Made by a program: the position numbers and the translations under genes. A DNA stretch of 64,000 bases, taken from the NCBI RefSeq assembly GCF_000025005.1, contig NC_013525.1, positions 186,001 to 250,000 of the forward strand. Reading direction: 5' to 3'. Origin of the DNA: Thermobaculum terrenum ATCC BAA-798 (lineage in GTDB: Bacteria > Chloroflexota > Chloroflexia > Thermobaculales > Thermobaculaceae). The notes beneath the pieces are model-generated. The model was given only the letters and a program-made list of their open reading frames with translations. It had not been told where the DNA came from and made no database searches. Of the stretch, positions 1 to 64,000 are shown one piece after another (within the stretch, counting starts at the first letter, position 1; every line of letters begins with the position of its first letter).

Positions 1-165
1 CTTATCCATACCGTTGACACCCTGGATTTCGCCCGACTTGATAGATATAAGATGAGCCTCTGCGCCCTCTTGGGTAACAGCCTTCCAGGGTTCAGTCAGC
101 TCTACTTGCTCGACACCATCAGTAGCAAGAAATGCAATCTTCTTCCCTTCGAGTTTGCCAGCCAT
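1..165 (-). CDS. DJ-1/PfpI family protein, N-terminal part
   Basis: The first 55 codons of a gene that runs off the left edge. The start ATG has a strong SD (AAGGAGG, about 7 bases upstream). The N-terminus, with KKIAFLATDGVEQVEL followed by a PWKAV segment, is typical of the DJ-1/PfpI (YhbO, Pfp protease I) superfamily, a flavodoxin-like fold of cytoplasmic stress proteins, deglycases and putative peptidases. The catalytic Cys lies outside the window, so activity cannot be judged. It is the same strand as metG but 65 bases downstream of it. Confidence 0.8.
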   Translation of the reverse strand, partial: MAGKLEGKKIAFLATDGVEQVELTEPWKAVTQEGAEAHLISIKSGEIQGVNGMDK

Positions 166-230
166 TCAGAAACCTCCTTCCAAACTGCAACCTTGACGCT
201 AGCTAAGCTCGCAACTCTTATGCCAGCAGT

Positions 231-1817
231 CTAGGAAATCTCTGAAGTAGTCAATTCAACTCTCGGGAATATGGGCTTGGGCTCTCCAACAAGAGTACCG
301 GGTTGCAGTCCTCCCCAGGCAGCTACATCAGGCCACTTAGTTTGAGAATCTGCCCCGATGCCTAGCTGCTCAAGGATCTTACTTGAAGTCAAAGGTAGAA
401 ACGGAGACAGATGCACAGCTATCACTCTCAAGCTTTCAGCCAAAGAATAGAGCACAGTATCTAGACGCGATGAAGCCGCACCGTCACCATTCTTCTCCTG
501 CCGAGCAAGTAGCCAGGGCGCGCTCTCCTCTACATACCTATTAGCTCTAGTCACCAAGTCCCATATGGCAGTTATGGCTGCCCTTAGGTCAAATTCGTCC
601 AGATACTTATAAATCTTTTCAGGGATGCCCTCAGCTATCTGCCTGAGATCTTGCTCTAGATCGGTGCTGTCGGATGGAGATGGCACCTTACCCTCCCTAT
701 ATCGCCTGATCATGCTAACTGTTCTGTTAAGGAGGTTGCCTAGGTCATTAGCTAAATCGGCGTTATAACGCGTTACTAGTCGATCCCAAGTGAAATCCGT
801 GTCTTCCGTTCGAGACACTTCCCTCACGAACCAATAGCGCAGAGCATCGGTACCGAATCTTTCAACGATACTAATAGGATCTATGACGTTTCCAAGAGAT
901 TTGCTAATCTTCTGACCGTTAATGGTGAGATATTCATGCACATAGATCGTAGTGGGCAGGGGTTCACCCGCCGAGAGCAGCATAGCAGGCCAATAGACAG
1001 CGTGGAATCGAAGTATGCCCTTGCCTATCACATGAGTTCTATGTGGATTCTCGAGCCAGTATCTCCGATAAAGCTCTCCATCGTAGGCATAATCTAGTGC
1101 GGTGATATAGTTGCCAAGAGCATCGAACCAGACATACATTACCTGATCTGGATCATCCGGCACCGGTATACCCCACCCTCTGGCTCTGCTACTAGCTCTA
1201 GATATACTGAAGTCCTCGAGCCCGCGTCTAATAAAGCTAAGCACCTCATTACGTCTCGTCTCGGGCAGAATACGCAATTCGCCAGACTCAATTATTGATA
1301 TAAGGCGATCGGTGTATTTTGAAAGACGGAAGAAATAGTTCTCTTCCTCAACCAGTTCTGGACGCGTGAGGTGTTCCGGGCACAAGCCGTTGACCAGCTC
1401 CTCTTCCGAGTAGAACTGCTCACAACCAACACAATATAGTCCTTTATAAACCCTCTTGTATATATCCCCTGATCGCTGACACGCACGCCACAGCTTCTGC
1501 ACTCCATCTATATGTCTCTTTTCACCAGACGTCCTTATGAAGTCATCGAAGGACACAGCCAGGGGTTCTCTTAGCGCCTTAAACAACTCCGCATTGCGGT
1601 CAACTAACTCCTTAGTAGAAATCCCCTCTGCCTCCGCAGCCTGTACATTCTTGAGGGCGTTGTCATCAGTACCTGTAAGAAAGCGCGTGTCATCCCCTAT
1701 CAACCTGTGGTATCTAGCAAGAACGTCGGTCTGTACCAGTTCAAGAGCAAATCCGATATGAGGCTTGGCGTTTACGTACGGTATAGCCGTTGTAATGTAA
1801 TACCGAGAACCGCTCAC
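231..1817 (-). CDS. metG: methionyl-tRNA synthetase
   Basis: Charges tRNA-Met with methionine in the cytoplasm. The class I signatures are visible: HIGF near residue 20 and KISKS with its first Lys at residue 303. A zinc knuckle (CVGC followed about 15 residues later by CPEH) matches the single-knuckle T. thermus/Aquifex-like form. At 528 residues it ends after the anticodon-binding helical domain and has no C-terminal EMAP/tRNA-binding domain. I chose the GTG at 1817 because GGAGGT sits 6 bases upstream. The ATG at 1835 has only a poorly spaced GGAG and would add six residues ahead of the conserved start. Expression is controlled by the T-box immediately upstream. Confidence 0.96.
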   Translation of the reverse strand: MSGSRYYITTAIPYVNAKPHIGFALELVQTDVLARYHRLIGDDTRFLTGTDDNALKNVQAAEAEGISTKELVDRNAELFKALREPLAVSFDDFIRTSGEKRHIDGVQKLWRACQRSGDIYKRVYKGLYCVGCEQFYSEEELVNGLCPEHLTRPELVEEENYFFRLSKYTDRLISIIESGELRILPETRRNEVLSFIRRGLEDFSISRASSRARGWGIPVPDDPDQVMYVWFDALGNYITALDYAYDGELYRRYWLENPHRTHVIGKGILRFHAVYWPAMLLSAGEPLPTTIYVHEYLTINGQKISKSLGNVIDPISIVERFGTDALRYWFVREVSRTEDTDFTWDRLVTRYNADLANDLGNLLNRTVSMIRRYREGKVPSPSDSTDLEQDLRQIAEGIPEKIYKYLDEFDLRAAITAIWDLVTRANRYVEESAPWLLARQEKNGDGAASSRLDTVLYSLAESLRVIAVHLSPFLPLTSSKILEQLGIGADSQTKWPDVAAWGGLQPGTLVGEPKPIFPRVELTTSEIS

Positions 1818-1845
1818 CTCAACACCTCCATCCATTACTCCATTA

Positions 1846-2105
1846 CTAAAATCAAAATGGCCCTCGCCCTAGGGACGAGGACCACTCGTGGTACCACCCT
1901 GGTTCTCCTGCAGCTTACACTGCAGGACTCTGAGGCCATCTAACTGGCCTACAACCCTATAACGCGGGCGAGACGTCAGCACCTACTCATAGCTGTCAAA
2001 ATCACTATTTTCGGATAGCAGCTCCGAGGCCATGTCGGACGAGTCAGGTACCGGACTCTCAGCAACCCGGCTCTCTGTGACCTAACTAAACCGTCCTACC
2101 GATCC
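1846..2105 (-). promoter_or_regulatory. T-box leader, methionine-specific, upstream of metG
   Basis: Read on the minus strand, the leader has a stem I start with AGAGAGCCGG followed by GTTGCTGAGAG. The specifier loop has GAC-ATG-GCC with the codon ATG (Met) at 2033-2031. The canonical AGGGTGGTACCACG antiterminator box is at 1900-1887, and a terminator hairpin at 1883-1859 is followed by TTTTGATTTT. Aligning it to the ilvB T-box in this window gives the same GA(A/C)-NNN-GCC-NNGGAGC frame around the specifier, which supports the ATG assignment. Uncharged tRNA-Met should favour read-through into metG. It fills most of the 1836-2242 gap. Confidence 0.93.
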
Positions 2106-2163
2106 TCTTCTCAGCTTTTAGATCTTTATTAGATGTTGTTTCTCGATTGTAAGGCGATATAGA

Positions 2164-2215
2164 TCGAAAAATCAAGGAAGGGTGATCGCTGTCTACGCGT
2201 GCGGCGATCACCCTT
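2164..2215 (-). terminator. Rho-independent terminator of the M16 peptidase pair
   Basis: A perfect 12-bp stem, AAGGGTGATCGC (minus strand, 2215-2204) paired with 2189-2178, is followed on the minus strand by CCTTGATTTTTC. It lies just past the stop of the 3' M16 gene and ahead of the metG T-box, so it separates the two transcription units. Confidence 0.85.
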
Positions 2216-2242
2216 TCGAGCGCCTGTGTATTTGTGTACTGG

Positions 2243-3499
2243 CTACGAAACGTTCAGATCAGAAAGGGGACCAGCAGCTTGTACCGTAAAGGTCTCAGTA
2301 AAGGGATATCGTTCAAGTACTCGACGTATATCCTCCTGGGATACACTTTCGATACTATCAACGATCTCGTCAACGGACATAGCCTTGCTCTTGGCCACGT
2401 ACAAGCTCGCCAGCTCAAACATCCTGCGGTGAGAAGCCTCCCCACCAATCACGATATCCGCGACGGCCTTCACCTTCGCCCGATCTAGCTCATCCTGATC
2501 TACACCGTCTTGCTGTAGCTTCTGCATCTCCTGCCTAACTACTCTAAGGACCTCCTCAGCCCTATCAGGAGAAGTACTGAAGTATGTAAGGTAAAGTCCC
2601 GCGTCATCAAAACCGTAATACTCAGTCTCGATTGAATCGACCAGTCCTTTCTGTGTGACTTCCCAGAAGAGACGAGACCCAGTTGAATCCCCTAGTACAG
2701 AGGCTACGAGTTCAGCTGCCCAAGTATCATCCTCATCCTGCTTAGGCGCACTCGAAGCTATAGCTATATGTTCCTGCTGAAACTGAGGCTTGAGATCAAC
2801 CCTCACTTTTGGAGTTGGTTTGAACTCCACCTTCTGATGCCCCTCCTCAGAAGGTTCCCATCCACGCGTAACCTCTTCCAACATTGGGAGCAGTTTGTCC
2901 CAATCAAAGTTGCCTGCTATACCAAAGATGATGTTGTTAGCCCCATATCTTCTTTGATGGTACTCACGCATCCTGTGTACGGGCATGTTGCGAATGGTAT
3001 CCTGAGTTCCCAAAACACTGTTACCTAAAGGATGAGATTCGAAGAAGTTAGCGAAAAGCTGGTGTATAAGCTCATGTGCTGGCTGATCCTCAGAGCGCGC
3101 TATCTCCTCTATGATCACGCCTTTCTCTGTTTCGAACTCTTTCTCGTCAAGAGCAGGACGCATCATATCGGCCAGCAGGTCCACAGCCCTAGGGAGCTGA
3201 TCACCAAGCACTCTAGCATAGTACACAGTGCTCTCTACCCAGGTAAAAGCATTGAATTCAGCTCCCATCTCCTCGAACTCTCTGGAGATATCGACCGCTG
3301 ACCTTCTTGTAGTGCCTTTAAACATCATGTGCTCTAGAAAGTGGGAAACACCAGCTATGTCTTGGGGCTCATCTCGAGACCCTGTACGCACGTGGAAACA
3401 TATGGCTACGGATTCCACTCCGGGCATCCTCTGCCCTACAACCGTCAGACCATTGGGAAGTTTCTCGACTCCTAGCAGCTCATTAGACCTTACTGACAT
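2243..3499 (-). CDS. M16 zinc peptidase, catalytic partner
   Basis: A 418-residue M16B-type (processing-peptidase-like) protein. The zinc motif HxxEH is intact as HFLEH at residues 53-57, and the distal acidic segment EKGVIIEEIARSEDQP follows about 70 residues later. The substrate-clamping Arg/Tyr pair seen in the C-terminal half of many M16 proteins is not recognisable here (the segment reads EVTQKGLVDSIETEYYG). Its upstream neighbour is the reverse: no zinc motif, but the R/Y segment present. This suggests an obligate heterodimer. The start is the ATG at 3499, two codons after an alternative GTG, with GGTGGGTG upstream. The start overlaps the end of the neighbouring gene, which implies coupled translation. 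Confidence 0.93.
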   Translation of the reverse strand: MSVRSNELLGVEKLPNGLTVVGQRMPGVESVAICFHVRTGSRDEPQDIAGVSHFLEHMMFKGTTRRSAVDISREFEEMGAEFNAFTWVESTVYYARVLGDQLPRAVDLLADMMRPALDEKEFETEKGVIIEEIARSEDQPAHELIHQLFANFFESHPLGNSVLGTQDTIRNMPVHRMREYHQRRYGANNIIFGIAGNFDWDKLLPMLEEVTRGWEPSEEGHQKVEFKPTPKVRVDLKPQFQQEHIAIASSAPKQDEDDTWAAELVASVLGDSTGSRLFWEVTQKGLVDSIETEYYGFDDAGLYLTYFSTSPDRAEEVLRVVRQEMQKLQQDGVDQDELDRAKVKAVADIVIGGEASHRRMFELASLYVAKSKAMSVDEIVDSIESVSQEDIRRVLERYPFTETFTVQAAGPLSDLNVS

Positions 3500-4748
3500 T
3501 TTCACCCACCAAGCTTTCTTTTGTACTTGGGCCTAGAGCACACAACACCAAATTGGAGCTCAAAGGCCATTCCCTAACAACCTTGTTCACCTGATCAACA
3601 GTGACAGCATCTATCCTCTCACGTATGTAGGAAAGTGGCTTTATCCTGCCCTCATACCACCATGAGGTCAAGAGAGATCTAAGCCTCGCACTCGTGCTTT
3701 CGCCGGCCATAAGCACATGGCTTCGAGTTAGCGCTTGGAACCTTCTAAACTCCTCCTCGGACACACCCTCGGAGTCTAACTTGTGCAGCTCCTCCATCAA
3801 CACGCTATAAGTCTGAGAAGCCCTTTCAGGAGTAGTCCCTGCATATATTCTCCATGAACCTTGATACCTACCGGGAGAATAAGATGCGCCCACCGAATAT
3901 ACCAGACCTCTTTTCTCACGCACCTCTACAAAAAGTCTGCTACTCATGCCTCCACCCAAGATTTCGGCAGCAATAATAGCAGCGTAATAATCGTCATGTC
4001 CGAATGGAACACTCGGCGCCGCACCAGCGATATGTTCTTGCTGAGTCTGCTGATTTTCCACATACAATTGTGGACGAGGGTGAGGTGGCCCTATCTCGGG
4101 AGCCTTGGTCCCAGGTTTCCAACCTCCAAGAAACTTCTCTACCAGAGATCTGAACAGATCCCAATCTAGGTCCCCAGCTGCTGCACAGACTGTATTGGCA
4201 GGATTGAAGTAAGATGCATGATATTCCCTCAAGTCAGCAGAAGAAAGGGAACTGATAACATCCGGCTCCCCTGTTGGCCTCTTAGAATAGGGATGTCCCT
4301 CGTAGTAGACCCTCCGTAGCAGATCCCGAACCTTTACCATAGGTTCATCCTCTTCGCGCCGAAGCTCCTGCAATATGGAAGATCGGGTCTGCTCCATTTC
4401 ATCTTCTGGGAAGCTTGGGTTCTGAAGTATGTCTGCAAATATCTCCAGTGCAGGTTCTAGTCTGGAGCTAACCATCACTCCCGAGAGCCCTATAGTTTCG
4501 GCATCCAAGGAAGTACCGTAGCTCACTCCCAAGGAGTCAAGTGAATCGCTTATCTGGCGAGAAGTCCTGTTGGTGGTACCTTCTAGGAGCATAGTTTCGG
4601 TGAAATGGGCGAGCCCACTTTTATCATCAGGATCATAAGAACTCCCAGCTCCAACTATAAAGCCTAGAGCCAGAGATCTAACACCCTCGAGTCTTTCTCC
4701 AAGAACAGTCAAGCCATTAGGCAAAACATCCTTATATTGCTCGGGCAT
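3483..4748 (-). CDS. M16 peptidase-like protein, non-catalytic partner
   Basis: A 421-residue M16 homologue whose zinc site is broken: the HxxEH position reads HFTET (residues 48-52), so the second zinc His is Thr. The C-terminal half retains the segment REKRGLVYSVGASYSPG, the place where two-subunit bacterial M16B enzymes carry the Arg/Tyr pair that holds substrate. From family knowledge this is the expected split between the two subunits. It is the first gene of a two-gene operon and overlaps the catalytic gene by 17 bases. Probably cytoplasmic, as no signal peptide is visible. The peptide substrate is unknown. Confidence 0.9.
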   Translation of the reverse strand: MPEQYKDVLPNGLTVLGERLEGVRSLALGFIVGAGSSYDPDDKSGLAHFTETMLLEGTTNRTSRQISDSLDSLGVSYGTSLDAETIGLSGVMVSSRLEPALEIFADILQNPSFPEDEMEQTRSSILQELRREEDEPMVKVRDLLRRVYYEGHPYSKRPTGEPDVISSLSSADLREYHASYFNPANTVCAAAGDLDWDLFRSLVEKFLGGWKPGTKAPEIGPPHPRPQLYVENQQTQQEHIAGAAPSVPFGHDDYYAAIIAAEILGGGMSSRLFVEVREKRGLVYSVGASYSPGRYQGSWRIYAGTTPERASQTYSVLMEELHKLDSEGVSEEEFRRFQALTRSHVLMAGESTSARLRSLLTSWWYEGRIKPLSYIRERIDAVTVDQVNKVVREWPLSSNLVLCALGPSTKESLVGENVSKV

Positions 4749-4869
4749 AGGAACAAAAACTCCAATCGTTGATCATTCAGAAATCTAAAGGTGCTTCCAT
4801 TAGCAAAAGTGTAGCCGTGTGTTTTTAAAATGTCCAGTGGATGGTAATACAAGCAATTCTTTTGGAGAT

Positions 4870-5874
4870 CTACACCGCATATCGTGCTAAGAAGTCAAGT
4901 CTAGCATTGATCTGATCATGAGGTATGGGTAGGTAAGGCCGAAGTTCATCCAAGGCATACTCCTGTTCGAGAATCTCATCAGTTCCTAGAATGCGCGAGG
5001 TATAATCAGCTATCTCTTGCAAAATCCAAAGGTAGCTGTAAAACTTGAATCTCTGCAGCAAGCACCTATTCCTTCCAGTTAGAGACTTGTACACATTCCA
5101 GAACATCGGCCAATCTAGATCGATATAAGATGACAGATCTCTTTCTGGGGCACCCATAGAGATGCTGCTCCAGTCAACCAGATATATGCGATCGTCATCC
5201 CCAGGGATAAAGTTGGCTAGATTAGGATCGCCATGGGTTAGCACAAAATCATCTTGGTCTTTGGCGAGAATTCTTCCCAGAAGGCTTGTATAGCGTGCTG
5301 TATCTAAAATGTCGTCAATATTCTCTCTTATAAGCTCTTGGAGCATACTCCGAATTCGACCACCCTCAGAGCTACTGTTGATGGCCCTAAGGTTATTCCC
5401 TATCCTTGACTCAAAGGGGTTTTCAAATATGTCTCGCGTTGGGATCAAGAGCTTAGTTGAGTGCAGCTCAGCAATTATTTCAACAACCTTGTCTAGAGGG
5501 ATTTCTTCCAACAAAGTAGATGGCTGCATTTTATCGTACAAACTATTGCCGTTCCCAATAAATGGATAAAGCAGAACACAATAGGATCCATATTGGGCCA
5601 GTGGGCAACCATCAAGAGTCTCAACAGGAACAACAGCTGATTTGAACCCTGAGTCATGCAACATTCGAACATGTTCAACGAACTTACACAACGCTGTATC
5701 TTCAGCAATCCTTCTAAGCTGCAATAAGAAGCTCTCTGTAGCGGTTACAACTTTGTAACACCATGAATCCTCTCCTTTTGGGAGGAATTCAATGTTCACA
5801 ACAGACAACCCATAGATCAGGCTAATAAAAAGCGTAAGATCTTCGTGATCAAGGTCTTTTGGTCGAAACTTCAA
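4870..5874 (-). CDS. aminoglycoside/choline-kinase-like phosphotransferase
   Basis: A 334-residue protein of the APH/ChoK kinase fold. The catalytic loop reads THGDPNLANF (HGDxxxxN) and is followed by the metal-binding YLVDWSS. An N-terminal ATP-lobe segment, SWCYKVVTATESFLLQLR, carries no clear Brenner-type Lys motif. The substrate could be an aminoglycoside-like antibiotic, a sugar, an amino alcohol or homoserine, and the sequence does not decide. The start is TTG, with GGAG about 10 bases upstream. It sits 21 bases downstream of the GNAT gene on the same strand, so the two probably form a small operon. Confidence 0.75.
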   Translation of the reverse strand: MKFRPKDLDHEDLTLFISLIYGLSVVNIEFLPKGEDSWCYKVVTATESFLLQLRRIAEDTALCKFVEHVRMLHDSGFKSAVVPVETLDGCPLAQYGSYCVLLYPFIGNGNSLYDKMQPSTLLEEIPLDKVVEIIAELHSTKLLIPTRDIFENPFESRIGNNLRAINSSSEGGRIRSMLQELIRENIDDILDTARYTSLLGRILAKDQDDFVLTHGDPNLANFIPGDDDRIYLVDWSSISMGAPERDLSSYIDLDWPMFWNVYKSLTGRNRCLLQRFKFYSYLWILQEIADYTSRILGTDEILEQEYALDELRPYLPIPHDQINARLDFLARYAV

Positions 5875-5895
5875 GTGCGAAAAACTCCAGTAACT

Positions 5896-6375
5896 TCACA
5901 AATGCTTTTCCATCTCAGTAATCTCACAGCTATAACCATGAATCAGTATGGTATATTCGCGCGTAGGTAAAAAGCCTTTGGCTAGGTAGAAGCTTTTAGC
6001 GGGAGCATTTCTGCTTTCCACCCTGAGCTTGATCACCTTGGCATCTGGGAAATTCTTGATCCCTTCTTGAAGAAGCTGAGTGCCTATACCTTTACCCTGG
6101 TGGCTGGGAAGAATATATATCGCAGATAGCTCCACTTCGGAAGAGTCCTGAAGAGGTGTAAACTCAGCAAAACCTACTAAGTGGCCTGCATCCTCCACAA
6201 CGAGCAGGACATTATTCCTCATCCTATAATTCAGCGACTTATCCGAATAAGCCGTAGCCAGAAACTCGGTCCTTATATGCTCCGGGATTATGTTCTTGTA
6301 GGTATGGTGCCAGGTAACTTCTGCTACATGCCTTACCGAGGGTATATCTTCTTGCATCATCCTGCGGATTTTCAA
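5896..6375 (-). CDS. GNAT family N-acetyltransferase
   Basis: A 159-residue acetyl-CoA-dependent acyltransferase. The Gcn5 motif A is visible as LSAIYILPSHQGKGIGTQLL, containing the Q/RxxGxG/A pyrophosphate loop, followed by VIKLRVESRNAPAKSFYLAKGF (motif B). I place the start at the TTG at 6375, because AGGAG lies 8 bases upstream and it yields the usual LKIRRM-type N-terminus. An ATG at 6393 would add six residues but has no SD. It is adjacent to the APH-like kinase and may be co-transcribed. Substrate unknown. Confidence 0.8.
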   Translation of the reverse strand: MKIRRMMQEDIPSVRHVAEVTWHHTYKNIIPEHIRTEFLATAYSDKSLNYRMRNNVLLVVEDAGHLVGFAEFTPLQDSSEVELSAIYILPSHQGKGIGTQLLQEGIKNFPDAKVIKLRVESRNAPAKSFYLAKGFLPTREYTILIHGYSCEITEMEKHL

Positions 6376-6408
6376 TTGGAATGCTCCTGACATATTGCAG
6401 CACAGATC

Positions 6409-6441
6409 TTGTATTCAGATCATTCAAGCTTATAATAAGCT
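6409..6441 (+). promoter_or_regulatory. promoter with palindromic operator upstream of the GH3 gene
   Basis: A -35 TTGTAT (6409-6414), 16-base spacer and consensus -10 TATAAT (6431-6436). The -10 is embedded in the palindrome AGCTTAT-A-ATAAGCT (6427-6441), which a LacI- or GntR-type repressor could use. The operator role is inference. Confidence 0.6.
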
Positions 6442-6520
6442 CAATTCACATGCACATGTTTACTTTGCACCACCCTAATCTTTGAGGGAATTTTATTCCA
6501 AACACAAGGGAGGTAATAGT

Positions 6521-8788
6521 TTGACCAGAGATATCAAGTCTTTGATCGCTCAGATGACCCTGGAGGAAAAGGCAAGCCTATGCTCAGGACTAGGCTTCTG
6601 GGATACCAAACCCATAGAGAGACTAGGAATACCTTCTATAGTCATGACTGATGGCCCTCATGGACTACGAAAGCAAGTCCCCGGGAGCCAAAACTTCTTC
6701 GACAGCGTGCCTGCCACTTGTTTCCCAACAGCAGCTACTATAGCCTGCTCCTGGGACAGATCTTTAGTAAGAGAGATTGGCATCGCCCTGGGAGAGGAAT
6801 GCCAAGCTGAAGGTGTATCTGTGATTTTGGGGCCTGGAGTAAATATAAAGCGTTCTCCTCTATGCGGACGCAACTTCGAATACTTCTCAGAGGACCCATT
6901 TCTTTCTACGGAATTAGCAGCCAGCTATATAGAAGGCGTACAAAGCCAAGGGGTTGGCACGTCCATCAAGCACTTTGCCGCTAACAATCAGGAACACCGC
7001 AGGATGTCGGTCAACGCAATAGTTGACGAAAGGACCTTACGAGAGATCTACCTGGCGAGCTTCGAAGGAGCAGTAAAGAAATCCAAGCCCTGGACGGTAA
7101 TGTGCGCCTATAACAGGTTGAACGGCGATTATTGTTCTGAGAACCACTACCTGCTCACGAAGGTTTTGCGAGAAGACTGGGGATATGAAGGATTAGTAGT
7201 TTCTGACTGGGGAGCAGTCAACGAGAGGGTAAAGGGACTCGAGGCTGGCCTAGATCTGGAGATGCCCGGTAACGGCGGCGTTGGAGATCGCAAGATCATT
7301 GAAGCAGTTTGCTCTGGAGAGCTATCAGAAGAGGTTTTGGATAGAGCAGTTGAGCGTATCCTGAAACTAATCTTCCAAGCCGTTGACAATAGAAAGGAGA
7401 ACTTCCGGTACGACGCTGACGCTCACCATCAACTAGCAAGAAAGGCTGCCAGGGAAAGCATGGTTCTCCTCAAGAACGATAACTCTATCTTACCCCTTCG
7501 GAAAGAAGGAACTATAGCAGTTATAGGAGCATTCGCCAAACATCCCAGATTCCAAGGAGGAGGCAGTTCACACGTCAACCCCACTCGGATCGACATACCC
7601 TATGATGAGATCCAAAAGGCAGTAGGTGATTCCGCCAGGCTACTCTATTCAGATGGTTACCAACTGGGAAGCGACGAAGTAAACCAGTCCTTAATCGAAG
7701 AAGCCAGGCAAATTGCCTCTCAGGCGAACGTAGCACTAATATTCGCAGGACTACCTGAGAATTATGAGTCCGAAGGTTATGATAGGGTCCATATGTCGAT
7801 GCCTAGGAGTCACCTGGAGCTTATTCAAGCAGTCAGCGAATCTCAGCCAAATACTGTGGTGCTGCTATGCAATGGTGCACCCGTAGAGATGCCTTGGCTG
7901 CATGATGTACCCGCTGTGCTAGAGTGCTACCTGGGAGGGCAGGCTGTTGGTAGCGCTATAGCTGATCTGTTATTTGGGGAGGCTAGCCCGTGCGGCAAAC
8001 TCGCTGAGACGTTCCCACAAAAGCTAAGTGACAATCCTTCATACCTCAACTTCCCAGGCGAAGACGACAAAGTAGAGTACCGCGAAGGTATATTCGTTGG
8101 ATACAGATACTACGACACAAAGGAAATCGAGCCTTTGTTCCCATTCGGTCATGGTCTGAGTTATACCACGTTTGAGTATAGTGATCTATCCGTAGACAAG
8201 AAGAGCATTAAAGATAACGAGGTCGTTAACGTACAAGTAACTGTTAAGAACACTGGCAAATTCGCCGGGAAAGAAATAGTACAGCTCTATGTAAGCGATC
8301 TAGCTTCAAGCGTTAGAAGGCCAGAAAAAGAGCTCAAAGGCTTTGAGAAGGTAGAGCTACAGCCTGGAGAAGAGAAAACAGTCAATTTCACGTTGGACAA
8401 AAGGGCTTTTGCATACTACAACGTGGACCTTAGCGATTGGTACGTGGAGACAGGGGAATTTGAGATCTGCGTAGGGAGATCCTCTAGAGATATTGTCCTT
8501 ACCGAGATCATCCACGTCGACTCCACACAGGTAATACCAAAGAGGTACCATCGCAACTCATTGATAGGGGATCTGCAGGAGGATCCTAAAGCCGCTGCTC
8601 TCTTCAACCAAATGATGCAGCAGGGATTGGCGAACACACCGTTCGCTTCATCAGGAGAGTTCAACAGCGAAATGATAATGGCCCTTCTAAGGTATATGCC
8701 GCTTAGAGCACTTGTGAACTTCAGTGGTGGAGCCTTCAGCGAAGATGATCTTAATAACTTATTAGACCAGCTCAACTCAGCTAGTTAA
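6521..8788 (+). CDS. GH3 beta-glucosidase
   Basis: A 755-residue retaining glycosidase that would release terminal glucose (or xylose) from beta-linked oligosaccharides. The order is a TIM-barrel domain with KHFAANNQE and the nucleophile Asp229 in VVSDWGA, an alpha/beta sandwich with the GGGSSHVNP segment, and a C-terminal fibronectin III-like domain (around 560-650, with [19 protein letters not shown]). A further tail of about 90 residues follows. No signal peptide is seen, so it probably acts in the cytoplasm on imported sugars. The start is TTG at 6521 because AAGGGAGG precedes it; an upstream TTG at 6482 has no SD. It heads the first sugar cluster. Confidence 0.93.
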
Positions 8789-8811
8789 TAAGACGCACAA
8801 GGGGTGCACGG

Positions 8812-9408
8812 GTGGATATCAAAGATTACTTTGCATCAGAGCCCAATACACCAGAGGTACTATCCAAGATACTGGTAGAAACTGACCAGCTTGGGTTTAC
8901 CATGGGTTCGGATGTCGTAACGGGCTCGCTACTACGTGCACTAGTTGCTTCAAAGCCGGGAGGTAGATTCCTTGAGATTGGTACTGGAACTGGAATTGCT
9001 ACCTCCTGGCTACTACAAGGCATGGATCAAGATTCTATCTTGATAACTTTAGAGAAAGAGGATAAATTCGCCTCCATAGCTCGTAAGTATCTTGGGAACG
9101 ATCCCAGAGTCACATTCCACTTAGTAGATGCAGGAACCTGGCTAGAGCAAAACCAGCACGAAGAGTTTGACCTAATATTTGCTGACTCCTGGCCAGGTAA
9201 ATACAGCCACTTAAACGAGGCTTTAAGCATACTCAAGCTCGGAGGCATCTACGTAATAGATGACATGCTGCCTCAACCTAACTGGCCGGAAGGGCATGAG
9301 GCAAGCGTCAGATGGTTGCTAAATGAGCTTGCAAGCAGGAGCGATCTTGTTATTGCAAAGCTAGCCTGCTCTACAGGTCTGGTATTGGCAACCAAAGTTA
9401 CCCAATAA
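8812..9408 (+). CDS. class I SAM-dependent methyltransferase (O-methyltransferase-like)
   Basis: A 198-residue protein with the SAM-binding motif I LEIGTGTGIATSWL, an acidic motif II LITLEKEDKF and the motif EEFDLIFADSWPGKY in the position where catechol-type O-methyltransferases bind metal and substrate. It starts at GTG, 23 bases after the GH3 gene, and AAGGGG serves as its SD. Its substrate is not evident, and its place in the sugar cluster may be coincidental. Confidence 0.8.
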   Translation: MDIKDYFASEPNTPEVLSKILVETDQLGFTMGSDVVTGSLLRALVASKPGGRFLEIGTGTGIATSWLLQGMDQDSILITLEKEDKFASIARKYLGNDPRVTFHLVDAGTWLEQNQHEEFDLIFADSWPGKYSHLNEALSILKLGGIYVIDDMLPQPNWPEGHEASVRWLLNELASRSDLVIAKLACSTGLVLATKVTQ

Positions 9409-9621
9409 ACTGTCAACATGCGAACAGTCTACTTTTGTAGTAGAATCTCATTGGTCTAATCCCAAGCTTAGATTCCTTCTAAAACCCTTTCATATCCGTA
9501 CACTGTGGCATAAAGAGTGCTAGGCCCCTTGTGGCCTCTGTTCAAAGACCGCTTCACCTTTTTTGCCTTTACATCTAATAGTTCGCAACAACTGAAAAAC
9601 AAAGTGGAAGGAGGCGCAATT

Positions 9622-10911
9622 ATGTTATGTAGGTTCAAGTTGCACTTGTTCCTGGTACTCGCACTTGTTGTCACAGCTTGCGGTGGCGGTGGAACAGCAA
9701 GCACTCCGCAACAGGGAAGCTCGGGCAACCAAGGGAAGGTGACTATTAGGCTATCAACCTGGGCGGGTGTAGATGAGTCCAAGGAACTCCAGGCCATCAT
9801 AGACAAACTCAACTCCAAATCCAATACCTACAAGATAGTACATGAGCCCCAGCCAGCAGATTACTACACAAAGCTACAAACGACTATAAGCGGAGGTAAA
9901 GGTCCAGATCTGATGTGGCTCTCTCAGGAATACGTTCCTGGGTATGCTGAGCGGGGCGCGCTCATGGATCTCACTCAATGTGTGCAGGAGCACAGTGATA
10001 AGCCAGCTGCCAAGCTGGATGACTATTTCGAGAGCATACTTGACGTCGGCAAGTTCGAGGGCAAGCTGTACGCACTACCCTGGATATCTCAGCCCGTAGT
10101 GCTTTACTACAACCCTAAGTTGTTCAAAGAAGCTGGTGTGGAAGAACCTAACGAGAACTGGACATGGGACGACTTCAAGGCAGCGGCAGCCAAGCTAACA
10201 AATCCCAAGAAGGGGATATATGGGACAGCTTTCAACGGTTGGCCGCCTATCCAGATGTTTATATGGCAGGCTGGCGGGGACGTAATAAGCGAGGATCTGA
10301 AGCATTCTCCAATAGACTCTCCAGAGGCCATACAGGCGGAGAAGTTCTACCAAGAGATAGTGTATAACCCCAAGTATGCAGCGCCCGAGAACATAATAGC
10401 CGAACAAGGATTCGCAGATCTCGCCAAGAATGGCAAGGTGGCGATGTTCTTCGGTGGAGCTGCAGATGATCTAGATTACGCTCATGCGAAAGATCCAAAG
10501 TTTGCTGAGATGAAAGCAGCCCTAGTTCCTAAGGGTCCCAAGAGCAGGACTACATTCGCCTGGACTGGGCTAATGGCCATCAATGCCAAGACAGCTAATC
10601 CTGAAGCTGCTTGCCAAGCTTTGCTTGACCTAACTGACGGTATCCATCACTGGAAGGTACTAGCGCCCAGGAAGTCCTTGGCTAATAAGGAAACAATAAT
10701 TCAAGCTGTGCCTGAAAAAGCTAAATCGGCCGATGTAATAATCAAAGCAGCACAGGATATGAGAACGTTCAGGGTAGTTCCGCAACAGTCCGAGTGGGAT
10801 ACCACTTTCTCAGAAAAGTTCCTCGACCCGCTCTTCCACAGGAAAGGCACTCCCGAGGAGCTGGCTAAGAAAGTCAGGCCTGAGCTCGAGGCCATATTGC
10901 AGGGGCCATAA
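9622..10911 (+). CDS. sugar ABC transporter substrate-binding lipoprotein
   Basis: A 429-residue family 1 extracellular solute-binding protein. The start ATG has GGAAGGAGG upstream. The N-terminus is a lipoprotein signal with a hydrophobic stretch ending in the lipobox VVTAC, then a Gly/Ser/Gln-rich linker. The body has features of the MalE/UgpB class, such as GKGPDLMWLSQEY and the closing segment GKLYALPWISQPVVLYYN. It would be anchored to the outer face of the membrane and deliver an oligosaccharide to the two permeases that follow. The GH3 gene upstream points to a beta-glucoside (inference). Confidence 0.93.
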   Translation: MLCRFKLHLFLVLALVVTACGGGGTASTPQQGSSGNQGKVTIRLSTWAGVDESKELQAIIDKLNSKSNTYKIVHEPQPADYYTKLQTTISGGKGPDLMWLSQEYVPGYAERGALMDLTQCVQEHSDKPAAKLDDYFESILDVGKFEGKLYALPWISQPVVLYYNPKLFKEAGVEEPNENWTWDDFKAAAAKLTNPKKGIYGTAFNGWPPIQMFIWQAGGDVISEDLKHSPIDSPEAIQAEKFYQEIVYNPKYAAPENIIAEQGFADLAKNGKVAMFFGGAADDLDYAHAKDPKFAEMKAALVPKGPKSRTTFAWTGLMAINAKTANPEAACQALLDLTDGIHHWKVLAPRKSLANKETIIQAVPEKAKSADVIIKAAQDMRTFRVVPQQSEWDTTFSEKFLDPLFHRKGTPEELAKKVRPELEAILQGP

Positions 10912-10955
10912 CAAACTGACCCCTGCTCACCCAACCAAAGCAAGAGGTGGCAGAT

Positions 10956-11948
10956 ATGTTATCCGACTACGCTCGCACTCTAGCGGACTATCTAATTGCC
11001 GCAGCACTGATAGGCAGTGCGATGTATCTAACCTATAACATTCTCAGGAAGTTTGGCGTCAAGCCTGAAACAGCTTCTGGATATACGCTGATTGTACCCT
11101 GGCTACTGGGGTTCATAATATGGACCGCCTACCCAATTCTGGCATCCCTCTACTACAGCTTTACAGATTTCAACGGTTTGCAACCTCCCAGATGGGTGGG
11201 ACTGGAAAATTATAAGAACCTTCTGGAGAGAGGTTCTTATTTCTGGCCTTCTCTTAGAATGACACTGCTATACGGAGCTATAAGCCTGCCTATAGGACTC
11301 ACATTAGCTCTGTTGATAGCGATGGTGCTAGCGCGAGAGGATGTGCGCTTTATAGGTTTCTGGAGAACTATGTTTTATCTACCAGCGGTTATACCTACGG
11401 TAGCTACTCTGGTGCTATGGATATGGCTGTTATCGACCAATGGACTGGTCAACCAAATACTGAGTCCAATATACAACCTGATTGGGATGGAGAAGCCCAG
11501 TTGGTTTACAGATCCCACCTATGCTCTACCCGGTCTCATAATCATGAGTCTCTGGGGGGTATTTGGCGCCAATACCGTGATCCTGTTAGCAGGTATAAAG
11601 AACATCCCTAGAGAGCTCTATGAGGCTGTAGCCATAGATGGCGGAGGGGCTTGGGCTAAGTTCTGGCACGTTACCCTTCCGATGGTGAGTCCAACGCTGT
11701 TCTACACGCTGGTATTGGGGATAATAGGCGCAGTCAAGACGTTCGAACCAGGAGTATTCATCAACTTACCCAGAGCCACTGGTACATTCCTACAGGTACT
11801 TGTATATCAGTACGCATTCGGCACAAGAGCACTAATGGGGTATGCATCTGCTTTGAGCTGGCTTATGCTTCTGATCATACTTATCCTTACGGCGCTGGTG
11901 TTCAGAAGCTCCGCCCTCTGGGTCTACTACGAAGGGGAGAGGAGATAG
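10956..11948 (+). CDS. sugar ABC transporter permease, MalF type
   Basis: About 330 residues with a first helix at 8-28 and then the usual six-helix core. The cytoplasmic EAA loop reads EAVAIDGGGAWAKFWHVTLP, which docks the ATPase. I prefer the ATG at 10956, with AGAGG upstream, over the in-frame GTG at 10947. It lies between the binding protein and the MalG-type permease. No ATPase gene is present, so a shared MsmK/UgpC-like ATPase encoded elsewhere is expected. Confidence 0.93.
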   Translation: MLSDYARTLADYLIAAALIGSAMYLTYNILRKFGVKPETASGYTLIVPWLLGFIIWTAYPILASLYYSFTDFNGLQPPRWVGLENYKNLLERGSYFWPSLRMTLLYGAISLPIGLTLALLIAMVLAREDVRFIGFWRTMFYLPAVIPTVATLVLWIWLLSTNGLVNQILSPIYNLIGMEKPSWFTDPTYALPGLIIMSLWGVFGANTVILLAGIKNIPRELYEAVAIDGGGAWAKFWHVTLPMVSPTLFYTLVLGIIGAVKTFEPGVFINLPRATGTFLQVLVYQYAFGTRALMGYASALSWLMLLIILILTALVFRSSALWVYYEGERR

Positions 11949-11952
11949 AACC

Positions 11953-12858
11953 ATGGCGACTACGACAACAGCAAGAACAAGCGCTGCCGAGAAGCCTACG
12001 TATCTATATAAAGTACAGAGCCTTGCCGTCAAAGTCCTCGTTTACATGGTTCTGCTACTTGGTTTGTCAATAGTCATCATCCCTATATACTGGATGATTG
12101 CAACTTCACTCAAAACCGATACTGCCCTGTTTCTCATACCGCCACAATGGTTTCCTGACCCAATACAATGGAGCAACTATATAGAGGTATGGCAACTAGT
12201 TCCACTAGCACGATATTTCGCCAACAGTGTATTCGTCACCTTACTGGCCATATTGGGTGAGATCATTACCTCAGCGCTTGTGGCTTATGGCTTCGCACGC
12301 TTTAGGTTTCCTGGTCGAGGAGTGCTCTTTAGCATCATGCTGGCGACCATGATGCTCCCAAGCATCATTACGCTAATACCGTCATTTATCATATGGGCCA
12401 GATGGCTAGGAAGATACGACACTTATTCTCCCCTCACCGTTGGATCACTGTTTGCATGGGGACCAGCCTACATTTTCTTGTTGAGGCAATTTTTCCTCAC
12501 AATACCCAGGGACATAGAAGAGGCAGCCATCATAGATGGAGGGAATTTATTGCAGATATTCGGATACGTAATGTTGCCCTTGGTCAGGCCGGCACTGCTA
12601 GCAATTACCATACTCAGCTTCACAGGTAACTGGAACAATTTCCTCTCACCCCTAATCTACCTGAGCACTCCGGAGAAATTTACTCTACCGCTAGGCCTGT
12701 ATCAGTTCAACAAGTCACTGGCTGGAGGATCCGAAGCTCCCAAATGGAACATGATGATGGCCATGGCTGTGCTCATGACTATACCTATAATAGTTCTCTA
12801 CTTTAGAGCTCAAAGGTACTTTATAGAAGGAATTACCGTAGGTGCTGTCAAAGGCTAA
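11953..12858 (+). CDS. sugar ABC transporter permease, MalG type
   Basis: A 301-residue inner-membrane subunit with six predicted helices and the EAA loop EEAAIIDGGNLLQIFGYVMLP. It starts 4 bases after the MalF-type gene ends and is the last gene of the importer operon. I see no strong terminator between its end and the next promoter at 12910. Confidence 0.93.
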   Translation: MATTTTARTSAAEKPTYLYKVQSLAVKVLVYMVLLLGLSIVIIPIYWMIATSLKTDTALFLIPPQWFPDPIQWSNYIEVWQLVPLARYFANSVFVTLLAILGEIITSALVAYGFARFRFPGRGVLFSIMLATMMLPSIITLIPSFIIWARWLGRYDTYSPLTVGSLFAWGPAYIFLLRQFFLTIPRDIEEAAIIDGGNLLQIFGYVMLPLVRPALLAITILSFTGNWNNFLSPLIYLSTPEKFTLPLGLYQFNKSLAGGSEAPKWNMMMAMAVLMTIPIIVLYFRAQRYFIEGITVGAVKG

Positions 12859-12909
12859 GATACACAGACACATATTCCCGAGAAAATACGCAGAAAAACG
12901 CAGAAACAC

Positions 12910-12939
12910 TTGACAGCCCAGGAGCTGGTGTGTTACATT
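12910..12939 (+). promoter_or_regulatory. promoter of the ilv-leu operon
   Basis: Consensus -35 TTGACA (12910-12915), an 18-base spacer and -10 TACATT (12934-12939). Transcription would start near 12946, giving an untranslated leader of roughly 480 bases that carries the T-box and the attenuator described below. Confidence 0.7.
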
Positions 12940-12979
12940 CTTTTCAGCTTTACAAAAACAAACGCTGCGAAAGGGAGTA

Positions 12980-13190
12980 GTAGGGAAGAGGAAGCGCTCA
13001 GAGAGCCGAGGGTTGGTGTGACTCGGACGCTGTAATCTCCCGAACTCGCCCTGGAGCGGTCGGCCTGAAATCTTAGTAGGGTCGAACGGTTAGCGCCCGT
13101 TAGCGCATACGAGTGGTCGTCACTAATAAAGTGGCGGCAACAAGGGTGGTACCACGGGAAGCCCCCGTCCCTTGAGGGACGGGGGCTTCT
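12980..13190 (+). promoter_or_regulatory. T-box leader, leucine-specific, upstream of ilvB
   Basis: Stem I begins with GCGCTCAGAGAGCC and the GGTTGGTGTGACTCGG region. The specifier loop reads GAA-CTC-GCC with CTC (Leu) at 13045-13047, in the same register as ATG in the metG T-box. The AGGGTGGTACCACG box is at 13143-13156. The competing terminator is a stem of AAGCCCCCGTCCC with its complement and a TTGA loop (13159-13188). Only a weak U-rich stretch (CTTCTGG) follows. Uncharged leucyl-tRNA should promote read-through. It occupies much of the 12859-13424 gap. Confidence 0.93.
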
Positions 13191-13207
13191 GGCTTAAGAG
13201 CTTTGAA

Positions 13208-13330
13208 ATGCTTGGAATACAGGTACAAACACAAGTTGATATCATCTTCGCCTTGCAGAAGGCTATCCTTAGCCTTCTAGTACTAGGACTTATTGTGCTC
13301 CTTAGGGTCGCAAATATCTTGGGAGGCTGA
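13208..13330 (+). CDS. putative branched-chain amino acid leader peptide (40 aa)
   Basis: A short frame lying after the T-box terminator and before ilvB. It has an ATG start and a weak AAGAG SD 7 bases upstream. Of 40 residues, 10 are Leu, 6 Ile and 5 Val, with the run LSLLVLGLIVLL at residues 21-32. A 9-bp hairpin (AGAAGGCTA/TAGCCTTCT, 13257-13278) lies inside the frame where a pause hairpin would be expected. The stop codon overlaps GGGAGGCTGA, the first strand of the downstream antiterminator. This is the classical arrangement of an ilv/leu leader peptide. The alternative is a single-helix membrane microprotein, since the run is also hydrophobic enough to span a membrane. Confidence 0.65.
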   Translation: MLGIQVQTQVDIIFALQKAILSLLVLGLIVLLRVANILGG

Positions 13331-13385
13331 CATCAAACACATAAGTCGCTTAGATAAGAAAGCCTCCCAACAAAGGGAGGCTTTC
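13321..13385 (+). promoter_or_regulatory. attenuator: mutually exclusive hairpins before ilvB
   Basis: Three segments compete. GGGAGGCT (13321-13328, at the end of the leader frame) can pair with AGCCTCCC (13361-13368). GAAAGCCTCCC (13358-13368) can instead pair over 11 bp with GGGAGGCTTTC (13375-13385) across the loop AACAAA. A ribosome completing the leader would cover the first segment and allow the second hairpin. A ribosome stalled on Leu/Val/Ile codons would leave it free. No U-tract follows the 11-bp hairpin (AAGTTATAG), so termination may be weak or need a factor. Confidence 0.65.
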
Positions 13386-13424
13386 AAGTTATAGGCACCA
13401 AATATCTGAAAGGGGACGGAGGAC

Positions 13425-15155
13425 ATGGCTATTACAATTGATAAACCCAAGATAGAAGAAACTAAGAAGAAGGAAACTAAGAAGCTTAGTGGCGCCAGGA
13501 TCATGTGCGAGGCCCTCGTGAACGAGGGAGTAGAAATCATATGGGGTTATCCAGGCGGAGCCATAATGCCGTTCTATGATGTATTGCCTGAGTATCCCTC
13601 AATCCATCACGTACTAGTTCGTCACGAACAGGGCGCAGCCCACGCAGCAGATGGCTATGCCAGAGTGACTGGTAAGGTAGGTGTGTGCGTAGCTACATCA
13701 GGCCCTGGCGCAACCAATCTTGTAACTGGCTTGGCAACAGCTTACATGGACTCCGTACCCATAGTAGCCATAACTGGACAAGTAGCTAGACCTTTCATAG
13801 GTCATGACTCGTTTCAGGAAACCGATATAGTAGGGATAACCTTGCCCATTACCAAGCACAACTTCTTGGTAACATCGGCAGACTCCCTGGGAGAAGTTAT
13901 CCACGAGGCATTCAGGATAGCTCGTGAAGGCAGGCCGGGCCCAGTGCTCATAGACGTGCCTAAGGACGTGCAGTTCGAGGAGGGGGAGTATACTCCCCCC
14001 GAGAAGACCTGGGAGGAGCGCAACTCCGACAACGGCTCTGCATATACAGATGAATATATAAGAGCCGCAAGAATAATCGACTCAGCACAAAGACCACTCA
14101 TTATGGCAGGGCACGGAATCATCATTTCTAAGGCTTATGATGAACTTCGTGCATTTGCAGAGAAAACCGGCATCCCGGTCATAACCACCCTGCTAGGTCT
14201 GAGCGCATTCCCAGAGAACCACCCATTGGCACTAGGAATGCCCGGCATGCATGGCCCTGCTCACGTGAACTTGGCTATAGATGAAGCAGATCTGATTGTA
14301 GGTGTAGGATTGAGGTTTGACGATCGAGTAACTGGTAACCTCAAAGAGTTTGCTCCGAACGCGCGATTTATACACATCGACATAGACCCGGCAGAGATAG
14401 GAAAGAACATAAAGCCGGAAGTGGGTATAGTCGCCGACGCGAAGGAAGCTCTTGCCAAGCTGACGGAGCTGGTGTCAAAGAAGGAGCATTCCGGCTGGCT
14501 TGAAGAGATCAAACGCCGTGAGAAACCGGAGCGCTCTGTTATGAAGACCACCAAGATCAGCCCTTATGATGTCCTGAAGGCGATCAAGAAGGCCACCAAT
14601 GGCGAAGCTCGTATCGTAACTGACGTGGGGCAACATCAGATGTGGGCGGCTCGCTTCTATGGTTGGGAAAAGCCCAACAGCCACATATCTTCGGGCGGAT
14701 TGGGAACTATGGGCTATGCGCTTCCGGCTGCCATGGGCGTGAAAGCAGGATGCCCAGAAGATCCGGTATGGGTGGTGGCTGGCGATGGTGGTATCCAGAT
14801 GAATATCCAAGAGCTGGGTACTATTGTCCAAGAAAACCTGGATATAAAGGTGGCCATCATAAACAATGGCTATCTAGGAATGGTAAGGCAATGGCAAGAG
14901 TTCTTCCATAACAGGAATTACTCCGAGACCAGGATATCATCACCCGATTATTCCCTGATAGCCACGGCCTATGGCGCTAAAGGACGCAGGGTCACTCGCA
15001 AGGAGGATGTAGAAGCAGCAGTCGAGTGGGCCATGAGTCAACCCGGCTGCGTGATCCTGGACTTTGAGATAGAGCAGGAAGCTAACGTCTATCCAATGGT
15101 CCCCTCAGGGGGATCGGTCAAGACCATGATCCTGGACCCGGAGGCAAATGAATGA
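13425..15155 (+). CDS. ilvB: acetolactate synthase, large (catalytic) subunit
   Basis: A 576-residue ThDP-dependent enzyme that condenses two pyruvates to acetolactate, or pyruvate with 2-oxobutyrate to acetohydroxybutyrate. Visible features are WGYPGGAIMPFYD, the catalytic Glu in LVRHEQGAAHAADGYAR, the central FAD-binding domain with GVGLRFDDRVTG, and the ThDP/Mg motif GDGGIQMNIQEL with NNGYLGMVRQW. About 20 charged residues precede the conserved domain. The likely SD is AAAGGGG, 9 bases upstream. It is the first structural gene of the operon and overlaps ilvN by ATGA. Confidence 0.97.
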   Translation: MAITIDKPKIEETKKKETKKLSGARIMCEALVNEGVEIIWGYPGGAIMPFYDVLPEYPSIHHVLVRHEQGAAHAADGYARVTGKVGVCVATSGPGATNLVTGLATAYMDSVPIVAITGQVARPFIGHDSFQETDIVGITLPITKHNFLVTSADSLGEVIHEAFRIAREGRPGPVLIDVPKDVQFEEGEYTPPEKTWEERNSDNGSAYTDEYIRAARIIDSAQRPLIMAGHGIIISKAYDELRAFAEKTGIPVITTLLGLSAFPENHPLALGMPGMHGPAHVNLAIDEADLIVGVGLRFDDRVTGNLKEFAPNARFIHIDIDPAEIGKNIKPEVGIVADAKEALAKLTELVSKKEHSGWLEEIKRREKPERSVMKTTKISPYDVLKAIKKATNGEARIVTDVGQHQMWAARFYGWEKPNSHISSGGLGTMGYALPAAMGVKAGCPEDPVWVVAGDGGIQMNIQELGTIVQENLDIKVAIINNGYLGMVRQWQEFFHNRNYSETRISSPDYSLIATAYGAKGRRVTRKEDVEAAVEWAMSQPGCVILDFEIEQEANVYPMVPSGGSVKTMILDPEANE

Positions 15156-15676
15156 GTACTCAAGGGAGAACACTCGTAGCGCTGGTACAAGATCATCCTG
15201 GAGTCCTAACTCGTATATCTGGACTCTTCCGCAGGAGAAACTTCAACATCGAGAGCTTGGCAGTAGGCCACTCGGAAAAGCCAGGCGTTAGCCGCATGAC
15301 TATAGTAGTCAACGGAGATGCCTCCGAAGTGGATCAGGTAGTAAAGCAGCTATCCAAACTCATAGAAGTCATCGAAGTCAAAGACATAAGCGAAGGGGCT
15401 CCACTCCTGCGAGAGCTAGCCCTGATAAGGGTCGCGGTAGATGGAACCAAGCGAACAGAGGTCACCGAGCTCGCAAAGCTCTTCGGAGCCAAAGTTATAG
15501 ATATCTCTCATCATTCTATAACCCTGGAGATGACAGGCTCGGAATCTAAGGTAGACTCCTTGGTAAGGCTACTCGAGCCATTTGGAATAACTGAAATGGT
15601 GAGGACTGGCAGAGTAGCAATGGCAAGAGACATGGCAGATACATCTTCGGCTGAGAGAAGCGCCATCAGCGCCTAA
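15152..15676 (+). CDS. ilvN: acetolactate synthase, small (regulatory) subunit
   Basis: A 174-residue subunit with an N-terminal ACT domain ([21 protein letters not shown]), the valine-sensing part, and a C-terminal domain containing LALIRVAV and the [19 protein letters not shown] segment. It binds IlvB, stimulates it and confers feedback inhibition. The start overlaps the ilvB stop by 4 bases, so the two are translationally coupled. Length is normal for the bacterial type (about 160-175 residues). Confidence 0.96.
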
Positions 15677-15698
15677 AAATTTCGATAGAGGGAGATTT

Positions 15699-16706
15699 AT
15701 GGCACAAGTTTACTACGATGCAGATGCTGACATAAACGTTATCAAGGATAAGCTCATAGCGATCATTGGCTATGGCAGTCAAGGGCATGCGCACGCTCTA
15801 AACCTGCACGATTCTGGTTGCAATGTAATAGTAGGACTACATGAAGGTAGCAAGAGCGCAGAAAAGGCTCGGAACGACGGTTTGGAAGTTAGATCCGTAG
15901 CAGAGGCAGCAGAAGCTGCAGATATTATCATGATGCTCATCCCTGACACTATACACAAGAAAGTGTATGAGGAATCCATAGCGCCAGCAATGAGAGCTGG
16001 AAAGACGCTGATGTTCGCACATGGTTTCAGCATCCATTACGGACAGGTGAAACCTCCCGCAGAAGTTGATGTAGTCATGGTAGCCCCAAAGAGCCCCGGC
16101 CACATTATGCGTAACCTGTTCACTCAGGGAATAGGGGTACCAGCACTGCTGGCTGTATATCAGGATGCTAGTGGTCAGGCCGAACAGACAGGCTTAGCAT
16201 ATGCCAAAGGACTAGGATGTACTAGGGCAGGGGTGCTAAAGACCACATTTAAAGAAGAGACTGAAACTGACCTGTTTGGTGAGCAAACAGTGCTCTGTGG
16301 TGGTGTTAGCGCACTGATCAAGGCCGGATTTGAGACTCTAGTAGAAGCGGGCTATCAACCCGAAATAGCTTACTTCGAGTGTCTGAATGAGATGAAGCTC
16401 ATCGTAGACCTGATCTATCAGGGAGGGCTCAGTTACATGCGATACAGCATAAGCGATACCGCTGAGTACGGGGACTACGTAGCAGGGCCCAGAATAATCG
16501 ATGAGCATGTCAGAGAAAACATGAAGCAGATCCTAAAGGAGATTCAGGACGGAAGCTTCGCACGAAGATGGATAGAGGAGAACGAGAAGGGTAGACCTGA
16601 GTTCGAGAAGATGAGAGAGCAGGACAGGAACCACCTCATCGAGCAAGTAGGGCAGAAGCTTAGGGCAATGATGAGCTGGACACAACCACAACCAGCTAAC
16701 AGGTAG
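15699..16706 (+). CDS. ilvC: ketol-acid reductoisomerase
   Basis: A 335-residue class I enzyme that isomerises and reduces acetolactate or acetohydroxybutyrate with NADPH. The N-terminal Rossmann domain has [17 protein letters not shown]. The C-terminal knotted domain carries the metal and substrate ligands in [17 protein letters not shown] and in [14 protein letters not shown]. The SD is AGAGGGAG. It lies 22 bases after ilvN. The last residues ([11 protein letters not shown]) are a short non-conserved tail. Confidence 0.97.
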
Positions 16707-16741
16707 CAACAAATGTAGTACCGGCCCCAGGAGGCAGGAAA

Positions 16742-16885
16742 ATGACACAGTACAGCTATATGTGGCAGGACGCACAGGAATTCGCAAGCATGATCTGGGC
16801 CTCATTAACGGAGACCCAACAGCAGGAAGAGGATCAGGATCAGGAAGCTGAGTGCACGCAAGCTATTGCATGGTGTTACGAATAG
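16742..16885 (+). CDS. 47-residue acidic peptide in the ilv-leu operon, unknown
   Basis: A short frame between ilvC and leuA with a strong SD (CCAGGAGGCAGGAAA-ATG). Its stop TAG overlaps the leuA SD (TAGGAGG), a layout typical of translational coupling. The peptide has 10 Asp/Glu, 9 Gln, 3 Trp and 2 Cys but no Lys, Arg or His, and only one Leu and no Val. That composition argues against a Leu/Val leader peptide. I recognise no family. It could be a small regulatory or assembly partner of a neighbouring enzyme, or simply a coupling frame. It fills the 188-base gap between two enzymes. Confidence 0.6.
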   Translation: MTQYSYMWQDAQEFASMIWASLTETQQQEEDQDQEAECTQAIAWCYE

Positions 16886-16894
16886 GAGGCACAA

Positions 16895-18076
16895 GTGAGC
16901 GAGATAGTAAGAATCTTCGACACAACATTGAGAGATGGGGAACAGTCACCAGGAGTAAACCTTAGCGCTCATGAGAAAGTGCTCATAGCTGAGCAGCTTG
17001 TCAGACTTGGGGTGGATATCATAGAAGCTGGCTTTCCCATATCCTCTCCCGGAGACCTCGAGGCCGTACGCCAGGTAGCCAACACAGTCAAGGGTGTGGT
17101 AGTAGCAGCCCTGGCCAGAGCTAACAAGGCGGATATAGACGCCGCTTGGGAGGCTGTAAAGGGAGCAGAGCAGCCGATGATCCATACATTTATATCCACC
17201 TCTGACCTACACATTCACTATAAGCTGCGCAAGACAAGAGATGAGGTGCTCGAAGCAGCCGAACAAGCGGTAAGATACGCTAAGCAGTTCACAGAAGAGG
17301 TCGAGTTCTCAGCTGAAGATGCCTCCAGAACAGATCCTGACTACCTCTGCAAGGTGTACGAAGTTGCTATCAACGCGGGTGCTACAGTAATAAATGTGCC
17401 CGATACCGTAGGTTACGCTGAGCCAAACGAGTTCTCGGCACTGATTCGTACCCTCTACGAAAGAGTTCCCAATATCCACAAAGCCGTCGTAAGCGTCCAC
17501 TGCCACGATGACCTGGGTCTGGCTACCGCGAACACCTTGGCAGCTATTCGCGAAGGTGTTGGACAAGTAGAAGTGACTATAAATGGCATCGGAGAGAGAG
17601 CAGGTAATACCTCTCTTGAGGAGGTGGTGATGGCGCTGGCAACGAAGCCGGCAGCCTTCAACAACAGGAAAACGCGTATCAATACTCGTGAGCTAGTACC
17701 TACTAGCAAGCTTGTCAGTCAGCTAACCGGCATGGTAGTGCAGCCCAACAAGGCTATAGTGGGAGCCAACGCCTTCGCTCATGAGGCAGGTATACACCAG
17801 GATGGCGTGCTCAAAAACCCGCTGACATACGAAATCATGACACCAGAATCAGTCGGTTGGCAAAACAGCAAGATCGTTTTGGGTAAGCATTCCGGTAGGC
17901 ATGGCTTTGCATCCAGGCTATCGGAAATGGGTATACAACTGAGCCCAGAGGAGCTGGATATCGCTTACAACCAGTTCAAGCGCCTAACAGACGAGCGCAA
18001 GCATATAACAGATGATGATCTAGTAAATCTTATAAAGAGCGTTAGAGCCAGCAGGCAAGAAGTTAGCATAACTTAG
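16895..18076 (+). CDS. leuA: 2-isopropylmalate synthase, catalytic part only
   Basis: Condenses acetyl-CoA with 2-oxoisovalerate, the committed step to leucine. The TIM barrel has [13 protein letters not shown], the metal-binding HCHDDLG motif and NGIGERAGN, followed by the linker segments [10 protein letters not shown] and KHSGRHGF. At 393 residues it ends near the LeuA linker ([16 protein letters not shown]), where full-length LeuA (about 510 residues) continues into the regulatory LeuA_dimer domain. Only 25 bases separate it from ilvE, so the domain is absent rather than frameshifted. Start GTG, with TAGGAGG upstream. Homocitrate synthase is a possible alternative, but the sequence is closer to LeuA throughout. 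Confidence 0.9.
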
Positions 18077-18101
18077 GTTTGACCACCTGGAGGACAAAGA
18101 G

Positions 18102-19070
18102 TTGACGGTCAAAGCAGAACAAAAACCTAAACCAATACCTACCGACCTTGAGACGAACTGGTGCTATTTCAAAGGGGAGATCATGCCTTTGGCTGACGCC
18201 AAGGTGAGCGTAGCTACCCATGCCTTAAACTATGGCACAGCATGCTTTGAAGGGATAAGAGCCTACTGGAATGACAACCAGCAGCAGATGTATGTGCTCA
18301 AGATGAGGGAGCACTACCAGAGATTCCTCCGTAACTGTGGCCTCATCAAAATTAAGCTAAACCAAACAGTGGAAGATCTTTGCAATATCACACTCGAAGT
18401 TTTACGCAAGAACCAATACAAGCAGGATGTATATATCCGACCTCTAGCCTTTAAGGCTACGCCCACCATCAAGCTTATGCTCAGTGGGCTGGAAGACGAA
18501 GTAACTATATACACCTTCCCTATGGGGAACTACGTAGATATATCGTCCGGGCTAAACGTCAGTATCTCTTCGTGGCAGAGAATCAATGATAATGCCATAC
18601 CGGCTAGAGGCAAGATATGTGGCGCTTATGTAAACAGCGCACTGGCCGTAGATGATGCTTTGCAAGCTGGCTTCGATGAAGCCATATTCCTTACTAAAGA
18701 TGGTAACGTGTCTGAAGGCAGCTCTTGTAACCTCTTTATCATTAGAGGTAAGGAGCTTATAACTCCGGCAGTCACTGAAGACATACTGGAGGGCATAACG
18801 CGTGCCGCCATTATTGAGCTGGTCAGCGCAGAAGAAGATCTGGGGTTGAGAGTAATTGAGAGACCGATCGATCGGTCAGAACTTTATCAGGCAGACGAAG
18901 TCTTCTTCTGCGGCACAGGAGTACAGGTATCGCCTGTTACACGTATAGATGACAGAGCTATAGGTAATGGCACTCCAGGTAAATTCACCTTGGAGATTCA
19001 AAAGCGTTACTTTGCCGCTGCCCGGGGAGACAATGACAAGTATATGCACTGGGTCACGCCAGTTTACTAA
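18102..19070 (+). CDS. ilvE: branched-chain amino acid aminotransferase
   Basis: A 322-residue fold-type IV PLP enzyme that transfers the amino group between glutamate and the 2-oxo acids of Leu, Ile and Val. Visible features are ALNYGTACFEGIRAY, the likely PLP Lys in ARGKICGAYVNSALA, and EGSSCNLFI with a later FFCGTGVQVSPV that holds the cofactor phosphate. Start TTG, with TGGAGG 8 bases upstream. It is co-transcribed with leuA and leuB. Confidence 0.96.
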   Translation: MTVKAEQKPKPIPTDLETNWCYFKGEIMPLADAKVSVATHALNYGTACFEGIRAYWNDNQQQMYVLKMREHYQRFLRNCGLIKIKLNQTVEDLCNITLEVLRKNQYKQDVYIRPLAFKATPTIKLMLSGLEDEVTIYTFPMGNYVDISSGLNVSISSWQRINDNAIPARGKICGAYVNSALAVDDALQAGFDEAIFLTKDGNVSEGSSCNLFIIRGKELITPAVTEDILEGITRAAIIELVSAEEDLGLRVIERPIDRSELYQADEVFFCGTGVQVSPVTRIDDRAIGNGTPGKFTLEIQKRYFAAARGDNDKYMHWVTPVY

Positions 19071-19132
19071 AACTTACACCTTCCCTATTTGCTAATCTAG
19101 ATCAAAACATAAATGCAAATCGGAGTTGAAAG

Positions 19133-20254
19133 TTGAGCAAAGCTTATAACATAGCAGTTCTGCCAGGAGACGGAATAGGACAAGAAGTCGTGCCCGAAGC
19201 TGTCAGAGTTCTTAAGGCCATAGCTGATATATATGGGCATAGTTTCCAGTTTGAGGAGATGCTCGTAGGTGGCGCAGCCATAGACGCGTATGGCACACCG
19301 TTAAGAGACGAAGATCTAGAGAAGTGCAAGCAGGCAGATGCAGTATTGTTTGGGGCAAACGGTGGCCCTAAGTGGGATAACCCTAAAGCAGAGGTTAGGC
19401 CCGAGCAGGCATTACTCTGGCTTAGAAAAGGCTTGGAACTGTTCGCCAACCTGCGCCCAGTAAAAGTCACTGACTCTATGCTCGACGCTTCTCCACTCAA
19501 GCCCGAGCTGGTAAAGGGGGTAGACTTAGTCGTCGTCAGAGAGCTAACCGGCGGCATATACTTTGGCCAGCCATCCAAAAGATGGGAGGAAAACGGCCAG
19601 AGACATGCTGTGGATACCCTCTACTACAGCGAAGAGGAAATACGGCGCGTCGTACGTACAGCATGCGACATAGCCATGAGCAGACGTAAGAAGGTTACCA
19701 GCGTCGACAAAGCAAACGTACTATCCAGTTCCAGGTTGTGGCGAGAAGTAGCCACTGAGGTAGCCCAGGAATACCCAGAGATAGAGATGGAGCACATATT
19801 AGTAGATGCAATGACTATGCATATAATGCGAGCTCCCAAGAGCTTCGATGTAATAGTAACCGAGAATATGTTTGGCGACATCCTTACGGACGAGGCTGCC
19901 ATGCTTACTGGCTCTATAGGGCTGCTGCCATCTGCAAGCTTGGGAGCAAGAGTCAAGGAAAATGGGATACGCCCAGGGCTCTACGAACCTATCCACGGCT
20001 CCGCTCCAGACATAGCTGGGAAAGGCATAGCCAATCCGACAGCTACCATTCTCAGCGCTGCCCTAATGCTCAGATACTCGTTTGGTCTTGAAAATGAGGC
20101 CTCATCTATAGAACAGGCTGTATCCAAGGCATTGTCGGAAGGCAAGGCAACAGCAGACATCGTACGTGATGGCAAAGCACTCTCAACCCGAGAGATGACC
20201 GACGTAATAATCAACTACATCTACGAGAACTCCAAGTCTACTACGGGAGTATAA
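19133..20254 (+). CDS. leuB: 3-isopropylmalate dehydrogenase
   Basis: A 373-residue NAD-dependent enzyme that oxidises and decarboxylates 3-isopropylmalate. The family signature is present in NMFGDILTDEAAMLTGSIGL, with VRELTGGIYFGQP (substrate Arg/Tyr) and the NAD-binding EPIHGSAPDIAGKGIANP. TTG start with CGGAG upstream. The 62-base gap after ilvE is the widest in the second half of the operon, and I see no hairpin in it. It may also act on 3-methylmalate from the citramalate route. Confidence 0.96.
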   Translation: MSKAYNIAVLPGDGIGQEVVPEAVRVLKAIADIYGHSFQFEEMLVGGAAIDAYGTPLRDEDLEKCKQADAVLFGANGGPKWDNPKAEVRPEQALLWLRKGLELFANLRPVKVTDSMLDASPLKPELVKGVDLVVVRELTGGIYFGQPSKRWEENGQRHAVDTLYYSEEEIRRVVRTACDIAMSRRKKVTSVDKANVLSSSRLWREVATEVAQEYPEIEMEHILVDAMTMHIMRAPKSFDVIVTENMFGDILTDEAAMLTGSIGLLPSASLGARVKENGIRPGLYEPIHGSAPDIAGKGIANPTATILSAALMLRYSFGLENEASSIEQAVSKALSEGKATADIVRDGKALSTREMTDVIINYIYENSKSTTGV

Positions 20255-20277
20255 GCCTCTTTGAAGGAGATCCAGAA

Positions 20278-21876
20278 TTGAGACAGATAAAGATCTATGA
20301 CACTACTTTAAGAGATGGCTCTCAAATGGAGGGGATTTCCTTCTCTGTCGAGGACAAGCTGAAGTTGACAAGGCGCCTCGACGAGCTTGGAGTTCATTAC
20401 ATTGAGGGGGGCTGGCCAGGTTCCAATCCTAAGGACGCCGAATACTTTGAGAGGATGAAGAACATTCCTCTCAAGAATGCTAAGCTGGCAGCTTTCGGCT
20501 CAACGCGAAGAGCATACGCATCCGTTGAGGAAGACCTGAACCTGAGGATGCTGATCGAAGCTGGCACTCCAGTCATAACTCTGGTAGGCAAGAGTTGGGA
20601 CATGCAGGTACACGTGGTGCTAGGTTGCTCGTTAGAAGAGAACCTAGCTATGATCAAAGATTCCATAGCATTCTGTAAGTCCTACGGCAAGGAAGTATTC
20701 TTTGATGCAGAGCACTTCTTTGACGGATACAAGAATAATCCTGACTACGCTATGCGATGTATACACGCGGCTATAGAGGCTGGGGCGGATGCTGTAGTGC
20801 TGTGCGATACCAACGGGGGTAGAATGCCCGAGGAGATAGCGCAGGCCGTTGAGAAGGTCGTAGAAGAGACGAGAGCAATAGCAGCGACAAGGCCCTTTGA
20901 CGTCGGCATACACACCCACAACGACTCTGAATTGGCAGTAGCCAACACCTTGATAGCCGTGCAAAAAGGCGCTACCCAGGTCCAAGGGACTATAAATGGC
21001 TATGGTGAGCGTATAGGCAATGCTAACCTCTGCTCGATAATAGCCAATCTGGAACTGAAATACGGTTACCACACTATTGGCCGAGAAAAGGTAAAGGAGC
21101 TTACGTCTGTCTCAAGGTACTTCGCTGAAGTAGCTAACATGGCTCATGACGAAAGACTACCCTATGTTGGGGCAAAAGCCTTTACACATAAAGCTGGGCT
21201 GCATGTCAACGCTGTAGCCAAATCGGCTGAGACTTACGAACACCTACCACCTGAGCTAGTCGGAAACACCAGGCGAGTAACTATATCCGAGCTGGGTGGT
21301 AGATCCAACGTACTCATGAAGATGGCTCAGTTCGGACTGGAGGCGCATACCTCCTCGGAACAGGTAAGACAGGTGCTCGAAGAGGTAAAAAGGCTTGAAA
21401 AAGAGGGTTTTCAATTCGAAGATGCTGAAGCCTCATTCGAACTGCTGGTTCTTCGAGCACAGCCAGACTATGAACCACCATTTAGGCTACTGGATTTCAT
21501 GGTCGTATCCGAGAGCCGTAATGGCGGCGAGTTTCTGTCCGAGGCAACTGTGAAGATCAAGGTAGGTAACGAAGTGATGCACACAGCGGCAGATGGGGAC
21601 GGCCCTGTAAATGCCTTGGACAGGGCTATGCGCAAGGCACTTGCGCCATTCTATCCAGAACTTGATCCAGTACACCTTACGGACTATAAGGTACGAGTAT
21701 TGGATAACGAATCTGGAACTGCTGCTACAGTACGCGTATGGATCCAGTCCACTGACGGTAAGAGCACTTGGAATACCGTTGGTTCTTCAACCAACATTAT
21801 TGAAGCTAGCTGGTTGGCGCTTGCTGATAGCTTGGAGTATCCACTCCGATCAATCAGCAAGCGTAGGCTAAGATAA
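20278..21876 (+). CDS. cimA: (R)-citramalate synthase
   Basis: A 532-residue enzyme that condenses acetyl-CoA and pyruvate, giving 2-oxobutyrate for isoleucine without threonine. It has [21 protein letters not shown] and [10 protein letters not shown], typical of CimA rather than LeuA, and the metal motif [13 protein letters not shown]. Unlike the LeuA of this operon, it keeps the C-terminal LeuA_dimer regulatory domain (about residues 390-525), expected to sense isoleucine. TTG start with GAAGGAG upstream. Threonine dehydratase is also encoded at 58.7 kb, so two routes to 2-oxobutyrate coexist. Confidence 0.93.
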
Positions 21877-21907
21877 TCAAAATCATCTTCTGGAATCGGG
21901 GGACGCT

Positions 21908-23317
21908 ATGGCACCAAGGACACTTGCAGAGAAGGTTTGGGAAGATCACGTAGTACGTAGATCACCAGGAGAGCCTGACCTGCTTTATATTGATCTGCAT
22001 CTCGTGCATGAAGTTACATCTCCTCAGGCATTCGAAGGGCTAAGGCTCGCAGGGCGTAAAGTCCGTAGGCCAGATCTAACTCTGGCTACGATGGACCATA
22101 ATGTACCTACGACCGGCCTTCAGTTTGGAATAACAGATCCTATTTCTAGAGCTCAGGTAGAGGCTCTGAAGAAAAACTGTGCAGATTTTGGAATCAGATT
22201 ATTTGGGATGGGAGACCCCAGACAAGGCATAGTCCACGTCATAGGTCCTGAACAGGGACTGACACAGCCTGGAATGACCATAGTTTGTGGAGATAGCCAC
22301 ACTTCCACACACGGAGCTTTTGGCGCACTAGCTTTTGGAATCGGGACCAGCGAAGTTGAACACGTACTGGCTACACAATGTCTCTGGCAGCGAAAACCTA
22401 AGATGATGGCCATAGAAGTAAACGGAGAGCTGCCTATAGGTGTTACCGCTAAGGATATTATCCTTGGCATCATCGAGAAAATCGGCGTAGATGGTGGTAA
22501 TGGCCACATAATCGAGTATAGAGGCGATACCATCCGCTCACTCTCGATGGAACAGAGAATGACCATATGCAACATGTCCATAGAGGCCGGTGCGAGAGCA
22601 GGAATGATAGCGCCTGATGATACCACTTTCAAATACATTGAAGGGAGACCCCATGCCCCCAAAGGCAAAGCATGGGAGAAGGCGCTCGAGTATTGGCAAT
22701 CCCTGCCTACGGATGAGGGAGCCCAGTTCGATAAAGTGGTGAAGCTGGATGCAAGCCAGCTTGAGCCGTACGTGACATGGGGTACAAACCCAGGACAGTC
22801 GGTGAAGATCACTGGGAGAGTACCCGACCCCAGCGAAGCTAAGACGCCTGCAGAGAGGGAAGCTATGGAGCGGGCACTTAAGTACATGGGGCTTGAGCCT
22901 GGCACCCCCATGACAGAGATCAAGATAGATACTGTCTTCATAGGCTCTTGTACCAATGCACGTATAGAAGATTTAAGGGCTGCAGCTAAGATCCTTAATG
23001 GACGCAAGGTGGCTAAAGGCGTGCGTGCAATGGTTGTACCCGGCTCCATGCAAGTCAAGGCTCAAGCTGAAAGAGAAGGACTTGACAAGATATTCAAAGA
23101 AGCTGGGTTCGAGTGGAGAGATTCTGGATGCTCAATGTGTCTTGGTATGAACCCAGACATACTGGAGCCTGGCAAGAGAAGCGCATCCACCTCCAACCGA
23201 AACTTCGAGGGAAGACAGGGACCGGGTGGTAGAACCCACCTTATGTCTCCGATTATGGCTGCAGCTGCAGCTGTTGCCGGCCACCTGGTTGATGTGCGCG
23301 AATGGGAGGTTAAATAA
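21908..23317 (+). CDS. leuC: 3-isopropylmalate dehydratase, large subunit
   Basis: A 469-residue aconitase-family subunit with a [4Fe-4S] cluster. The ligands are visible as the Cys in [12 protein letters not shown] and the CSMCLG pair near residue 410. The substrate-loop segment [13 protein letters not shown] is intact. Together with LeuD it isomerises 2-isopropylmalate and probably citramalate. It is followed by leuD after only 3 bases. Confidence 0.97.
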
Positions 23318-23320
23318 CCG

Positions 23321-23914
23321 ATGAAAGCTATCAACAAAGTAGAGGGCATAGTAGCACCCCTCGACAGACCTAACATAGATACCGACCAAATAATGCCTAA
23401 GCAGTTCCTGAAGAGAATCGAGCGTACAGGCTTCGGTCCATTCACATTCTATGACTGGAGAAAAGAGCCTGACTTTATTCTGAATCGACCAGAGTACCAG
23501 AACGCTAAGATATTAGCCACTGGACCGAACTTTGGATGTGGTTCATCCAGGGAACATGCTCCCTGGGGACTACAGGATATGGGGTTTGATGTGATTATAG
23601 CTCCAAGCTTCGCGGATATATTCCGAAACAACTGCACCAAGATTGGTCTACTATGCGTAGAGCTTCCTGAAGATCAGGTCAGGGAGATTATAAAACTTGC
23701 TCTAGATAATCCGGGAATAACTGGCAAGGTAGACATGGAGGCTCAGACCGTCGAGGTTGGAACCCTGAGGGCCAACTTCAATATAGATCCATTTGTCAAG
23801 CATAGACTTCTCAACGGGCTGGATGATATAGGGCTAACTCTGCAGCATGTAGCTGATATAGATGCTTACGAGGCAAGAAGACCCGAGTTCAAGCCTGTTA
23901 CTATATTGAGCTAA
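23321..23914 (+). CDS. leuD: 3-isopropylmalate dehydratase, small subunit
   Basis: A 197-residue swivel domain with NIDTDQIMPKQFLKRIERTGFG and GCGSSREHAPWGL, of the E. coli LeuD type (about 200 residues) rather than the short archaeal type. It is the last gene of the ilv-leu operon. A strong palindromic terminator follows 31 bases later. Confidence 0.97.
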   Translation: MKAINKVEGIVAPLDRPNIDTDQIMPKQFLKRIERTGFGPFTFYDWRKEPDFILNRPEYQNAKILATGPNFGCGSSREHAPWGLQDMGFDVIIAPSFADIFRNNCTKIGLLCVELPEDQVREIIKLALDNPGITGKVDMEAQTVEVGTLRANFNIDPFVKHRLLNGLDDIGLTLQHVADIDAYEARRPEFKPVTILS

Positions 23915-23945
23915 CCTTGAATTTATAACTAAACCTAGTCCGAAC

Positions 23946-23979
23946 ATGAGGCAGGGGAGATATATCTCCCCTGCCTCAT
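23946..23979. terminator. bidirectional terminator between leuD and ilvD
   Basis: A perfect 34-base palindrome with 17-base arms (ATGAGGCAGGGGAGATA and its complement). It lies between the convergent leuD and ilvD stops and is G/C-rich in the middle of each arm. It has no marked U-tract on either side, but its position and symmetry suit termination or 3'-end protection of both transcripts. Confidence 0.8.
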
Positions 23980-23991
23980 TATGTGAGGAGT

Positions 23992-25692
23992 CTAGAGAAA
24001 GGCTTTGGTTACAGCACCCTCGGAGGCTGAAGATACTAGAGCCGCATACTTGGCAAACACACCAGATGTGTAACGAGGGGCAGGTGCTTTCCACTCCTGC
24101 ATTCTAGCCGTGATCACCTCTTGAGGTAGGTCTACCTCCAGTTTCTTATTATCAAGGTCTATGGTTACTATATCTCCCTCTCGTAGGGCAGCTATAGGAC
24201 CACCTACTGCAGCCTCAGGAGAAACGTGTCCCACCATCAGTCCACGAGTAGCCCCACTAAACCTTCCATCAGTAAGGAGTGCTACCGAATCTCCAAGGCC
24301 TTCACCTACTATCGCGCTAGTGACACCTAGCATCTCCCTCATCCCAGGACCACCTTTTGGCCCTTCATATCTAATCACTACAACATCTCCAGGATTTATC
24401 TGCTTGTTGATTACTGCATCCATGGCATCTTCTTCACAGTCGAATACTCTCGCTGGGCCCTTATGATATGTCCTACCACTCGCAGCTATCTTTACCACTG
24501 CGCCTTCAGGTGCGAGATTGCCCTTGAGTATCACTAGCCCGCCCACTGGACTCTTAGGATTATCAAGGCTCAATATAACTTGCTGGCCAGGTTTCCTCTC
24601 CTGAACGTTTGCGACTTCCTCGGCAAGTGTTCTGCCTGTGGGTGTTAGCTGACTACCATCTATCTTACCGCCTTCGATAAGCCTCTTCAGTATCAACTCT
24701 ATACCACCAGCTTCATAGACATCGACCGCTGTGTACTTACCAGACGGCCTCAAGTCAGTGATAACTGGAGTATTCTCACTTATCTCATTGAAGTCATCTA
24801 TAGTCAACTCTACTCCTGCCTCTCGCGCTATAGCCAACAGGTGTAGTACTGCATTGGTAGACCCTCCAGTTCCGGTAGCAGCAGCGATGCCGTTAAGGAA
24901 AGCTTGCCTGGTGAGTATATCGCTCGGCTTTAGTCCTCTCTTGAGTTGATCAACCACCAATTTACCTGCTTCGTAGCAAATCCTCTTCTTATCCGGATGA
25001 GGTTGAGGGGTAGATCCAGACCCAACAGGGGCTATACCCAGGGCTTCTATAACTGTAGCCATAGTATTGGCAGTGTATTGCCCTCCACAGGCACCAATAC
25101 CTGGGCAAGCTACCTTTTCAAGCTCGGTAAGTTCTTCATCCGTAATCTTGCCAGCTGCCGCCGCACCTATGGCCTCATAAACATCCTGGATGTTCACATC
25201 TCTACCCTTGTATTTGCCTGGATAGATAGTACCTGTATAAATAAGAAAACCCGGTATATCCAACCTCGCTAGGGCCATAGCTCCAGCTGGGATTGTTTTA
25301 TCACAAGCCACAAGGATGACCATGGCATCAAACATATGCCCTCGCCCCACCAGTTCTATGGAGTCGGCAATCACCTCACGGCTTATCAAGGAGGCCTTCA
25401 TACCTTCAGTGCCCATAGTGATACCATCGCTTATAGCGACGGTGTTTACCTCTACAGGCACAGCTCCGGCATCTCTAATCCCTCGCTTGACATGTTCTGC
25501 GAGCTCTCTATGACCATAGTTACAGGGCATTGTCTCTATCCAGCAGTGTGCTACTCCTATAACGGGCTTATGGAAATCCTCGTCGGTCCATCCTATGGCC
25601 CGTAGCATGGATCTGGCACCTGCCCTCTCACGCCCCTCAACTATGGTTCTGCTTTTGTGCCTAGGATCAAATCCAGTCGATGCGTCGCTCAT
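23992..25692 (-). CDS. ilvD: dihydroxy-acid dehydratase
   Basis: A 566-residue Fe-S dehydratase that converts dihydroxy acids to the 2-oxo acids of Val and Ile. Cluster and metal ligands are visible in the first Cys segment MPCNYG, in ILVACDKTIPAG, and in ACPGIGACGGQYTANTM. The C-terminal half has DGRFSGATRGLMVGHVSPEA. It is transcribed towards the ilv-leu operon as a separate unit, with GGAGG upstream of its ATG. No T-box is visible before it, so it may be regulated differently from the rest of the pathway. Confidence 0.97.
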   Translation of the reverse strand: MSDASTGFDPRHKSRTIVEGRERAGARSMLRAIGWTDEDFHKPVIGVAHCWIETMPCNYGHRELAEHVKRGIRDAGAVPVEVNTVAISDGITMGTEGMKASLISREVIADSIELVGRGHMFDAMVILVACDKTIPAGAMALARLDIPGFLIYTGTIYPGKYKGRDVNIQDVYEAIGAAAAGKITDEELTELEKVACPGIGACGGQYTANTMATVIEALGIAPVGSGSTPQPHPDKKRICYEAGKLVVDQLKRGLKPSDILTRQAFLNGIAAATGTGGSTNAVLHLLAIAREAGVELTIDDFNEISENTPVITDLRPSGKYTAVDVYEAGGIELILKRLIEGGKIDGSQLTPTGRTLAEEVANVQERKPGQQVILSLDNPKSPVGGLVILKGNLAPEGAVVKIAASGRTYHKGPARVFDCEEDAMDAVINKQINPGDVVVIRYEGPKGGPGMREMLGVTSAIVGEGLGDSVALLTDGRFSGATRGLMVGHVSPEAAVGGPIAALREGDIVTIDLDNKKLEVDLPQEVITARMQEWKAPAPRYTSGVFAKYAALVSSASEGAVTKAFL

Positions 25693-25823
25693 ATGCAGCC
25701 TCCGAAGATCTTAGAAATTTGAGGTACAGGTTTATTGTACAAGTTTTACTCTATTTGAGGACTAAAAGTCTAAACTTCACACTCCCCAACTTCTACATGA
25801 TGCAAACTAGACAGGCAGAGACT

Positions 25824-26372
25824 ATGATCTATCAAAAAGGATATTCAGCGTCTATGAGTTCTCCGCCTGATGGTATAGAGCTGTCTCATTGGGAAGAGCG
25901 CAGAAGTATACATAGTCGTGCTAATCCGACCCCGCTGATTATACTCTCATTGATCATAATAGTAAGCTTATCTGGAATATTAGGCCCTATGCGCCACAGA
26001 GCGACGTCTCAAAACAACACTTCGGTGCTGGAGATCGAAGGTCCAAGGTTCATACGCACAGGAGAGATCTTTGAGATGAGGATACACATAACTCCAAGAA
26101 CGGAGTTGAAGAACACTGTGCTAAGTGTATCTGCGGATTTATGGAAGGATATGACCATAAACACAATGTCTCCAGCTCCACAGGAGGAGTCCTCCGAAAA
26201 TGGCAACTTTAGATTTTTGTTCGGCAACCTCAGCAGTAATAAAGAGTTCCTAGTAAAAGTAGACTTGCAAATAAACCCCAGCTTGAGGGGGCAAAACCAT
26301 GGCACTATCAGATTGCTTAGCAACGGTGCAGAAATCAACAGAGTTGACTACTCCATAATGGTGTGGCCGTAA
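25824..26372 (+). CDS. single-pass membrane protein with extracytoplasmic domain, unknown
   Basis: About 182 residues. A cytoplasmic segment of about 40 residues is followed by one hydrophobic helix (PLIILSLIIIVSLSGILGP) and an all-beta-looking outer domain rich in Thr, Asn and Ser. The outer part resembles an Ig-like or DUF11-like sandwich in pattern only; I do not recognise the family. The start is uncertain: ATG at 25824 (AGGCAG upstream) or ATG at 25854. Its stop lies one base before the DUF421 gene, so the two are probably an operon and may act together at the membrane. Confidence 0.6.
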   Translation: MIYQKGYSASMSSPPDGIELSHWEERRSIHSRANPTPLIILSLIIIVSLSGILGPMRHRATSQNNTSVLEIEGPRFIRTGEIFEMRIHITPRTELKNTVLSVSADLWKDMTINTMSPAPQEESSENGNFRFLFGNLSSNKEFLVKVDLQINPSLRGQNHGTIRLLSNGAEINRVDYSIMVWP

Positions 26373-26373
26373 G

Positions 26374-26868
26374 ATGGACATAGTCATTAGAGCAACAGTT
26401 ATATTCTGGGGACTTTATATTCTCATAAGGCTACTTGGGAAAAGAGAGCTTGCACAGATGACTCCCTTTGAACTTATAGTGCTGGTCGTGATGGGAGATC
26501 TTATACAGCAGGGCATAACTCACAACGATTTCTCACTAACCGGGGCGCTTATAGCCATTACGACATTCGGCTTTTGGGCAGCAAGCATCTCCTGGGCAAC
26601 ATATCTATCTAGAAGGTTCGAGCAATTCTTTGATGGTAAGCCTATAGTTATAGTCAGAGACGGTCGATATATAGAACCTAACATGCGAAATGCCAGGGTG
26701 ACGCGATCAGAGGTAGAGTCCGAGATGAGGTTAGCCGGTATAGCTAACATATCCAACGTGGCGTGGGCCATAATAGAACCTAAAGGCAGAATAAGCTTCA
26801 TACAAAGCCAGGGCGATCAACAGTCACAACAAAGCCAGTCAGAAGAGGACATGGCAGGTACAATGTGA
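26374..26868 (+). CDS. DUF421 (YetF-like) membrane protein
   Basis: 164 residues. Three N-terminal membrane helices are followed by a cytoplasmic DUF421 domain with GKPIVIVRDGRYIEPNMRNARVTRSEVESEMR, the hallmark of this family (YetF, YkjA, YrbG relatives). The length fits the short members. The exact role of the family is unknown; some members are linked to stress and spore-related functions. It ends in a Gln/Ser-rich tail. Confidence 0.85.
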   Translation: MDIVIRATVIFWGLYILIRLLGKRELAQMTPFELIVLVVMGDLIQQGITHNDFSLTGALIAITTFGFWAASISWATYLSRRFEQFFDGKPIVIVRDGRYIEPNMRNARVTRSEVESEMRLAGIANISNVAWAIIEPKGRISFIQSQGDQQSQQSQSEEDMAGTM

Positions 26869-26888
26869 CAGTCAACAGGAGGTGTCTC

Positions 26889-27224
26889 ATGAACAGCAAC
26901 CCCAAAGTCACTAGGTGGCCAGGCGATACCCCTCCAACAGACGAGCAGATACAACAGATTATGAGAAGGGAAAACCTCCCATTTTATACTTGGTCGAATT
27001 CTCCTGGCGACGTATATGCTCCGCACTCTCATTCTTACCACAAGGTATTGTATGTGGCTAAAGGTTCCATAACATTTGGTTTTCCAGAAACACAAACCAA
27101 GATCGAGATGCATCCAGGTGATAGACTCGATCTACCCCCAGGCATCGTACATGATGCGATCGTTGGGTCTGAGGGAGTAGTATGCATTGAGGGCCACAGA
27201 TACGATACCGGTAAGGAGAGCTAG
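26889..27224 (+). CDS. single-domain cupin protein
   Basis: A 111-residue cupin. The metal-binding motif 1 is HSHSYHKVLYVAKGSITF (HxHxxxKxxxxxxG), and motif 2 is PGDRLDLPPGIVHDA. The ATG at 26889 is chosen for its strong SD AGGAGGTG; an upstream GTG at 26865 overlaps the preceding gene. Cytoplasmic. Substrate unknown: small cupins include sugar isomerases, dioxygenases and sensors. The gene is 2 bases ahead of the zinc-finger gene. Confidence 0.85.
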   Translation: MNSNPKVTRWPGDTPPTDEQIQQIMRRENLPFYTWSNSPGDVYAPHSHSYHKVLYVAKGSITFGFPETQTKIEMHPGDRLDLPPGIVHDAIVGSEGVVCIEGHRYDTGKES

Positions 27225-27226
27225 GC

Positions 27227-27412
27227 ATGCAGCAGGACCATAAGTATAAATGCGACGTCTGTCACTCCATGTTCCGCACACTCGAAGAACTTGAAGAGCA
27301 CGGACGACAAGCTCATGAGGTCTCTAGTCCAGACTATCCCTGCCCTACCTGCAATAAGAAGTTTGCAACCCTAGAGGAACTAGAGAAGCATCGCAAGAAC
27401 TACCATCCGTAA
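27227..27412 (+). CDS. 61-residue protein with two C2H2 zinc fingers
   Basis: Two near-identical C2H2 units cover nearly the whole protein: Cys9-Cys12-His25-His30 and Cys39-Cys42-His55-His60, each with spacing C-x2-C-x12-H-x4-H and a TLEELE helix. This is the spacing of eukaryotic-type fingers; bacterial Ros/MucR fingers have x9. The helix faces are acidic (LEELEEH), so protein or RNA binding is as likely as DNA binding. The SD AAGGAG is clear. The fingers look like an internal duplication. It is co-transcribed with the cupin gene. Confidence 0.85.
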   Translation: MQQDHKYKCDVCHSMFRTLEELEEHGRQAHEVSSPDYPCPTCNKKFATLEELEKHRKNYHP

Positions 27413-27451
27413 ATCTCTCTAGCAGTCCATCCATACTTTCTGATAACCTGC

Positions 27452-27469
27452 TGACAGTAGATGCTGTCA
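27452..27469 (+). promoter_or_regulatory. inverted repeat upstream of the CE7 esterase gene
   Basis: TGACAG and CTGTCA flank a 6-base centre. It lies 26 bases before the esterase start codon and 40 bases after the zinc-finger gene. It could be a repressor site or a weak hairpin, and no U-tract follows. Confidence 0.35.
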
Positions 27470-27494
27470 TAACCTTATTATGGAGGAGTTGGGC

Positions 27495-28469
27495 ATGCCC
27501 TTCTTTGATCTGTCACTAGATGAGCTACAGAAATACTTACCACCACGACAAGAACCTTCAGACTTTGACAATTTTTGGAATAACACCCTCCAAGAAGCCA
27601 GAGCTATTCCCATCAACGCCAGGTTTGAGCCTATAGATTTTGGTCTGCGCAATGTAGAGACTTATGATGTCACTTTCAAAGGTTATGGTGGTCAGGATAT
27701 CAAAGGGTGGCTGCTAAAGCCCAAAGGGCAAAATGGAAAGATCCCGTGTGTTGTGGAATTTATAGGTTATGGTGGAGGACGAGGATTCCCTATAGACTGG
27801 CTAACGTGGAGCAGCGCAGGGTATATCCATCTAGTAATGGACACCAGAGGGCAAGGCAGCAGTTTCCTAAAGGGTGATACTCCAGACGATCCAGACGCTG
27901 CTATTGATCCCCAGTTTCCAGGATTTATGACAAGAGGAATCCTTAGCCCTACAACATACTACTACCGTAGAGTATTCACCGACGCTGTCAGAGCAGTAGA
28001 GGTCGCAAAGCAATACCCAGACGTAGACTCAGATAAGATCATAGTCACAGGCGGAAGCCAGGGCGGAGGTATAACGCTCGCGGTTGCGGGGCTAGTGCCA
28101 GACGTGTTTGCTGCGATGCCTGATGTTCCATTCCTATGCCACTATCGAAGAGCTACTGAGATCACAGACTCAGCACCCTACATAGAGATCTCAAAGTACT
28201 GCGCGGTACACAGAGACAAAGTCGATCAGGTATTTAGCACACTATCTTACTTCGATGGAGTCAACTTTGCAGCAAGAGCAAAATGTCCTGCACTGTTCTC
28301 GGTTGGCCTAATGGATGAGGTCTGTCCACCGTCCACTGTATTTGCTGCTTATAACCATTATGCTGGCCCTAAAGAGATCAGGGTCTATACATACAACCAC
28401 CACGAAGGTGGAGGCAATTATCAGACTCTAGAGAAGATTAAGTTTCTACACAATTTGCTTGACGAATAA
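27495..28469 (+). CDS. CE7 acetyl xylan esterase / cephalosporin-C deacetylase
   Basis: A 324-residue alpha/beta hydrolase that removes acetyl groups from xylo-oligosaccharides and similar small esters. It starts with [16 protein letters not shown], typical of CE7. The catalytic Ser lies in GGSQGGG, the Asp in [11 protein letters not shown] and the His in YNHHEGGG. There is no signal peptide, so it is intracellular and, by family knowledge, likely hexameric. The ATG at 27495 has GGAGGAG upstream, unlike the ATG at 27480. Confidence 0.93.
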
Positions 28470-28477
28470 AAGCAGGA

Positions 28478-29431
28478 GTGAGCGACTTGAATGTTATAGG
28501 GTTCGGATGGAGATTCCCAGATTTTCCTACAGATGGTAGTAGCTTCTCTGATTTCACTCAGCAGATACGTGAAAACCTAGATGTACTGGTTAGCTACAAC
28601 TACGACAGTGCCTGGGTTGCAGACCATTTTATTCCCTGGCCTGATTGGCAGGAAGAAGATACGCCCACTATAGAATGTCTTACTACGATCTCCTATTACT
28701 CAGCGTTATACCCTCAGATCAAGTGGGGATCCACCGTATTCTGTCAATCTTACAGAAACCCAGCGGCGCTAGCTAAGGCCTTCGCACAACTCTGTGCACT
28801 CAATCCAGGAAAATACATATTCGGCATAGGAGCGGGCTGGAAAGAGAAGGAATACATTGAATACAATTTTCCTTTTCCTAAACCATCAGTCAGGATAACC
28901 CAAATGGCGGAAGCTATACAGATTGCCAAGCTATTGTGGACGCAATCTAATGCAACTTTTGAGGGCAAACATTACAGAATACATGAGGCTACGGTCAACC
29001 CTAAGCCTGACCCGCTGCCACCAATTATGGTAGGTGGAGCTGGAGAGAAACTCTCTATGAGAGTAGCTGCTCAGTACGCAGACTGGTGGAACCTATCTGG
29101 GGGGAGTATAGAAACCTTCAGGCATAAACTCGAGGTGCTACGAAGACACTGTGAGGATGTTGGAAGGAGTTACGACAGTATAGTAAAGAGCTGGTCAAGC
29201 TCCTGTGTGGCTGTAGCAGACAGCTCGAGCCAGGCAGAGAGAATAGCCAGAAGCAGCCCCTTCTACAGCGAAGACAGCGCGATCTTTGGTACTCCCGATG
29301 AAGTGGCTAGGCAGGTGGAAGCACGCATATCATCCGGAGTGCAGCACTTTCAGCTAAGATTTGCAGATTTTCCAAGCACCAGAAGCATGGAACTCTTTGG
29401 TAGGGAAGTTATACCTCGCTTCCTACCATAA
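28478..29431 (+). CDS. LLM-class (luciferase-like) flavin/F420-dependent oxidoreductase
   Basis: A 317-residue TIM-barrel protein with WVADHFIPWP near residue 45, GIGAGWKEKEY around 128 and PPIMVGGAGEKLSMRVAAQYADWWNL near 185, typical of the bacterial luciferase-like monooxygenase superfamily. The cofactor may be FMNH2 or F420. Substrate unknown. GTG start, 8 bases after the esterase gene, so probably in the same transcript. Confidence 0.88.
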   Translation: MSDLNVIGFGWRFPDFPTDGSSFSDFTQQIRENLDVLVSYNYDSAWVADHFIPWPDWQEEDTPTIECLTTISYYSALYPQIKWGSTVFCQSYRNPAALAKAFAQLCALNPGKYIFGIGAGWKEKEYIEYNFPFPKPSVRITQMAEAIQIAKLLWTQSNATFEGKHYRIHEATVNPKPDPLPPIMVGGAGEKLSMRVAAQYADWWNLSGGSIETFRHKLEVLRRHCEDVGRSYDSIVKSWSSSCVAVADSSSQAERIARSSPFYSEDSAIFGTPDEVARQVEARISSGVQHFQLRFADFPSTRSMELFGREVIPRFLP

Positions 29432-29455
29432 AATTACTAAGCAGCACTCAGTACT

Positions 29456-29495
29456 TTACAGCTCTGGAGCATTTTCTTACATTCCAGGGCTGTAA
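29456..29495 (+). terminator. terminator after the LLM oxidoreductase gene
   Basis: TTACAGCTCTGGA pairs with TTCCAGGGCTGTAA across a 13-base loop, with one bulge or mismatch, and is followed by TTATATCTT. It closes the transcription unit that ends with the oxidoreductase. Confidence 0.7.
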
Positions 29496-29581
29496 TTATA
29501 TCTTCGCGGCAATAATAATTATTAGACCTTATTGACTATTTGGTGCATAATTAGCCATAAATCCAGGTATACAAAAACAAA

Positions 29582-31738
29582 ATGTTACAGAATGAAGTAC
29601 TGATTATAATCCTGCTGGCAGTATTAGGAACAGCCACAATATTAGGTATATCAGCAAGCAAGAGAACGAGGACCTCGGATAAAGAGAGCTCAAAGCTGGT
29701 ATCAGCAACTGCCTTAACTCACTTAGAAGCATGCCTAGATGCAGCAAATATACCCATGTTGATAATAGATCAGAACCTCAGCATATCTTATGCTAGTAAA
29801 TCGTTACAAAACTTGATCAACTTCGTCCCCAAAGCCTTAATAGGGGCAAGTTTATTAGAGCTAATCCACAGGGAGGATCAAGAAACCGCTAAGGAGCTAA
29901 TACTTCAGCAGAATCAAGCTCATGAGGTTTCACAGGCTGACGTAAAACTACGTAGGGCCGGAGATGGCTGGATTAGGGTTAGAGCTTACTCCGGCAGGCT
30001 GCCTTCCAATCTTATATTGATGCTAATACAGGATGTCTCGCTAACAGAATCTCTAAGAGTGCAGCTAGAAATCGAGCATGCAAAGATAGAGATAGCAGAA
30101 AGAGTTGCAAACCTGGGACTATGGGAAAGAGATACATCTACGGGTCAAGAGGTATGGTCCGATCAGACCTTCAAGATTTATGGACTCAAACCCGGATCCC
30201 TGGAGCCAAGCTATGAGTATCTACTTAGAATAGTACATCCGGATGACAGGGATCGTGTCGATAGTGCCTATAGGGACTCTATAAAGGCTTTAAGCGCATA
30301 CGACGTTTCTTACAGAATACTACTTCCAGACAGCAGTATAAGAGTAGTACACAGTAAAGCTCAAATAGTAAAAGGGGCTGATTCACACCTGCTACTTACA
30401 GGCACGGTTCAGGATGTGACCGAGCAGAAGGTGAACGAAGAGAGTTTACTTAGGCAAGCTCTCCATGACCCATTAACTGGTCTTCCAAACAGGGTAATGC
30501 TAGGGCAGCAACTCGAGAAGCTCCTTGCCTCCAACAGAAGCCGCAGCATTGCCGTCTTGTTTCTGGACCTAGATAACTTTAAAGCAGTAAATGACAACCT
30601 GGGACACCAAGCAGGAGATTCTCTGTTAGTTGCAGTCGCCCGCAGGCTCAGTGCTAACCTACGCCCAACCGACTTTGCAGCGCGATTTGGAGGGGATGAA
30701 TTCACTGTAGTGGTTACAAAGGTGAAGAGCATCGACTATGTCGTATCAATAGCAAAGCGGATCATCGAATCCATCAGTCAGCCATTTGATATAGCTGGGG
30801 AACGCGTATATACATCCACCAGCATAGGGATAGCACTATGCTCCTCTTCAGAAGATTCCGCCTCATCACTACTAAGAAAAGCTGATATTGCTTTGTACAA
30901 GTCAAAGTCACTGGGAAGAGGCACTTATGTCATCTTTGATCAATCCATGGAACAGGAAGCCTCAGAGATACTGGAACTAGAGCGCAACTTGAGAACGGCC
31001 ATACAAAACGACCAGTTCATAGTGCATTATCAGCCCATAGTGGACGCTGCCACAGGCAAGGTAGAAATGATAGAAGCTTTGCTCAGGTGGAATTCTCCCA
31101 ATGGGATTTTAAGTCCCGACAAGTTTATCCCCATCGCTGAGGAAGTTGGATTAATCAACACACTAGGAGAATTAGTGCTTAATAAAGCATGTGAGCAGAC
31201 TGCATATTTGAAAGCAACTACCGGAGCTAAGTTCATAACAAGTATAAACGTATCTGCAAAACAACTTAGGCAACCTCACTTCACTAACAATCTAGAATCT
31301 ATGCTTCACAAGTATGACTTACAGCCAAAAGATGTACAGTTGGAAATCACCGAAAACGCACTGGTAGAAGAGGTAGAATGCATAACGAACGCGCTTAAAG
31401 AAATCAAGACTCTAGGAATAAGGATAGCAATAGATGATTTCGGGACTGGGTATTCAAGCCTAAGCTATCTCAGAAAATTGCCAATTGATCTCATCAAGAT
31501 AGATCAATCATTCGTCAAAATGCTACCTAATGATGAGGAACATAGAGCAATAATTTACACAATTATCTCCTTAGCTTGCTCCCTTGACCTGGAAATAATC
31601 GCGGAAGGCGTAGAGGAAAAGTCACAGAGGGAGATCTTATTATCCATGGGCTGCAAGTTCATACAGGGAAATCTAATATCTCACCCAGTTGACCTAGAGA
31701 GCATCAAGCTAATATTAGGCCACACATCCCCCAAGTGA
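29582..31738 (+). CDS. PAS-PAS-GGDEF-EAL cyclic-di-GMP signalling protein
   Basis: 718 residues. One N-terminal membrane helix (about 4-23) is followed by a PAS domain (about 45-150), a second PAS/PAC (about 165-285), GGDEF (about 295-455) and EAL (about 470-715). The GGDEF site is intact (RFGGDEF) with an RxxD inhibitory site (RPTD) five residues ahead. The EAL part has EALLRW, the loop DDFGTGYSSL and IAEGVEE. Both halves therefore look catalytically competent, making c-di-GMP and degrading it, presumably switched by the PAS sensors. Its regulatory output is not encoded nearby. Confidence 0.93.
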   Translation: MLQNEVLIIILLAVLGTATILGISASKRTRTSDKESSKLVSATALTHLEACLDAANIPMLIIDQNLSISYASKSLQNLINFVPKALIGASLLELIHREDQETAKELILQQNQAHEVSQADVKLRRAGDGWIRVRAYSGRLPSNLILMLIQDVSLTESLRVQLEIEHAKIEIAERVANLGLWERDTSTGQEVWSDQTFKIYGLKPGSLEPSYEYLLRIVHPDDRDRVDSAYRDSIKALSAYDVSYRILLPDSSIRVVHSKAQIVKGADSHLLLTGTVQDVTEQKVNEESLLRQALHDPLTGLPNRVMLGQQLEKLLASNRSRSIAVLFLDLDNFKAVNDNLGHQAGDSLLVAVARRLSANLRPTDFAARFGGDEFTVVVTKVKSIDYVVSIAKRIIESISQPFDIAGERVYTSTSIGIALCSSSEDSASSLLRKADIALYKSKSLGRGTYVIFDQSMEQEASEILELERNLRTAIQNDQFIVHYQPIVDAATGKVEMIEALLRWNSPNGILSPDKFIPIAEEVGLINTLGELVLNKACEQTAYLKATTGAKFITSINVSAKQLRQPHFTNNLESMLHKYDLQPKDVQLEITENALVEEVECITNALKEIKTLGIRIAIDDFGTGYSSLSYLRKLPIDLIKIDQSFVKMLPNDEEHRAIIYTIISLACSLDLEIIAEGVEEKSQREILLSMGCKFIQGNLISHPVDLESIKLILGHTSPK

Positions 31739-31847
31739 AGCAGTAATTTCAAGGCTCATAGAAGAAGCAACCCGCGTTGGGAGTATCCCCAGCAGAATGT
31801 ACAATAATTTCGATGGCACCAAATAAAATCTCGCTTTGGAGCTCCAC

Positions 31848-32909
31848 ATGTTGGAAGAAGAAACACTGTTCAAGGTTGAGAGACTAGGCATTATCATGTC
31901 TCCAGACCCTAACATCCCTGAGGAAGTGGAAGGAGTACTCAATCCGGCTGCTGTACGAGGCAGGGATGGCGAGTTGTACTTATTTCCGCGCGTAGTAGGA
32001 AGAGGAAACTACTCTCGCGTGGGGATAGCACGGGTGATATTCGACGATGATGGTTTACCAACTTCAGTCGAAAGGCTGGGATACGCATTGGAGCCCAAAG
32101 AATGGTATGAGCTCAGACCCGAAGAAAACACTGGGGGATGCGAAGATCCAAGGGTCACTTATATACAAGCCATAGACATGTTCGTTATGGCTTACACAGC
32201 TTGGGGCCCAGGGGGGCCGAGAATAGCTATTGCTGTAAGCGAGGATCTTTTTCACTGGGAGAGGCTTGGGTTACTGAACTTCGAACCAGACCCAGATCCC
32301 GTATACCTAGTCGACTTTGATGACTATCACAACAAAGACGCAGCTTACTTCCCCCTACCAGTACTAGATCCTGATGGAAAGGAGTCCTTAGCTGTACTTC
32401 ACCGTCCAGTATATGACGAAGAGGATGTACCTAAGACTATTTTGGATCCTAGACCTAGTATATGGGTTTCCTTCTGCTCCCTGGAAGAAGTTCGCAAAGA
32501 CCTCAAAGCACTTCAAGTAGTACGTAAGCATAAGGTAGTAATTGACCCTGAGTACGAATGGGAGAGTCTGCGCATAGGTGGAGGCACTGTACCAGTAATG
32601 ACCCAATTCGGTTGGATGCACGTGTATCACGGTGTCTCAGAGTCTGGGGATTCAACAACCGGCAGAAAGTACTGTGCGGGATTATTATTCCTAGACAAGG
32701 AACATCCTGAAAAGACAATTTTCAGAACTGATCGCCCCATATTGGAACCTCAAATGGACGAAGAGAAAAGTGGAGTCGTACCTCACGTAGTATTCCCCAC
32801 AGGTATCGATGATAGGGGCAATGGACAATACGACATCTACTATGGCATGGCCGACACGCGTATAGGAGTAGCAAGGCTGACTCTGCCAGAGAGATTACCT
32901 GCAAACTAG
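31848..32909 (+). CDS. GH130 glycosidase/phosphorylase
   Basis: A 353-residue five-bladed beta-propeller enzyme. GH130 members are inverting phosphorylases (or hydrolases) acting on beta-mannosides such as mannosyl-glucose or mannosyl-GlcNAc. It has NPAAVRGRDGELYLFPRVV, the GGCEDPRVT segment with the catalytic Asp, and DDYHNKDAAYFPLP. The ATG at 31848 has TTTGGAG upstream; the in-frame TTG at 31836 overlaps that SD. It is cytoplasmic and sits next to a membrane glycosyltransferase, so a role in mannoside turnover is plausible (inference). Confidence 0.88.
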   Translation: MLEEETLFKVERLGIIMSPDPNIPEEVEGVLNPAAVRGRDGELYLFPRVVGRGNYSRVGIARVIFDDDGLPTSVERLGYALEPKEWYELRPEENTGGCEDPRVTYIQAIDMFVMAYTAWGPGGPRIAIAVSEDLFHWERLGLLNFEPDPDPVYLVDFDDYHNKDAAYFPLPVLDPDGKESLAVLHRPVYDEEDVPKTILDPRPSIWVSFCSLEEVRKDLKALQVVRKHKVVIDPEYEWESLRIGGGTVPVMTQFGWMHVYHGVSESGDSTTGRKYCAGLLFLDKEHPEKTIFRTDRPILEPQMDEEKSGVVPHVVFPTGIDDRGNGQYDIYYGMADTRIGVARLTLPERLPAN

Positions 32910-32947
32910 GGGCATGAAAGCTGCTAAAACTGCTACCATAAAGCAGC

Positions 32948-34381
32948 ATGTTTGTAGATACAAGTCGTGAATTACTAAGAGAATCTAGATTTCCTAGAAT
33001 CAGTTCTAGGTTTGGGGGAGATAGTGTAACTACCCTCCTAAGCAGGACGCTGCTCCCCACATACTTCTTCCTACTACTGCTCTACTCTAATACTCCGTCA
33101 GGGCACCCCGCTGCCCAAATATCCGAAATGTACAGGGCTGTTCTGCACACTCCTTACATCCCAATGACGACCATGCTGTTCCGAATATCACACATACTGA
33201 TCATGCTGTGTCTGTGGAGCAGCTACATAGCTAAGATAAGAACTCTCAGTTACGAGAACAGCAGGGAGAACTGGATACTGGCAATTGCCGTAACGCTACT
33301 AGCGGTTCTAACCCCACCTGTAACCTCTAGAGATGTGTTCTACTACTCCATCTCCGGAGAAGTGACATCTATTTACAAGATGAACCCATATTCAACTCCA
33401 CCATCAGCTCTGCCAGCAAGCCCTCTATATGGTTACGCTGATTGGAAATTTCTTACATTTCCATATGGGCCTATCTGGACAGTGATATGCGGTGCTGTAG
33501 TGTTCATATCTGGTACAGGCCCCTTTGCCTCGACGTTTACCTTCAAGATCCTGTGTGGCAGCACTGTTCTCCTATCGGCCTTCCTAATTCAAAAGATATC
33601 AAGCAAGATCTCGCTACAGCCTTCACATAAGGCCGCCATGCTATACGCAATGAACCCAATAGTGCTTGTAGAAGCAGCGGTAAACGCCCACCTAGATGCC
33701 TTCATAGCACTACTACTGGTACTTACAGTGTTACTGCTGATTAGTAACAGGAAGCTACCAGGGTATTTGGCGTTATGTGCATCTGCTTTGATAAAGCCCA
33801 CTACAGTTCCTCTACTAGGGTTCTTTGTAGCGGCACGCATGCAAGAAGAATCTAAGTTACTCAGCAAAGTATTCCAGCTAGCTAAGTATCTAATTGTAGC
33901 TGCTATATTAGCATTCATCACTTACTATCCTTTCTGGCATGGAGCTGAAACCTTTGGTTTTCTATCCTCAGAGAGGTTTAGTCCATCAGGACTCATACCC
34001 TTGGCAGTAGTAGCGATAATGTTCTTTAGAAAGTTCGCATTGCCTTGGGCAGCGACCACTTCGGCATTGGCCAGCTTGGCGCTAGTGTACTGGAGCCTTA
34101 GAAAGGGTTTTGAATTACTGCTAGGAAAAGCAAGGGGCTATAGAAAAGAAGTTTTGATATGGGGTACTTTCATGTTCTTGCTGCCCGTATGCTTCTACAC
34201 AGCATACCCATGGTACTTACTGCCAGCCTTGGCATTGCTATCTATAACTCAGCTCTACAGCCAAAGATACAGCAGGCTGCTTTTCTTGATAGCAGCCTGC
34301 TGGTTTACGGTCTGGACAGTAGGCACCCTGTTCTTTATGAGCTTACCGTGCTGCCAAGGATCACCCCTTCAGGGCACCTGA
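32948..34381 (+). CDS. polytopic membrane glycosyltransferase (GT-C, mannosyltransferase-like)
   Basis: 477 residues with about 11-12 hydrophobic helices. Between helices, SRDVFYYSISGEV followed by KMNPYSTPP resembles the periplasmic D-x-Y...NPY motif of polyprenyl-phosphate-dependent mannosyltransferases (GT87/MptB-like). It would add sugar from a lipid-linked donor on the outer face of the membrane. Assignment to a specific family is uncertain. Its 3' end overlaps the convergent permease gene by 21 bases. Confidence 0.75.
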   Translation: MFVDTSRELLRESRFPRISSRFGGDSVTTLLSRTLLPTYFFLLLLYSNTPSGHPAAQISEMYRAVLHTPYIPMTTMLFRISHILIMLCLWSSYIAKIRTLSYENSRENWILAIAVTLLAVLTPPVTSRDVFYYSISGEVTSIYKMNPYSTPPSALPASPLYGYADWKFLTFPYGPIWTVICGAVVFISGTGPFASTFTFKILCGSTVLLSAFLIQKISSKISLQPSHKAAMLYAMNPIVLVEAAVNAHLDAFIALLLVLTVLLLISNRKLPGYLALCASALIKPTTVPLLGFFVAARMQEESKLLSKVFQLAKYLIVAAILAFITYYPFWHGAETFGFLSSERFSPSGLIPLAVVAIMFFRKFALPWAATTSALASLALVYWSLRKGFELLLGKARGYRKEVLIWGTFMFLLPVCFYTAYPWYLLPALALLSITQLYSQRYSRLLFLIAACWFTVWTVGTLFFMSLPCCQGSPLQGT

Positions 34382-35206
34382 TAGCAGACCTCTCAGGAAG
34401 TAACGTCCTAGAAGTACATAGACCACCAGAGTAGGAATAGCTACAAGTAGAGCCCCTGCCATCTGTACGTTCCAGAGCGTATATTGACTTCCTGCTATAT
34501 TCTGCAAAGCTACGGTCACAGGCCGTTGCTCTGGAGAATTAGTGATTATTAACCCAAACAGGAACTCATTCCATATAGATGTGAACTGCCATATCGCCAC
34601 CACTACGAAGCCAGTGACGGATAGCGGGAATATGATATGTCGATATATGCCGAAAAATCCCGCACCATCCACCTTGCCAGCCTCAACCAGCTCTCCAGGT
34701 ATACCCGCATAGTAGTTACGAAATATTAGCGTAGTGATCGGTATTCCATACACCACATGGGTAAGTATCAATCCAGGGATGGAGCCATAAAGTCCTATCT
34801 TCTGAAGTGTTAGGACCAAGGGTATTAGTATGCTCTGGTAAGGAATAAACATTCCGAAAAGTATGGCCGTAAATATAGTATCTGCTCCCTTGAATTTCCA
34901 CTTAGAAAGCACATAGCCATTCATGGAGCCCAAGACGCTGGAGATGACAGTTGCAGGTATAACGAGCTTTATGCTGTTTAGGAAGCTTACATCAAGCCGT
35001 TCCCAAGCGGCAGCAAAGCTATCAAAGCTAAGGGAAGATGGCAGAGCCCACATACGGCTTATGCTAACTTCCTCAAAGCTTTTCATTCCGGTGATAAGCA
35101 TCAAATACACTGGCAACAGGTAGAAAACCGCAAATGCAATCATGACCAGGTAGATGATGATCCGCGAATATCTAATTCTTGGCAACTGCATAGGCTTGGT
35201 ACTCAT
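34361..35206 (-). CDS. sugar ABC transporter permease, MalG type (second importer)
   Basis: A 281-residue subunit with six membrane helices and the EAA loop ELVEAGKVDGAGFFGIYRHIIFP. It ends the second importer operon. Its start overlaps the MalF-type gene by 4 bases (ATGA-like coupling), and its stop overlaps the convergent glycosyltransferase gene. It pairs with the permease at 35.2-36.2 kb. No ATPase gene is in the cluster. Confidence 0.93.
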   Translation of the reverse strand: MSTKPMQLPRIRYSRIIIYLVMIAFAVFYLLPVYLMLITGMKSFEEVSISRMWALPSSLSFDSFAAAWERLDVSFLNSIKLVIPATVISSVLGSMNGYVLSKWKFKGADTIFTAILFGMFIPYQSILIPLVLTLQKIGLYGSIPGLILTHVVYGIPITTLIFRNYYAGIPGELVEAGKVDGAGFFGIYRHIIFPLSVTGFVVVAIWQFTSIWNEFLFGLIITNSPEQRPVTVALQNIAGSQYTLWNVQMAGALLVAIPTLVVYVLLGRYFLRGLLSGALKG

Positions 35207-36210
35207 CTCTCAGTCTCCGATCGCATGTTGTATATCAAGTAGGGAATGATCAGCACCGAAACCAGTAAGAGCATAATTATCGCAACAGCTGCACCCTCAG
35301 CATACTTGTTGCTCTTGAACGTGGTTTCGTACATGTATATGCCAGGCACATCCGTGGCGAAACCAGGACCACCACCCGTCTGCGTGATTATGAGGTCGAA
35401 GATCTTGAGAGATATATGACCCAGGACTATCACTGCGCTCAGAGTTATGGGCTGCAACAGAGGAAGAGTTATCTTTCTAAATATCTGCCACTCACTAGCC
35501 CCGTCCACTCTCGCGGCTTCTTTTAGGTCCTCGGGAATGCCTCTTAGCCCTGCAAGATACATAGCCATGGTGAATCCGGACATCTGCCATATGGCAGCCA
35601 CTATAACAGGGATCATAGCCACAGGAATGCCTACAGGTATCCTTAGCCAGTCTGGTCGCCAACCGCCTCCCGGCCACACATAGGATGTAGTGCTCCAGTT
35701 CTGGTATACATGTAGGCCAAACATGTGGAACAGCTGATTCAGGCCATGAGGCTCTTGTGGAGTACCGGGAGAGAAGAGCCATTGCCAAGCAGTACCTGTT
35801 ACAACAAAAGATAGAGCCATAGGGAACAAGTACACCGTACGAAAGAAAGACTCCCCTTTCACCCTTGAGTCAACTAACATGGCCAGTAGAAGCCCTATTA
35901 CCAGCGAACCTAACAGGAAAAACAGGGTAAAGACTATCGTATTTCTGATATCCGTTTGGAACCTGTAAGATTTGAAGACATTTATATAGTTCTCGAAGCC
36001 AGCATAACTCAGATCAGCTACGATACCTCTCCATCTACTGAGCGACACCCAACCAGTCCAGGCGATAAAGCCATAGACAAACACTGCAATAGCGATAACA
36101 GACGGAGAAATCATCAGGATACCAATCAGCTTCTCATTGAGCTGAAGCGACTTCTTAGGTGCGGCTCTCTCTGCAGACTTCTCTACGACTGAAGTAGTAG
36201 CTTCTGCCAT
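35203..36210 (-). CDS. sugar ABC transporter permease, MalF type (second importer)
   Basis: A 335-residue subunit. A cytoplasmic N-terminal tail of about 25 residues is followed by the six-helix core and the EAA loop EAARVDGASEWQIFRKITLP. The ATG at 36210 is chosen because AGGAGG lies 5 bases upstream; a GTG two codons earlier is too close to it. A strong hairpin separates it from the binding-protein gene, which should favour the binding protein. Confidence 0.93.
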   Translation of the reverse strand: MAEATTSVVEKSAERAAPKKSLQLNEKLIGILMISPSVIAIAVFVYGFIAWTGWVSLSRWRGIVADLSYAGFENYINVFKSYRFQTDIRNTIVFTLFFLLGSLVIGLLLAMLVDSRVKGESFFRTVYLFPMALSFVVTGTAWQWLFSPGTPQEPHGLNQLFHMFGLHVYQNWSTTSYVWPGGGWRPDWLRIPVGIPVAMIPVIVAAIWQMSGFTMAMYLAGLRGIPEDLKEAARVDGASEWQIFRKITLPLLQPITLSAVIVLGHISLKIFDLIITQTGGGPGFATDVPGIYMYETTFKSNKYAEGAAVAIIMLLLVSVLIIPYLIYNMRSETER

Positions 36211-36228
36211 ACTCACCTCCTGAACAGG

Positions 36229-36253
36229 GGGGCTGGGATAAACTCCCAGCCCC
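36229..36253 (-). repeat. intercistronic hairpin between binding-protein and permease genes
   Basis: A perfect 10-bp stem (GGGGCTGGGA with its complement) and a 5-base loop, placed directly after the binding-protein stop and before the permease SD. There is no U-tract on the transcribed strand. In other ABC operons such hairpins protect the upstream mRNA or partly terminate transcription, giving an excess of binding protein. Confidence 0.7.
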
Positions 36254-36263
36254 TACCTACCAA

Positions 36264-37628
36264 CTACTGAGACTGTAGCTCACTCGCAGCATCCAAGAGC
36301 ATTCCCTTCAACTCTTCCTTATCTCTGTTAGCAGAGAACAGGTTAAGGGCATTATCGTAATCAGTCATATACGCCTCGTTTGCTGCGGCTCCATGGACTA
36401 TGCTAGGAACAAGCTTATCTCTCTTGAACTCATCTATTGACCAGCGCAGGTAGACATCATACTTGCTCTTGTCGGCATCTGTACGAGCTGGAATCGACCC
36501 TTTCTTTGGATTGAAGGCATCCTGACCTTCCTTGGAGCCACAGACCTTGAGCCACTCTATGGCGTTCTCTCTATGAGGAGCTCCCTTGGGTAAACCGAAG
36601 CTGTCGCTTAGCCATAGGAAGGAGCCACTGGTACCAGGAGCTGGAGCCCATCCAAAGTCTTTATTAGGTTTAGCTCCCTTGTTGATAAAGTATCCCTCAG
36701 CCCAGTCACCCATTATGGTCATTGCAGCCTCACCATCTATAACACGCTGTGCGGCATCAGCCCAGCTCAAAGAAGCCCTATCCTCGTTAGCATAGTCCAA
36801 CATCTTGTTGAGCGTGTCTATAGCCTTATCCAGGCGAGGATCGTTCTCCCACATGCTGGGATCCTTGAAAAGTTTAGGATAATCCTCCGGTCCGAATGTG
36901 GCCAATAGCACACTCTCAAAGAGGTGTGGCACTTCAAACTTATCCTTGCCACCTACCGAAAGAGGAGTAATACCCTTAGCTTTGAGCTTCTCTGCCACCT
37001 TGAAGAAATCGTCAATGGTCTTTGGAGGTTGTAGGTTATTCTTCTTGAATATCTCGATGTTGTACCACAACATATTCGACCTGTGGACGTTCACGGGTAC
37101 AGAATATATCTCCCCTTTGTACGTTATCTGATCTAGAAGGGTCTTAGGCATTACCTTATCCCAACCTTCCTGCTTGAAGAGGTCGGTAATAGGCTCCATC
37201 TTGCCTGCAACCACCCACGTACCGATAAGTTCCTGTCCTGCGTGAACCTGGAAGCTGTCGGGAGGATCGCCACCCCTCATACGTGTAACGAGCACAGCCT
37301 TCGCGTTGGTACCTGCACCACCAGCAACCGTAGCATTGATTACTTCAACACCAGGTCGACGCTTCTTGAAGATCTCAAATAGAGCCTTCAAACCATCAGC
37401 CTCTCCTGGGTTAGTCCACCAGCTGAATATCTCAAGCTTGTTCTCTCCAGCACTACTTCCTTGATTGGCAGGTTGCGTGGGTTGTGCTGAAGCTGCAGGA
37501 GAAGGACTTGGAGACTGAGAAGTACCTCCTGTGCTGGCAGTAGGAGTACCTCCTTGTCCACCACAAGCAATGAACAGAATGGATGCAAATATAAGGAAAA
37601 TACTTAAGATAGATATCTTACTGCGCAC
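36264..37628 (-). CDS. sugar ABC transporter substrate-binding lipoprotein (second importer)
   Basis: 454 residues. The signal peptide ends in the lipobox LFIAC, followed by a Ser/Pro/Gln-rich linker of about 35 residues. The body is of the family 1 (MalE/UgpB/cluster CUT1) class, with FSWWTNPGEADGLKALFEIFKKRRPGVEV and GEAAMTIMGDWAEGYF. GTG start with GGAGGTG upstream. The 222-base upstream region has no obvious promoter or RNA structure. It may import the substrate of the GH116 or GH4 enzymes encoded nearby (inference). Confidence 0.93.
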   Translation of the reverse strand: MRSKISILSIFLIFASILFIACGGQGGTPTASTGGTSQSPSPSPAASAQPTQPANQGSSAGENKLEIFSWWTNPGEADGLKALFEIFKKRRPGVEVINATVAGGAGTNAKAVLVTRMRGGDPPDSFQVHAGQELIGTWVVAGKMEPITDLFKQEGWDKVMPKTLLDQITYKGEIYSVPVNVHRSNMLWYNIEIFKKNNLQPPKTIDDFFKVAEKLKAKGITPLSVGGKDKFEVPHLFESVLLATFGPEDYPKLFKDPSMWENDPRLDKAIDTLNKMLDYANEDRASLSWADAAQRVIDGEAAMTIMGDWAEGYFINKGAKPNKDFGWAPAPGTSGSFLWLSDSFGLPKGAPHRENAIEWLKVCGSKEGQDAFNPKKGSIPARTDADKSKYDVYLRWSIDEFKRDKLVPSIVHGAAANEAYMTDYDNALNLFSANRDKEELKGMLLDAASELQSQ

Positions 37629-37850
37629 ACTTACACCTCCTTATGAAAATATAGAAACTACGGCATCAAAAGTCCGCAGCAATATAGCACTAAAATCTAT
37701 CCAAGTAAATAGGTCAGCAATTCTTTTGCCCAGATATAAGGGAACGATTTTCTGCCCATAAACCAGATGGGAAGGCTATATATGGTAGCGTAGGTGAGTC
37801 AGCGAGACACTTGGTCGGGCTGGAGACTAATTCTTGCGGAGATATTGATA

Positions 37851-38792
37851 TTAGGGTTTTCTAGGTACCGCCAATCCCTTGGCTCCTGCAGCAGATTGCA
37901 CGGCATCTGGATAGTACCGCTGTATTATATCTACAGCTATCTTGGCTCTTCTCACCCTTTCCCTGCTCATTAGAACAGCTACGGATTCCAGATGCTTGCC
38001 TACGGGATATATATTTGGGGCATTTCTTAATCCCAGCTTGATATAAACCGGAGACGCGATCCTTATCAACTCAGGAATCTCATACAACCTGACAAAGCCT
38101 CCCACATCATCAGGTACCTCCACATATATATCAAGCGGTATATCCACGGCTGCACGTATACTTGCTATCTGAGGAAGGGTCAAGTCTGTGGGGATATTAT
38201 AGGTATCAGCTCCTAGATCCTGCATAAGACGGATTGATGCTGGATTGGCTGAAGCCATCATCACACTCATCTTAAACTGCATATCTGCTGGGAGTTCTCC
38301 TCCAGAGCGCATTTTGGCTGCGACCCACAGCACACCTTCATCAGCCAACAGGACACTCCTTATCCCATGGTCTGCAGCCCTCCTGATATCCTCTAGACAA
38401 TAGATGAGCTGATCCTGACCTCGCGCACGTGGAGACACTACACCACCTGCGCTAGCAAGACTCATGGCACTAGTATCCCAGCTCGCGTTAGGCCTGGCAA
38501 ATAGGCTCACCTCCATACCTTTGGCAGAAGCCAATGAGGCCATCTCATCTATCTCATCATCTGTTAGCATTAGAACCCCGCTACCCTGAGATACCCTATG
38601 TATGGTTACTCCAAGACGCTCAGCCTCCTCTATTACTGCATGCAAACACGCAGGGCCCTCTGTGCTTGGAATCTCAATTCTATATTGTGCTCCATCAGGG
38701 AACCTCTTAGTGCTAGTAGGAAGATCGTAAAGGTCACCTGGAGGCAAATTTAGACTTCTCAGGAACAGTCGTGTATCCTCGATGGAGCTCAT
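37851..38792 (-). CDS. TIM-barrel protein, possibly U32-like, function unknown
   Basis: 313 residues with an alternating alpha/beta pattern of a TIM barrel, including RSVLLADEGVLWVAAKM and LGADTYNIPTDLTLPQIASIRAAVDIPLDIYVEVPDD. The overall layout recalls U32 peptidase-like or aldolase-like barrels, but I cannot see a diagnostic catalytic motif. It starts 3 bases after the UlaG-like gene, so both are in one operon with GH116 and probably act on the same sugar metabolite. The C-terminal tail (AAGAKGLAVPRKP) looks disordered. Confidence 0.5.
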   Translation of the reverse strand: MSSIEDTRLFLRSLNLPPGDLYDLPTSTKRFPDGAQYRIEIPSTEGPACLHAVIEEAERLGVTIHRVSQGSGVLMLTDDEIDEMASLASAKGMEVSLFARPNASWDTSAMSLASAGGVVSPRARGQDQLIYCLEDIRRAADHGIRSVLLADEGVLWVAAKMRSGGELPADMQFKMSVMMASANPASIRLMQDLGADTYNIPTDLTLPQIASIRAAVDIPLDIYVEVPDDVGGFVRLYEIPELIRIASPVYIKLGLRNAPNIYPVGKHLESVAVLMSRERVRRAKIAVDIIQRYYPDAVQSAAGAKGLAVPRKP

Positions 38793-38794
38793 GC

Positions 38795-39640
38795 CTACTG
38801 TACCTCAGGTAATTTTTGTGGAGATTTGAAGTAGTTAAACCTTTGGAACCTTGCTAGGAATACACAGGTTATCTCAGGATGAAACCTCTGAAGGTAAGAT
38901 ATTAGAGCATCTGGCCTGCCCAGGTTTGGCTCAAACATATCGTAATGCATGGGGATTATGGTGCTTATATGCGCCTCGGCCGCGAGCTCTACTGCCTCGC
39001 GCTCGTCCATATTCCCTACCAAGTTATTCTTTTCCCTGAAGTAGTTCCTCCCATTTATAGGGAGAAGTCCCACATCAACGTTCAGTTTTCTGAGCATATC
39101 CGCTAAGCCATCAAAGACTATGGTGTCACCAGCATGATAGATACGAGTATCGCCGTATTCCAACACGTAACCTACAAATCTATAGCCTTCTTGGGGATCA
39201 CCAAATGTATAGGCATAAGGAGGAAACGACTCCCCATGCATAGCAGGCGTCACATGAACAGCTATAGAACCCAGAGATACGTTATCCTCTGGTTGAACAC
39301 CTATTATTTGCTCCGATGGAACACCTATATCTAACAGTTGGCTGGATATAGGATTTGGAACAAGAAACTTGGCTTCAGGGGAGTTTTTTATCAACCCTGG
39401 GATAGTTTCAGGATCCAAATGATCTATATGATCGTGTGTTATTAAGACAGCGCTAGCTGGTGGGGCCTCCTCTGGCGAGAATGGAGGTGGGATAAGCCTG
39501 CCTTCAAATTCTGACAAAAAAGGATCTATATAGATAGTCTGATCATTGGTCCTTAACACAAAGCTGGCCTGGCCTAACCACCATATAGACACCATACCAT
39601 CCGGTACTATGGCTTCCCTTATCTCCTCCGACAGCCCCAT
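38795..39640 (-). CDS. metallo-beta-lactamase-fold hydrolase (UlaG-like lactonase)
   Basis: A 281-residue protein with the metal motif THDHIDHLDP (HxHxDH), TPAMHGESFPPYAYTFG and YHAGDTIVFDG. It begins with VSIWWLGQASFVLRT, as in UlaG-type L-ascorbate-6-phosphate lactonases and related metal-dependent hydrolases. Probably a cytoplasmic lactonase or hydrolase of an oxidised sugar. The ATG at 39640 has AGAGGAG upstream; a GTG at 39658 would overlap the GH116 gene. It lies in the operon GH116 - UlaG-like - TIM barrel. Confidence 0.8.
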   Translation of the reverse strand: MGLSEEIREAIVPDGMVSIWWLGQASFVLRTNDQTIYIDPFLSEFEGRLIPPPFSPEEAPPASAVLITHDHIDHLDPETIPGLIKNSPEAKFLVPNPISSQLLDIGVPSEQIIGVQPEDNVSLGSIAVHVTPAMHGESFPPYAYTFGDPQEGYRFVGYVLEYGDTRIYHAGDTIVFDGLADMLRKLNVDVGLLPINGRNYFREKNNLVGNMDEREAVELAAEAHISTIIPMHYDMFEPNLGRPDALISYLQRFHPEITCVFLARFQRFNYFKSPQKLPEVQ

Positions 39641-39658
39641 TACATTACTCCTCTGCAC

Positions 39659-42094
39659 CTACAAGTTTATCTCCTGACCACATGCTAACACTTTCATGCC
39701 TTGAGCATCACCATATAAAACCTCTACACGAGGAATTATATTGCCGGTCTGTGGATCAGTTGTCTGGCTGAAAGTCCCCCAAGCCTTAGAAGTACTCCAA
39801 AAGCAGGCAAAGTTTTCCTTATTGATCTTAGGATCAAAAGTCATAGTATTACTATGCCCATCATAATAAAAACCACTGAGGGCTATGAGCAATCCCCAGC
39901 TTGCCATCGAACGGGCATAGTGATGACCACACTCTACCTCATCCCACGGGTTTCTCTTGAAGCCATCGTATCTATCCCTCGTAGCCCTGATGATCGTTAG
40001 CGCCTCATCAAGCAGTCCTTCATATATCATGAGGGTAGCAACTTGGTACTCCGTCCCTGACCAAACCTCGTCGGAGTATGGGAACGGGAAAGACGGTCTG
40101 TCGCCAAAAGGCCAGGTACACATTACCAATCCAGCATCATCTCCAAGAGCGTATACTCTTTGTGTATTTGTGTGGTTCCAGAAGTTAGGCTTGAAATTAT
40201 AAGCAAATATAGATTCCAGAGCCCTGCTAATGTGTTCCTTGGGAAGCAAATATCCTAACCCGGTTAAGCTAGCCAATGTCTGACCAAAAAGCTGATCAGA
40301 AAGGCAACCGCTAGCATGCTGATAACGATGCTCATTAGGATCATCCAATTTCTGGATGTAATATTCTCCATTCCACAGCAGTTGATCCAGCTTTTTAGAA
40401 CTAGCCTCAAAAGCCTGTGCATAGGAACTTGCAGACTCACTACCTAGATACTTTGCCATCTCCTCGGCTGCTCTAAGGGCTCCCAGAAACAAAATCCCAG
40501 TGAGTGGATTAGGACCGTAGAACTCTATATCGTAAGTGTTATGTTGTCTACCTTCAAGAATGAAGTCCTGGTCTTTATCCCAGTATAGGGAAGAATAATT
40601 GACGGCAGACTTAACCTTAGGCCATAGTTCCTTCAGGAAAGCATCATCCCCTGAAAACTTCCATTCCCTGTATACTCTTATCACTGTCCCCAGCTGACCG
40701 TCAGCCGCCGCCTCGTGGTCCCAAATCTGGCCTAAGGAAGTCAAACCCCGAAAGTTCATTTTCCCTTCCTGATTGGTCTCAACCAGAAGCTCGCTACGCC
40801 TCATAAGTCTTTCAAGATCAGGGAACAAGAAGGCTACAGTTTGAGCATAGTTCCAGACATGAGTGCAAGTCCCAGCACAGCACCCGGCATCATCAAAACA
40901 CCCCTCCCATGCCATGAAGCTACCATCCTCAAGCCAAAAGCAAGTAGGGCTACGCAGAACAGTGATATTACTAGCTACTGCATCTATAACGTGAGTAGGA
41001 AGGGTACTATTGAACAGAGCATCATGAAAGCTGAGAGTAATAGATCTTAACTCGTCATACCTTCTGGCAAGATGCATTGCCACGTCCCAAGAACTGGAGA
41101 ATCTTCTGGAATAGTGATTTCTAACTATCTCTACATCCTCAAGGTCTTCAGCATCACTATCCCAACTCTTTATCCTGTTAGGGAAAAACCATGAAAGTAT
41201 GAAAACGAAATCCTTTACTTCGCCCGGAGCTATTGTCTCCATAGCAGCAATCGAGCCTGTATAGGTTTGTCCCTCCTCGGATGGATCTTCTATTCCCAAG
41301 TCCTCCAGCTTGCCATCAGTGCTAAAATCCCTCCAGAACTCCTCAACCGAATCGCAAGCCCATCTGGAGGGAAGCCAGACTCGCTTGAAAGTCACGTGGC
41401 TATTCATAGTTACCAGGGATAGATCTCCATATCTAAGGTCGTATAGAGGGTAGCTGTTAGAGCGAAGAAACAGACCTAATATACGGCCCTGACGTCGAAA
41501 GTCGTTGGCATTACCCCCTCTCTCTACAGAGAAACCACCAAATCTGTCTCGCCTTACTTCACCCACAGGATTAGTAATAGATGCAGCTATGGCCACATCT
41601 ATCCTCTTAGGAGATATATTCTCCACCCTGTAGATCAAGTACGCTCCCGGTATGCCAGAATCCTCAGCATTCAGAGGAACAAAAGGGGTGAAGGATTCCA
41701 GAGTAACCTTTATAGGCAGATCAGAATCCTCGAAATAGACCCAAGCTATAGGATACTCACCTCGAAATAACGTGGAAGTAAAATGTGGAAGCCCTAAACC
41801 ACTAGTAGGATGGTAGCCATGAGACTGGGTATGAGGCGGAGGGGGAAGAGATTGCAAGACCTTGGTAACTGGAGATTCGCCCTCAGGTCTTGCCCACAGA
41901 GCAAAATAAGTGTTGGGGAGAGAGAATCCCTTAGCTGGCCTATTGAATATCTCCCAATCCCTCAGCTCTCCCCTGGCTCCTAGTGAGACATTACCTGTGC
42001 CAATACCCCCAAGCGGGAAAGCCACAGCTGAAGCGCTTCCTGGGAATACCCTCTGAGGGTGCATACCGTAAAGCTCATCCTCTGAATAAACCAT
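39659..42094 (-). CDS. GH116 beta-glucosidase/glucosylceramidase-like enzyme
   Basis: 811 residues. The N-terminal beta-sandwich begins with the family signature FPLGGIGTGNVSLGARGELRD, and the C-terminal (alpha/alpha)6 barrel contains EGRQHNTYD, which holds the likely nucleophile Glu, and GDDAGLVMCTWP, which holds the likely acid/base Asp. Prokaryotic GH116 enzymes hydrolyse aryl-beta-glucosides, xylosides or N-acetylglucosaminides; which one applies here is not visible. No signal peptide, so intracellular. It begins 6 bases after the aldehyde dehydrogenase and continues the operon. Confidence 0.92.
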   Translation of the reverse strand: MVYSEDELYGMHPQRVFPGSASAVAFPLGGIGTGNVSLGARGELRDWEIFNRPAKGFSLPNTYFALWARPEGESPVTKVLQSLPPPPHTQSHGYHPTSGLGLPHFTSTLFRGEYPIAWVYFEDSDLPIKVTLESFTPFVPLNAEDSGIPGAYLIYRVENISPKRIDVAIAASITNPVGEVRRDRFGGFSVERGGNANDFRRQGRILGLFLRSNSYPLYDLRYGDLSLVTMNSHVTFKRVWLPSRWACDSVEEFWRDFSTDGKLEDLGIEDPSEEGQTYTGSIAAMETIAPGEVKDFVFILSWFFPNRIKSWDSDAEDLEDVEIVRNHYSRRFSSSWDVAMHLARRYDELRSITLSFHDALFNSTLPTHVIDAVASNITVLRSPTCFWLEDGSFMAWEGCFDDAGCCAGTCTHVWNYAQTVAFLFPDLERLMRRSELLVETNQEGKMNFRGLTSLGQIWDHEAAADGQLGTVIRVYREWKFSGDDAFLKELWPKVKSAVNYSSLYWDKDQDFILEGRQHNTYDIEFYGPNPLTGILFLGALRAAEEMAKYLGSESASSYAQAFEASSKKLDQLLWNGEYYIQKLDDPNEHRYQHASGCLSDQLFGQTLASLTGLGYLLPKEHISRALESIFAYNFKPNFWNHTNTQRVYALGDDAGLVMCTWPFGDRPSFPFPYSDEVWSGTEYQVATLMIYEGLLDEALTIIRATRDRYDGFKRNPWDEVECGHHYARSMASWGLLIALSGFYYDGHSNTMTFDPKINKENFACFWSTSKAWGTFSQTTDPQTGNIIPRVEVLYGDAQGMKVLACGQEINL

Positions 42095-42100
42095 AACTCT

Positions 42101-43555
42101 CTATCCGGTTACTGGATTTATCTGTACAGTCTTTGTATCTGTAAAGAATTCAACTGCAGCAGGACCTTGTTCTCTAGAATGTGAGCTTGAAGACTTCATC
42201 CCGCCAAAGGGAGCGTGTGGATCCACGCCAGTTGTATCAGCGTTAACTCTCACCATCCCAGCCTCTATATTCGGTATGTAGGAGAGTATAGCGTTTATGT
42301 CTCTAGTGAACATAGATACACTCAGCCCATATCTGGAGTTGTTGGCAATATTTATTGCGTCATCCAGACCCTTGGCCTCATGCACCACAAGTACAGGTCC
42401 GAAGATCTCCTCCTGAGCAACTTTTGCATCAGGAGAGACGTTACGAATTACTGTTGGCTCGAAGAAATAACCCCTATCCAAGAGGGAACCCTGGGCCCTC
42501 TTCCCACCTAGAACTACCTCGCCGGACTTTGCCCCCTCATCAGCATAATAACTGACCTTGGAAAGGGCATCTTCTGATATCAGCGGGCCAACCGCACTAT
42601 TGGCGTCTATTGCTGGCGCAACAGGCAGAGCTTTCACCTCTTCAGTCAAGTGATCAATAAAGCTATCAATCACATCAGCTACCACTACTACCCTACTCGT
42701 TGCAGTACACTTTTGCCCTGCATACCTCATGGCTCCTGAAGCTATTAGCCTTGCTGCCAATCGCAGGTCCGCATCAGGAAGCACGATAGCTGCGTTTTTG
42801 CCTCCCATCTCGAGCTGATATTTGATGTTACGCTGAGCAGCCTGCTGAGCTATACCCATACCAACGCCTTCTGAGCCCGTAAATGTAACAGCCCTTATTC
42901 CATCGGAGGCTACCAGTGCTTTGCCTATCTTCGACCCACTACCCAGCACAAGATTGATTACTCCCTGAGGGAGTCCAGCCTCGGCAAATATTTTCATCAA
43001 GTGCACAGCCACCATCGAGGATGTCTCTGCTGGTTTCCAGACAACGGTATTTCCAAAAGCAATGGCCGGTGATATCTTCCAGAGCGGTATAGCCACCGGG
43101 AAGTTCCAGGGAGTAATCACTCCCAGAGGACCTACTGGCTCACGCACTGTAAACTGGAGACTCCCAGGGACCTGTGACGGAATAACACTCCCCATTGGAT
43201 GCACCGCTTCTTCTGCATAATAGCGGAGTATAACTACTCCTCTATCTACCTCTGCTAGGGCCTCTCCTATAGGTTTACCAACTTCTAAGGCTACAACTCG
43301 TGCAACATCTTGGCGATGTTGGGCTAACAAGTTAGCTACCCTGTGCATAAACTCTGCTCTACCAGGGCCAGGCGTATGCTTCCAGCCTTTGAAGGCGTTA
43401 TTAGCCGCCTCTACAGCTCTCTGTACGGTAGACTCATCCCCCAAAGGAATCTTTGCCAACACCTGACCGAAATCAGAGGGGTTTACATCATCCTTATATT
43501 CCTCAGAGGTACTACTTATCCACTCACCGGCTATGTAATGAGCTAGAATCTCCAT
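42101..43555 (-). CDS. NAD(P)-dependent aldehyde dehydrogenase, alpha-ketoglutaric-semialdehyde type
   Basis: 484 residues. Visible features are VITPWNFPVAIPLWK, the catalytic Glu in LEMGGKNAAIVL, the catalytic Cys in YAGQKCTATSR and EEIFGPVLVV. The C-terminal FGGMKSSSSHSREQG is characteristic of 2,5-dioxopentanoate (alpha-ketoglutaric semialdehyde) dehydrogenases of sugar-acid and pentose oxidation, so I favour that role. A succinate-semialdehyde-like substrate is the alternative. The ATG at 43555 has AGGAGAG upstream. It lies at the head of the GH116 operon. Confidence 0.88.
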   Translation of the reverse strand: MEILAHYIAGEWISSTSEEYKDDVNPSDFGQVLAKIPLGDESTVQRAVEAANNAFKGWKHTPGPGRAEFMHRVANLLAQHRQDVARVVALEVGKPIGEALAEVDRGVVILRYYAEEAVHPMGSVIPSQVPGSLQFTVREPVGPLGVITPWNFPVAIPLWKISPAIAFGNTVVWKPAETSSMVAVHLMKIFAEAGLPQGVINLVLGSGSKIGKALVASDGIRAVTFTGSEGVGMGIAQQAAQRNIKYQLEMGGKNAAIVLPDADLRLAARLIASGAMRYAGQKCTATSRVVVVADVIDSFIDHLTEEVKALPVAPAIDANSAVGPLISEDALSKVSYYADEGAKSGEVVLGGKRAQGSLLDRGYFFEPTVIRNVSPDAKVAQEEIFGPVLVVHEAKGLDDAINIANNSRYGLSVSMFTRDINAILSYIPNIEAGMVRVNADTTGVDPHAPFGGMKSSSSHSREQGPAAVEFFTDTKTVQINPVTG

Positions 43556-43626
43556 CACTCTCTCCTCTTAGGCAAACTTATCTTTGTGCACACTAATCAA
43601 ACTGCCATAAACACTAAGACTGCATT

Positions 43627-43663
43627 GGGGCTCCCTGCAAACATGAGGGTAACAGGAAGCCCC
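43627..43663 (-). terminator. hairpin after hdeD
   Basis: GGGGCTTCCTG (minus) pairs with CAGGGAGCCCC with one mismatch, loop about 15 bases. It lies just downstream of the hdeD stop. There is no clear U-tract, so termination is inferred from position. Confidence 0.45.
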
Positions 43664-43684
43664 GGTTATAGGCAAGAGGTTGCA

Positions 43685-44224
43685 CTAAGCCGCTCGCAGA
43701 GAATTGTAAAGACTCCTAAGTCTTAGTCCTAGCGCTATCAGCAGTATGCCGAACAGTATCGCATACGAGGCTATAATCCAGACCACCGCCAGTGCACCAG
43801 AACCAGGGAATAAGAAGAGGATTATCCCAAAAACTATAGAGAGCAGTCCAGCTAACCCAAGCAACCATTCATTGGAAATCTCTCTACGAAGGCGTATCGC
43901 AGCTGCTATCTCAAATATACCTGTGACCACTGCCCAAGCTGCTATAAGATAAAGCAGAGCCAAAGCTGTTATCCCAGGCCATAAGATAGCAACTATACCA
44001 GCCGCTAATCCCAAAACACCTTCTATTACAAGAGCTAGCCAATTTCTAGAGTCACGAAACGCCGAGATGATAGCCAGGATACCATCTATGATGGCATAAG
44101 CAGCAAACAAGGCAACAAACACTAGCACTGTTATACCAGGCCAAATAAAGGCTAATATCCCAAATAGAATAGCAATGACACCTCTTAGAACAAGAGACCA
44201 CCAGTTCCTGGCCAGGATCAACAT
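43685..44224 (-). CDS. HdeD-like (DUF308) membrane protein
   Basis: 179 residues forming six hydrophobic helices in three repeats. Each repeat carries an ILAFIWPGITVL / IVAILWPGITAL / IILFLFPGSGAL pattern, typical of DUF308/HdeD. The family includes the acid-resistance membrane protein of enteric bacteria, but its mechanism is unclear. Its SD is buried in a hairpin (next entry), which sets it apart from the upstream peptidase gene. Confidence 0.88.
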   Translation of the reverse strand: MLILARNWWSLVLRGVIAILFGILAFIWPGITVLVFVALFAAYAIIDGILAIISAFRDSRNWLALVIEGVLGLAAGIVAILWPGITALALLYLIAAWAVVTGIFEIAAAIRLRREISNEWLLGLAGLLSIVFGIILFLFPGSGALAVVWIIASYAILFGILLIALGLRLRSLYNSLRAA

Positions 44225-44229
44225 AGAAA

Positions 44230-44264
44230 AACACCTCCTCAGATAATTGTCCTAAGGAGGTGTT
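44230..44264 (-). promoter_or_regulatory. hairpin that buries the hdeD Shine-Dalgarno sequence
   Basis: On the minus strand AACACCTCCT (44264-44255) pairs perfectly with AGGAGGTGTT (44239-44230) across a 15-base loop. AGGAGGTG in the second arm is the only SD of hdeD, whose ATG begins 6 bases later. The stem is followed by TTTCT, so the transcript runs GTGTTTTTCT, like a terminator. It may end transcription from the upstream M20 gene, block hdeD translation, or melt with temperature. Confidence 0.7.
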
Positions 44265-44293
44265 AGCTGATTCTATGCCATGACAATAGTATT

Positions 44294-45664
44294 TCAGGCC
44301 GCACCTAGATCTAGCCATAGAGCTGCAACGCTCTTAATCCCTCCGTAGAAGTTATCCAGCAAGAACCACTCATTAGGGGCGTGAGCGTTTTCATCAGGCA
44401 GCCCCATACCCATAAGGATAGATGGTAAGCCAAGGATCTCCTTTAGGCTAGCCACCACCGGTATGGTGCCACCTGCCCTGATAAAAACTGCTTTCTTACC
44501 AAAAGCTTTCTCTAGAGCCCTAGCAGCTGCCTGGTTAATTGGATGGTCGATAGGCACTATAGCCGGTTTACCTCCATGCATCCTCTGAATCTCAACGCGC
44601 ACCCCTGGAGGAGTTATCTTGCGTATGTACGTCTCCAGAAGATCTGAGATCTCTTCAGGATCTTGATCCGGTACCAAACGACAACTTATCTTAGCGTGGG
44701 CCTCAGCAGGTATAACTGTCTTGGAACCCTCCCCAGTAAATCCACCCCATATGCCATTTACATCCAGAGTTGGTCTTGCCCATAGCCTCTCAAGTGTGCT
44801 GTACCCTTCCTCGCCATACAGCTGATCTACACCAAGAGCTTGACGGAAGGATTCCTCATCAAAGGGTAGTTTTGAGAATTCTTCTCTCTCCTGAGAAGTC
44901 AATTCAACTACCTTATCATAGAATCCATCTACCTTGATCCTTCCTTTATCATCTTTAAGCGAGGCTATAATACATGCTATTGCCTCAGCAGGATTCATAA
45001 CAGCTCCACCATAAGAGCCAGAATGCAGATCGGACTTCGGACCGTAGACGTCGACTTGAATATAGGATAGTCCTCTCAGGGCATACGTGATCGACGGCAC
45101 CCCAGGAGCTATCCACCCAGTATCACTTATAACAACCGCTTCAGATGATAATCTGTCTTTATTTTGAACCAGGAACTCATCCAAGCTGGGGCTTCCAATC
45201 TCCTCCTCCCCCTCAATAATGAACTTCAGGTTGACAGGAAGCTTCCCATACTCCTCCAAAAGAGACTGCACCGCCTTTAGGTGCATCATGACCTGACCTT
45301 TGTCGTCGACAGCTCCCCGCGCATAGATCCTGCCCTCTCTTACTGAGGGTTCAAAAGGAGGAGTCTGCCAAAGGTCGAGAGGATCTGGAGGCTGAACATC
45401 ATAATGCCCATATACTAGTATTGTTCTTCCAGAGTCGCTCCCCATCCACTCACCATACACAATCGGATGCCCAGATGTAGGGATCACCTCTGCCTTCTGA
45501 AGACCGATCGTAATCATATGCTCCTTCAACCACTGGGCGCATCTAGCTACCTCTGCCTTGTAATCCGACAGCGCACTGATGCTTGGTATCCTTAGAAATT
45601 CCTTGAGGTCTTCAAGATATTTATGGCTACTGGCATCTATCCTAGAGAACACCTCATCGCTCAT
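44294..45664 (-). CDS. M20 family dipeptidase/metallopeptidase
   Basis: 456 residues with the first metal-ligand motif VYGHYDVQPPDPLDLW, DDKGQVMMHLKA, the catalytic Glu-Glu in IIEGEEEIGSPSL and a late MGMGLPDENAHAPNEWF His ligand. This is the PepV/carnosinase-like M20 group that cleaves dipeptides. Its central dimerisation domain is intact. It starts 20 bases after the primase-like gene and shares its strand with GH4, so a common transcript is likely. Confidence 0.92.
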   Translation of the reverse strand: MSDEVFSRIDASSHKYLEDLKEFLRIPSISALSDYKAEVARCAQWLKEHMITIGLQKAEVIPTSGHPIVYGEWMGSDSGRTILVYGHYDVQPPDPLDLWQTPPFEPSVREGRIYARGAVDDKGQVMMHLKAVQSLLEEYGKLPVNLKFIIEGEEEIGSPSLDEFLVQNKDRLSSEAVVISDTGWIAPGVPSITYALRGLSYIQVDVYGPKSDLHSGSYGGAVMNPAEAIACIIASLKDDKGRIKVDGFYDKVVELTSQEREEFSKLPFDEESFRQALGVDQLYGEEGYSTLERLWARPTLDVNGIWGGFTGEGSKTVIPAEAHAKISCRLVPDQDPEEISDLLETYIRKITPPGVRVEIQRMHGGKPAIVPIDHPINQAAARALEKAFGKKAVFIRAGGTIPVVASLKEILGLPSILMGMGLPDENAHAPNEWFLLDNFYGGIKSVAALWLDLGAA

Positions 45665-45684
45665 AGATACATAACTCCCACCAA

Positions 45685-46074
45685 TTACGACTCTGTTTTC
45701 TGATCATAATACTCGTTGATCTGTTCGTATACTTCCTCAGGAAAATTTAGATCTTTATAGACGTTACAAGAACCAGGATCCTCTGGATTAGGGCATATAG
45801 GGAAATCCTGCTGATCCTGCCACTCTAGTACCCTTTCCCTCTTCGGAGGGTTATAACCCCTTGATACAACCTGTTTATAGAGGCTTCTGGCATCCTCCTC
45901 CGAAAAGTCGGGATCGTTCTTAAGCAGTCGTACTATCTCATCCTCAGATAAGAAGTATCTAGCTACCATGACAAAGACTAACCTTCCATAGTGTCCTATA
46001 TCCTTCCCCGATTCCAGTGAATCTATCAAATGTGCCATCATGTCATTTTTACGTAGTTCTTCTATACCAGGCAT
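45685..46074 (-). CDS. small protein resembling the primase large-subunit C-terminal domain
   Basis: 129 residues, unassigned to a family with certainty. The order HYGRLVFVMVARYFLSEDEI (residues 28-47), DPDFSEEDARSLYKQV (54-69) and GYNPP (73-77), then FPICPNPEDPGSCNVY (91-106), follows the layout of the helical [4Fe-4S] domain at the end of archaeal PriL (HxGRF, SxEEI, PDF, YxPPxC, C..C). Only two cysteines remain (Cys94, Cys103), since the first two PriL Cys positions are Asp/Met and Lys. It therefore probably lacks a complete cluster. The start ATG 46074 has GGAGAA upstream. It lies between GH4 and M20 genes with no replication gene near. Confidence 0.55.
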   Translation of the reverse strand: MPGIEELRKNDMMAHLIDSLESGKDIGHYGRLVFVMVARYFLSEDEIVRLLKNDPDFSEEDARSLYKQVVSRGYNPPKRERVLEWQDQQDFPICPNPEDPGSCNVYKDLNFPEEVYEQINEYYDQKTES

Positions 46075-46140
46075 TGAACATTCTCCTAACTTGTTCGTCA
46101 GCCTTAGAGTTCGCAACCTGGATGCCACTCTAATGTCTTC

Positions 46141-47466
46141 CTAATCAAACTGGGGTAGCCACTCTTTCTGAGCATCAAACAGCTCATCGACCATGTTATC
46201 GATCTCCTCCAGTGAGCACACAGCTGCGGTGAGCGGATCCATCTTGATCGCCTGTTTCACAAGAGTTTTATCCCGATGTATATGACCCAACACCGCAAGT
46301 TCTTGCAAATTGACGTTTGTACGTATCAAACCTGCCAACTGAGGCGGTAAATCCCCCACATAACATGGATTGATGCCCGTGTTATCCACCAAGCATGGTA
46401 CTTCCACGCAACAACCGTAAGGCAGGTTGGTTATCAGATCGTAGTTGGTAACGTTCCCATTGATTCTTCTCGGGGTATTAGTTTCTATGGAGTGGATTAT
46501 CTGTGCTCCATACTCTCTGGATCTCCTGATCTCTATCTTGTCAGCTTTGAGCTGATCTTCTATATCCTCGTAATAATGGTCTGCAACTTCGAAGCAATGC
46601 TTGAGATAACCTCCCGTCTGACCAAATTTGAACCAACCATGCCTAGGATGGGTGAACTTGGCTAAGGTTTGCTCCAACACGTCCTGTCTCTTACGGAAAT
46701 AAGGATAATACTCGGAAGCATGCCCACTGGACTCAGTTACGAAATAACCAAAGTGCTTCATTAGGTCAAACCTAATTGGATCAAGAGCATAAGTATCCGG
46801 ATCGCTCATCTTCTCAAATAACAGTGGATAAAGGTCACGCCCCTTATGCTCCAACCTTAGAAACCAGGACATATGGTTTATACCGGCCACCCAATAAGAT
46901 AACTCTTCGTAGGGCACTCCTGCTATGTGCGCCAGCTCCTCCGAAGTGCCTTGCACACTATGACAAAGCCCTACGAACCTGATAGATGACATAGAGCTAA
47001 TACCCCAACACAATATAGCCATGGGATTGGTGTACTGAAGTATCAAAGCATCAGGACTTAACTCTTCCAGATCGTTGCATATCTCCTCTATTACTGCCAA
47101 GTGACGTAGCCCTCTAAATACACCACCAGGGCCAATAGTATCTCCCACGCACTGCTCAACCCCATATTTTCTAGGGATCTCTATGTCGAGCTCGTAAGCT
47201 TTGAGCCCTCCTACCTGGATAGTTATCACCACGTAATCCGCGTTTTGAAGCGCTTGGCTGCGGTCCGTGGTAGCCTCTATTACCATCTTAGAGCCTTCCT
47301 GCTCTACCATCTTCTTTGCCAGGGATTCTACAGCTTTCAATCTATTAGCATCAATATCCATTAACGATATGGTGCTGCCATCAAGCTCCGGATAAGTTAG
47401 TAAGTCGCCCAACAGATTGCGCGTAAAAACAGCACTGCCTGCCCCTATGAAAGCAATCTTTGGCAC
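46141..47466 (-). CDS. GH4 alpha-glycosidase (alpha-galactosidase/glucosidase type)
   Basis: A 441-residue NAD- and Mn-dependent glycosidase that works by oxidation-elimination. It has the N-terminal Rossmann motif FIGAGSAVFTRNLLGDLL, the metal-binding GLCHSVQG, QYTNPMAILCW and GINHMSWFLRL. The MelA-like Cys-His ligands suggest alpha-galactosidase or alpha-glucosidase/glucuronidase specificity. GTG start with AGAGGAGGGG upstream. It is divergent from the Gfo/Idh/MocA gene across 146 bases. Confidence 0.92.
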   Translation of the reverse strand: MPKIAFIGAGSAVFTRNLLGDLLTYPELDGSTISLMDIDANRLKAVESLAKKMVEQEGSKMVIEATTDRSQALQNADYVVITIQVGGLKAYELDIEIPRKYGVEQCVGDTIGPGGVFRGLRHLAVIEEICNDLEELSPDALILQYTNPMAILCWGISSMSSIRFVGLCHSVQGTSEELAHIAGVPYEELSYWVAGINHMSWFLRLEHKGRDLYPLLFEKMSDPDTYALDPIRFDLMKHFGYFVTESSGHASEYYPYFRKRQDVLEQTLAKFTHPRHGWFKFGQTGGYLKHCFEVADHYYEDIEDQLKADKIEIRRSREYGAQIIHSIETNTPRRINGNVTNYDLITNLPYGCCVEVPCLVDNTGINPCYVGDLPPQLAGLIRTNVNLQELAVLGHIHRDKTLVKQAIKMDPLTAAVCSLEEIDNMVDELFDAQKEWLPQFD

Positions 47467-47612
47467 TTGGCCCCTCCTCTCTAATGGTCTTCGAGCACAT
47501 TATCTCAAAGACTTACCTGCAGGAACAGTATATGCGGTCCGGGTTATTGACCATCACAGCGAAAAACTTGCAAACTTTGAGGTAATAGTATCTCGAAAAA
47601 AGGAGGATCCAA

Positions 47613-48647
47613 TTGCCTGGACGTACCTTGGGTTTCGGCATTATAGGGGCAGGTATGATCGCCGAATATCACAAGAAAGCGATAGAAGCTAACTCGGATT
47701 TGGGAGCTAAGCTGATAGCTATAGGACATTACGATCCTTCCAAGTTCTCACAGATAAGCACCAAATTTGGCGTACCCTGCATCTCTGTACAAAACCTGCT
47801 AGCCCATCCCGATGTAGATGTAGTAACTATCTGTACCCCTAGCGGTCAACACGCATCCCAGGCTTTAGATGCTATGAGGGCAGGAAAGCACGTGTTGGTA
47901 GAAAAACCAATGGCTCTAAACCTGGAAGATGCTGACTCAATGATAGACTTGGCTCGATCTCAGGGAGTGAAACTAGGAGTAGTACTTCAAAGGCGTATGG
48001 ATCCTACCTTTCAAGCAGTCAAGCAGGCTATAGATGCTGGTGATCTCGGAAGGTTGACCTTAGGATTAGTCAAGATCCCATATTTTCGCCCTCAAACCTA
48101 CTATGATCAAGCAGCCTGGAGGGGTACATGGGTTCTTGACGGAGGTGGCGTTATCATGAACCAAGGTATACACCTGGTTGATCTACTAGTTTGGTACATG
48201 GGAGATCCCCAACAGGTAAGCGCCTATGCCGATACCTTAAGTAGGGATATAGAGGTTGAAGATACACTCGTGGGGATTATAAGGTTCAGCAATGGGGCAA
48301 TGGCAACAATAACAGCCACGACCACTACCTCTCCAGGATTTCCACACACCGTAGAGATATACGGTACTCATGGTGGCATACAGCTTGAAGGAGAAGGCAT
48401 ACGCCGATGGGAGCTTGCCGAGCCTAGTAAGGCTCGGGTCAAAGCCCCGGGAGTTGCGGAGAACGCCTCTGCAGGTGCAGCAGCAGATCCAAGAGGAATA
48501 AGCACAGAGAACCATACTAGGCTCTTTAGAGATTTTATTCTTGCAATCCAAGAAAATAGGGACCCCTCAATAGACGGTTCAGAGGGAAGAAGAAGCTTGG
48601 CACTAACGCTAGAGTTGTACAAGTCTGCTGGTCTGTTACAGAAGTAG
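47613..48647 (+). CDS. Gfo/Idh/MocA family NAD(P)-dependent oxidoreductase
   Basis: 344 residues. The Rossmann N-terminus GFGIIGAGMIAEYHKKAI is followed by the EKPMALNLEDAD motif and the central segment YYDQAAWRGTWVLDGGGVIMNQGIHLVDLLVWYMG, which has the usual catalytic Lys/His region. The substrate is probably a sugar or inositol derivative. TTG start with AAAGGAGGAT upstream. It is divergent from the GH4 gene, and a link between the two is possible but unproved. Confidence 0.9.
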   Translation: MPGRTLGFGIIGAGMIAEYHKKAIEANSDLGAKLIAIGHYDPSKFSQISTKFGVPCISVQNLLAHPDVDVVTICTPSGQHASQALDAMRAGKHVLVEKPMALNLEDADSMIDLARSQGVKLGVVLQRRMDPTFQAVKQAIDAGDLGRLTLGLVKIPYFRPQTYYDQAAWRGTWVLDGGGVIMNQGIHLVDLLVWYMGDPQQVSAYADTLSRDIEVEDTLVGIIRFSNGAMATITATTTTSPGFPHTVEIYGTHGGIQLEGEGIRRWELAEPSKARVKAPGVAENASAGAAADPRGISTENHTRLFRDFILAIQENRDPSIDGSEGRRSLALTLELYKSAGLLQK

Positions 48648-48789
48648 TATCATGGGTAGATTGAAGTGGCTGAAGGCAAGTAACAACCTGCATTGTCGTG
48701 CAAAGATTGCCCTAGAACCTCCAATCAGGAGTGCTGGAAGCTCTAAGTTAGACATCACATATAAAACGTTGTGAAAGGAGGATCAAAAC

Positions 48790-49332
48790 ATGACCACTGC
48801 TTCCGATAAGATAAGCTTTCTCAAGAGTCTAAGAGCCATAAGGGAGTTTACACCGCAGCCGATACCGGATGATGTCATAGACGATGTACTGGAAGTAGCA
48901 AGATGGTCCGGTAGTGCAGTGAACAGGCAGCCCTGGGAATTCATAGTGATAAGAGACAAAGACACATTGAAGAAGCTGGCTACCGTCGAAGGGCACGCTG
49001 GACATCTAGCTGGAGCTGCCACTGGTATAGTACTGGTTATGGCTGGAGAGAGTTTCGAACACGAAACATATGATGAGGGAAGGCTTGCTGAGAGAATAAT
49101 GCTCGCAGCCTGGGCCCACGGAGTAGGAGGCTGCATAGGATGGTTCGGCGAAAACGGTAGATCGGAGGTGAAAGCCGCCTTGGGCATACCAGATAATAAA
49201 TTTGTTAGGACAGCTATATCTCTCGGCTACCCTGACTACGAGGTCAGGAAGAATAGACCCAGGAGAGAGCAGCCAAGGAAGCCTCTATCTGAGATCGTAC
49301 ATTGGGAGCGGTACGGCCAACATAACAGATAA
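48790..49332 (+). CDS. nitroreductase family protein
   Basis: A 180-residue FMN-dependent nitroreductase-fold protein: SLRAIREFTPQPIPDD, then ARWSGSAVNRQPWEFIVI and a C-terminal RTAISLGYPDYEVR. The SD GAAAGGAGG is strong. By family it reduces nitro-compounds, quinones or flavins. No partner gene is evident. Confidence 0.9.
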   Translation: MTTASDKISFLKSLRAIREFTPQPIPDDVIDDVLEVARWSGSAVNRQPWEFIVIRDKDTLKKLATVEGHAGHLAGAATGIVLVMAGESFEHETYDEGRLAERIMLAAWAHGVGGCIGWFGENGRSEVKAALGIPDNKFVRTAISLGYPDYEVRKNRPRREQPRKPLSEIVHWERYGQHNR

Positions 49333-49339
49333 CCAATTA

Positions 49340-49373
49340 AGGCAAGCACGAGCTATAATGCTCGTGCTTGCCT
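49340..49373. terminator. bidirectional terminator between nitroreductase and GT39-like genes
   Basis: A perfect 14-bp stem (AGGCAAGCACGAGC and its complement) with the loop TATAAT. It follows the nitroreductase stop and overlaps the stop codon of the convergent glycosyltransferase gene. GCTGTTTTG follows on the plus strand. Confidence 0.85.
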
Positions 49374-51537
49374 AGCTGTTTTGTGACGGCATCTTAGGCA
49401 GATAGCCATATATAGACTCTATGATCTCCCTCGCTTCCCTCTCACGTTCAGCTGAATAAGCAGTGTTGTCATTGGGATCACTTACAAGCCATATACCATA
49501 AGGGAGTATAGACCTGATGGACTGTACGTACTTGTCCTCACCTACTCTCCGCCTTTCGCATTGAGCTAGATTTATAACGCTCTCCGCACTCATCTGCGTT
49601 GGCAGATTTCTAGGTTCTCTACCCGTTATCCTCAGCATAGAAAGCGATATCTGGTTGGATGGAGACCCTCTTCTAACAAAGGTCTGATACATCAGCTCAA
49701 AAGCTCCACTTGAAACTAATGCTGGAGTCCAAGAGTTAGTTGCCGTAAAATCCTGTTGCCTCGTCATAAGAAGATAAGAAGCTTCATCCTTCTTCATCTC
49801 CCTGATCAAATCAGAGAAAGTGACCATGGTTGGCCTGCAGGCATTATCCATATGCATCCAGAAGGGTATTTGTGTCGGCGGCCAGACAGGAGTTACCTGT
49901 ATATCCAATCTGCATGAAGATGCAGATATAGACTCCGGGCCAGAAGCACAGTTCATCTTGAAAGCTTTCCACTTATGCTTGAAGTCATCCTGGAAAGCTA
50001 GCTGATATGAGTACTGCCAGGTCGCAAGTATGGTTTCCCCCTTGGGGATGTTCTGATCAATCCAATTCTTCATATCCAACACGGCAGGATTTATATCGGT
50101 GGCCACTGGATTGTCATTAGCAGTATTAGAAGCTATGCCATTTGCCAGAATCCTGGTTTGTACTCCGGTTCCCCATATAAGGAAAAGTATAAGTACGCAG
50201 GTAAGAGCATAGTTGAGTAGGTAATGCGAACTCACGAAAGCTATGACCTGTGATCTAGAAGGTATACCTTTCAGGACTATCTTCCAGTCCCAATCCTTTA
50301 GTCTGGAAAAGAATTCTGGAGCAGCTATGTACAGGCCGGCTAGGGAAGCATAACCTAATGCTTGCTGGATCATCCACTGCCTGATGGATATCTCCATCAC
50401 AAGAGCAACCAGAGAAACCGGCACCCATAGAATCCCCATTGCAAGCAAATATGCCCAGTTTCTGCTGCCCTTTATGGACTTCCATATGGCGAACAACCCA
50501 CCTAGTGGAAGGACATACCACAGAGGCGTACCACGCATTACCTGGTTGACAAGATACTTTGCAGTAGACTGATCTACTCTCAAGTCGTTCACCTGGGATA
50601 ACATGGCTAGAGAAGCTACAAGCGTCCATCCAATTACAAGAACCCAGGCGCATCTTTCCCTATTAGCTTGCAAATATATCGCTAGCTTATGAAACACCCC
50701 CAATCTGTAAGCCAAGTAGAATACCATAACGGCAATTAGAGATACCGCTACCACTAGATATAGAAAGTAGACTGGAACCTTACCTAACAGGAACACGCTT
50801 TGACTTACATTCCACACCCACACCCACCAAGGGGCACATATAACTAGCACTCCCAAGTAGTGCAGCAACACATCTTTTAGAGTCCACCCCAGAAGAAGGG
50901 CGGCTACTACAGCTGTAGGGAGAACCACTATGCTGGTTTCCTTAGTAAGGATCATCAGTCCGAGCATAAAGCCCGAAAGCAGACTTAACCAGCTAGATCT
51001 GCGATCAACAGCAGTCAGTACCAAATAGGCGGTGAGCAGGTACTCAGTAAGAAGGAAGGCATCTATGTTGAAAGCCTGAGATAAAGTACTTGTATACCCA
51101 AAGTAAGCTAGGAAGAGAGCAGCCACTAACGCCTCTCTAGTCCCAAGCAGCCTCTTTATCAAAAGATAGAGAAGCAGGGGATTCAGCAGCGCAAACAATC
51201 TCACTGCCCAAGCCAGCTGGTCTATATTCTTGCCCAGCAGAAGCATGATGAAGCCCAAAAAAGCAGGAAACACAGGGCCACGAACGACTTGTGGGTCACC
51301 CTGGATATCTACATACCCCTTACCACTTATGATATTCAGTCCGTGTAGCAAGTACCAGGAAGCATCAGGCGGTACCCTCCAGGAGTGGGCAAACCAGAGC
51401 AAAGGCGGTAATGAGAGTACTAATACCCCCCAAAAAGCCAGTTTGTTGTAGTTAGGAGAGACCCTAGCCGCAGTCCAGGGCTTACGAACTTTATCGTACT
51501 TGTCCCTCTCCTCAATGGTTTCAGTCTTTCCTAACAG
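49372..51537 (-). CDS. GT39-like membrane glycosyltransferase, probable CTG start
   Basis: Up to 721 residues, about 12 hydrophobic helices and a C-terminal outer domain with several Trp and Cys residues. The segment PPDASWYLLHGLNIISGKGY is the first extracytoplasmic loop with the catalytic acidic residue of ArnT/PMT-like (GT39/83) enzymes. A TTG at 51402 would remove the first membrane helix (LAFWGVLVLSLLPPLLWF), which is open in frame upstream. The frame has no ATG, GTG or TTG between 51402 and the stop at 51570. CTG at 51537 is preceded by GGGGGTGAG, and the predicted promoter would start transcription near 51569. I therefore extend to CTG. Confidence 0.7.
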   Translation of the reverse strand: MLGKTETIEERDKYDKVRKPWTAARVSPNYNKLAFWGVLVLSLPPLLWFAHSWRVPPDASWYLLHGLNIISGKGYVDIQGDPQVVRGPVFPAFLGFIMLLLGKNIDQLAWAVRLFALLNPLLLYLLIKRLLGTREALVAALFLAYFGYTSTLSQAFNIDAFLLTEYLLTAYLVLTAVDRRSSWLSLLSGFMLGLMILTKETSIVVLPTAVVAALLLGWTLKDVLLHYLGVLVICAPWWVWVWNVSQSVFLLGKVPVYFLYLVVAVSLIAVMVFYLAYRLGVFHKLAIYLQANRERCAWVLVIGWTLVASLAMLSQVNDLRVDQSTAKYLVNQVMRGTPLWYVLPLGGLFAIWKSIKGSRNWAYLLAMGILWVPVSLVALVMEISIRQWMIQQALGYASLAGLYIAAPEFFSRLKDWDWKIVLKGIPSRSQVIAFVSSHYLLNYALTCVLILFLIWGTGVQTRILANGIASNTANDNPVATDINPAVLDMKNWIDQNIPKGETILATWQYSYQLAFQDDFKHKWKAFKMNCASGPESISASSCRLDIQVTPVWPPTQIPFWMHMDNACRPTMVTFSDLIREMKKDEASYLLMTRQQDFTATNSWTPALVSSGAFELMYQTFVRRGSPSNQISLSMLRITGREPRNLPTQMSAESVINLAQCERRRVGEDKYVQSIRSILPYGIWLVSDPNDNTAYSAEREREAREIIESIYGYLPKMPSQNS

Positions 51538-51575
51538 CTTCTCACCCCCAGTAGAAAGCTCAAATACTTAACGCC

Positions 51576-51603
51576 ATTATAAGCAATCAGGTTCATCTGA
51601 AAA
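51576..51603 (-). promoter_or_regulatory. promoter of the GT39-like gene
   Basis: Minus-strand -10 TATAAT (51581-51576) with a -35 TTTTCA (51603-51598) and 16-base spacer. Transcription would start near 51569, so translation must begin downstream of that point. Confidence 0.5.
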
Positions 51604-51732
51604 GGTATACAATAAATAGATTATAATAGTTGCGTAAATTAACAATCCGTCTTACTGGTAAGGGCAAAACATTAACTGATAATATTAGCTCGACATATTC
51701 TTTTGTCGCTACAAGGGGGATTTCTACTTAGG

Positions 51733-52794
51733 ATGTTATATAGCGTAAGAATAGTAGGAGTACTAGTAGCTGTACTGTTTGCCTACTACGGTATATCCAA
51801 ATATCGCAATGGGCAATGGACCAGGTTTGACCTAACCCTAGCACTATTAGTTTCTGCGGGGGTTGCCACTGTTTCGATATTTCCTCCTGTAGGCAATATC
51901 TTGATGTCAGCGTTTGGGCTGAAGAATAGGCTATTCGCCATACTGGTATTTACAAACCTCCTGTTGTTTGGGCTCTTCTTCTACGCTCTGAACCAGATAA
52001 GATCCATAAACATGCGCAATATAGATACTATCAGGGCCTTGGCAAAGCAAAAGTATATGGAAGAGTTTGGCTTTGCCAATCGAGAAACGGGCAACGCGGC
52101 TTCCGGTAATCAAGGCAAGATACTGGTAACTATCCCTGCCTACAACGAGGAAGTGGCCATACAAACTGTGTTACCACGAATTCCATCTGAGTTGCTAGGG
52201 TACAGACTAGACACCCTAGTCATAGTAGACGGAGCTACAGATAGAACTGAAGAGGTCAGCCGCAAGGCCGGAGTCAGCGTAGCTACGCACATAATCAACT
52301 GTGGCGGGGGCGCTGCTCACAAGACGGGCTTTGATATAGCCAAGATGATCGGTGCAGATATTGTAGTCAATATGGATGCAGACGGTCAGCATAGACCAGA
52401 AGAGATAGAACGCTTGGTAACACCGATAATCAACAACCAAGCAGACTTCGTATGGGGCTCGCGCTTCTATGGGTACTATGAAGAGAGAGGAAGCATACGC
52501 CATGCTGGGGTAGTCTTCTTCTCACGCATGATCTCTATACTCATAGGTTTCAAGGTTACAGATTGCACTAACGGATTCAGAGCTATTAGAGTGCGTGACC
52601 TTGAGAAGCTACACCTCAAGGAGGAGCAGTTCCATACTACGGAGATGATAATAGAGGCTGCCAAGAAGGGGCTGAGATTAATGGAGGTTCCAATCTCCGT
52701 ACTCAAGAGGGCAGAAGGAGAGAGCAAGAAGCCAAAGAGATTAAGATACCCTCTCGGTGTACTGCGTGTGATAGTACAAACTTGGTTGAGATAG
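51733..52794 (+). CDS. family 2 glycosyltransferase with DUF2304 N-terminus
   Basis: About 353 residues. The first 100 residues hold three hydrophobic helices of the DUF2304 type. The GT2 domain follows with ILVTIPAYNEEVAIQTVLPRI, LVIVDGATDRTEEV and the metal-binding VVNMDADGQHRPEEIERLV (DxD-like). It probably transfers sugar from a nucleotide sugar to a polyprenyl-phosphate or membrane acceptor. The ATG at 51733 has AAGGGGGA upstream; a TTG at 51703 lacks an SD. It is followed by a flippase, which suggests surface glycan assembly. Confidence 0.88.
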   Translation: MLYSVRIVGVLVAVLFAYYGISKYRNGQWTRFDLTLALLVSAGVATVSIFPPVGNILMSAFGLKNRLFAILVFTNLLLFGLFFYALNQIRSINMRNIDTIRALAKQKYMEEFGFANRETGNAASGNQGKILVTIPAYNEEVAIQTVLPRIPSELLGYRLDTLVIVDGATDRTEEVSRKAGVSVATHIINCGGGAAHKTGFDIAKMIGADIVVNMDADGQHRPEEIERLVTPIINNQADFVWGSRFYGYYEERGSIRHAGVVFFSRMISILIGFKVTDCTNGFRAIRVRDLEKLHLKEEQFHTTEMIIEAAKKGLRLMEVPISVLKRAEGESKKPKRLRYPLGVLRVIVQTWLR

Positions 52795-52822
52795 CATATT
52801 CTGGAGGTTTTTAAACATTCAA

Positions 52823-54118
52823 TTGAGCATACCTATAGTAGAGAAGATACGAGGGCAAAAGCTTATCTCTTCGCGCCAGGGGGTAGGAGCAGGGTCAATC
52901 TACCTGGCGCTTTCTTTGGGAATAACTGGTGTTTTTACTTACGGATTTCAAATACTATCCGCTTATTTCCTCAGGCTAGAGGACTATGGAGTTATAGCTA
53001 CTTTATGGTCAGCAACCTTTCTGGTGGCTCAGATACTTTGGATAGGTATCACCCAGACTTTGGCCAAGTACATACCAGAAAGAGAAGCTAAAGCCGAAAG
53101 CTGGCTGCCAGTACTACGAAGTGTTAGACACCTTCAATATATAGTTCTAGCGATCTTCATACTAGTAACCCTTGTTACATTTCCGCTACTGACGGAGAGA
53201 ATATTTGCCCACAAACCGATCATTACTGCTGTGTTCATAATGGCAGTAGCTGGGTATTCTTTTAGTTACTTCAAAAGAGGTGTGCTTAGTGGTTACAAGA
53301 AATTCTCTCATGTAGGATTGATGTTCATTACTGAGTCCTGCAGTCGGCTACTGCTTAGCGTAGGGTTGCTGTTGATAGGATTAGGGTTAACAGCTCCAGG
53401 TATCGGAATAGCCATAGCTCCTTTCCTCAGCGTGCTACTGGTCAGAACAAAGATAGACGTCCCACAAGCCGGCAGCTCAGAGCACTTTAGCATTGGTAAA
53501 GCGTTCAGGTTTGCTACTCCAGTGTTGATCTGCATGGCATGTGCCCAATTACTGGCTAACGGCGGACCTATAATGATAAGTGCTCTTGGAGGACCTAACG
53601 CTCAAGCACAAGCAGGATTGCTACTCGCAGGTTTGGTTCTGACCAGGATTCCTCAATACGTATTAAGCCCTGTAATGAGCAATTTGCTCCCCCACTTAAG
53701 CGAGATGATAGCCAAAGGTGATCATAGAAAATTCAACAATTTCGTAAAGATAGCTGCTTTAGCACTTGGAGCAATGGGCGGTATCCTTGTAGCAGGATTT
53801 TGGCTAATGGGAACTTTCGCTATGTCCCTTATGTACAAGCCAGAATACAGGCTTAGCAGAGGGTTGCTGACTGTATTAGCGCTGGGAGCCGCATGCTACC
53901 TGTTCAATGAGTTCATGAACCAGGTGCTCTTTGCTAAATCCAGGACCAGGCTTGCATCCCTGAGCTGGATACTTGGCATAGTGGTCACCCTTGCTGCCAC
54001 CTTAATGATAAGCGCCGATCCGCTACATAGGGTGGCATATGCACTAGCTATAGGCACCTTATCCACATCTATCTTTCTAATTCTAAGCCATCTAGTCACA
54101 CGTCCCTCGCAGATGTAG
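52823..54118 (+). CDS. Wzx/MATE-like oligosaccharide flippase
   Basis: 431 residues with about 12-14 membrane helices. The N-terminal segment GIYLALSLGITGVFTYGFQILSAYF-like pattern (residues 25-50) followed by DYGVIATLWSATFLV is typical of the polysaccharide transport (MOP) superfamily. It would translocate a lipid-linked glycan across the cytoplasmic membrane. TTG start; the only SD, GGAGG, is 15 bases away, so the start is uncertain. Same strand as the GT2 gene. Confidence 0.83.
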   Translation: MSIPIVEKIRGQKLISSRQGVGAGSIYLALSLGITGVFTYGFQILSAYFLRLEDYGVIATLWSATFLVAQILWIGITQTLAKYIPEREAKAESWLPVLRSVRHLQYIVLAIFILVTLVTFPLLTERIFAHKPIITAVFIMAVAGYSFSYFKRGVLSGYKKFSHVGLMFITESCSRLLLSVGLLLIGLGLTAPGIGIAIAPFLSVLLVRTKIDVPQAGSSEHFSIGKAFRFATPVLICMACAQLLANGGPIMISALGGPNAQAQAGLLLAGLVLTRIPQYVLSPVMSNLLPHLSEMIAKGDHRKFNNFVKIAALALGAMGGILVAGFWLMGTFAMSLMYKPEYRLSRGLLTVLALGAACYLFNEFMNQVLFAKSRTRLASLSWILGIVVTLAATLMISADPLHRVAYALAIGTLSTSIFLILSHLVTRPSQM

Positions 54119-54174
54119 AGTATTCTTGGCACACTTCGTGTTGAAGGTTATACTCAAACATCAAAGGAGATCTA

Positions 54175-55359
54175 ATGCTAGGGCCAGGAATACCGATAGG
54201 TCGTATATTCGGTATAAGGATCTATATAGATCCTAGCTGGATATTCATCTTTCTACTTGTCACTTGGAACTTAGCAGCCGGTGCATTAGCTGTCGTACAT
54301 CCTGAATGGGGCACTACCACTATATGGTTAGTGGCAATTGCAGCTTCTTTGCTGTTTTTTGGATCGGTGCTTGCTCACGAGCTTGCGCACTCCCTCGTTG
54401 CGAGATCTCAAGGAGTCCCTGTCCGAAGAATAACCCTCTTCATGTTCGGTGGAGTAGCAGATATAGAAAGAGAGCCACCATCCCCTAGAGCTGAATTCCT
54501 GATTACGGTAGTGGGACCATTAACAAGCCTGGTACTAGGTATCGTATTCCTGGTGATAGGCACAGCAATAGCAGGTATATCGAACCTGTCGATATATAAT
54601 CCGGAAGGCTTGCTGGCCCAGCTTAATCCTCTATCAACCATATTCCTATGGCTAGGCCCTATAAACATAGTGCTTGCTGTGTTCAATTTAGTCCCAGGCT
54701 TTCCATTGGATGGAGGGAGGATACTAAGATCCATCATCTGGGCCATATCTAACAACTTAAGACTAGCTACAAGAATTGCGTCATTCATAGGTCAAGCAAT
54801 TGGATGGCTAATGATATTGGCGGGCGTAGCGATGATATTTGGGGCTCACATACCATTTTTCGGGACAGGACTGGTTAGTGGTTTATGGTTGATCTTTATA
54901 GGGTGGTTTCTTAGCAGTGCGGCATCTCAAAGCTATAGGCAGCTGGTCATACACCATATATTAGAAGGCGTACCAGTTAACAGGATCATGCGGACGGACA
55001 TCCCCACGGCAAGTCCCTATATGACCATAGAAGATCTCGTGAGGCTTCTGCTTATCAACTCAGATGAAAGATCGTTCCCAGTAGTTGAGGAGGACAGGCT
55101 CGTAGGACTAGTATGCATCGAAGATCTGAAGAAAGTGGCTAGGGAAGAATGGCCTATAGTTCCCGTAAGTCGAATCATGACTCCCAGGGATAAGTTGATA
55201 ACTATAGGGCCTAATGATGATCTAGCCAAGGCCTTTGAGCAACTTGCAAGAATCGACGTCAACCAACTTCCAGTGGTTGTTGGTGATACCCTTGTGGGAC
55301 TACTACGTAGGCGCGACCTACTACGATGGTTACAGATACATTCTCAAATAGCCAGGTAA
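54175..55359 (+). CDS. site-2-type zinc metalloprotease (M50) with CBS domains
   Basis: 394 residues. HELAH (residues 68-72) gives the zinc ligands, and NLVPGFPLDGGRILRS supplies the third ligand Asp. Six membrane helices surround this core, and two CBS domains occupy about 265-390. Intramembrane proteases of this type cut transmembrane regulators, and CBS domains are expected to sense nucleotides or divalent ions. The SD AAAGGAG is strong. It converges on murA, with only 4 bases between the stops. Confidence 0.93.
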   Translation: MLGPGIPIGRIFGIRIYIDPSWIFIFLLVTWNLAAGALAVVHPEWGTTTIWLVAIAASLLFFGSVLAHELAHSLVARSQGVPVRRITLFMFGGVADIEREPPSPRAEFLITVVGPLTSLVLGIVFLVIGTAIAGISNLSIYNPEGLLAQLNPLSTIFLWLGPINIVLAVFNLVPGFPLDGGRILRSIIWAISNNLRLATRIASFIGQAIGWLMILAGVAMIFGAHIPFFGTGLVSGLWLIFIGWFLSSAASQSYRQLVIHHILEGVPVNRIMRTDIPTASPYMTIEDLVRLLLINSDERSFPVVEEDRLVGLVCIEDLKKVAREEWPIVPVSRIMTPRDKLITIGPNDDLAKAFEQLARIDVNQLPVVVGDTLVGLLRRRDLLRWLQIHSQIAR

Positions 55360-55363
55360 GACA

Positions 55364-56695
55364 TTAGGCTGTTGCTTCTGCAGGTAGACTCTCCTCTATA
55401 CGCGCACCTAGAGATCTAAGCCTCTCCACGAAGTGCTCATAGCCACGCTCTACCCACTGCACACCACTGACTTTACTTACCCCCTCAGCACACAGAGCCG
55501 CTATGATAAGTGTTGCACCAGCCCTAAGGTCAGGTATGGTAAGATTAGCAGCCCTTAGAGGGGTAGGGCCATAGATTCGAGCTGCGTGAAAATAGTCTGG
55601 AGAATCATCCTTTTCATTCCACTCATAACCGCAATCAGGCACCGGAGGATTAAATAACTCTATGTGAGCCCCCATAAGGTTTAGCTGTTCTGTATATCCA
55701 AGCCTGTTGGGGAATATAGTCTCATGTACTAAACTGACTCCACTTGCCTGAGTCAGGAGGACAACAAAGGGAGCTTGCCAATCGGTCATAAACCCAGGAT
55801 GAGGCCTTGTGATTACATTAACTGCTCGAAGGCTCTCACCTCGACGTACGCGAATACCTTCCGGGTCTGCCTCAATCCTGCACCCAGCTTCTTTCATCTT
55901 GTCAAGTAAAGCCTGCATATGATCGGGGTTAGCTCCTGACAGGTACAGATCGCCATCTGTAGCCGCCGCCATTATTGCGAAGGTCCCAGCCTCTATCCGA
56001 TCCGGCATTACCGTGTGATGAGTACCACCGAGTTTGCGTACTCCATCTATGACTATTGTCCTAGGTTCAACTCGCTTTATTCTGGCACCCATAGAGTTCA
56101 GCATATCTATCAGGTCATCAACTTCTGGCTCTTGCGCGGCATTGTATATAACTGATCTTCCTTCAGCCAGCACAGCTGCCATTATCTGGTGCTCTGTACC
56201 CATATGCGAGTTCTTGTTAAATCTGTACTCGCATCCCCTCAACCTATCACAAGTAGCGTTGTAATAAGCACCATCATAATCTATACAAACACCAAAGTGC
56301 CTAAGTCCTTCTACAAGTCTATCAACCGGTCTATGCCCGATCCTGTCGCCTCCTGGATTAGGCACACTAGCTTCTCCACATCTAGCCAGCAAGGGCGCCA
56401 TTACCACAAATGAAGCCCTTATTTTAGCGGCCACGTCAATACCAAACCTAACAGGTCGAATATCCTTAGCTCTGATCCTGAGAGTATTAGGGCCATTCCA
56501 ATTCACCTCTACCCCTAACGTCTGAAGTAGAGCTGACATGACGTATACGTCGCTGATATGAGGCACATTAGAAAGATGTACCTCCTCCTCAGTTAGCAAA
56601 GCAGCTGCCATCATCTTAAGAGCAGCATTCTTAGCCCCTGCTATCCTAACCTCTCCTCTAAGGGGTACTCCCCCTTCTATCAGTAGCGTGTGCAA
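55364..56695 (-). CDS. murA: UDP-N-acetylglucosamine 1-carboxyvinyltransferase, Cys-to-Asp variant
   Basis: 443 residues. Catalyses the first committed step of peptidoglycan synthesis, transferring enolpyruvyl from PEP to UDP-GlcNAc. It has the IAGAKNAALKMMAAALL N-terminal segment and the RPVDRLVEGL segment. The active-site loop reads NPGGDRIGHRPVD: Asp117 stands where E. coli MurA has Cys115. Asp at this position is known in mycobacterial and chlamydial MurA and confers resistance to fosfomycin. TTG start with AAGGGGG upstream. Confidence 0.95.
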   Translation of the reverse strand: MHTLLIEGGVPLRGEVRIAGAKNAALKMMAAALLTEEEVHLSNVPHISDVYVMSALLQTLGVEVNWNGPNTLRIRAKDIRPVRFGIDVAAKIRASFVVMAPLLARCGEASVPNPGGDRIGHRPVDRLVEGLRHFGVCIDYDGAYYNATCDRLRGCEYRFNKNSHMGTEHQIMAAVLAEGRSVIYNAAQEPEVDDLIDMLNSMGARIKRVEPRTIVIDGVRKLGGTHHTVMPDRIEAGTFAIMAAATDGDLYLSGANPDHMQALLDKMKEAGCRIEADPEGIRVRRGESLRAVNVITRPHPGFMTDWQAPFVVLLTQASGVSLVHETIFPNRLGYTEQLNLMGAHIELFNPPVPDCGYEWNEKDDSPDYFHAARIYGPTPLRAANLTIPDLRAGATLIIAALCAEGVSKVSGVQWVERGYEHFVERLRSLGARIEESLPAEATA

Positions 56696-56888
56696 AGTAA
56701 CCCCCTTTTATTAACGTGAACAATAACCTGGCTAGTTTGTCATATTATTACTATCGCGGTCAACCTAAGTAGACTATTCGCAATTTCTGCACCTAGCTAA
56801 TACGTTAGCACATATCTTAGTATTCTTCCCTTAAGCTACATTCACCATGTAAGGTAAAACCCAAATTTATAACTGGTTCCCTAAGCTA

Positions 56889-57116
56889 TTAACTCTCTTC
56901 ATCCCCTGCAAGATACTCTAGAAGTATTCGATTGGCACGATCAAAATAATCTTCAGGCACCAGCAGTCGATGCATAGAGGCCACTCCCACAGCCCATCCA
57001 CCCAGATGAGCTCCTACTGGCTGTACCATTACTGGTACACCTTGTCGTCTGAGCAGCTCAGCATACATCTCGGCTAGAATGGCATCTGAAAACGTACCGA
57101 CAGCAACCAGCTTCAT
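56889..57116 (-). CDS. DUF2007-like small protein
   Basis: A 75-residue protein. The layout matches the short DUF2007 (putative signal-transducing) family: an N-terminal KLVAVGTFSDAILAEMYAELLRRQGVPV, then LLVPEDYFDRANRIL. The small fold resembles a GlnB-like ferredoxin fold. Function unknown. It follows the 131-residue gene by 1 base, last in the TPR operon. Confidence 0.75.
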   Translation of the reverse strand: MKLVAVGTFSDAILAEMYAELLRRQGVPVMVQPVGAHLGGWAVGVASMHRLLVPEDYFDRANRILLEYLAGDEES

Positions 57117-57117
57117 T

Positions 57118-57513
57118 TCATTGCTCTAATATGCTAATAAGCTCTTTAGCCTTAGAAAACTTATCTGCCGAGACAAAATTAGACTGATCATAGATATATC
57201 GAAGCCAAGGGAGGCATTTCCTGCCCGAAACACCAACCCATATGAGCCCTGATTTCAGATTCCTGGGAGGTATATATCTGCCCACAACTGCCCGAATATA
57301 CTCAGATATCCAGAAAGCCAAATCCAGGCTATCCACCACCAAGCTGGTTACAGGATAGCCTCCTAGATTTAGGCCAATAAATCCCCTACTGTCCCATAGC
57401 CCTCTTATAACGTGCCTAGATTCGTCAGGAGATAACTCAGACACCAGCTTTATGTCGACAGACGCAGAACTACCCAAGAGGTATAAATCTTTCTCGCTCC
57501 AACGTGTGGACAT
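57118..57513 (-). CDS. conserved-looking hypothetical protein, 131 residues
   Basis: Not recognised. A mixed alpha/beta protein with no signal peptide or membrane helix. Distinct segments are DIKLVSELSPDESRHVIRGL and LDLAFWISEYIRAVVGRYIPP. It lies between a TPR protein and a DUF2007-like protein, 16 and 1 bases away, so it is probably co-transcribed. No SD is evident at its ATG (57513), which suggests translation coupled to the TPR gene. Confidence 0.6.
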   Translation of the reverse strand: MSTRWSEKDLYLLGSSASVDIKLVSELSPDESRHVIRGLWDSRGFIGLNLGGYPVTSLVVDSLDLAFWISEYIRAVVGRYIPPRNLKSGLIWVGVSGRKCLPWLRYIYDQSNFVSADKFSKAKELISILEQ

Positions 57514-57529
57514 GAATTAGAGTCCGGAA

Positions 57530-58480
57530 TCAGGTCTCAACAAGATGTGGAGGAGGCATACCCGCACGCAGGTTACGCAGGTAGTTACGCACCTTACGAT
57601 TTGCAGGGTCTATATCTAGAACTCGAAGGAACAATTTCTCGGCTTCGTCTCGACGCTCATCTCGCCAAAGTAGTAAAGCCAGGCTAGTCATTATCCAAGG
57701 CTCTTCGGGATCCAAATCCAAGGCCTTATGCCAAAACCCTTCAGCTGCCTCCACCTCTCCTTTACGAGCCAGCAGTGAGGCTAACTCATGATAGGCATAT
57801 GTACTCTCTGGGTCTAATTCCACTGCCCTGGCGAAAGACTCTATAGCATCACTGATCATCTCCATCTCACGACAAGCCAGACCACGCCAGAACCACGCCT
57901 CATACCAATCTGGCTCTTCCTCCAAAATTTCGGAGAGTATCTCCAACGCTCTTTCAGGATCTCCATGATTCACCAGGTAAGAAGCTTCTTCAAACATATA
58001 GTGAAGGTTCTGTACGCGGTCCAGCTCTTCCAATGCAGATCTAACTTCAGAAGAGTATGGACCGTTAGGATCCATCTCAAGATAGAAGTTCCACATCTCT
58101 TTGGCACGCCAAGGAGCATCCATAGCCTCATAAACGTAGCCTAGCAACCTATAGGATGGAGCATACTCTGGATCCAAACGCACCGCTTCCATGAGATGGC
58201 TATATGCCCTCTCGAGAAGTGCTTCCACCATTTCAGGCTCGCTCACAACACCTGATTCAATTAGGTTGCGATAAGCAGCAGCCAATTCAACTCTATATTC
58301 CGCCTTTTTTGGAGAAATCTCTACTGCTTGCTCAAAAGCTCGAGCAGCTTCTTCAAATCTGCCTTCATCAGTATGTCTGCGACCTGCCCTAATAAGTCTT
58401 TTGGCACGCGATTCACCATCTCTAAGATCGAAAATGGTTACCTCGCCTGAGTCAGTGTTATCAAAATAATTGTCTGACAT
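57530..58480 (-). CDS. TPR-repeat protein
   Basis: 316 residues. About seven 34-residue tetratricopeptide repeats fill residues 25-310, recognisable by patterns such as AARAFEQAVEISPKKAEYRVELA and AIESFARAVELDPESTYAYHELA. It acts as a protein-interaction scaffold in the cytoplasm. I start at ATG 58480 because the promoter predicted at 58516-58544 would start transcription near 58509, excluding the GTG at 58513, and because GGAG lies 6 bases upstream. The ATG at 58498 is the alternative. Confidence 0.85.
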   Translation of the reverse strand: MSDNYFDNTDSGEVTIFDLRDGESRAKRLIRAGRRHTDEGRFEEAARAFEQAVEISPKKAEYRVELAAAYRNLIESGVVSEPEMVEALLERAYSHLMEAVRLDPEYAPSYRLLGYVYEAMDAPWRAKEMWNFYLEMDPNGPYSSEVRSALEELDRVQNLHYMFEEASYLVNHGDPERALEILSEILEEEPDWYEAWFWRGLACREMEMISDAIESFARAVELDPESTYAYHELASLLARKGEVEAAEGFWHKALDLDPEEPWIMTSLALLLWRDERRDEAEKLFLRVLDIDPANRKVRNYLRNLRAGMPPPHLVET

Positions 58481-58515
58481 GTTGTTCTCCAAAGGCATGA
58501 ACCCTTCTCTCACGC

Positions 58516-58544
58516 ATTATACTCTTGCTGTAACCCAAGCTCAA
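58516..58544 (-). promoter_or_regulatory. promoter of the TPR operon
   Basis: Minus-strand -35 TTGAGC (58544-58539), 17-base spacer and consensus -10 TATAAT (58521-58516), one of the clearest promoters in the window. Confidence 0.75.
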
Positions 58545-58692
58545 TTGTGTGATCAAAAATGATCTGTAATGATTTTGTCGTCTTTTGGGCAAAGATACCA
58601 GCTTTGTTTGCAAAAGGCACTACATGATACTCAAACTGATGTATACTGCTTCGGGTTCGGGAAAAGAAGTGCTCTGTGGAGATGAAGACAGA

Positions 58693-59700
58693 ATGCTAAC
58701 ACTAAATGACATATTAGAGGCTAGGGATCGCATATCCCCCTATATTGAACGAACTCCTTTAAAAGAAAGTCATACTCTAAGCAATAGATTAGGAGCAAAG
58801 GTCTACCTTAAGCTTGAGATGTTCCAAACCACCGGTGCGTTCAAGATAAGAGGAGCATTCAATAAGATGCTCTCGCTCAGCCCCGAAGAGAAGAATCGCG
58901 GAGTGGTTGCAGTTAGCGGAGGCAACCATGCTCAGGCTGTGGCTTACGCAGCTTCAAAATTAGGCATTAAGGCCACAGTTTTTATGGCTAGAAACACTCC
59001 AGAAAACTATATAGAAGCCACTGAACACTATGGTGCACAAGTAGTACTGACATCAGATATAGCTGAGGCATTCAAATTGGCTGCTGAAAGACAGGCGTAT
59101 GGAGAGGTCATGATACACCCATACGCTGACAATCAGGTTATGGCGGGGCAGGGCACAATAGGTTTGGAAATACTTGAGGATCTACCCCAAGTCACAGATG
59201 TAATCATCAGTATAGGCGGAGGTGGATTGATATCCGGCGTTGCAACCGCCATAAAGAGCCAAAAGCCGCATGTGCGTATCTGGGGAGTTGAGACAGCGGG
59301 GGCAGACAGCATGTCACAAGCACTTAGGGCTGGGCATCCCATAGAACTACCTGCCATTACCTCCATAGCTAAGACACTAGGAGCTCCTTCGGTCTCGGAG
59401 AACACGCTCGCTATAACTCGAAAGCTTGTAGAGTCAGTAACTGTAGTAAGTGATAAGGAAGCTTTCCAGGCTTTGGAATTTCTGCTAGAAAGGGCGAAAG
59501 TGCTTACAGAACCCGCAGCCTCATGTACGCTTGCGGCTGCAGAAAGGCTTCGTAGCGCTTTTACACCTCAAAGCACACTAGTATTGCTGCTATGTGGCGG
59601 GAACGTGTCCCTGGCTGATCTATGTCATTATAGACAGATGTTCAGTGTTGAGGATAAGAAACATAGGTCCCAGTTAGAACATCACGAAATATCTTTATAG
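58693..59700 (+). CDS. ilvA: threonine dehydratase (catabolic type)
   Basis: A 335-residue fold-type II PLP enzyme that deaminates threonine to 2-oxobutyrate, or serine to pyruvate. The PLP Lys lies in TTGAFKIRGA, the Asn loop in VSGGNHAQAVAYA, and the glycine loop in SIGGGGLISG. It lacks the C-terminal ACT regulatory domain of biosynthetic IlvA (about 500 residues), so it is the short TdcB type; the symbol is used loosely. I chose the ATG at 58693 with GTGGAG upstream; the frame is open further upstream with no support. Its 3' end overlaps the aldolase gene. Confidence 0.85.
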   Translation: MLTLNDILEARDRISPYIERTPLKESHTLSNRLGAKVYLKLEMFQTTGAFKIRGAFNKMLSLSPEEKNRGVVAVSGGNHAQAVAYAASKLGIKATVFMARNTPENYIEATEHYGAQVVLTSDIAEAFKLAAERQAYGEVMIHPYADNQVMAGQGTIGLEILEDLPQVTDVIISIGGGGLISGVATAIKSQKPHVRIWGVETAGADSMSQALRAGHPIELPAITSIAKTLGAPSVSENTLAITRKLVESVTVVSDKEAFQALEFLLERAKVLTEPAASCTLAAAERLRSAFTPQSTLVLLLCGGNVSLADLCHYRQMFSVEDKKHRSQLEHHEISL

Positions 59701-60703
59701 CTTGATCGTACTCATCATCACTGATTCCGTAATGAGTCACTATACGCATCTTTCTCCCACCATAGCTGCTTATACGCAACCCTCGGCTTTCCAGTTCAGA
59801 AATAAGCTTAGGGGGAGTCCAGTCAGGCGATACAAGATCAAAAGCCACTATGTTAGTCTGTACCGTTTCTAGATCCAGGCGTATACCGTCAAGATCTACT
59901 ATACCTTCAGCGATTTTACGGGCATTTACATGGTCCTCATGAAGACGGTCTATCATTTTCTCCAGAGCGACTATACCTGCAGCGGCTATAACTCCTGACT
60001 GGCGCATCGCTCCTCCAAGAAGTTTTCTTACTCTTCTGGCCTCTCTTACAAAGCCCTCACTACCTGCCACAATACTTCCAACTGGCGCTGACAATCCTTT
60101 AGAAAGGCAGAACTCTATGCTATCTACAGGCTTTGCCAACTCCTTTGCAGGGACTCCCAAATAGATAGCAGCATTGAATATCCTGGCACCATCCATATGT
60201 ACAGGCACATTATGTCTATGAGCTACATCGACTATACCCTCTATCTGTTGCAAGTTGAGTACCGTCCCTCCACACCTGTTATGTGTGTTCTCAAGACACA
60301 CAAGCCCAGTTCTAGGGAAGCCCAGTCGTTCGGGGCGTATAGTTTCCTCTACCTCAGATGGATTTAGCTCTCCGAACCTGCCGTTGTGCACCGATCGATA
60401 TACTAATCCCCCTAGGGCAGCCCCACTACCACTTTCGTACCAGAGGATATGGGATTGATCTCCCATTATCACTTCTTGTCCCCTCTCGCAGTGCACTAGC
60501 ATTGCACATAGGTTACCCATAACGCCGCTAGGTACAAATAAAGCTGCTTCCTTACCTATGATCTCAGCAGCTAACTCCTCCAACTTGTTGACCGTAGGGT
60601 CTTCTCTGCTCTGATCATCGCCGACTTCGGCTTCCGCCATGGCCTTCCGCATCTCTTCTGTGGGTAGAGTGACTGTATCACTCCTAAGGTCTATTACATG
60701 CAT
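59642..60703 (-). CDS. low-specificity L-threonine aldolase
   Basis: A 353-residue PLP enzyme that cleaves threonine to glycine and acetaldehyde. It begins DLRSDTVTLPTEEMRKAMAEAEVGDD and has the PLP Lys in FCLSKGLSAPVGS and HMDGARIFNAA. The ATG at 60703 is preceded by AAAGGAGAG. Its last 59 bases overlap the convergent threonine dehydratase gene, so both threonine-consuming genes share 3' sequence. Confidence 0.93.
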   Translation of the reverse strand: MHVIDLRSDTVTLPTEEMRKAMAEAEVGDDQSREDPTVNKLEELAAEIIGKEAALFVPSGVMGNLCAMLVHCERGQEVIMGDQSHILWYESGSGAALGGLVYRSVHNGRFGELNPSEVEETIRPERLGFPRTGLVCLENTHNRCGGTVLNLQQIEGIVDVAHRHNVPVHMDGARIFNAAIYLGVPAKELAKPVDSIEFCLSKGLSAPVGSIVAGSEGFVREARRVRKLLGGAMRQSGVIAAAGIVALEKMIDRLHEDHVNARKIAEGIVDLDGIRLDLETVQTNIVAFDLVSPDWTPPKLISELESRGLRISSYGGRKMRIVTHYGISDDEYDQAIKIFRDVLTGTYVSYPQH

Positions 60704-60783
60704 TTATCTCTCCTTTGAGATGTAAATTATAAACCTCTCATATCATATAACTACTTTTTATGATTCCCGTTATTCGGCGCCAG

Positions 60784-60822
60784 ATGACGTCATACTTCCA
60801 TCTTATTAGATATCCTAATAAG
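60784..60822 (+). promoter_or_regulatory. palindromes upstream of the NitT/TauT-type importer
   Basis: ATGACGTCAT (60784-60793) is a perfect 10-base palindrome. CTTATTAG and CTAATAAG (60802-60809 and 60815-60822) form an 8-base inverted repeat around ATATC. Both lie 40-80 bases upstream of the binding-protein start. They are candidate operators; no riboswitch motif is recognised here. Confidence 0.4.
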
Positions 60823-60863
60823 GAGTACAAGTATCATGAATAGTTGATGAGGTGAAGAACAGT

Positions 60864-62039
60864 ATGTCTGATTGTTGCAACAGAAATATTATGGAGAGGG
60901 ATATTTGCCCCTGTGATGGTATAGATCTACTAGATGATTCTCAAACCGCTCCCGAAATTCAAACTCATCCAATAACTCGTAGACAAGTCTTAAAGTACAT
61001 GGGGGGCTTCCTCCTTACGGGGTTTATTGCTGCTTGCGGGCAGGCTGGCGGGCCACAAGCACAGAAGAGCCCAGTCCCCACAAGTATAGTCAGCAGTCAG
61101 CCAACCGCTCCTTCCAGAGAAGGACTGACAAAGCTGGATCTAGCGTTTTGTAGCCAGGTGCTGTGTATACTGCCCTTCGAAGTAGCAAGACAGCAAGGGT
61201 ACTTTGCGGATGAGGGTTACGATGTAAACCTAATATACATGAAGGGTGGTGCGCTGGCTATAAATGCTCTCATTTCAAAGAGCGTCGACTTTGTGGGTAC
61301 TCCGATGGATCTAATTGTTAGATCGGTGGATCAAGGCCAGCCGGTAATAATGGTTGCTTCAACCTCCAGGTTGCCATTCTTCGCATTAGTAGTATCGCCT
61401 GGTAAGTCTTCAGAGATCACCAAGATTAGTGACCTGCAAGGCAAGAGAGTAGGGGTTAATAACCTTGGTACTACAGATGATCTTCTATTGAAGGCGCTAC
61501 TAGCAAAGAACAATCTGGATCCCAATAGTACAGATAGCGTGGCGCTTGGTCCAAATCTATACGACGCCCTGCTCCGGGGTGAGGTAGATGCAGGGATGGT
61601 GCAGGAACCTGCACTGACTTTACTCTCCCAAAAGGGTGCTAGAGTACTAGTAAATTTCATGGACAGGCAGCAGACAAACGAGGTACTAGGTGGCGACTAC
61701 CAGTTTATGGGGCTAAACACAAGGCCGGATGTGCTTGATTCCAAACCAGATGTGGTCGAAAAGCTGGCCAGAGCACTGGTAAAGGCTAATCAGTGGATAC
61801 TGAACCACACAGGGTCCGAAATCGTAAAGGCTGCCCCACAAGAGCTAGCGCCCGGGGATGACATCCAGATCTTTGCAAAAGCTCTTGATAAATACAAGGA
61901 GAGCCTTTACCCAAGCGACGGCGTGATAGAAGAACATGCCGTAAGAAGAGTAGTAGAAACACAGAAAATTTCTGGGTTGCTAAAGAACGAGAATATAGAT
62001 ATAAGCACACTTTACACTAATAAGTACGTGGAGGGCTAA
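60864..62039 (+). CDS. ABC transporter substrate-binding lipoprotein (SsuA/TauA/NMT1-like)
   Basis: 391 residues. An unusual Cys-containing N-terminal extension (CC at 4-5, C-x-C at 16-18) precedes a twin-arginine lipoprotein signal: TRRQVLKYMGGF, then hydrophobic residues and the lipobox FIAAC. The mature part has LDLAFCSQVLCILPFEVARQ and VDAGMVQEPALTLL, the NitT/TauT/SsuA/THI5 class. Ligands include sulfonates, taurine and pyrimidine precursors of thiamine; the sequence does not decide. The ATG at 60864 has GAGGTGAAG upstream. Its stop overlaps the ATPase start (TAATG). Confidence 0.9.
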   Translation: MSDCCNRNIMERDICPCDGIDLLDDSQTAPEIQTHPITRRQVLKYMGGFLLTGFIAACGQAGGPQAQKSPVPTSIVSSQPTAPSREGLTKLDLAFCSQVLCILPFEVARQQGYFADEGYDVNLIYMKGGALAINALISKSVDFVGTPMDLIVRSVDQGQPVIMVASTSRLPFFALVVSPGKSSEITKISDLQGKRVGVNNLGTTDDLLLKALLAKNNLDPNSTDSVALGPNLYDALLRGEVDAGMVQEPALTLLSQKGARVLVNFMDRQQTNEVLGGDYQFMGLNTRPDVLDSKPDVVEKLARALVKANQWILNHTGSEIVKAAPQELAPGDDIQIFAKALDKYKESLYPSDGVIEEHAVRRVVETQKISGLLKNENIDISTLYTNKYVEG

Positions 62040-62866
62040 TGCGAGCAAGCACCGCCGCTACTAGCACGAAGTTACAACCCCCTAGAGTGGTTTTCAAGAA
62101 CATTACCAAGAACTTCAGATCCAAGAATGGTGATATTTATACAGCTCTCGGTGGTGTCGACCTAGAGGTACCTGCTGGAAAGTTCGTGGCAATAGTGGGC
62201 CCATCGGGTTGCGGTAAATCTACACTGCTGCGAATACTCTCGGGGCTAGACAGGCCAAGTTCTGGAGAGGTAATGATTAACGACCAAAGAGTAGCGGGTG
62301 TCATGCCCCAAATAGTAGGCTTTCTACAGCAACAGGATACTCTTCTCCCATGGAAGACTGTATTTGAAAACGTAGCTCTAGGACTCAGATTCAGAAAATT
62401 CCCTGCGGAGGAGATTAAATCAAGGGTAGAGGATTGGCTGCGGAAGGTAAATCTGTATAGGTTTCGCAATCACTATCCGGCCCAGCTTTCTGGGGGTATG
62501 CGCAGGAGAGTGGCTATAGCTCAGACACTTATTCTTGATCCCCCCTTGCTCCTGATGGACGAGCCTTTTTCATCACTGGATGCACAGACCAGATATATGA
62601 TGGAGATGGACCTGCTGTCATTGGCTGGATCTGGTGAACGAACTATCATATTCGTAACTCACGACCTAGAAGAAGCTGCCTCCATGGCAGACACTGTAGT
62701 CGTTTTGGCTGCTGGTCCTCACAGTAGAGTCAAGGCAATCGTCGATGTAGATATAGAGAGGCCAAGAGACCTACTTGCTATTAGATCCGATCCAAGGTTC
62801 GGTCAGATAACCCGCTTCCTATGGGATCAACTTTACGAAGAGGTGAACAAGTCCTATGGCAAGTGA
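62039..62866 (+). CDS. ABC transporter ATP-binding protein (SsuB/TauB-like)
   Basis: 275 residues. Walker A GPSGCGKST, Q-loop FLQQQDTLLPW, signature LSGGMRRRVAIAQ, Walker B LLLMDEPFSSLD and H-loop FVTHDLEEA are all intact. It powers the SsuC-like permease encoded next, which overlaps its end by 11 bases. This importer, unlike the two sugar systems, includes its own ATPase. Confidence 0.96.
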   Translation: MRASTAATSTKLQPPRVVFKNITKNFRSKNGDIYTALGGVDLEVPAGKFVAIVGPSGCGKSTLLRILSGLDRPSSGEVMINDQRVAGVMPQIVGFLQQQDTLLPWKTVFENVALGLRFRKFPAEEIKSRVEDWLRKVNLYRFRNHYPAQLSGGMRRRVAIAQTLILDPPLLLMDEPFSSLDAQTRYMMEMDLLSLAGSGERTIIFVTHDLEEAASMADTVVVLAAGPHSRVKAIVDVDIERPRDLLAIRSDPRFGQITRFLWDQLYEEVNKSYGK

Positions 62867-63671
62867 GCAGGTATCTAATATAAGTGTTGCGCAGAAGCAG
62901 GAGAGCGGGGAGAGTAAGTACCTATCCGTATATATCCTTAGGTGGGGATTGCTGCTAGTATTTTTGGCGCTATGGGAGCTAGGAGCCAGAACAGGTTTTA
63001 TAGATACATACTTTTATAGTTCCCCTAGCAGGATAATAGAAACTCTCATTCAACAGTTCAGCACCGGAGCCATATGGAAACATCTAGCAGCTACCATGCA
63101 GGCAGCTATCTTTGGACTTATATATGGCTTCATAGCTGGCGCAGCTTTAGGATGGCTTGCTGCTAGGTTCAAGACGCTAAGCCAGATAGTAGAGCCTGTA
63201 ATGACACTCTTCAACTCAGTGCCACGCATCGTGATCGCGCCTATGATCATCATGTGGCTGGGAATAGGAATCGCCTCCAAGATAGCTGTGGCTTTTATAC
63301 TGGTGTTCGTAGTGCTTTTCTTCGCCGTGTACACAGGTATTAGAGAGGTGAATAAAGATCTGATCGATCGAATCAGGCTTCTAGGAGGAAACGAGAGAGA
63401 CATTATACTCAATGTCTATGTCCCCTCTGTTGCGGCATGGATCTTCTCAAGCTTGAGACTTACAGTAGGATTTGCCTTTACGGGAGCTATCGTTGGTGAG
63501 TACATGGCATCCAGTAGAGGTCTGGGCTATATGCTCAACTTTGCACAGAACAGTCAAAACGCCGACCTAATGCTGTCGACAGTAGTTCTTATAATGGCTA
63601 TTATCATGCTTATATTTGCCCTTTTGGGTCGGCTTGAAGCCCGAGCACTTATCTGGCGGGAAGACAGGTAG
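62856..63671 (+). CDS. ABC transporter permease (SsuC/TauC-like)
   Basis: A 271-residue inner-membrane subunit with six helices and the ATPase-docking segment DLIDRIRLLGGNERDIILNVYVP. It overlaps the ATPase gene by 11 bases. Last gene of the importer operon, about 100 bases before the SRP RNA gene. Confidence 0.94.
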   Translation: MASEQVSNISVAQKQESGESKYLSVYILRWGLLLVFLALWELGARTGFIDTYFYSSPSRIIETLIQQFSTGAIWKHLAATMQAAIFGLIYGFIAGAALGWLAARFKTLSQIVEPVMTLFNSVPRIVIAPMIIMWLGIGIASKIAVAFILVFVVLFFAVYTGIREVNKDLIDRIRLLGGNERDIILNVYVPSVAAWIFSSLRLTVGFAFTGAIVGEYMASSRGLGYMLNFAQNSQNADLMLSTVVLIMAIIMLIFALLGRLEARALIWREDR

Positions 63672-63738
63672 AAACTTAGCAAACGCATAGTTCTACATGA
63701 GCCGATGCACCTCTACTTGCTCATGCAGGATCTCGGGC

Positions 63739-63768
63739 TTGACGCTTTATTAGATTGCTTACTATTAT
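63739..63768 (+). promoter_or_regulatory. promoter of the SRP RNA gene
   Basis: -35 TTGACG (63739-63744), an 18-base spacer and -10 TATTAT (63763-63768). The predicted start near 63775 agrees with the 5' end of the RNA. Confidence 0.75.
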
Positions 63769-63773
63769 GTTAG

Positions 63774-64000
63774 TGGTCGTGCTAGACGGGGAACTAGCGG
63801 TGCCCTGTACCCGCAATCCGCTATAGCGGGGTCGAATTCCCCTTCGCGGTCCGGCCCTTTAGGACTGGCTCCGCCAAGCGGCGATGATGGTTGGGTCCCA
63901 CACGGCGGAAGCCCGCGAACCCCGCCAGGTCCGGGAGGAAGCAACGGTAAGCGGTCACTTCCGGGTGTTGTGGGGTAGCCTAACCGGAGCTAGCTAGCGA
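63774..64000 (+). ncRNA. ffs: signal recognition particle RNA, long form, 3' end cut off
   Basis: The 5' part GGTCGTGCTAGACGGGG and the following TAGCGGTGCCCTGTACCCGC form the Alu domain (helices 3 and 4), typical of the long SRP RNA of Gram-positive and related bacteria. The conserved Ffh-binding hairpin (helix 8) is recognisable as CCAGGTCCGGGAGGAAGCA followed by ACGGTAAGCGG. About 227 bases are in the window; the full RNA (about 270 bases) continues past the right edge. It guides nascent membrane proteins to the SecYEG translocon. Confidence 0.9.

Follow-up and report, generated by a model that had tools for sequence, protein, structure and literature searches.

The window, a stretch of 64,000 nucleotides from Thermobaculum terrenum ATCC BAA-798, belongs to a genome whose two contigs (2,026,947 and 1,074,634) add up to 3,101,581 bases, and Thermobaculum is placed by the NCBI taxonomy in the Thermobaculaceae of the Chloroflexota. 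On its forward strand lies a likely operon with the gene order ilvB-ilvN-ilvC-leuA-ilvE-leuB-cimA-like-leuC-leuD (13425-23914). The first gene, ilvB (13425-15155), encodes the large subunit of acetolactate synthase and was recognized by the Pfam TPP_enzyme N, M and C domains. The remainder (15152-23914), assigned from its open frames and Pfam matches, consists of ilvN (15152-15676), ilvC (15699-16706), a leuA-like gene (16895-18076), ilvE (18102-19070), leuB (19133-20254), a cimA-like gene that is the second with HMGL/LeuA_dimer domains (20278-21876), leuC (21908-23317) and leuD (23321-23914). Upstream of ilvB, also on the forward strand, a promoter can be read from the sequence (TTGACA-18-TACATT, 12910-12939), the TTGACA element of which is kept in four other leaders of the family, and a Leu T-box sits between this promoter and a frame of 40 codons. 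We discarded the idea of a second promoter between T-box and frame, as none was found and the T-box terminator is separated from the frame by only 17 nt. Elsewhere in the window, a further T-box (98 bits; 1868-2121, minus strand) is located directly upstream of a methionyl-tRNA synthetase-like gene (231-1835), and a large bacterial SRP RNA lies at the window end (63777-64000), its 3' side being cut off.

The T-box and the leader frame upstream of ilvB

The T-box (12958-13175, forward strand) is of full length, with stem I, specifier and T-box antiterminator, and matches RF00230 over model positions 1-219 with 147.3 bits (gathering 93; E=5e-33), which makes it the top scorer among ten T-boxes in the genome. 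This match, together with a reading of the specifier codon CTC (Leu) at 13045-13047 in the context GAA CTC G, confirms the Leu T-box proposed in the initial annotation. The specifier corresponds to the GAG anticodon of tRNA-Leu(GAG), for which one gene was found in the genome, and the discriminator A of this tRNA (A-CCA end) is compatible with the UGGU of the T-box. A hairpin with a 15-bp stem (13157-13190, forward strand; -35.6 kcal/mol, z -5.6), the putative terminator, overlaps the antiterminator, and hence the two are competing structures. The U-tract of this terminator is poor in the window, but strong and of the TTTTTT type in relatives.

The frame downstream of the T-box (13208-13330, forward strand) encodes the peptide MLGIQVQTQVDIIFALQKAILSLLVLGLIVLLRVANILGG*, in which 21 of the 40 residues are Leu (10), Ile (6) or Val (5), with a Leu/Ile/Val run at about codons 20-32. 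This composition had been pointed out before, and its enrichment exceeds chance, at least ten Leu/Ile/Val residues per 12 being found in only one of 3000 shuffles of 13176-13424. Leu is encoded ten times in the run, by CTT (five), CTA (two), TTG (two) and CTC (one) but never by CTG, a preference that is milder than that of the class. The Shine-Dalgarno motif of the frame is weak in the window, whereas plausible and better sites are present in relatives. Within the frame, segments 1 and 2 form a hairpin of 9 bp (13257-13278, forward strand; -12.7 kcal/mol), and segment 2 (13270-13278) is also able to pair with segment 3; the hairpin is thus present as annotated, but the pause position ascribed to it finds no counterpart in relatives, in which it is not conserved. 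The fold of the whole frame reaches only z = -1.9.

Segment 3, TTGGGAGGCT (13319-13328, forward strand), overlaps the last codons of the frame and the first base of its stop codon, and can pair as an antiterminator strand with AGCCTCCCAA, in the 5' arm of the strong hairpin that precedes ilvB. This 5' arm, segment 4 (GAAAGCCTCCC, 13358-13368), is common to antiterminator and hairpin, and the 3' arm, segment 5 (GGGAGGCTTTC, 13375-13385), is followed by AAGTTATAGG, both on the forward strand. As had been noticed earlier, GGGAGGCT occurs twice (13321-13328 and 13375-13382) and competes for a single AGCCTCCC (13361-13368), and the pairings turn out to be longer than was then stated, the antiterminator comprising 10 bp (13319-13328 with 13361-13370) and the attenuator hairpin 11 bp (13358-13385). 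The calculated energies are -17.0 kcal/mol for the 3:4 antiterminator hairpin versus -20.2 kcal/mol for the 4:5 attenuator hairpin; folding of 13345-13400 gives z = -7.0, and none of 200 shuffles reached the antiterminator score of the window. For a functionless long hydrophobic frame that happens to be followed by a direct repeat before ilvB speaks the fact that one short frame in a single genome would, on its own, mean little, but chance is already refuted by these shuffle controls and by the class-wide recurrence described below, and its probability is negligible.

Folding up to segment 4 with the bases covered by a ribosome masked predicts that the antiterminator is available for stalls at codons 1-34 and lost from codon 35 onwards; the run extends to codon 32, and the modelled switch falls between codons 34 and 35. 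When segment 5 is included, hairpin 4:5 is predicted to win at equilibrium for every ribosome position, and therefore the switch would have to be kinetic, decided during transcription, as in known attenuators. The earlier statement that the attenuator hairpin lacks a U-tract was nearly right, since UUUCAAGUU follows its G+C-rich core, and a pattern scan detected no standard terminator. Searched against Rfam at a relaxed threshold, this second stage gave only matches at chance level, and thus it corresponds to no listed Rfam family.

Conservation in the Thermobaculum family and the class

Readable leaders were available from five members of the family, representing four genera (the window, G001, G002, G003 and G005), while two further members (G004 and G006) were left out because they lack a readable ilvB leader. 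The alignment of relatives, which had been proposed as a check, revealed the same order in all five leaders: a TTGACA promoter, a T-box with the Leu specifier CTC, the T-box terminator, a Leu/Ile/Val frame, the hairpin and ilvB. In the relatives of the family the hairpin before ilvB is AAGCCTCCC/GGGAGGCTT, and the frame end GGGAGGCTGA is identical in G002 and the window.

The ilvB loci of 86 genomes of the class outside the Thermobaculum family were compared with these leaders. Throughout the class (Chloroflexota), ilvB leaders combine a run of Leu/Ile/Val codons with a GCCTCCC/GGGAGGC hairpin and with an antiterminator close to where the run ends. At least nine Leu/Ile/Val residues per 12 were found in 46 of 78 leaders (the family included) versus 0.06% of shuffles, and hairpin and antiterminator recur in the families f1 (the Thermobaculum family), f6, f7, f9, f10, f11, f12 and f13, the antiterminator reaching p<0.05 against shuffles in 32 of 50 leaders. 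The pairing of antiterminator and hairpin is stronger within a genome than with the hairpins of other genomes (21.2 versus 18.0; none of 2000 permutations) and reaches into the hairpin loop, which is unconstrained by the hairpin itself (1.02 versus 0.45 bp; none of 5000 permutations), results that are strong support rather than an exact probability, because relatedness was not modelled in the permutations. At one and the same pair, G-C, C-G and A-U alternatives occur. The spacing between the last codon of the run and the antiterminator, 20 nt as the class-wide median, roughly matches the stretch that a ribosome can reach. Where relatives lack a T-box, a comparable TTGACA promoter is located directly 5' of the leader frame.

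The codons of the runs differ clearly from those of the ilvB genes that follow. CTC and CTT together account for 81% of the Leu codons versus 43% in the genes, and CTG for 8% versus 47%; among Val codons GTA makes up 59% versus 4%, the genes preferring GTC/GTG, and among Ile codons ATT makes up 64% versus 15%, the genes preferring ATC. The attenuator stage of the initial annotation thereby gains class-wide homologues with covarying pairing and biased codons. The genome containing the window has tRNA-Leu(GAG), tRNA-Val(UAC) and tRNA-Phe clustered at G000:C1:1815390-1815676 (L239), and the first two of these read codons preferred in the class leader runs (CTC/CTT and GTA).

These properties bear on the proposal that the product of the frame is a small hydrophobic protein with a function of its own, the hairpin being a terminator or processing site unrelated to it. 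The frame is conserved and the run could form a membrane helix, but no Pfam family was matched, and the peptides have only the run in common, the remainder varying in length and sequence. Moreover, the bias of the Leu/Ile/Val codons and the covariation of the frame end with the hairpin loop are properties of the RNA and not of a peptide, so that a protein function appears highly improbable. A conserved small hairpin, CTCC..GGAG, is found over the last Leu codons of the run in many class leaders (for example L029-L032), among them four of five f1, eight of ten f6 and eight of ten f9 leaders, and is absent from the window and from f7. The majority of the window's family relatives thus carry it rather than the 9-bp hairpin, and it may explain the recurrent peptide ending LLIG(W)S.

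Alternatively, control may rest with the T-box alone, frame and hairpin being remnants of the ancestral attenuator that have been dead since the T-box was inserted. In line with this, the second hairpin of the family leaders has a poor U-tract, the Shine-Dalgarno motif in the window is weak, and so is the antiterminator in genus g2 (G001 and G005), which contains one A.C mismatch and is no better than shuffles. Nevertheless, frame, codon type and hairpin have persisted over four genera although the flanks have diverged, and the codon bias of the family has been kept, 26 of 30 Leu codons of the runs being CTC or CTT. Furthermore, a copy of the unit before gltB, described below, also retains the frame, the GGGAGG end and the hairpin with a different sequence. 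The poor U-tract itself is common to relatives without a T-box, in which no such device other than the attenuator was seen; as the T-box-free families f7 and f12 share it, it is no sign of decay after T-box insertion. We therefore regard a dead second stage as quite unlikely.

The same feature could alternatively indicate that the second stage acts without intrinsic termination, hairpin and translated frame steering Rho-dependent termination, pausing or RNA decay. In the families f1, f7 and f12 the hairpin is strongly conserved, and yet the U-tract after it is weak, with means of 4.2-5.0 T per best eight bases. In contrast, the homologous hairpins of the more distant families f6, f9 and f11 end in good U-tracts (5.7-6.2), and the ancestry of the device thus points to a terminator. 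A non-intrinsic mode of action is rather unlikely, though it deserves consideration. A point against the second stage as such comes from Streptomyces coelicolor, in which codon changes in a similar ilvB leader frame were, according to work cited in PMC1262725, without effect on regulation.

Probable acquisition of the T-box and the copy before gltB

With a covariance model, a T-box before ilvB was found to be absent in 85 of the 86 class loci outside the Thermobaculum family. The single exception is G007, a member of family f2 (locus L086), in which a Leu T-box precedes ilvD-ilvB and no Leu/Ile/Val frame is present. Leaders that keep the T-box and have lost both the frame and the compensatory pairing had been named in advance as evidence against a two-stage leader, and G007 matches this pattern in part, in another family and before a different gene pair. 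In the same locus (about 750-1110 after reverse complement), a second, partial T-box antiterminator-terminator lies no more than about 80 nt beyond the Leu T-box. T-box-like cores picked up by a regular expression in three other class loci (G127, G134 and G099) were rejected, as they were unsupported by the covariance model.

Since 85 of 86 outside loci lack a T-box, while each of the five family leaders has both stages, the most probable course of events is that a complete Leu T-box entered between the promoter and the frame of an ancestral attenuator in the Thermobaculum lineage. The opposite direction, with loss of the T-box in many families, would be the less economical explanation.

Another T-box (141.5 bits) is present at G000:C1:530195-530413 on the minus strand (L002/L249). 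It is followed by a frame, MLVRDFPVKTQKLYLNIKVLSIGLLAAIEGG*, that ends in GAGGGAGGTTGA, by a AAGCCTCCC..GGAGGCTT hairpin and by a gene read as gltB (glutamate synthase), and is thus a diverged copy of the whole unit. Its specifier region, GAACGCGG, is one base longer than that of ilvB, and the specifier therefore reads CGC (Arg) or GCG (Ala) and not the Leu codon CTC. In four relatives (L256-L259) ilvB and gltB share a contig, gltB following downstream at a distance of about 6-9 kb, while in the genome of the window it lies elsewhere, and none of these four has a T-box before gltB. The proximity of the two genes in relatives raises the possibility that gltB left the ilv neighbourhood together with a copy of the leader.

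Proposed mechanism and comparison with known systems

We consider it likely that the ilv-leu operon is controlled by a serial two-stage transcription attenuator, the second stage of which is ancestral to the class, whereas the T-box was added in the Thermobaculum family. Transcription from the promoter at 12910-12939 would yield the Leu T-box, and uncharged tRNA-Leu(GAG), bound to the CTC specifier and the T-box bulge, would prevent formation of the terminator at 13157-13190. The leader frame would be present only in transcripts that have passed this terminator. A ribosome that reaches the end of the frame would cover segment 3, so that hairpin 4:5 forms and transcription stops; a ribosome that runs short of charged tRNA and stalls within the Leu/Ile/Val run would instead allow 3:4 pairing and transcription into ilvB.

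As the CTC and CTT codons of the run and the T-box can use the same tRNA-Leu(GAG), leucine would be tested twice, by the RNA and then by the ribosome. The two-stage reading of the initial annotation stands in that both stages are present in order and the second has class-wide support, but not as a clean two-input gate: leucine feeds both stages, and the wording of a simple AND gate was rejected. The combination T-box(Leu) AND attenuator(Leu OR Ile OR Val) would reduce to 'Leu short', and the T-box should therefore have made the ancestral three-amino-acid device Leu-dominant and sharper. A shortage of isoleucine or valine alone would be blocked at the first stage, leak excepted, and the stacking of both devices may be expected to result in lower basal expression and a steeper response to leucine. 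For the full sequence of events, in which tRNA-Leu(GAG) is read twice in series, insertion of the T-box into the ancestral attenuator turned a three-amino-acid OR into a sharpened Leu-dominant gate, and the unit was later copied to gltB, the chances appear about even.

For the same task, textbooks present T-boxes and leader-peptide attenuators as alternatives. The nearest precedent for their combination is the rtpA (yczA, anti-TRAP) leader of Bacillus subtilis, in which, as reportedly described by Chen and Yanofsky in 2003 and 2004 (cited in PMC11255114), a Trp T-box is followed by a Trp leader peptide that controls translation of rtpA. As here, a T-box and a leader-peptide frame are arranged in series and the same uncharged tRNA is sensed by both, but the second stage found here looks like a transcription attenuator with terminator and antiterminator, would serve Leu, Ile and Val, and heads a biosynthetic operon. 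The ilv operons of E. coli and Salmonella are controlled by leader-peptide attenuators. Others have been described for ilvB of Actinobacteria (PMC1262725) and ilvD of Staphylococcus aureus (PMC5794164), and these systems share with the present leader a Leu/Ile/Val codon run that overlaps or adjoins alternative hairpins before ilv genes, but have no T-box in front. Comparative work has indicated that T-box and leader peptide replace each other between lineages (PMC2965389).

The T-boxes of B. subtilis ilvB-leu and of ilvB in other Bacillota likewise are Leu T-boxes with a CTC specifier before ilvB. Tandem T-boxes before ilvB have been reported in Bacillota (PMC12452182), so that the second stage, where present, is another T-box, in contrast to the leader-peptide attenuator found here; in seven Paenibacillus/Bacillus loci checked, no Leu/Ile/Val frame followed the ilvB T-box. 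A review (PMC9481103) covers the T box(Leu)-ppGpp riboswitch AND gate, in which a Leu T-box is likewise coupled in series to another RNA stage; this stage senses ppGpp and not ribosome stalling. Transcription of Salmonella mgtCBR is steered by tandem attenuators with two short frames in a single leader (PMC3641672), but there is no T-box and the signals are others. A T-box followed by a branched-chain leader-peptide transcription attenuator was not found reported in the literature searched, subscription papers being largely outside it.

One lineage thus seems to have stacked two devices that are normally alternatives, and a heat-loving bacterium would pass its Leu/Ile/Val genes through two RNA checkpoints. 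As close relatives preserve the apparent state before insertion, the gain of a second sensor is directly testable, and removal of the first stage should return the three-amino-acid response of the relatives. The ilv leader peptides that we found described for Proteobacteria, Actinobacteria and Firmicutes are now extended across a class of the Chloroflexota. Leu/Ile/Val-rich frames were also observed before ilvB in Thermosporothrix, Thermoflexales and Litorilinea (L124, L139 and L159), and hence the leader peptide may not be confined to the class.
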